A stretch of DNA of 20,196 bases from a virus: positions 1 to 20,196 of the IMG/VR virus record IMGVR_UViG_3300044729_001674; one strand, written 5' to 3'. The position numbers were made by a program, and so were the translations under genes. The notes below the pieces were generated by a model. That model ran no database searches. It saw only the letters and a list, made by a program, of their open reading frames with translations, and had not been told where the DNA came from. Below, piece after piece: positions 1-20,196 of the stretch; position 1 is the first letter of the stretch; every line of letters starts with the position of its first letter.

Positions 1-136
1 CCAGCGCCGCCTTCGCCACCTCGACGGCTTCCAGCGCCTCGGCCCCGGCGAGCAGGGCGGCGCGAGTGCGTTGGCCCATGCTCGGCATCTGTTCCGCCAT
101 CTCCCGCAGCCGCGCGGCGTGCTGATTATTCGGCAT
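1..136 (-). CDS. Small unknown protein, 3' end outside window
   Basis: An open frame starts at ATG 136-134 and stays open to the window edge, giving at least 45 residues beginning MPNNQHAARLREMAEQM. A purine-rich GGGGG stretch lies just upstream and could serve as ribosome binding site. It overlaps the 3' end of the preceding small membrane-protein gene by 11 bases, like the other overlapped starts in this operon. The visible part is alanine-rich and probably helical, with spaced Glu/Arg/Ala. I do not recognise a family. It is the last visible member of the recombination operon. Too short for the usual gene-length cutoff and truncated, so confidence is moderate. Confidence 0.5.
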   Translation of the reverse strand, partial: MPNNQHAARLREMAEQMPSMGQRTRAALLAGAEALEAVEVAKAAL

Positions 137-296
137 CCCCCGCCCCCTGCCCCGCCCGAAGCGCGGCGGCACGTTCTTCCTTGCAGGGCGGTTCCGGTCG
201 GATGAAAAACAAAGGAGGAGCCCACACAGCAACCAAGAACCCTATGGTCAATAAGGCTGACCTAACATTAATCGTGGACTTCGGTTCGTTACTCAT
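126..296 (-). CDS. Small single-pass membrane protein
   Basis: Encodes 56 aa beginning MSNEPKSTINV, with one hydrophobic segment at about residues 13-30 and a charged, alanine/glycine-rich C-terminal tail. The chosen ATG (296-294) sits a few bases after GGAAGGA and overlaps the end of the upstream coiled-coil gene by 8 bases, which suggests translational coupling. A longer reading of the frame would have to start inside that gene and has no better Shine-Dalgarno. Function unknown. Small membrane proteins recur in this phage's early region. Confidence 0.6.
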   Translation of the reverse strand: MSNEPKSTINVRSALLTIGFLVAVWAPPLFFIRPEPPCKEERAAALRAGQGAGDAE

Positions 297-1002
297 CCAT
301 TCCTTCCTTTGGCAGCAGCGCAGCGGCCCCAACCTGCTCAATGACCTTCATCTGTAAGCTCTCGTCTCCGTCTCGCTTGGCTTCGAGAACTCGGATAACC
401 GTGTCGATGCCGTGATGAAACGCCTCGTATTTCTCGCCGGTATGCCCGCCGCCGTAATCGTGGCAGCCGTAGGCCAGCGTGATCGCGCTCCGCCACGCCC
501 CTTCCGCCGCCTCGCGCTTCACTTGGGCGAGCCAGGCGAGGGCGGGTTGGGCGGAGATCGAGAAGTAGTTGTCGCGAATCCGGGAAACAAATTCGATCAA
601 GGCCGATGCCTGATAGGTGTCTCCGTTGTCGATGACCCATTCCAGTTGCTGCTCGATCCGCTTCAGCGCCTCCACGGCCCGAGCTTCCCCGGCGCGGGCG
701 GCGTCGAGGTCGCGGAGAAATCGATCCTCCCAGTCCATGAACTCGGTAAGCTGCTTGTCTTTGACATACACGGCTTCCTGCCAGCCTTCCGCCTCGGCCT
801 TTGCCGCGTCGCGTTCTTTGACTACCTCATCGAAGTGGGTCAGCGTGGCGGCTAGATCAAACCGGAGCTTTTCGCGCTCGGCCTCCAGTTCGGCGATGCG
901 GGCGCGGAGGGCCTGCTCTAGTTCTTCGACCTCGGGAATGTCTAGGGCTTTGCATTGCAAGCATTCCGGCCCGTTGTTGTGAATACACTTGGGTTCGTTC
1001 AT
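289..1002 (-). CDS. Coiled-coil protein with N-terminal Cys/His cluster
   Basis: Encodes 237 aa. The ATG at 1002 overlaps the upstream stop as ATGA; a longer frame reaching 1161 has Arg-rich composition and is a shadow. Residues 5-17 hold C-x-H-x5-C-x2-C (starting KCIHNNGPEC), a possible zinc knuckle. Residues about 22-165 are heptad-like and charged, predicting a long coiled coil. The C-terminal third contains a Gly/His-rich stretch (HDYGGGHTGEKYE) of unknown role. It lies in an early-region operon of small proteins downstream of the recombination genes. No family recognised; accessory early proteins of this shape are common in phages and usually uncharacterised. Confidence 0.72.
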   Translation of the reverse strand: MNEPKCIHNNGPECLQCKALDIPEVEELEQALRARIAELEAEREKLRFDLAATLTHFDEVVKERDAAKAEAEGWQEAVYVKDKQLTEFMDWEDRFLRDLDAARAGEARAVEALKRIEQQLEWVIDNGDTYQASALIEFVSRIRDNYFSISAQPALAWLAQVKREAAEGAWRSAITLAYGCHDYGGGHTGEKYEAFHHGIDTVIRVLEAKRDGDESLQMKVIEQVGAAALLPKEGMDE

Positions 1003-1460
1003 CGTCCACCTCGCGCCGCTCGAAGGGCGGAGAGAAGGTCGGCGGCCTCGTGCTGCCCGACGCTCCAGTAGTTGTCCTCGTCGCCGTCTTCGGAGTAGCA
1101 GTAGTAAATCGTGCTCTCCTGCTCGGCGGCCCAATCCAGCAACTCCGCCTTCTCCCGCCACTCTTTCACCCGCTCGGCGGCGGCCGGCAGGGGGAGGCTG
1201 AGGGCGGCGTTGGCCTGCTTAAAGTCGGCGACTGACGGCCAGCCATGAGGCATCCAATGATGCGCCCCGTCCGCCTCGTCGATACCGGGAGCAAAAGGCA
1301 ACATACTAACTCGGTATGCGCGTGCAAAAACCTCCAGCGCCCCCCGCAACTCGACCACGAGCGCGGCGAGGGCGTCGCGCTCGGCTTCGCAAGCCAGCCA
1401 GCCCCGCCGCAGCGAATCAATCTCCGTCATCAGCGATATCTTGTCGTGGTCAATACTCAC
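999..1460 (-). CDS. Unknown early-region protein with helical N-terminus
   Basis: Encodes 153 aa from GTG 1460, which overlaps the stop of the previous gene as GTGA and has GGAGG upstream. The N-terminal 50 residues look helical or coiled-coil (RDALAALVVELRGALEVF). The C-terminal half has a Tyr/Asp/Glu-rich patch (IYYCYSEDGDEDNYW) followed by a helix. No enzymatic motif seen. Coupled to both neighbours by 4-base overlaps, so it is surely co-translated with them. Function unknown. Confidence 0.7.
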   Translation of the reverse strand: MSIDHDKISLMTEIDSLRRGWLACEAERDALAALVVELRGALEVFARAYRVSMLPFAPGIDEADGAHHWMPHGWPSVADFKQANAALSLPLPAAAERVKEWREKAELLDWAAEQESTIYYCYSEDGDEDNYWSVGQHEAADLLSALRAARGGR

Positions 1461-1705
1461 CGCCCCACCTCCGCCTCTTTCCACGCCGCCACGACCTCAC
1501 CCCGCGCCGCCGCAGCCGCAGCATCGACGCCGGTACGGAACCGGGCGTAGCCTTCAGCGAGGGCGAACAGCGCACGGGAGACGGCGCCAACCGCCACGCT
1601 GAGCCACAGGATGCAGTGATACAGCCCATCGCGTCCGGTGGTGCGGTGGCGGAGGAACGGCAGCATCGCCGCAAAGCACGCGAGGAGGGCTAGGGCGGGG
1701 ATCAT
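1457..1705 (-). CDS. Small membrane protein
   Basis: Encodes 82 aa. The ATG at 1705 overlaps the previous stop (ATGA). Two hydrophobic segments are visible, residues about 1-17 (starting MIPALALLACFAAMLPF) and about 28-48, followed by an Ala-rich, mostly charged helix. The first segment could also be read as an uncleaved signal anchor. Function unknown. It is one of several small membrane proteins in the early region. Confidence 0.65.
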   Translation of the reverse strand: MIPALALLACFAAMLPFLRHRTTGRDGLYHCILWLSVAVGAVSRALFALAEGYARFRTGVDAAAAAARGEVVAAWKEAEVGR

Positions 1706-2097
1706 GCGGCCTCCGTGGCGGCAGCGAAGGAAGGCAGCTTCTCTTGCAGCCGTTTCAAGAGATCGTCATGGTCCAGTTTGCGCTCCCGCGACATCGCGGC
1801 AAACACCTCCCGCTCGGTGATAATGCCCATCTGGATACAGCGCAACGTGGTCAATGTCTTGAGCGCGCTACAGTCGTGCGCGTCCTTGTAGAGTCGCCAC
1901 ACATTGCTGCCATAGATCCGGTGCGTGTCCAGCGAAAACAACGGCGCAAAGTTCCTAGACCACGATTCCGGATCAACGCTAGGGCTCAATTTGCACAGCT
2001 CAAGGATGGCCGTGATTGCGCCGGGGTTGCCCTCGGCAACCTTAATCGCGGCGCTCATAAACGTGTCTTGTAGGGTAATTCTCGATCCGACTTCCAT
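1702..2097 (-). CDS. Unknown early-region protein, 131 aa
   Basis: Start chosen at ATG 2097 because AGGAGG-type sequence lies about ten bases upstream; the frame continues to 2217 but that part is Thr/Pro-rich, covers the intergenic hairpin and has no ribosome site. The protein begins MEVGSRITLQDTF and looks mostly alpha-helical and soluble, with a C-terminal charged helix (REVFAAMSRERKLDHDDL). No family recognised. It follows the recombination trio and leads the run of ATGA/GTGA-coupled small genes toward the left edge. Confidence 0.72.
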   Translation of the reverse strand: MEVGSRITLQDTFMSAAIKVAEGNPGAITAILELCKLSPSVDPESWSRNFAPLFSLDTHRIYGSNVWRLYKDAHDCSALKTLTTLRCIQMGIITEREVFAAMSRERKLDHDDLLKRLQEKLPSFAAATEAA

Positions 2098-2118
2098 CTT
2101 TCTCTCCTCCTTCCTCCA

Positions 2119-2139
2119 CCCCGTCCGCATCGGACGGGG
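2119..2139 (-). other. Perfect 9-bp hairpin in mRNA leader
   Basis: CCCCGTCCG pairs perfectly with CGGACGGGG across a 3-base loop. On the transcribed strand it lies 21 bases before the start codon at 2097 and just 5' of the Shine-Dalgarno. There is no U-run after it in the transcription direction, so I read it as a leader hairpin (RNA protection, processing or partial attenuation) and not as a canonical terminator. Confidence 0.55.
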
Positions 2140-2210
2140 GTTGTGTGTCTGGTTGCCAGAGCCACTGGGGGCTGGCGTAGTTGTGGCGGTCGCTGGTGGG
2201 GAGGTCGTCG

Positions 2211-2612
2211 TCACCAAGCGTGGGGCGGAATGTTGTCATCAGCCACCGCATCGAACGGACTCGCCGCTCCCTCGATCACCACGCCACCGGTCTTCGGCAG
2301 ATACAGATCCTCCAGCCGCACGCCCTTATCGTTCGCCTTGGCCTTGCAGCGAACATCGACGCCTTCGAGTTTGGCGTTGATCTTCCGCAGCCAATCCGGC
2401 CCGGTAAGGTCGGACGGCTGACAGCCAAGATCGACGAGCCGTTCCTTGGTGTACGGCAGAGCGTTGGGGCTCAGGAACTTCATTACGCTGTCCTGCCGCC
2501 CATCTGACATCTCCAGTGCAAACTCCAGAGCCTGCGTCTCGCGCTCGCCGAGTTTCTTGTGACGGATGCCGATGATCTTGCCGTCGTAATACTGGCCGTC
2601 TTCGTACTTCAC
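2211..2612 (-). CDS. Putative ssDNA-binding (OB-fold-like) recombination partner
   Basis: Encodes 133 aa; ATG 2612 overlaps the recT stop (ATGA). The N-terminus (MKYEDGQYYDGKIIGI) followed by beta-strand-like segments and a 'SxxALPYTxERLxxLGC' stretch at about residues 48-64 resembles small proteins found beside RecT in many phages and taken to be single-strand DNA-binding proteins. The assignment rests on this pattern and on synteny (exonuclease, annealase, this gene). A direct enzymatic role is unlikely because no catalytic motif is visible. It would coat or hand over ssDNA to RecT in the cytoplasm. Confidence 0.6.
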   Translation of the reverse strand: MKYEDGQYYDGKIIGIRHKKLGERETQALEFALEMSDGRQDSVMKFLSPNALPYTKERLVDLGCQPSDLTGPDWLRKINAKLEGVDVRCKAKANDKGVRLEDLYLPKTGGVVIEGAASPFDAVADDNIPPHAW

Positions 2613-3352
2613 GCCGTCACCTTTTCAGCCACCGGAGCCTGCGTCACAGCCGCCAACTTGTCGCGCAGCGCCGCCGCCGCAGTCGCCTCGCCCATGCGGG
2701 ACTCCGTAGCCGCGACAACCTCATCAATCGGGAGTTCGCCGGGGGCCAGAACCGAAACGTACTCGGTCGCCTCGGGGACGTAGAACTTCTGAAGGCGGCC
2801 GAGGGCACGCCAGTAGTACATGGATTCGGGGTCCTGTTTGTACGTCTCTTTCTTGTCGTAGCCGGTGCGCTTGGCGTCCTCTTCGGTGAACGACGCGCGG
2901 GCAGGCTTCGCGCCATCCATGACCTTCTCGCCGTTCTTGTTCAGTTCAAGGATGCAGCCCTTCGTGTCGCGCTGGATGAACGTCCAGGTGTAGCCGTGCC
3001 GCCGCATCAGCAGCTCCAGGACCGTGCCCATCATCGCCGGGATGCCGTTGATGAAATAGATCCCCCGCGCCGCTTGAAACGCGCTGAGGCCCAATTCACG
3101 GCCAAAGCGGATACGCATCGCAATATCGGCCGCGTCGAGTTTCTTGCCACTGCCCGACGTGCCACGGGCGTACATGAGGCCTTGGGCAAAGTCGGTCTTC
3201 ATCTGAAGAGCTTCGCCGTGTTCGGCGCTGCCTCGATCGGATGCCGAAATGATCTGGTCCAAGATGGACGACATCAGCTCAGGCTGCGGCTGCGCTGCCA
3301 CTGCCTGCGCCTGTTGAATCTGCTCCACGAGGGGAGCGGTCTGTGTTGCCAT
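2609..3352 (-). CDS. recT: RecT-family single-strand annealing protein
   Basis: Encodes 247 aa with AGGAG just before ATG 3352. The core (about residues 75-205) shows the RecT pattern: 'FGRELGLSAFQAARGIYFIN' and 'GIPAMMG' near residues 88-115, then a beta-rich stretch and 'YYWRALGRLQKFYVPEATEY' near 178-198. RecT proteins anneal complementary ssDNA after a 5'-3' exonuclease has made overhangs, supporting phage recombination and replication restart. The exonuclease gene sits directly upstream (18-base gap) and an ssDNA-binding-like gene directly downstream, so the module is a complete two-component recombinase. The N- and C-termini are Ala/Gln-rich and probably disordered. Confidence 0.9.
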   Translation of the reverse strand: MATQTAPLVEQIQQAQAVAAQPQPELMSSILDQIISASDRGSAEHGEALQMKTDFAQGLMYARGTSGSGKKLDAADIAMRIRFGRELGLSAFQAARGIYFINGIPAMMGTVLELLMRRHGYTWTFIQRDTKGCILELNKNGEKVMDGAKPARASFTEEDAKRTGYDKKETYKQDPESMYYWRALGRLQKFYVPEATEYVSVLAPGELPIDEVVAATESRMGEATAAAALRDKLAAVTQAPVAEKVTA

Positions 3353-3370
3353 GGTTATTCTCCTTCCCTG

Positions 3371-4291
3371 TTACGCCGGGAACACGCGAAATGGACGGGA
3401 CACGGACGGCTTGACGACCGCCTCGTACACATCCGGGAACTTGGTCTTGAGCGCCTTGGAATCGACGCGCATTGATGTCTGCGGCTTGTACAGAACACGG
3501 AACCCCGGAGCGGTCGCGCCGGCACGATCCTGCAGGAGCCGCGTCGCCTCCTCTTTCACCGACTCCATCGCCTCCTCTGCTTCGTCGCGAACGTCGCGGA
3601 GCTGCAAGTACTCCTGCGCCAAGTCGGCCAGCGCCGGGATCTCGGCGTCAGTGTCGTCAGCGTCCACCGCTTCAAGCAGCGCAACGCCTTGGCACGAGTG
3701 CCGCCACTCGCAGGACTGGCAGCGCTTATCTGACACCGGCAAGCGGTCGGGCTCGCCTTCGCCCTGGGCCATTGCCCAGAACTGCGCCACCATCTCGCGA
3801 ACAAGGTCGAACGCTTGCGCGTCGAAAGTGACCTCGAAGTGATCGAACCGCCAGTTACTCGGTTCCAGAATCGCGAACGCGCCCCAGCGATAACCAGCGT
3901 GCCCCATATACCACTGGATCTGAAGTTGGTAAGAGAGCGGCAGGCCTTCCTTCTGGAACTTGCGAAAGTTGCGTTCGTTGGCCGACTTAGTTTCGAGGAT
4001 ACCAGGGCCGCGTGGATCGTTTAGGATAATCCGGTCGGGTTGGCCGATCTCGTAGTCTTTCTCGCCATGGATCGTCTTGCGCCGCCGCACCGTGTTGCCG
4101 GTCTTCGCTGTGTACTCCTCGACGATCAGCGGTTCCAGCTTCGTGCCACGGATCAGGTGTCCTTTGAACTCGATGACGTAGTCGGGCTCGATGCCTCGCT
4201 TCTGATACCAGAGCTTCCGAGCGCATCCGTATGGCGGGGCGTTGACTACGCTACCGATGTCACTCCCGCCGATGTGTTTTGTTCTATCCAT
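3371..4291 (-). CDS. YqaJ/RecB-type exonuclease with Fe-S-like cysteines
   Basis: Encodes 306 aa; ATG 4291 chosen because GAGGAG lies five bases upstream (the frame extends only to a TTG at 4309). Motifs, numbered from this start: 'HIGGSDIG' at 6-13 typical of YqaJ recombinases; a conserved Glu in 'GTKLEPLIVEEY' (49-60); catalytic Asp in 'GQPDRII' (D86); 'ILETK' (E100, K102); and 'YQLQIQWYM' (121-129), the helix following the PD-(D/E)xK core. Partner of RecT: it would resect dsDNA 5' to 3'. Unusual is a cysteine at residue 23 (YGCARKLWY) plus C-x2-C-x5-C at 191-200, the layout of the 4Fe-4S cluster in Cas4 and AddB nucleases. The C-terminal 80 residues are helical. Confidence 0.88.
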   Translation of the reverse strand: MDRTKHIGGSDIGSVVNAPPYGCARKLWYQKRGIEPDYVIEFKGHLIRGTKLEPLIVEEYTAKTGNTVRRRKTIHGEKDYEIGQPDRIILNDPRGPGILETKSANERNFRKFQKEGLPLSYQLQIQWYMGHAGYRWGAFAILEPSNWRFDHFEVTFDAQAFDLVREMVAQFWAMAQGEGEPDRLPVSDKRCQSCEWRHSCQGVALLEAVDADDTDAEIPALADLAQEYLQLRDVRDEAEEAMESVKEEATRLLQDRAGATAPGFRVLYKPQTSMRVDSKALKTKFPDVYEAVVKPSVSRPFRVFPA

Positions 4292-4311
4292 AACTCCTCG
4301 TTGAGACAATA

Positions 4312-4357
4312 CGGGGCCGCTGCGCTGCGAGAGCGCCGCTTCGTTGGTTTGGCCCCG
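4312..4357 (-). other. Structured leader before exonuclease gene
   Basis: The 178-base gap between 4291 and 4470 holds no gene I can support. It contains a nested fold: CGGGGCC (4312-4318) pairs with GGCCCCG (4351-4357), enclosing GCGCT/AGCGC (4322-4326 with 4332-4336). On the transcribed strand this lies 5' of the exonuclease ribosome site. A second short stem, ATCCGG/CCGGAT (4453-4470), directly follows the stop of the upstream gene; it has no U-run. I saw no convincing promoter here. Confidence 0.4.
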
Positions 4358-4469
4358 ATGGACCGGCCTAGGGTTCCACGCTTTCCACAGCGCACGAATC
4401 CGGTTAGCGACTCAACGGCGAGCGCCTCGTTTTTCGTAAGTTAGGCCGATCTATCCGGACCAAGCCGGA

Positions 4470-4724
4470 TTAGTTCAATGCTTGAAAGATATTGCCAAAC
4501 AGCGACGCCAAGAAAAACCACAGCAGCGTGTCGGCCCAGCGCTCGGAACGACGAAGGCGATGCTTCAGATATGCGATGCAGTCGTCTTGGTACTTTTCGC
4601 GCATGGTAAGCTTACGCGACGGATGAAACCGAGCCATGCAGACGCGCTGCCTGTCAGATTCGTCTTGCGCTTGCTGCGCCTGCGCGGCGCGGGATTCGAG
4701 TTCGTCTTTCCATGTCCAGTTCAT
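4470..4724 (-). CDS. Small protein with C-terminal membrane anchor
   Basis: Encodes 84 aa from ATG 4724, with GAGGAG upstream; an in-frame ATG at 4748 lacks a ribosome site and lies within the leader hairpin. The N-terminal 60 residues are hydrophilic and charged (MNWTWKDELESRAAQ, later KYQDDCIAYLKHRLRRSERW). The last 20 residues are hydrophobic (ADTLLWFFLASLFGNIFQAL), so this is a tail-anchored protein with its soluble part probably in the cytoplasm. Function unknown. It stands alone between two intergenic gaps and may be transcribed with the exonuclease-recT operon. Confidence 0.68.
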   Translation of the reverse strand: MNWTWKDELESRAAQAQQAQDESDRQRVCMARFHPSRKLTMREKYQDDCIAYLKHRLRRSERWADTLLWFFLASLFGNIFQALN

Positions 4725-4742
4725 ATGTTTCTCCTCGGGATT

Positions 4743-4789
4743 CCCCACCCTCCGGCTAGCCGAAGCCAGCCGGGCCGGGTCGGGTGGGG
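4743..4789 (-). other. Two-part hairpin in mRNA leader
   Basis: CCCCACCC (4743-4750) pairs perfectly with GGGTGGGG (4782-4789) and encloses CCGGCT/AGCCGG (4752-4757 with 4768-4773). In transcription direction it lies just before the Shine-Dalgarno of the gene starting at 4724 and is not followed by a U-run. It could be a weak attenuator or a transcript-stabilising 5' structure. The flanking stretch 4790-4904 contains no gene I can support, only a small AAGCGG/CCGCTT stem (4886-4900). Confidence 0.5.
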
Positions 4790-4904
4790 GCTGTTACCTA
4801 AACACGTTCGAGCTAAATCCGCCTACTCCTTTTGTGATTTATGCCCTGTTACCCTGGGCGGGTGGCAGTGAAGCCAAGCCGGGGCAAGCGGCCCCCGCTT
4901 CGGT

Positions 4905-5069
4905 TCACGGCTTGTGAAACGCCGCGCGAAGTATGGCGTAGGCGAGTAACTGGAGAATCACAACATCCCAACGAAACCACTGCTTGTGCTTGCACGCCTG
5001 ATATCCGCTCTGGCCAAACAGAAAGCCTACTGTTGTCACTACCAGCAAATACACCACTTCACTTTGCAC
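4905..5069 (-). CDS. Small membrane protein, 54 aa, micro-operon member
   Basis: I read a GTG start at 5069 with AAGGAG upstream, overlapping the end of the preceding 48-aa gene by 11 bases. The product begins MQSEVVYLLVVTTVGFLFGQ: a hydrophobic first segment at residues 4-19, a polar Cys/His/Lys loop (ACKHKQWFRW), then a second hydrophobic helix (VVILQLLAYAILRAAF). Probably two membrane passes with a basic loop. Too short for most gene finders. No family recognised. Other frames across this interval are Arg/His-rich shadows. It is the last gene of the GTG-chained micro-operon. Confidence 0.6.
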   Translation of the reverse strand: MQSEVVYLLVVTTVGFLFGQSGYQACKHKQWFRWDVVILQLLAYAILRAAFHKP

Positions 5070-5205
5070 GCTTCCGCTCCTTCTTCAACGCAATCCGCAG
5101 CTTCTCCACTTCGTTCCGCTCCTCGACCACCACCGCGCCGATGCGGATGTAGTGCTCGATCATGGCCTTGGCCGTGGATTGGGAGTCGATGGCGCGGCGG
5201 GTCAC
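5059..5205 (-). CDS. Small helical protein, 48 aa, micro-operon member
   Basis: The GTG at 5205 overlaps the preceding stop as GTGA. The product (starting MTRRAIDSQSTAKAMIEHY) continues as one long amphipathic, strongly charged helix (VVVEERNEVEKLRIALKKER) ending in a basic tail. It looks like a small soluble coiled-coil protein that could dimerise or bind nucleic acid or membrane lipid; none of this is demonstrated. Overlap with genes on both sides supports real translation. Confidence 0.6.
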   Translation of the reverse strand: MTRRAIDSQSTAKAMIEHYIRIGAVVVEERNEVEKLRIALKKERKRAK

Positions 5206-5390
5206 TGGCGCACCTGCCAGGCGAGTTGCAGGCCAACCGCAGCATTGAAGATCAGCACCGCGCCAACACCACCGAACGCCATGCGCTCAAATAGGTACAG
5301 GTGCGGGGTCGCCAAGGCGTGATACCCGCAGGAGACGCCACCGGCAAGCATGGCGAGGGCGATGAGGGCTACTACAATGGCCGCCTTCAC
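5202..5390 (-). CDS. Small two-pass membrane protein, 62 aa
   Basis: Start assigned to GTG 5390, which has GGGAGG five bases upstream and overlaps the previous stop as GTGA; the alternative TTG at 5411 has no such site. Residues 2-22 (KAAIVVALIALAMLAGGVSC) and about 40-58 (MAFGGVGAVLIFNAAVGLQL) are hydrophobic, separated by a His/Tyr loop, so two passes are likely. The first segment could instead be a signal sequence, but the residues before the Cys are not a good lipobox. Function unknown. Confidence 0.65.
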   Translation of the reverse strand: MKAAIVVALIALAMLAGGVSCGYHALATPHLYLFERMAFGGVGAVLIFNAAVGLQLAWQVRQ

Positions 5391-5503
5391 CGGGGCCTCC
5401 CGGTGTCGCAAATGATCAGATACCCGAAGCCGATCACCAGCGCCATCGTAAACGCAAACTGGATCACCTCGCCGGGTGGGATATTGAGGAGAGCGGAGGT
5501 CAC
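5387..5503 (-). CDS. Single-pass micro-membrane protein, 38 aa
   Basis: The GTG at 5503 is preceded by GGAGG and overlaps the stop of the upstream ribbon-helix-helix gene as GTGA. The product begins MTSALLNIPPGEVIQFAF and is dominated by one transmembrane helix (residues about 13-31), ending DTGRPR. The longer reading of this frame to 5626 is antisense-like Gly/Arg-rich sequence covering the real upstream gene and is rejected. Function unknown; small enough to be a holin-like or inhibitor peptide, but nothing shows that directly. Confidence 0.55.
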   Translation of the reverse strand: MTSALLNIPPGEVIQFAFTMALVIGFGYLIICDTGRPR

Positions 5504-5673
5504 GCCGCTACCTCCGCCGCCTGCAACTGAGCGAGCCGCATTCGAATGTACTGCGCCTGGGTGAGCTTCAGTGCAGCAGCCTCGGCCTCTACCCACGGCA
5601 CCTGATCGGGCTCCAATGACACGCAAATACGTTTTGTACCGTTTTGCGCCGTTTCGTTACGTTCTGCGTTCAT
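5500..5673 (-). CDS. Ribbon-helix-helix (Arc/CopG-like) DNA-binding protein
   Basis: A 57-aa frame from ATG 5673; an in-frame TAA lies 12 bases upstream, so this is the longest ATG start. The layout fits the ribbon-helix-helix fold: N-terminal strand (TKRICVSLEP, about residues 13-22), helix A (QVPWVEAEAAALKL) and helix B (QAQYIRMRLAQLQ) after a Thr turn. Such proteins dimerise, insert the two-stranded ribbon into the major groove and often repress their own promoter. There is no Shine-Dalgarno before the ATG, so the mRNA may be leaderless. TGAC/GTCA boxes lie just upstream. Head gene of the micro-operon. Confidence 0.7.
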   Translation of the reverse strand: MNAERNETAQNGTKRICVSLEPDQVPWVEAEAAALKLTQAQYIRMRLAQLQAAEVAA

Positions 5674-5674
5674 A

Positions 5675-5709
5675 TGACAACATTACGTCAGGTGACCGCC
5701 GGTTGTCTA
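5675..5709 (-). promoter_or_regulatory. Candidate promoter with GTCA/TGAC operator boxes
   Basis: On the minus strand, TAGACA (5709-5704, one mismatch to a -35 consensus) is followed after 18 bases by TAATGT (5685-5680), a weak -10 that ends six bases before the ATG, which fits a leaderless transcript. Three 4-base half-sites lie in or beside the promoter: GTCA-cc-TGAC as a perfect inverted pair (5696-5687) and a further GTCA (5678-5675). These could bind the ribbon-helix-helix protein encoded immediately downstream. Sequence-only prediction; another promoter in this AT-rich gap is possible. Confidence 0.4.
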
Positions 5710-5759
5710 CAAAAATTACGAAACAAATTTTGACCGGCGAAAATTTTCCCCTGAAACGC

Positions 5760-5784
5760 AAAAGACCCCGCGCTAGGCGGGGTC
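5760..5784 (-). terminator. Rho-independent terminator
   Basis: On the minus strand an 8-bp perfect stem (GACCCCGC with GCGGGGTC, 5-base loop) is followed by TTTT (5763-5760) and a further T-rich stretch. The stop codon of the zinc-finger-like gene falls in the loop, so the terminator overlaps the gene's 3' end. It closes the short operon that starts at the 6562-6590 promoter and separates it from the micro-operon. Confidence 0.8.
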
Positions 5785-5988
5785 ATGCGGGCACGGGCGG
5801 CGGCGAAGGCGGGCCGATACCACAGCGCCGCACCGCGGGCACGGTGCCAGCTTGGGCGGCTTGCCTGGTGGCCGCTTGCGGCGGGCCAGTTCGGCTTCGA
5901 GGGCTTCGCGGGGGATGCGGGAGAGGTCGGGGAGTTTAGGGATAGGCCTCTGTGGGCAATCGCACGCCCCGCTGCGCAAGCATCTCAA
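5773..5988 (-). CDS. Small proline-rich zinc-finger-like protein
   Basis: The frame encodes up to 71 aa and ends at a TAG inside the terminator. The C-terminal half carries C-P-R-C-G and, twelve residues on, C-P-H, a possible zinc site (C-x2-C...C-x-H). The middle is basic and Pro-rich (RRKRPPGKPPK) after a helix (PREALEAELARR). The start is uncertain: only TTG codons (5988 or 5979) are available upstream, both inside the preceding gene, and neither has a good ribosome site, so translation probably depends on coupling. Function unknown; nucleic-acid binding is plausible from the basic/Cys composition. Confidence 0.5.
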   Translation of the reverse strand: MRCLRSGACDCPQRPIPKLPDLSRIPREALEAELARRKRPPGKPPKLAPCPRCGAVVSARLRRRPCPHDPA

Positions 5989-6181
5989 CCAACAATTCCG
6001 CGCTCATCCCGCCGCCGCAGTTAATCGCGGCAAGGCAATCGGCCGATGTGCCACGCGGTTCATCGGTGGCGTGGGTGTAGCCGTCCGTTCCTTCCCAGAA
6101 GGTCATGTCCTGTTCGTGGGTGCATTCGTCGCTCATGATTGCAGCGATGCGCTTGATGTCTTCGGTAGTCTTGAGTATCAT
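5936..6181 (-). CDS. Unknown small protein, 81 aa
   Basis: ATG 6181 is preceded by GGGAGGCCGGAG. The product begins MILKTTEDIKRIAAIMSDEC and has an acidic middle (EQDMTFWEGTDGYTHATDEP) with three Cys spread along it and an amphipathic C-terminal helix (AELLVEMLAQRGV). No family recognised. The ribosome site lies in the loop of a small hairpin (6188-6203), so its accessibility could be regulated. Member of the three-gene operon downstream of the palindromic promoter. Confidence 0.65.
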   Translation of the reverse strand: MILKTTEDIKRIAAIMSDECTHEQDMTFWEGTDGYTHATDEPRGTSADCLAAINCGGGMSAELLVEMLAQRGVRLPTEAYP

Positions 6182-6187
6182 GGTTCT

Positions 6188-6203
6188 CCGGCCTCCCAGC
6201 CGG
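6188..6203 (-). promoter_or_regulatory. Small hairpin holding the ribosome binding site
   Basis: CCGGC and GCCGG form a 5-bp stem whose 6-base loop, read on the transcribed strand as TGGGAG, contains part of the Shine-Dalgarno of the gene starting at 6181. It could tune translation; the short stem makes this only a suggestion. Confidence 0.35.
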
Positions 6204-6238
6204 TGGATTAAAACATTTTGTTGATTGCTGTTGGACTA

Positions 6239-6264
6239 GGCCGGGCGGCTAGCCCGGCCTTTTT
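6239..6264 (+). terminator. Terminator-like hairpin with U-run on the plus strand
   Basis: GGCCGGGC pairs perfectly with GCCCGGCC (5-base loop) and is followed by TTTTT on the plus strand, a good rho-independent terminator for rightward transcription. On the minus strand, where all genes lie, the hairpin lacks a U-run after it, although it starts a few bases after the stop codon of the 89-aa gene. It may stop antisense transcripts or act weakly in both directions. Confidence 0.6.
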
Positions 6265-6267
6265 CAT

Positions 6268-6537
6268 TTACGCCGCTTCGAGCAGCTTTACCGCCAATGC
6301 CGTCCAGCGCACAAGCGCTTCGCCGGTGGCCTGATCGTCGCGGCGCCCCTTCAGTATGTCGATGATGGTTCCGGCGGCCAAGGCCTGCGCCTTTGCGGTC
6401 GCGGCATCAATGCGGGCGATCAGCGCCGTGGCTTTCGGATTGTCGGCGGGGATCATCGCCTTCCATGTCGCTACGCCTTCGGCATACTGCGCCATCAGGT
6501 CGGCTGCATATTCGATTTGCTTAACAGTGCCAGTCAT
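6268..6537 (-). CDS. Small alanine-rich helical protein, first gene after promoter
   Basis: Encodes 89 aa from ATG 6537 with AGAGGAG upstream; the longer frame to 6603 runs through the promoter and is not used. It starts MTGTVKQIEYAADLMAQ and is almost entirely helical and Ala-rich, with an Arg/Asp patch (KGRRDDQATGEALVRW) near residue 65. No DNA-binding motif is clear. As the promoter-proximal gene of a small operon with a palindromic operator it could be regulatory, but that is position-based inference only. Confidence 0.68.
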   Translation of the reverse strand: MTGTVKQIEYAADLMAQYAEGVATWKAMIPADNPKATALIARIDAATAKAQALAAGTIIDILKGRRDDQATGEALVRWTALAVKLLEAA

Positions 6538-6561
6538 TTGCTTGATCTCCTCTACACCTCC

Positions 6562-6590
6562 AGAATACACATACTCCACAGTATGTGCAA
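6562..6590 (-). promoter_or_regulatory. Sigma70-like promoter overlapped by palindromic operator
   Basis: On the minus strand TTGCAC (6590-6585) and TATTCT (6567-6562) are separated by exactly 17 bases, each matching the consensus at 4 of 6 positions. The spacer is almost filled by a perfect palindrome with 8-bp arms, CACATACT and AGTATGTG, and a 4-base centre (6568-6587). A dimeric repressor bound there would block polymerase. The transcript would start near 6555 and lead into the 89-aa gene after a short leader containing its Shine-Dalgarno. The cognate repressor is not evident in the window. Confidence 0.68.
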
Positions 6591-6612
6591 GGGAAAAACG
6601 CACGCCCCAAAT

Positions 6613-6643
6613 AAAAAAAGCCCCTGCCGGTTAGGGCAGGGGC
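6613..6643 (-). terminator. Second of two tandem terminators (distal)
   Basis: On the minus strand GCCCCTGCC and GGCAGGGGC form a perfect 9-bp stem followed by seven T. The plus-strand side is also followed by TTTT after one base, so it may act in both directions. It is a near copy of the terminator at 6678-6707 and backs it up at the end of the tail-lysis operon. Confidence 0.85.
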
Positions 6644-6677
6644 ATTTTGCTGACGTCGGGAATATGGTCTACAAACG

Positions 6678-6707
6678 AAAAAAGCCCCCGCCGGTTAGGG
6701 CAGGGGC
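6678..6707 (-). terminator. First of two tandem terminators (end of late operon)
   Basis: On the minus strand a 9-bp stem with one U-G wobble is followed by six T. It begins 26 bases after the last late gene and shares loop and stem sequence with the terminator 35 bases further downstream, differing at one stem position. Clear end of the late transcription unit. Confidence 0.88.
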
Positions 6708-6732
6708 TCGAGTATCTACGGCAGTGCGGGCT

Positions 6733-7335
6733 TTACCACGTCTGAATTTGTACGCGCTTCCACGCGCCGCTGGCAGTGCAGAAATACAGATAATCCACAT
6801 CCCCGGCGATGGTTCCTGCCGTACACGCTGCCGCCGCTGAGGCTGGAGTCGTCGGGCCAACGACCAGAGACCAAGGCACCCAAGCTGCGCCGTTCCATCG
6901 GAGCAGTTGCCCCAGAGATGCGCCCTGCTGCCGGATCTGCGACGGCAGAAACAGCACGGTTGGCGTCGGCACGGTCGTGGAGCGGATCGCGCGGATGGTG
7001 GTCGCGCCGGTCGGGACCACCCAGGTTTCTGACCAGCCCGCGCCACTCGTGGGCGAATAGCGGGCCGTGTACGACGTCCCGGTGGGCGTGATGGCGTCGT
7101 TGGGGTAGAGCGTGATACTGAACGCGCCGTTCGCCACGGTCACAGTCTGCGACCAGCCGGAGAGCGTTTCCGAGCCAGCGTACAGCGGCTGACTCGTCGC
7201 CGGGTTGTTCAATGTCACGACGACCGCACCGCTCCAGTTGCCGCCCATGGGCGTTTTGATAGTGTCGGTGATAGTCACGGTCGTCTGCGCGTGCAGCATC
7301 GCCCCGGCAAAGGCCAGGTAGAGAAGGTATTTCAT
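6733..7335 (-). CDS. Exported fibre-like protein, 200 aa
   Basis: ATG 7335 follows AGGAG. The N-terminus MKYLLYLAFAGAMLHAQ is a short Sec signal peptide with a likely signal-peptidase I site after HAQ or before the Q. The mature part is Thr/Ser/Val-rich beta sequence, then 'GQLLRWNGAAWVPW' (about residues 142-155), a phrase typical of phage tail-fibre stalks, and ends with a small domain containing two Cys. It is the last gene of the late operon, after the holin. It could be a periplasmic or surface protein sharing fibre modules; a structural role in the virion would be odd for an exported protein. Confidence 0.75.
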   Translation of the reverse strand: MKYLLYLAFAGAMLHAQTTVTITDTIKTPMGGNWSGAVVVTLNNPATSQPLYAGSETLSGWSQTVTVANGAFSITLYPNDAITPTGTSYTARYSPTSGAGWSETWVVPTGATTIRAIRSTTVPTPTVLFLPSQIRQQGASLGQLLRWNGAAWVPWSLVVGPTTPASAAAACTAGTIAGDVDYLYFCTASGAWKRVQIQTW

Positions 7336-7346
7336 GGGTGGGGCTC

Positions 7347-7736
7347 CTATTTGTTCGTTTCCGCGTTGACCTTAGCCAATGCGTCGGTGAGGAATTTCGG
7401 CAAGCGCCAGCCAGCGCGGCCGACGTTCTCGGCGATGCTGATAAGTTCAGTGGCACAGAACCAAGTCGCCATCATGCTTGCGAGGTCGAAGCCGATGGGA
7501 TGGGCTGCAACAAAGGCATGAATCGCGGCGATCAACAGCAGCGCCACGGCCTTTTTGACGAATCCTCGGCGCGATACGTCCGACGACACCGCGCCGGAGG
7601 ACCACGCCACGAGAAAGCCCGTAGCAAAGTCGATGGCTTGCAGGATCAGGAGTGCTTGCAGTGCCACGCTCATTGACAGAAACACCCCCATTAATGCGCC
7701 CGGTAGGGCCAGGATCATCTTTTTCGCTGCGGTCAT
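7347..7736 (-). CDS. Phage holin, holin-4-like family
   Basis: Encodes 129 aa; ATG 7736 overlaps the previous stop (ATGA). Hydrophobic segments at about residues 7-25, 27-46 and 65-83, and a weaker one at 85-105. The phrase 'LQAIDFATGFLVAW' followed by 'SSDVSRRGFVKKAVALLLI' matches the holin-4 (phi105/toxin-secretion holin) pattern of a D-x-x-TG turn and an RRG-x-x-K-K motif before a membrane helix. Holins open the inner membrane at the end of infection to release a lysin. Its place beside a peptidoglycan-active protein fits. Confidence 0.82.
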   Translation of the reverse strand: MTAAKKMILALPGALMGVFLSMSVALQALLILQAIDFATGFLVAWSSGAVSSDVSRRGFVKKAVALLLIAAIHAFVAAHPIGFDLASMMATWFCATELISIAENVGRAGWRLPKFLTDALAKVNAETNK

Positions 7737-8059
7737 TCCGGCTTCCCTCCCACGGCTTTCGTAATCAGCACCTGGAACTCAGCGAGCTTCTGCATCGCGT
7801 CGGCCAAGGCTTCCTCGTCGATGATTTCCTTCCCCGTCAGCCGCTCTACTTCGCGGGCCATCAGCGGGGCGGACCATTCGAGCGTGCGCATGGCGTTCTG
7901 CAGCTTCTCCGGGCCACTGCCGCCCGCCTGCTCCGCGGCGGTCACCGCGCTGTAGACCGTCTGCGCCAGCGCATTGAGCGGCGGCGGCGTGAACATCAGC
8001 GCGATGGGCGCGGCGGTCTTTACCCCGCGCCCCAGTTTTTTCAGCCAGCCCCAAGCCAT
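7733..8059 (-). CDS. Small lysis-cassette protein of unknown role
   Basis: Encodes 108 aa; ATG 8059 shares a base with the previous stop (TAATG). It begins MAWGWLKKLGRGVKTAAPIA with a basic amphipathic start and a moderately hydrophobic segment (residues about 17-35), then a helical, charged C-terminal half (KEIIDEEALADAMQKLAEF). Similar small proteins with a basic N-terminus and Ala-rich middle sit near holins in other phages; I cannot name a function. It might be a membrane-associated partner of the holin. Confidence 0.68.
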   Translation of the reverse strand: MAWGWLKKLGRGVKTAAPIALMFTPPPLNALAQTVYSAVTAAEQAGGSGPEKLQNAMRTLEWSAPLMAREVERLTGKEIIDEEALADAMQKLAEFQVLITKAVGGKPE

Positions 8060-8451
8060 TACGGCCGCTCCAGGTCGTTGTACACGCGCCGGTAGCCATC
8101 CTCGCCATTCACGGCAATCTGGTAGGCGGCGTCGTGGACCTCGATCATGCGCTCGAACGTGCCCATGTCGTAGCGGAGGTGCAGGTGGATTGGCTTGTCA
8201 GGCGGGAAGCCTTCGCGGACCATCTCTTCGGCGTCGAAGTACGTCTCGCCGAGCCCGCCACCGTTAGCGATCAGCAACGGCGTCGGCAGGCCCATGCCGT
8301 TGCGATACCGCATGGACTTCGCGGAAAGCTCCTCGGCGAGCAACCGGCCCTCCTGCACGGTGGCCGTGTCGGTGTCTAGCTTCCCGGCGAAGGTCGCCTG
8401 ATATTTCTTCAGAATGTCGGGCTTGCCGACTTTTACGATGCGATCAAACAT
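8059..8451 (-). CDS. Unknown protein in lysis region, 130 aa
   Basis: Start at ATG 8451 (GGAG eight bases upstream), overlapping the L,D-transpeptidase gene by 8 bases; the frame's extension to 8538 is not needed. The protein begins MFDRIVKVGKPDILKKYQA, is soluble, and has a His-rich beta hairpin (DKPIHLHLRYDMG) and a C-terminal 'VNGEDGYRRVYND'. No catalytic signature recognised. Tightly coupled to lysis genes on both sides. Confidence 0.68.
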   Translation of the reverse strand: MFDRIVKVGKPDILKKYQATFAGKLDTDTATVQEGRLLAEELSAKSMRYRNGMGLPTPLLIANGGGLGETYFDAEEMVREGFPPDKPIHLHLRYDMGTFERMIEVHDAAYQIAVNGEDGYRRVYNDLERP

Positions 8452-8908
8452 TTTCAGTCTCCAATGTTTCAATGGTTTCGGGTTCGCCAAACGTAGCCGC
8501 CAAGAGCCATATCTGCCGCATGTCGTCATCGGCCACACGCAAGCATCCGAACGTGGGCCGCAGGTATGCCCAAGCCGCAGAGCGTCCCGGTGCCCCGCCG
8601 TGCAGCCAGATGCCGGAGCGTTTCGACGCCCGCAGCGCGTCCCCGCTGATCGGGTTCATGGTTATGACCGCATGTACACCGTAGGTTGACGCCGGAGCCA
8701 CTGGGCCGCGCTTCCCGCACTGCCACAGCCCCGTAGGCGTGTCGCCGAACGGCAACAGAGGGTTCCTGGTCGGGTTGCCTTCCTGACGCGCCCTTGCGTT
8801 GTCGGAGCGGCCCAGGACCGGGCAGCGGTGGATTACCGCGCCATCGTCGAGGGCCACGAGTTCGCCGGGGATGTCGCGATTCTTGGGGAGGGTTGCGCGG
8901 AGGATCAC
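8444..8908 (-). CDS. L,D-transpeptidase (YkuD-fold) protein
   Basis: Encodes 154 aa from GTG 8908, which overlaps the previous stop as GTGA. The YkuD signature is present: 'WLHGG' (His103-Gly104) and 'PTFGCLRV' with catalytic Cys122 and Arg124. The Gly-rich stretches around 60-66 and 88-90 fit the preceding beta strands. YkuD-fold enzymes form or exchange 3-3 peptidoglycan crosslinks or attach proteins to stem peptides. No signal peptide is visible, so access to the wall would depend on the holin or another route. It sits where an endolysin is expected, between fibre and holin genes. Whether it cuts or crosslinks cannot be told from sequence. Confidence 0.83.
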   Translation of the reverse strand: MILRATLPKNRDIPGELVALDDGAVIHRCPVLGRSDNARARQEGNPTRNPLLPFGDTPTGLWQCGKRGPVAPASTYGVHAVITMNPISGDALRASKRSGIWLHGGAPGRSAAWAYLRPTFGCLRVADDDMRQIWLLAATFGEPETIETLETENV

Positions 8909-9141
8909 GGCTTCACCCGATAGTGCGGGACGCGCCGCACCCCGGCAGGCGTCTGGACTTTGAACTCGCGCATCTCAACGCGGCCCGCCGGAATGCCGGA
9001 GGAAAGCAGTGTTGACGTATGCGGGCGGCTCAGGCCCCAAGCCTCGGACCACTGCTGGCAGGTCCGCCATCCGTCCGGGACGGTTTCGACGTTGCCTGAG
9101 ATTTCGCGCCGGAGTAGGGCGAGGGCTTCTAGAGCATCCAT
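8905..9141 (-). CDS. Small helix-turn-helix-like protein
   Basis: Encodes 78 aa from ATG 9141, with AGGAGG eight bases upstream, overlapping the phosphoesterase gene by 13 bases. Residues 25-50 (GWRTCQQWSEAWGLSR then HTSTLLSSGIPAGRVEM) read as a helix-turn-helix, with a C-terminal beta hairpin (VRRVPHYRV) like a small wing. It resembles winged-helix phage regulators of the excisionase/terminase-small type, but no target is known. A DNA-binding protein embedded between fibre and lysis genes is unexpected, and a role in late gene control is only a guess. Confidence 0.65.
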   Translation of the reverse strand: MDALEALALLRREISGNVETVPDGWRTCQQWSEAWGLSRPHTSTLLSSGIPAGRVEMREFKVQTPAGVRRVPHYRVKP

Positions 9142-9857
9142 CGGACATCCTCCTTCTCGCCGTGCTTGCAGTCCCAGGATTCGAGGTATAAGTGCGAGTG
9201 CGTGTCGCTGAAGTAGCCCCAGACCATGCCGTGCTTCCAGCGAAGCGTATTCCGCCGATCTGCCGCATAACCGAACTTGTCTGGGTCACCCATCATTCCG
9301 ACGCACCACGCTTGATCCGCTTCAGTATTCCGAGCGATAGCAGTTCCTGGGACGTGGAGATGAGCAATTACACAGCGCCCATAGGCCTCGGCGTGATCCC
9401 GGATGGCCTGCTCGTTGTACATCCAGCCGTGGCCCCAAAGCGTCCCGCCGAACTGGTGCCAGCCGCCGCGCTGCCGGTAGGGCTTGACGATTGTTCCATT
9501 CTCCCGATCTACTTCGGCCAAGTCGTTGAACAACGCCGATGCCGCAAAGCGGATGATCTTGTTTGGGTGATTCGATAGCTTCGTCACCCGGTTGTCGTGG
9601 TTTCCGAAGCACCGATGCGTGGGTCGGTACATTTCCAGCCAACGCTTGGACGCCGCGAAGTCTTCGACTAGATCTTGGTCAAGATCACAAGCCCCCGCGC
9701 CGGAACGGAACGCGGCCCAATCATTGATATCCCCCAAGTCGATGGCCACATCGGGCTCGAACTGGCGCTTGAACTCCAGCACAGCAGCCGCAGCAACCGG
9801 GCATATCAATGGGCCGTGAGTACAACCCACGGCCATGATCTTGCGCCAGGCGCTCAT
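9129..9857 (-). CDS. Calcineurin-like metallophosphoesterase
   Basis: Encodes 242 aa; ATG 9857 lies 3 bases after the previous stop. Metal-site motifs: 'GCTHG' (residues 11-15), 'DLGDINDW' (40-47), 'GNHD' (85-88), 'WGHG' (141-144) and 'AHLH' (165-168). These match the calcineurin-type phosphoesterase layout in order and spacing, so a two-metal phosphodiesterase or phosphatase is likely. The first motif normally reads D-x-H; here Asp is replaced by Cys12, while His14 is kept. No signal peptide. Substrate unknown: nucleotides, RNA or wall polymers are all possible. Its place among exported and lysis proteins is unusual. Confidence 0.82.
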   Translation of the reverse strand: MSAWRKIMAVGCTHGPLICPVAAAAVLEFKRQFEPDVAIDLGDINDWAAFRSGAGACDLDQDLVEDFAASKRWLEMYRPTHRCFGNHDNRVTKLSNHPNKIIRFAASALFNDLAEVDRENGTIVKPYRQRGGWHQFGGTLWGHGWMYNEQAIRDHAEAYGRCVIAHLHVPGTAIARNTEADQAWCVGMMGDPDKFGYAADRRNTLRWKHGMVWGYFSDTHSHLYLESWDCKHGEKEDVRWML

Positions 9858-9860
9858 GCC

Positions 9861-10286
9861 TTACGGGACCGCCACCTTCGCCGATTCCCGCAACTCGGTG
9901 ACTTCAACGCTGACGATCTCGATTTCCCCAAGCACCCAGGACGCCCCCGAGTCGTAGGTCGGGTGGACCTCGGCGAACTGCACGACCGTATCGAGGTGGC
10001 CGTTTCTGCGGTAGGTCATGGCGATGCGATATGCGCGGATGGTCGGGTCGGAAGACCGCACCCATACCTGTTGGCCTTTCTCGGTGGGAAACATCGTCGC
10101 GCCGGTCGCGCGGAGGACCGCCGGGTAGTCGATGCACTGCACCCTGACGTAGCCGGTGGCCGTTTTCGTTTCGCGGCCGCAGAGGTCGGAGGGTTGCGCC
10201 GAAGCCACCGTAGCCCATGCGAAGCACGCGGCCAGAGCGATGACCGCAAACGTGAACAGGTCAATGAGAAACGTCCGGATACTCAT
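9861..10286 (-). CDS. Exported or membrane-anchored small protein, 141 aa
   Basis: ATG 10286 shares a base with the preceding stop (TAATG); the frame's extension to 10382 is not used. The hydrophobic N-terminus (residues 6-28) ends in 'VASAQ', a signal-peptidase I site after residue 30; a LAAC lipobox-like phrase at 18-21 is less likely because the hydrophobic core continues past it. The mature part is beta-rich (TGYVRVQCIDYPAVL, then WVRSSDPTIRAYR) with two Cys that could pair. No family recognised. Third of three consecutive exported proteins downstream of the fibre. Confidence 0.7.
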   Translation of the reverse strand: MSIRTFLIDLFTFAVIALAACFAWATVASAQPSDLCGRETKTATGYVRVQCIDYPAVLRATGATMFPTEKGQQVWVRSSDPTIRAYRIAMTYRRNGHLDTVVQFAEVHPTYDSGASWVLGEIEIVSVEVTELRESAKVAVP

Positions 10287-10549
10287 TACTTCTTCACTTC
10301 TTTCACCGCTTCGGCCTTCTTGACCGACGCCGTGGCCTGGTCGAACTGGCACGCGGCAAGGTCGATCCCGGCGCGCTTGCAAGCGCCCTCGAAGACCTTC
10401 TGCGCGTCGGCCTGGATTTCTTTCTTCTGGCTCTCGAGCAGCGCCAGCTTGAGTTGCGCGTTTTCGAGGGCGAGCTTTTCTTCGTTGTTGAGCGGGGTCT
10501 GCGCGAGGGCGAACGCCGCTAGGGTCAGGGTCAGTAGGGTGGTACGCAT
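10286..10549 (-). CDS. Exported coiled-coil small protein, 87 aa
   Basis: Start at ATG 10549, 4 bases after the previous stop. The signal peptide MRTTLLTLTLAAFALAQ is almost identical to that of the next upstream gene. The mature part is a long charged helix (NEEKLALENAQLKLALLESQ onward) followed by two Cys ten residues apart (GACKRAGIDLAAC) and a Lys-rich end. It could be a periplasmic coiled-coil, in size and layout not unlike a spanin component, but no matching partner is shown. Function unknown. Confidence 0.72.
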   Translation of the reverse strand: MRTTLLTLTLAAFALAQTPLNNEEKLALENAQLKLALLESQKKEIQADAQKVFEGACKRAGIDLAACQFDQATASVKKAEAVKEVKK

Positions 10550-10553
10550 AAAA

Positions 10554-10946
10554 TCATTGGGCCTTCGCCGCGTCAAAGAGTGCCTTACGCGCGGCTGCGA
10601 TAGCGGCTTCGCGGGCTTTCAGGTCATCAACCAGCGGCTTGAGTTGGGAGGATGGATACAGCAACGCGAGCTCCTTCGCCTTCTCGATTACGAGGGCGCG
10701 GACGTACAGCGCGGGGTTCGCGAACTTCGCGCGGCAGTTGACATTGTTGCCGTCGCCGTCCAGGTCGCATGCCTGTTCTGCCGCGATGGACTGCTGCAGA
10801 ATCTGCAGCCCGGCTGCGGCTGGTGGGCCAGTGATGGCAGATTCATGCTTCGTCCCGTCTGGCATTGTGACTACAATGCGAAGCGCGGACTTATCTTGGG
10901 CAAGCGCGAACGCCGCGAAAATTAAGAGTAGTAGGGTGGTACGCAT
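10554..10946 (-). CDS. Exported small protein, 130 aa
   Basis: ATG 10946 lies 7 bases after the fibre stop. The signal peptide MRTTLLLLIFAAFALAQ is cleavable after ALA. The mature region begins with a beta hairpin (SALRIVVTMPDGTKHES), then a helix with two Cys around 'ACDLDGDGNNVNCR', a D-x-D-G-D-x-N phrase that looks like a single calcium-binding loop, and a helical Ala/Lys-rich C-terminus. Likely periplasmic or secreted. Unknown function. Shares its leader peptide with the following gene, suggesting local duplication. Confidence 0.72.
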   Translation of the reverse strand: MRTTLLLLIFAAFALAQDKSALRIVVTMPDGTKHESAITGPPAAAGLQILQQSIAAEQACDLDGDGNNVNCRAKFANPALYVRALVIEKAKELALLYPSSQLKPLVDDLKAREAAIAAARKALFDAAKAQ

Positions 10947-10953
10947 AAGTCGT

Positions 10954-13900
10954 TTAGGGGGTTCCGCAAGTCGCCGCCGTTACGAGGCCGCGCGACACGG
11001 TGAGAGTCTTGATCGCTTCACCGGCGCCACACGAATAGGTAGCGGTTGCCGTGGCCGAGCCGCCCGTCGTGACGGTGCCGGAAAAATCTACGCTTGATCC
11101 AGCATCAGAAAACAGGCTCCCCCCGCTCTGCAGGGTGATATTTGCGCCGTTCCTGATCCGGTGCGATCCGTAGGTGTCCGCGCCGTTGTAGAAGAGTCCG
11201 GCCACTCGCTGCGATGCTGAGCCGATTTCCCACGTTGAACTGATGCTCGGCAGCAAGTTGCCGCCGAACGTAACTCCGGCAGTGCTCAAGGTTCCGTTTA
11301 CCGCAAGCGTCCCAGTCACAACCACGTTGCCGCTGATGGTGCCGCCGCCCGTGGTGTAGCAAGTAGGGCACGAGATAGTCCCAGATCCCGTGATGGTCCC
11401 GCCGAAGATCGGGCCGGACGTTGCGATGGACGTTACCGTGCCAGAGCCTTTTCCGTTCAATTGCGTCTGAATGTTCGACGTGACGCCATCCAAAAAGCTG
11501 ACCTCGGCAGGACTGATCGAAGCAGAGGCCGCACTGATCGTGCTGCCAGTTTCAAGTATGAGAGTGCCGCCGCTCTGATAGGCAGTATTTGCTCCGTTGC
11601 GAACGCGGTGCGATCCGTACTGATCCGCGCTCGCGTAGAAAATTCCGCCAACTCGGAACCCGGCTTCGCCGATGTCGCAACAAAGGTCCGTCAGCGGGCG
11701 GACTAGGCCGTTGAATATCAGTGTGCTGTTGGTAGTCAGCACCCCACCTATAGTCTGATTACCAGACCAACTATTGCCGCCTGCGAGATTCCCTTTGGCA
11801 TTCAACTGCGTCTGAATTGCCGCAGTCACGCCGTCCAGATACCCCAGTTCCGTTGTGGAAATCGACGTGTTCAGCGTGCCGGTAAACGACAGGTTCCCCG
11901 TCACAGCCAACCCTGCCGCATTCACCACCACCGAAGTCGTCCGCGAAGCCGCACCGTTCGCCGTCGTCTCGAATCTCAGTTCGGTGCCTTGCGCGGAACC
12001 AGCGGACCAGTTCTGCGTGGCCCATGCCGTGATGTTCGCGCCGTTGTAGTTCGCGCCGCCCGTGCGAAGGCCGAAGGCATAAAACGCAAGCCGATCGCCC
12101 GATGCCGGAGCGGTCTCAATAGCCGCCTGGATGCCCGCGCCGCCCGATGGCGAAGGCGTGCCGGAGTTGTGGATGCGGAGGCCGTTCACGTCCGCAGCAC
12201 GGCTAAACAGCGTTGCCGTGGTCAGGTCCGTCGAGCCGACTGCGACGGCCCCAGCAAAGGTCGAGGTGCTACCGAACGTCGCCGCGCCGTTGGCGCCAAA
12301 CGTGCCGGATACGTCGAGCTTCGTGGACGGAGATGTACACCCCACGCAAACCGAGCCACCAGAATTCACCAGAGCGATGTCCCGCCAAGCCACACCCTGC
12401 GAAAGTGCATTGATGGAAAAGTACGGCGTCGCGGCTGAAGCAACGAACGCCAGAAATGCACCTTGGCCGGGGGCTCCGGTGTCTCCGTTTCCGATGTGGA
12501 GCGTCGTATCGGCGGTATTCGTCCCGCTGTAAACCTTCGCAGTGGCTCCGATCACTTCGAGCGCGTGCGCTGGAGTCGACGTATTGATGCCCAGGGAGCC
12601 CGCCACGGTCGCGCCTGATGCGCGGGCAACTACCGATGCTGTCCGCGTCGCCGCGCCGTTGGCGGTGGTTTCCAAGCGCAGTTCGGTGCCTTGCGCCGAA
12701 CCAAGCGTCCAGGTTTGGGTCGTGAAGGCAGTCACCGACGCGCCGTTGTAGCGGGTGCCGGAGACGAAGCTGCCGAAGCTGTAGAACGCGAGCCGATCCC
12801 CGCTGGAAGGCGTCGATTCCATCGCCGCCTGAATCCCAGCGCCAGCCGTGCTCGATGACGTTCCACTGTTGTGGATGGCGAGGACGTTGACGTCGGAAGT
12901 TCGCGCCAGCAGACGAGCGATTGATGTCGTCGTGTCGCCAATTGCGACGTTTCCGGTGTTGTAGTAGAGGTCGCTCCCGCTCACCACCCACGGCGACGTA
13001 GCAGGCGTGGCCCAGTCGCCGCTGCCATCGGTGCCGGTGGCGGTCCAGACTTGGCCTACGGTCGAGGAAGTCCCGAGTTTCACGGTGCCCGCGAAATCCA
13101 CGTCATAGCCCCAGATCTTCCCCATGCGAACCGACGAGGAGCCGATCGGCGTCCCGCCGTCCGTGCCGCCCGCAAATGCAGTCGTCGCCGTGATGGTTCC
13201 GGCCGTCGCGGAGCCCGCGCTCAATGCGTTCGTGATGGTGGCAGCATCGCCCCAGATGGACAACCAACGCGCGGAGGTATTGCCAAGCGTCGGCATTGCC
13301 GAGTCGTTCACCGCGTCGCCGTCTGCCGTGGCGCGCTGAGCGGGCCGGAGTTCGCCGAACACGCGAACATAGTTCGCCGCGCTGGATGCCTCTTGCCGTA
13401 CCGCTTGCAATGCACGAGAGCCGCCATTGTCGCGGAGAGTCCACGCGCTCGTTACGGTCGTCGCGTTTGCCCGTTGGTCCCAGAATGCCGTGCCGCCGAG
13501 GATGTCCGAGATCTCCAGCTTGCGGACCTTCGTGTAGGCGGCCGCCACGCCACCGGGGGCCGCGTTGATGTTTTCGACGTTGAGAGTCTGGAAATAGTTC
13601 GTCGCGTCCCCGATATCCGCCGTCGAAGGCGACGTCGTGAGGATGTGCGAGGAGATCGTAGCCGTCCCCGCAACAGCAAGCGTACTCCCCAACGTCACCG
13701 CGCCCGCCGCCCGGAACGTCCCGGCCACGTTCAGCCGGAACGATGTGTCAATCGCGCCCACGCCCACAACACCTTCACGCGGCTGTAGAAGCAGCTGATT
13801 ATTGACGCCCCCGTAGGCGTACGTCGTTGGGTCCGTCTGCCCGTCAAGCATCGTCTGGATGCCCATCTGGTTATCGGCAATTCGATACATCACGAGCCGA

Positions 13901-14244
13901 TCAGCGCCGGAGACGCCGAAATACTTAAAGCCTTCGACCTCTTGGTTGGTCGTCGTTAGGACCGCGCCCACACCAGGGCAGGCCGCGAAAGACAACACTC
14001 CCGCCGTGGTGCCTGTAAGGCAGTGGCCGTTCGATGCGGGCGCGGCGGTGGGCAGGGTGAGGGTGTAGGAGGCGGTGGCCGTAGTGGGCGCTTGGATCGT
14101 CACCAGCTTGCCGTCTGCCCGCCGAGTCAAAAATTGCAATTGCCCGGTGCTGACGTCGTTGGATGACGGATAGATGGCTATGTCACTAACGCGGAACTGC
14201 GCCAGCGCTGGGAGCGAGAATGCAAGTAGGGCAAGGAGTCTCAT
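10954..14244 (-). CDS. Large tail fibre protein with N-terminal signal-like peptide
   Basis: Encodes 1096 aa; ATG 14244 shares a base with the previous stop (TAATG). The body is Gly/Ser/Thr/Ala-rich with fibre phrases: 'SLGINTSTPAHALEV' and 'CTSPSTKLDVSG' (GIGT-SP type), two 'LDGVT..IQTQLN' units near the C-terminal third, and two 'YGSHR.RNGAN' units. Two ~105-residue blocks (about 434-541 and 669-772) are repeats of each other. No C-terminal S74 chaperone peptidase domain is recognisable. Adsorption to the host surface is the expected role, following tape measure and hub genes. Odd: it begins MRLLALLAFSLPALAQ, a classic Sec signal peptide. Confidence 0.85.
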   Translation of the reverse strand: MRLLALLAFSLPALAQFRVSDIAIYPSSNDVSTGQLQFLTRRADGKLVTIQAPTTATASYTLTLPTAAPASNGHCLTGTTAGVLSFAACPGVGAVLTTTNQEVEGFKYFGVSGADRLVMYRIADNQMGIQTMLDGQTDPTTYAYGGVNNQLLLQPREGVVGVGAIDTSFRLNVAGTFRAAGAVTLGSTLAVAGTATISSHILTTSPSTADIGDATNYFQTLNVENINAAPGGVAAAYTKVRKLEISDILGGTAFWDQRANATTVTSAWTLRDNGGSRALQAVRQEASSAANYVRVFGELRPAQRATADGDAVNDSAMPTLGNTSARWLSIWGDAATITNALSAGSATAGTITATTAFAGGTDGGTPIGSSSVRMGKIWGYDVDFAGTVKLGTSSTVGQVWTATGTDGSGDWATPATSPWVVSGSDLYYNTGNVAIGDTTTSIARLLARTSDVNVLAIHNSGTSSSTAGAGIQAAMESTPSSGDRLAFYSFGSFVSGTRYNGASVTAFTTQTWTLGSAQGTELRLETTANGAATRTASVVARASGATVAGSLGINTSTPAHALEVIGATAKVYSGTNTADTTLHIGNGDTGAPGQGAFLAFVASAATPYFSINALSQGVAWRDIALVNSGGSVCVGCTSPSTKLDVSGTFGANGAATFGSTSTFAGAVAVGSTDLTTATLFSRAADVNGLRIHNSGTPSPSGGAGIQAAIETAPASGDRLAFYAFGLRTGGANYNGANITAWATQNWSAGSAQGTELRFETTANGAASRTTSVVVNAAGLAVTGNLSFTGTLNTSISTTELGYLDGVTAAIQTQLNAKGNLAGGNSWSGNQTIGGVLTTNSTLIFNGLVRPLTDLCCDIGEAGFRVGGIFYASADQYGSHRVRNGANTAYQSGGTLILETGSTISAASASISPAEVSFLDGVTSNIQTQLNGKGSGTVTSIATSGPIFGGTITGSGTISCPTCYTTGGGTISGNVVVTGTLAVNGTLSTAGVTFGGNLLPSISSTWEIGSASQRVAGLFYNGADTYGSHRIRNGANITLQSGGSLFSDAGSSVDFSGTVTTGGSATATATYSCGAGEAIKTLTVSRGLVTAATCGTP
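11929..12945 (-). repeat. Two-copy internal repeat in the fibre gene
   Basis: About 320-base units at 12621-12945 and 11929-12240 encode related blocks, sharing phrases such as 'IHNSGT', 'AGIQAA.E..P.SGDRLAFY' and 'GSAQGTELR.ETTANGAA'. Nucleotide similarity is strong at the ends, e.g. around 11975-12000 and 12675-12700. The region between them holds a different fibre segment. Boundaries are approximate. Confidence 0.75.
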
Positions 14245-16184
14245 TAGATCAGTCCGAAGGCTGGAGTATTACAGCGGACGTGCTTTCCGTCGCGCATTGT
14301 CATGAACTGAAAGACGTTGAGCAGATTCGGGGTCGAGTCGATCCCGACAGCTCCAACGCCGCGAAAATTGCCGCCCCAAACAAGCACTCTCCCGTCTGTA
14401 CCGTCGTTCTCGATAATCACGGTAAACATCGTTCCGGGCGTCGATGGGTCGGTGCCAAAAACGGCATCGCTGATCGTGGTGGTGGCGCGGTCGAGTAGGA
14501 TTTCCTGAGTGAGCCCGTTTGACAGGTCAAGCGTGATCGTCGTAGCCCCGCCAACGTAATAGATGCCGCCTGAAGTGCTGTAAGGGGCCGCGGGCGTCAA
14601 CACGCCGCCCGAAATGGAACTGCTTGCCGCGCCGCCGCCGATCATGGCTTTCCAGTACTCCTGGATGCCAATGATGGATGTTCCACTGATAGCCCGCACG
14701 CGCGCCTTGAGATACTGGCCTGCAACGTCCGTCAGGTAGACTTCATTTACGAGGTACGTGGCCGAACTCACACCGCGCGGAGTGTTCGCTACGGTTTGCA
14801 GTTGCCCCGGCTTGACCGTTGCGCAAAGCGGCTCCACTATCTGGTCGGTCTCATACTCGACCTCGACAACCGGATTCTTCCGCGCCGCGATCACGGCCTC
14901 AGCCGCTAAGAATGCTTGGACTTGCCCGATCTCCCGCTCTGTGTAACGCTCATATCGTCCGCTGCCGCCGTCTTCCTGCGTGATCGTTGCCGCGATATCA
15001 GTGGCGTCCTCGGCAGTCACCACGTCGGCCCCGAGTTTCTGGTAGATCACTTGGAGCGTGTTGCCGCTGGTCAGCACGTCGCCCGCCGCGTCTTGCCGGA
15101 TCTTTGTCGATCCGAACTCCCAGTACCATTCGCGGTCCGTGTCGGCCAGGAATTGGCCGATTTCAGCTACCTGCCCATCGACGCTGATACTCACGATCTG
15201 CGCCAACCGGTGCGCTAGCGTGAAGGTCCGCGCGGTGCCGTCACCCGAGAACGATTCCGTTTCGCTCACGATCTGGTTCCAAGGCACCCGGGTGAGGATC
15301 GCGTTTACCTTGTCCTCGCGCGTGCGGCGGATTCGCAGTGAGCGATAGTTGCCGCTGGTCGTGGAGACGTTGAACGGCGCGTTGGCAAACGTGCGCGGCT
15401 TGAAGTACAGTTCCCGCTCCTCGTCCATCCACACAGCGAAGCCGCATACTTGGGCGAGTTCGTTGATCGCTTCCATAACGCTGGCGTTGGCGTCGAACGT
15501 CACCACGTCAAGCACCGCGCCCGCGTCGACGTTCGTGGTGCCGATGCCCTCGTTCGATGCGTAGTTGGTCACTAGGTCCACCACGACATCGCCCGCGCGC
15601 GTGGTGAGCAGGACCTGGTCCAGCGTCCCGGCGTCGAGTATATCTACCGCGCTGCCGCCGCTGGTCAGGGATAGCTGTAGCGTGCTTGTTGTCGCACCGA
15701 TGACAAAATACTCGATGGTTGCATCGAGGCCGTCGCAGAGCGTGCCCTGCGCGTGCGCTTTCACCCGCACCCGGTCGCCGTTGCTGCGCCCGTGCGCCGA
15801 TACCGTCGTCAGCGTGTCCGTTGCCGGATTGGCCGTGAAAAGAAACGTCCCGTCGTAATGCGCTGGCAGCGAAGTGCTCGGGTTGTAACAGCGCCGCCGG
15901 TCCAAGCGCTGCTCCCAGGTGATGCCCCGGATATCATAAAACGCGCCCGCGGCTGAGCCCGCCTCAGTGATCGAAACCTCGGATACCTCATCGACCGAAC
16001 CGGCCCATAGTTTGGTTGCTCCGTCGAACAGTTCTATCTCGTGGCCCTGCTCAGGTCGATACGCGCCGCTCGTTGAGATCACGCGCATATTGAACGATCC
16101 ACGCTGACCGGCCGTCGCCGCAATGTTTAGCGAGTAGTGAGCGATTTCGCGGATGGCGCCGTCGATGTAGACGTCTAGGCTCAC
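14244..16184 (-). CDS. Tail hub / tail-tip protein
   Basis: Encodes 646 aa from GTG 16184 (GTGA overlap with the tape-measure stop; GGAG 11 bases upstream). The N-terminus ('DVYIDGAIREI' then 'GHEIELFDGATKLWAGSVDE') resembles the beta-barrel start of phage hub/distal-tail proteins (gp27/Tal-like). A small inserted Ser/Thr-rich domain (about residues 110-190) is of the kind found as a decoration in tail proteins. The centre (AINELAQVCGFAVWMDEERE) matches hub domain phrases. The C-terminal 120 residues form a beta module ('FTVIIENDGTDGRVLVWGGN') seen in fibre/collar proteins. It follows the tape measure directly, so it probably caps the tail tube and carries the fibre. Confidence 0.82.
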   Translation of the reverse strand: MSLDVYIDGAIREIAHYSLNIAATAGQRGSFNMRVISTSGAYRPEQGHEIELFDGATKLWAGSVDEVSEVSITEAGSAAGAFYDIRGITWEQRLDRRRCYNPSTSLPAHYDGTFLFTANPATDTLTTVSAHGRSNGDRVRVKAHAQGTLCDGLDATIEYFVIGATTSTLQLSLTSGGSAVDILDAGTLDQVLLTTRAGDVVVDLVTNYASNEGIGTTNVDAGAVLDVVTFDANASVMEAINELAQVCGFAVWMDEERELYFKPRTFANAPFNVSTTSGNYRSLRIRRTREDKVNAILTRVPWNQIVSETESFSGDGTARTFTLAHRLAQIVSISVDGQVAEIGQFLADTDREWYWEFGSTKIRQDAAGDVLTSGNTLQVIYQKLGADVVTAEDATDIAATITQEDGGSGRYERYTEREIGQVQAFLAAEAVIAARKNPVVEVEYETDQIVEPLCATVKPGQLQTVANTPRGVSSATYLVNEVYLTDVAGQYLKARVRAISGTSIIGIQEYWKAMIGGGAASSSISGGVLTPAAPYSTSGGIYYVGGATTITLDLSNGLTQEILLDRATTTISDAVFGTDPSTPGTMFTVIIENDGTDGRVLVWGGNFRGVGAVGIDSTPNLLNVFQFMTMRDGKHVRCNTPAFGLI

Positions 16185-18778
16185 TTCGGGATGACTCCAA
16201 GCTGCTTCAGTTCGCGCGTGATGGCTTCGAGCATCTGTCGCGGGTCGCCGCCGTTGACGTTGATGGTCACTGTTGCGCCGCCGCCACCAGCGACGCTCAT
16301 CTGTCGCGTCTCCATGCGGATCAGCGAGTCCCAGATGTCCTTCAGTTTTGGGAGGTACTCGTTGTGTTTTTCGAGGATGTGCAGCAGGTGAATCTGGGAA
16401 TAGCGAACTTCCTTTTCGATCAGGTCGAGGGTCTTATTCATCCCGGCCATTTGAAAGTTCCCGATGACTCCAGACACCAGCGATCCGATACTGGTGACCA
16501 TGCCTAAGATGCCGCCCGAGGCAGCGGACACGGCAGAGCTTGCAGGATTCTGCCCGCCCGGTGACTTGCCACCATTACCACCGCCGCCGCCAAGAATGCC
16601 GCCAATCTTTGCGGCTACGCCACCCATACTGGCCAGCAGCTTGCCGAGAAGCTTGATGCCTTCGTTAACGGCGTACTCAATCCCCATCCGCAGAAGGCCA
16701 TCGACCGCCGCGTTGCCAACCTTCCGCATCGCTTCGCCGATACTCTCTGTCCCGCGGATGATGTTGACCACGGCGCGGGAGAAGTCGGTTTGGATCGTGG
16801 AGACTTGGCGCGAGATGCCCGTGCGGACGTTCTTCCATGAGTCTTGCGCGCCCTTCGCCGTCTGCCGGATGATTTCGAGATTGCGCTGCGAGGAGCGGGC
16901 CGCGTCGGCAGAGTTGAGCGTAGCGCCCGCGCCTGTCGGGTCGCCGGTGACGATCATCTGACCCAGCGCCAAATTCCGCGCCGATTGCGCTGCGGTCTGG
17001 ATGTCGCCAATGGCCATCATGGCCCGCTCAGCCGCAAAGTCGAACGAGTCAGCTACATCGACCATTGCGGGCCGGATTGCGCCCACGCCGTCGATGAACT
17101 TCAGGTACTCTTGTCCGAGTGATTCCGTCGCCCGCCGCAAGTCGATCGTGCTAACCTTGCCTTCCTTGAAAGCTTGCTCGATGACACTGAGCGCCTGCCG
17201 CGCTCGCGCAAAGCCACCGATGGCGTCGGAGGTATTCGAGACTCCGAGGCGCGTGAAGGCTTGCGCCAGTTGATCGACGGCTTCTTTGGCTGCAGTGATC
17301 GCGGGCTTCAGCTTGCCATTGGCCGCGCCGTTCTTATCCGTTGCCGCCGTCGCTTCGTCCAACTTGCCGCGGACGCGCCCGAGTTGGCTTTCCAGTTCAC
17401 CGCGCCTAAGAATGGCCTCGTTCTCGTTGACGGCAGCTTTTAGGCTGGTAGACAGGTTCGACCGAATCGCCTCGTCCATCGCACGGGATTCGCCGTTCCA
17501 CTTGCGGAGCGCATCGGCCCCGGACTCGAACACCTTTGCGAACGCAAAAATAGGCGAAAGCATTCGGGCTGTTTCCGCTGCCAAGTTGTAGATATTGCGC
17601 AGGATATCGAATATCTGCTTATGGATAACGATAGAAGCGTTGAAAACGGCGCTAGCACTTTTCCACGATGCCTCGAACCCTTTTAGGCCGCCAGTTGCAA
17701 ACATTAATTCTTTTGAAAACTCGCCGAACGACTTAGTCAATCTGGCAACATCCTCAGCCGTGCGAATTGCCAAAACAACGACGCCAAATGCAGCCCCCAA
17801 GGCGTTACTCGCTTGGCTAGTGATATCAAACGCAACCTTGACACGCTTGAGCGCTGAGGTTATTGCGGCTGTCTTTTCGACCAGAGTTCCAACTACTACC
17901 AGCACCAACGGGAGCGCAGCAGACAGCGCCGTAATTCCGACCACAGCGTCCTGGGCTCCGGGATTCATTGCTGAAAATGCCTTGGCCAATTCCTTGGCCT
18001 TCTCAATCGCAGGATTTAGAAACTCATTCAGTACCCGCTGGCCATACGGCAACAACGACTTTCCAAACTCAGCCGCCGTCTCGAATGCGGATTCCTTCAG
18101 GTTTTCGAGCGAGTTCGCAAACGTCGCGCCGGCGCGTTCGCCCTTGCCGAGTTCGGCGACGATGATATCGATGAACTGCTTCGAACTAATCCCGAGCCGC
18201 TCGAACGTCTTCGCGGGGTCGCCCAACGACTCCGGCCCGAACTTCTCGCGCATGATCGCCGCGATCTGCGGGATGCGCTCGATGATAGGGTCGAGATTTT
18301 CTTTGGTGACTTTGCCCACTGCCGAAAGCTGCGACAATTGCCGGATGACTTCGCGGAAGTCCTCTTTCCCGCCGCCAACCGTCGCTAGGGCGTTCCCCAG
18401 CTCCATCATCACCTTGCGGGATTCGTCGGCGCTGCTGCCGAGGGTCTGGAGCCGGATGGAACCCTGTACCGCTTCCTGGAGGCCAAGGCCGGGGAGCTTC
18501 GAGACAACCTTCAGCCGCTCCAGTTCCTTGCCCGCCGCCGTGGTCGATTTCATCGTCGCGGCGAGGCCCTTTTCGAGCTTCTCCATGTCCGCAGCCGCAG
18601 CGAGAGCGCCAGCGCCCGCCGCGATCAGCGGGGCGCTGAAGCCGATAGAAAGAGCCTGACCAGCCTGCGACATCGACGCGCCGAAGCGCTGGATCTTGCC
18701 TAGTGAGGCGTTCAGCTTCTTGTCGAAGTCGTCGGTCGACGCGCCGATCCGAACGATGAGATTAGACAGTACACCCAT
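16181..18778 (-). CDS. Tail tape measure protein
   Basis: Encodes 865 aa; ATG 18778 shares a base with the stop of the frameshifted chaperone (TAATG). The N-terminal 230 residues carry the tape-measure domain: 'GASMSQAGQALSIGFSAPLI', 'AAADMEKLEKGLAATMKST', 'LQEAVQGSIRLQTLGSSADE' and 'LSAVGKVTKENLDPIIERIP'. A hydrophobic stretch at about 275-305 and a Gly-rich segment near 765-800 are typical. The rest is helical. It sets tail length and is ejected with DNA. By the usual rule of about 0.15 nm per residue, the tail would be near 130 nm. Confidence 0.93.
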   Translation of the reverse strand: MGVLSNLIVRIGASTDDFDKKLNASLGKIQRFGASMSQAGQALSIGFSAPLIAAGAGALAAAADMEKLEKGLAATMKSTTAAGKELERLKVVSKLPGLGLQEAVQGSIRLQTLGSSADESRKVMMELGNALATVGGGKEDFREVIRQLSQLSAVGKVTKENLDPIIERIPQIAAIMREKFGPESLGDPAKTFERLGISSKQFIDIIVAELGKGERAGATFANSLENLKESAFETAAEFGKSLLPYGQRVLNEFLNPAIEKAKELAKAFSAMNPGAQDAVVGITALSAALPLVLVVVGTLVEKTAAITSALKRVKVAFDITSQASNALGAAFGVVVLAIRTAEDVARLTKSFGEFSKELMFATGGLKGFEASWKSASAVFNASIVIHKQIFDILRNIYNLAAETARMLSPIFAFAKVFESGADALRKWNGESRAMDEAIRSNLSTSLKAAVNENEAILRRGELESQLGRVRGKLDEATAATDKNGAANGKLKPAITAAKEAVDQLAQAFTRLGVSNTSDAIGGFARARQALSVIEQAFKEGKVSTIDLRRATESLGQEYLKFIDGVGAIRPAMVDVADSFDFAAERAMMAIGDIQTAAQSARNLALGQMIVTGDPTGAGATLNSADAARSSQRNLEIIRQTAKGAQDSWKNVRTGISRQVSTIQTDFSRAVVNIIRGTESIGEAMRKVGNAAVDGLLRMGIEYAVNEGIKLLGKLLASMGGVAAKIGGILGGGGGNGGKSPGGQNPASSAVSAASGGILGMVTSIGSLVSGVIGNFQMAGMNKTLDLIEKEVRYSQIHLLHILEKHNEYLPKLKDIWDSLIRMETRQMSVAGGGGATVTINVNGGDPRQMLEAITRELKQLGVIPK

Positions 18779-19271
18779 TAGCCTTTAGCCCTTGCCTGCT
18801 GCATTGCCTTTTCTTGTTCGTCGTTCTTGATCTTTAGGTACGCGGCCCATTCGGCGAACTCAGACGACGGCATTTCGTCGAGTAGTCGCCATACGGGCAT
18901 GTGGAGGATTTCGGCGAGCGCAAAGGCGAACCTGCGCTCGCCCTCTAGTTTTTTTCGAGGTCCTTGGCGGTGTCCTCGGTCATGCCGGAGAGCTTCAGAA
19001 TCTCCGTAACGACACGGTCAAGAACTGCGCCGGACTTCTGCAGCAGCGCGTCCTGGTGCGCGGGCTCGAACACCTTCGCGCCGTTCTCGTCGGTCAGCGT
19101 GGCGATAACCAGCCGCACCACGGCGAGCGCGGGAGTCCTCTTGGCGTCCTCGCCGAACTTCACGCGCTCGGCCGCCGTGATCTCACGGATGCCCACCGTA
19201 ACGCCCCATTCGGGGACTTCCACCGTCGCCGTCTTCAGTGGCGTGGCGAGGATCTTATCTGCAATTCCCAT
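18778..19271 (-). CDS. Frameshifted tail assembly chaperone (GT-type fusion)
   Basis: Read as join of 19271-18948 and 18948-18778 (minus strand), 164 aa. The first 108 codons are the short chaperone. Slipping back one base at A AAA AAC avoids the TAG and continues 56 residues in the -1 frame: starts LEGERRFAFALAEIL, contains 'MPSSEFAEWAAYLKIKN', and ends RAKG at a TAA that overlaps the tape-measure ATG. The 'SEFAEW..Y' phrase is characteristic of the T part of lambda-like gpGT. Such fusions bind the tape measure and recruit tail-tube subunits, and are absent from the virion. Confidence 0.88.
18945..19271 (-). CDS. Tail assembly chaperone, short (G-type) form
   Basis: Encodes 108 aa from ATG 19271 with GGAG upstream. 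Begins MGIADKILATPLKTATVEVP, with 'WGVTVGIREITAAERVKFGE' at about 22-41, and a helical rest; it ends DLEKN at TAG. Position between tail tube and tape measure, size and the in-frame slippery run at its 3' end identify it as the G-type chaperone of long-tailed phages. Most ribosomes would make this form. Confidence 0.87.
   Translation of the reverse strand: MGIADKILATPLKTATVEVPEWGVTVGIREITAAERVKFGEDAKRTPALAVVRLVIATLTDENGAKVFEPAHQDALLQKSGAVLDRVVTEILKLSGMTEDTAKDLEKN
18948..18954 (-). promoter_or_regulatory. Slippery heptamer A AAA AAC for -1 frameshifting
   Basis: The seven bases A AAA AAC sit in the correct zero frame (GAA AAA AAC TAG) one codon before the chaperone stop. The plus-strand run is seven T then the matching G. 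This is a canonical X XXY YYZ site. The upstream -1 frame is closed by other coding sequence, so the fusion depends on slippage. Confidence 0.88.
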
Positions 19272-19280
19272 GTGTCTCCT

Positions 19281-19886
19281 TTAGCTCGCCGCGTAGTCCA
19301 CCACTCCATGCGCGGAGAACTGGACATTCTGTTTGACGGTTTCGTTGACGCCGCTGGTCGTGCCTTGGCTCGACAGCATCGCGCCGAACAGGTAGCGATC
19401 CGCGCCGCTCACGTTGAGATAACACGCCAGCACGAAATAGCGCGTGCCGTTGGTGAAAAAATACTCGTCCTCGTAGAACCGCTGAAACGAACACGTCGCC
19501 TCGCGCATAACGCAGGTGCGCTCCTTCCACGAGTCCCCGAAGGTCTGGGTTTCCTCGAGCATCGGTTGAACGTCGAGCGTCCACTCGAAGCCCTGCGCGG
19601 CCTGGGCTAACGTCAGGTACTCACCAGTGACGGTGATGGTGCCCGCGGGCGTATAGTCCTGGAAGTAAACCTTCCCTGTTCCGTAGGCTACCTGATACCG
19701 GCTGGTCGGGACCGTAGACACGCCATCCAAAACGGTGAATGCGACGTTGGGGTTGATCGCCCGCTTTGCTGCGTCGGTGATCTGATAGACACCGGAGCCG
19801 AGCGAGGTGGTAGCCTCGCCCGTCATGCTGGTGCCGGAAACACTGGCGATGTAAATGTCGGCGTTGCGCCCTGCGAGAACAGCCAT
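19281..19886 (-). CDS. Major tail tube protein (copy B)
   Basis: Encodes 201 aa from ATG 19886 with AAGGAGG upstream. Starts MAVLAGRNADIYIASVSGTS and contains a beta-rich body: 'GVYQITDAAKRAINPNVAF', 'GKVYFQDYTPAGTITVTGEY', then 'LEETQTFGDSWKERTCVMRE'. The early 'TDAAKRAINPN..F.V' and the location directly before the chaperone pair are typical of tail-tube (major tail) proteins. It is related to the upstream neighbour over the LEETQ.FGD.WKER segment. Confidence 0.8.
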   Translation of the reverse strand: MAVLAGRNADIYIASVSGTSMTGEATTSLGSGVYQITDAAKRAINPNVAFTVLDGVSTVPTSRYQVAYGTGKVYFQDYTPAGTITVTGEYLTLAQAAQGFEWTLDVQPMLEETQTFGDSWKERTCVMREATCSFQRFYEDEYFFTNGTRYFVLACYLNVSGADRYLFGAMLSSQGTTSGVNETVKQNVQFSAHGVVDYAAS

Positions 19887-19895
19887 GATGCCTCC

Positions 19896-20196
19896 TTAGG
19901 CGTAGGTCAGTGCGCCGGTCCCGGTGATCGTGTAGTTCACCGTCACGAGTCCGTTTTCAGCCGCGGCGATGCTGGCCTGGACGAAAGCGTTCCCGCTGTA
20001 ATAGTTGGTGCCGTCGATGTAGAACCGCGCCGCGACGGTCGTACCGCCGAGAAACGCCGTCTGCATGGCGACGTGGCCATTGGTGTCGGTGTCGTCGAAG
20101 CGCCCGGATGCCGAGCCGCTCCATTCGCGAATCGTTGCGGATCGCTCTTTCCAGACGTCGCCGAACGCTTGGGTTTCCTCAAGGCCGGTAGACACG
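19896..20196 (-). CDS. Tail tube-like protein (copy A), N-terminus outside window
   Basis: The visible 100 codons end at TAA 19898-19896, ten bases before the next gene's start. The phrase 'LEETQAFGDVWKERSATIRE' matches the downstream tube protein's LEETQTFGDSWKER, so the two are paralogous. The rest (GSASGRFDDTDTNGHVAMQ, then FYIDGTNYYSGNAFVQAS) reads as a beta-barrel with a hairpin. A GTG at 20195 could be mistaken for a start but the homology shows that sequence continues beyond the edge. Probably a second tube or tail terminator-adjacent structural protein. Confidence 0.72.
   Translation of the reverse strand, partial: VSTGLEETQAFGDVWKERSATIREWSGSASGRFDDTDTNGHVAMQTAFLGGTTVAARFYIDGTNYYSGNAFVQASIAAAENGLVTVNYTITGTGALTYA

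Follow-up and report, generated by a model that had tools for sequence, protein, structure and literature searches.

A predicted Sec leader and paired cysteines on a tail fibre of an uncultured tailed phage

The window analysed here, i.e., the whole stretch of 20196 bases, was an IMG/VR virus record from an uncultured tailed phage, which is known here from its sequence. On the minus strand, the tape measure gene was followed by a hub, a fibre, three small exported-looking proteins and a metallophosphoesterase (PF00149), and then by a protein with a weak match to YkuD (under Pfam's cut-off), a holin (PF05105) and a short fibre-like protein with a leader of its own. Relatives of the phage carried tailed-phage terminase, portal and major head genes. 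The features were as follows (^ marks a predicted cut):

16181-18778, minus strand: tape measure protein (PF20155, 65.4 bits), as context
14244-16184, minus strand: putative tail hub, Mu gp44-like (BK063672 homologue; Foldseek on a low-confidence model), adjoining the tape measure, its end overlapping the fibre start
14244-14582, minus strand: knob-like C-terminal domain of the hub, about residues 535-646, delimited by eye
14090-14620, minus strand: putative two-allele recombination cassette comprising hub C-terminus, fibre leader and the first ~50 fibre residues (nine relatives)
10954-14244, minus strand: leader-bearing tail fibre of 1096 aa (ORF, relatives, orthologue L145)
14200-14244, minus strand: fibre leader, residues 1-15, with a predicted signal peptidase I cut before Gln16
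13978-14022, minus strand: C75-x13-C89 motif of the first mature domain, CLTGTTAGVLSFAAC (alignment)
10554-10946, minus strand: small leader-bearing protein, MRTTLLLLIFAAFALA^Q, two mature cysteines
10286-10549, minus strand: small leader-bearing protein, helical-looking by eye, MRTTLLTLTLAAFALA^Q, two mature cysteines
9861-10286, minus strand: small protein starting MSIRTFLIDLFTFAVIALAACFAWATVASAQ, then two cysteines; TAATG overlap with the preceding gene
6733-7335, minus strand: second, short fibre-like protein, own leader MKYLLYLAFAGAMLHA^Q, two mature cysteines

The window fibre matched no entry in Pfam or PHROGs, and no PDB sequence at E 0.01. Its gene directly followed the hub, and its orthologue L145, 45% identical over 735 columns, matched the PHROG tail fiber family phrog_18345; the distant L283 also matched this family, while L284 and L148 matched no tail-fibre family. 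An AlphaFold model of fibre residues 1-203 had a mean pLDDT of 35. For the hub, Foldseek returned Mu gp44-type hubs (best listed E 3.9e-8) from a weak model of mean pLDDT 51, with TM no higher than 0.26 in the 24 matches at E ≤ 0.001; the BK063672 homologue likewise adjoins its tape measure. Searches of named phages with the fibres, hub, tape measure and small proteins gave no matches or remote ones, and a plasmid search gave no relatives. Similarly, terminase and fibre N-domain profiles had no match in 84,980 bacterial and archaeal genomes, a scan that reaches close relatives only; an Acidobacteriota host is conceivable, as similar leaders occur there. Relative G002 encodes an integrase, which suggests that some phages of the group are temperate.

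The first-pass annotation had placed a Sec signal peptide at the head of the fibre and regarded the start as well fixed, and both statements were borne out. The N-terminus read MRLLALLAFSLPALA^Q (first residues MRLLALLAFSLPALAQ) from an ATG codon, to which the TAA stop of the hub ORF donates its last A, giving TAATG. All 20 distinct fibre entries from lineages A, B and C (described below) showed this overlap; some of these entries are cut pieces of one fibre. The only other in-frame ATG, GTG or TTG in codons 2-70 were TTG36, TTG39 and GTG48; a downstream start was ruled out, since each of these would truncate the conserved first domain. In the lineage C fibre, AGGAG stood immediately 5' of the leader ATG. 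Leaders were called by a rule of our own (positive n-region, hydrophobic core of 8 aa, AxA-like site) and not by SignalP; under this rule the window fibre had a basic n-region, a hydrophobic core and small residues at -3 and -1, with the cut predicted after A15 (A13-x-A15^Q16). Its score was equalled by 75 of 20000 shuffles of residues 2-30, and random internal 30-mers of the fibre attracted any leader call in 232 of 20000 cases; these two controls ruled out the leader as a chance sequence. The strict form of the rule is weak alone, as across the window it also called the holin, the metallophosphoesterase, 7733-8059 and several ORFs that are probably non-coding.

Every close homologue with a readable start bore a leader. 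The close relatives had two leader alleles, A being that of the window and B reading MRTIIITALLPFSLLA^Q or MRTIIIAALLPLSLLG^Q. Further lineages carried MRAFLLLLPVLMFG^Q (C; L144-L147), MRQLLLILATLAAFG^Q (D; L268/L283), MNKRIVLFVLATRAAFPQ, with no clear cleavage site (E; L269/L284), MRKLLSLAFAIGLFASPASA^D (F; L148/L286) and MTRTLLSVFVFCLCACA^Q (G; L276/L279/L285). The sequences differed from lineage to lineage and the basic start and hydrophobic core were common to all, i.e., leader character was kept in seven lineages while the residues were extensively replaced, C and E counting by a relaxed rule only. The strict rule called A, B, D, F and G; the relaxed rule, which was devised after C and E had been seen, also passed those two. 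Glutamine directly followed the predicted cut in A, B, C, D and G. In all seven lineages the fibre start overlapped the end of the upstream ORF, as TAATG in A-D, ATGA in G, TGATG in F and ATGAATAA in E, whose record holds just the final part of that ORF. By PHROGs, the upstream hubs were baseplate hubs for C and D and lambda J-like for G. Identity to the first domain of the window fibre was 26-43% for C, D, E and G over ~200 residues. On a different phage contig (L286, G029, minus strand), the tail region contained leader-bearing ORFs in series (fibre, 98 aa, 721 aa, 271 aa) with leaders of a different style.

The claim that tail fibres seldom have such a leader held among the matches listed for the 'AxYTLTLP' motif, a pattern found at no fewer than 80 loci. 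The comparison among these listed matches comprised 59 non-family ORFs (55 unique) that had a readable start and were 150 aa or longer. Under the strict rule, four of the 55 were called (L170, L185, L192 and L194), two of them convincing by eye, i.e., L170, which is lipoprotein-like, and L194; the relaxed rule called seven. The 55 included L157, L188, L222 and L227, which were without the rest of the domain and evidently not fibres, and 49 of the 55 fitted a simple expression for the domain, the same four strict-called ORFs among them. L170 and L194 were both fibre-like and had no cysteine pair; the leader of L170 read MKKLFLIGIAFLMFGC, with two more leader-bearing ORFs following this ORF, and that of L194 read MKNIFKLAIAALLIPATVLA.

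A further scan was one to which the N-terminus was invisible. A DNA pattern for the paired-cysteine motif retrieved 25 stretches. Lineages A, B and C accounted for 20 of these, L267 contained no ORF, and the remaining four were new and fell into three groups (L268; L269; L276 with L279). A leader headed all 24 ORFs, 20 of them by the strict rule. Counted by groups (A/B/C, D, E and G), this was 4/4 against 4/55 in the comparison set (Fisher's test, p = 1.5e-4), or 3/4 with E scored as leaderless (p = 0.004); the groups are not fully independent, because their first domains are homologous through shared descent. Lineage F was excluded from the test, having been found by a query that contained the cysteine motif.

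The cysteine pattern and the exported-looking neighbours go beyond what was noted at first pass. The mature window fibre had 10 cysteines in five close pairs (75/89, 633/636, 855/856, 959/962 and 1072/1093), an arrangement with a probability of 0.00015 under random placement. Equivalents of C75 and C89 were invariant in all nine of the fibres aligned, from lineages A, B, C, D, E and G, and C-x13-C occurred in the leader-bearing fibres A-E and G; other fibres differed there, e.g., VLTTDGSGNLSWA in L149. In lineage F the homologous pair was 375/390. Mature fibres of A-F contained 10, 10, 8, 13, 18 and 12 cysteines respectively, mostly in close pairs and even in number in five of six; the exception was D with 13, and pairing in F was weak (0.013). 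In related phages, the leaderless fibres encoded at this locus had 0, 1, 0 and 2 cysteines. A cysteine occurred within 45 residues of the 'AxYTLTLP' motif in one of 59 non-family ORFs (L227, where the domain is not the same). The leaderless ORFs of that sample comprised 19 with no cysteine, 21 with an odd number and 17 with an even number, and among the 18 leaderless proteins of the window, G001 and G002 that contain cysteine, 12 had an odd number. In PMC7678975, exported proteins are described as favouring even cysteine numbers. Judged by these patterns, the mature fibre looks made for an oxidising compartment.

Four proteins downstream of the fibre look exported, each with two mature cysteines. 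Including homologues, exactly two were present in 10 of 12 counted proteins from four families (10554; 10286 plus three homologues; 9861 plus two; 6733 plus one), a count that leaves out the further leader-bearing ORFs of L286; the exceptions were the 98-aa protein of L148, with none, and an extra gene of L027, with three. Of 11 records searched for homologues of 10286-10549, 6 had one, located downstream of fibres C, D and E; this helical-looking protein may alternatively be a spanin. The N-terminus of 9861-10286 was called by neither rule; its homologues in L124, L125 and L126 had strict leaders. The protein at 6733-7335 matched a PHROG tail protein at its C-terminus. Its homologue in L123 (minus strand, 8196-8825) had a different leader, a leader thus being kept across divergent phages. 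In L031 (7932-10898, corresponding to window 7347-9857), the phosphoesterase, a putative lysis enzyme and the holin appeared by eye to be swapped for other versions.

Comparison of nine relatives indicated a cassette with two alleles, which spans ~110 aa of hub C-terminus, the leader and the first ~50 residues of the fibre; two relatives had the window type and seven the other. The hub C-terminus and fibre N-terminus switched together in 9/9. Nucleotide identity was ~50-70% within the cassette and mostly 80-100% for several hundred bases on each side; in some relatives, it fell again beyond ~13700 in the fibre and in parts of the tape measure. Such co-switching is expected if hub and fibre ends fit each other; adjacency alone could suffice. 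By eye, a knob-like domain was common to the hubs preceding fibres A, B, C and G, while that of D differed. Fibre C-terminal types were exchanged between the N-terminal alleles; the type KVAM occurred in 2 of 10 distinct complete A/B/C fibres, once on allele A and once on allele B. An extra gene with a hydrophobic N-terminus followed both KVAM fibres and was absent after the other eight. In L027 this gene (10336-10866, 176 aa), tied to the KVAM tip, had no Pfam or PHROG match and was called from its own ATG by neither leader rule.

The first-pass annotation had pointed to the N-termini of homologous fibres, and these divided: the close homologues agreed with it, all readable starts having a leader, and distant ones in other phages (e.g., L215, L210 and Synechococcus phage S-B05) did not, being also without the cysteine pair. 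A terminase search gave relatives at 52 loci, and of 19 records tried with a hub profile, nine matched. Five of the nine were read downstream of the hub and had it fused to a long extension; the next fibre (MAWLSRVNF...) was leaderless in the four records that reach far enough. These fibres (L123-L126) resembled that of the window in their operon position after a homologous hub and differed in having no leader, 0-2 cysteines and a hub with the fused extension. Across L123-L127 the fused ORF was up to 1436 aa; hub and fibre were split in the window clade. Leader-bearing homologues persisted beside leaderless fibres, of 9861-10286 in three records and of 6733-7335 in one. Two annotated tail fibres, of the cultured tailed phages S-B05 (QCW22873) and Pelagibacter phage Mosig (QOI69032), matched the N-terminal domain of lineage D and had no leader by the strict rule; they contained 3 and 1 cysteines in total, and the S-B05 fibre read DALVTDGSGNLSFST at the position of the cysteine pair.

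The receptor-binding fibres of tailed phages are generally regarded as products of cytoplasmic assembly. To our knowledge, no tailed phage has a fibre that is exported to the periplasm and then joins tails, and among the openly licensed papers listed in literature searches, none was seen to describe a tailed phage whose tail fibre bears a leader. In its leader and cysteine pairs, the window fibre can be likened in working to pIII of filamentous phages, a receptor-binding protein with a signal peptide and disulfides on the periplasmic side of assembly. Filamentous phages are not tailed, and their virions are extruded without lysis; membership of pIII was ruled out by the tailed-phage terminase, portal and head genes of relatives and by the absence of a PDB sequence match at E 0.01. 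The P22 tailspike and T4 fibres attach to finished particles in vitro, a precedent for late joining; unlike the fibre proposed here, they are cytoplasmic products. Targets of phage DGRs are without signal peptides according to PMC6199706.

The leader and its conservation, the cysteine pairing, the linked hub/fibre cassette and the swapped tips are indicated by the sequences compared, and their best reading is that the fibre is very probably exported and oxidised. Translocation, cleavage, oxidation, docking at lysis, a helper role and receptor binding are what we infer beyond this. At a probability of roughly 0.5, we propose that a receptor-binding fibre leaves the cytoplasm through Sec, undergoes oxidation in the periplasm and is attached to tails at lysis, the docking onto virions or tails being a step to which we give even odds overall. 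Translation of the fibre would be coupled to that of the hub; the leader would route the product through Sec, and signal peptidase I would cut before Gln16. The fibre would then fold and form disulfides in the periplasm, perhaps aided by the small co-exported proteins, while heads, and tails with hub, would be assembled in the cytoplasm. Once holin and endolysin open the cell, the fibre would meet the tail, its N-terminus docking on the C-terminal domain of the hub. Several points count against this: lineage D has an odd number of cysteines (13), the strict rule makes false calls, and the leaders of C and E fail it. Additionally, a periplasmic fibre would have to encounter tails in time, receptor binding could be the task of the hub's own knob, and the co-switching could reflect mere adjacency.

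Export, which the first-pass annotation had listed among three options, is the one favoured here. Leaders and cysteine pairs would also suit an exported protein outside the virion. Such a fibre and its partners, released or held at the envelope, might bind receptors, block superinfection, act as decoys or condition the neighbourhood, with the hub knob alone binding the host. The terminal knob of the hub and the lysogeny allowed by the G002 integrase fit this account, as does lambda lom, an exported outer-membrane protein gene among tail genes as here (PMC12309495); Lom differs in being an outer-membrane barrel and not a fibre. We consider it possible but rather unlikely, given that the fibre start overlaps the hub stop inside the tail gene cluster, that hub and fibre ends co-switch, and that inspection by eye of the ORFs of 150 aa or more in G001 and G002 showed no fibre-like gene lacking a leader. 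The hydrophobic hook, another of the three options, would have an untranslocated leader plugging the fibre onto hub or tape measure in the cytoplasm; leader and hub C-terminus do share one cassette, cleavage is predicted from sequence alone, and lineage E has no clear cleavage site. The paired and mostly even cysteines speak against it, as do the glutamine right after the predicted site in five lineages and the small neighbours with similar leaders and two cysteines each, making it improbable. Least credible, and in our judgement very improbable, is the capture of host-type secreted proteins by the tail locus, the leaders being leftovers without present function. It is true that the leaders resemble ordinary bacterial ones and that certain members of the group carry a fibre without any leader in place of this one; however, leaders were retained in seven lineages despite extensive residue replacement, and two genome scans, reaching close relatives only, gave no bacterial relative.

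Returning to the proposal that the fibre joins tails at lysis, it may be extended, more tentatively, to an adsorption apparatus built in two compartments, with capsid and tail in the cytoplasm, fibre and dedicated helpers in the periplasm through Sec and host disulfide formation, and the two joined when lysis mixes them. If export and late joining are true, there would be a second assembly route for tailed-phage fibres, and the extra exported genes in tail operons would be explained. A leader together with C-x13-C would then provide a sequence rule for finding such phages in metagenomes, and the fibres could perhaps be produced by secretion. If the two-compartment reading is also true, infectivity would be switched on at release.
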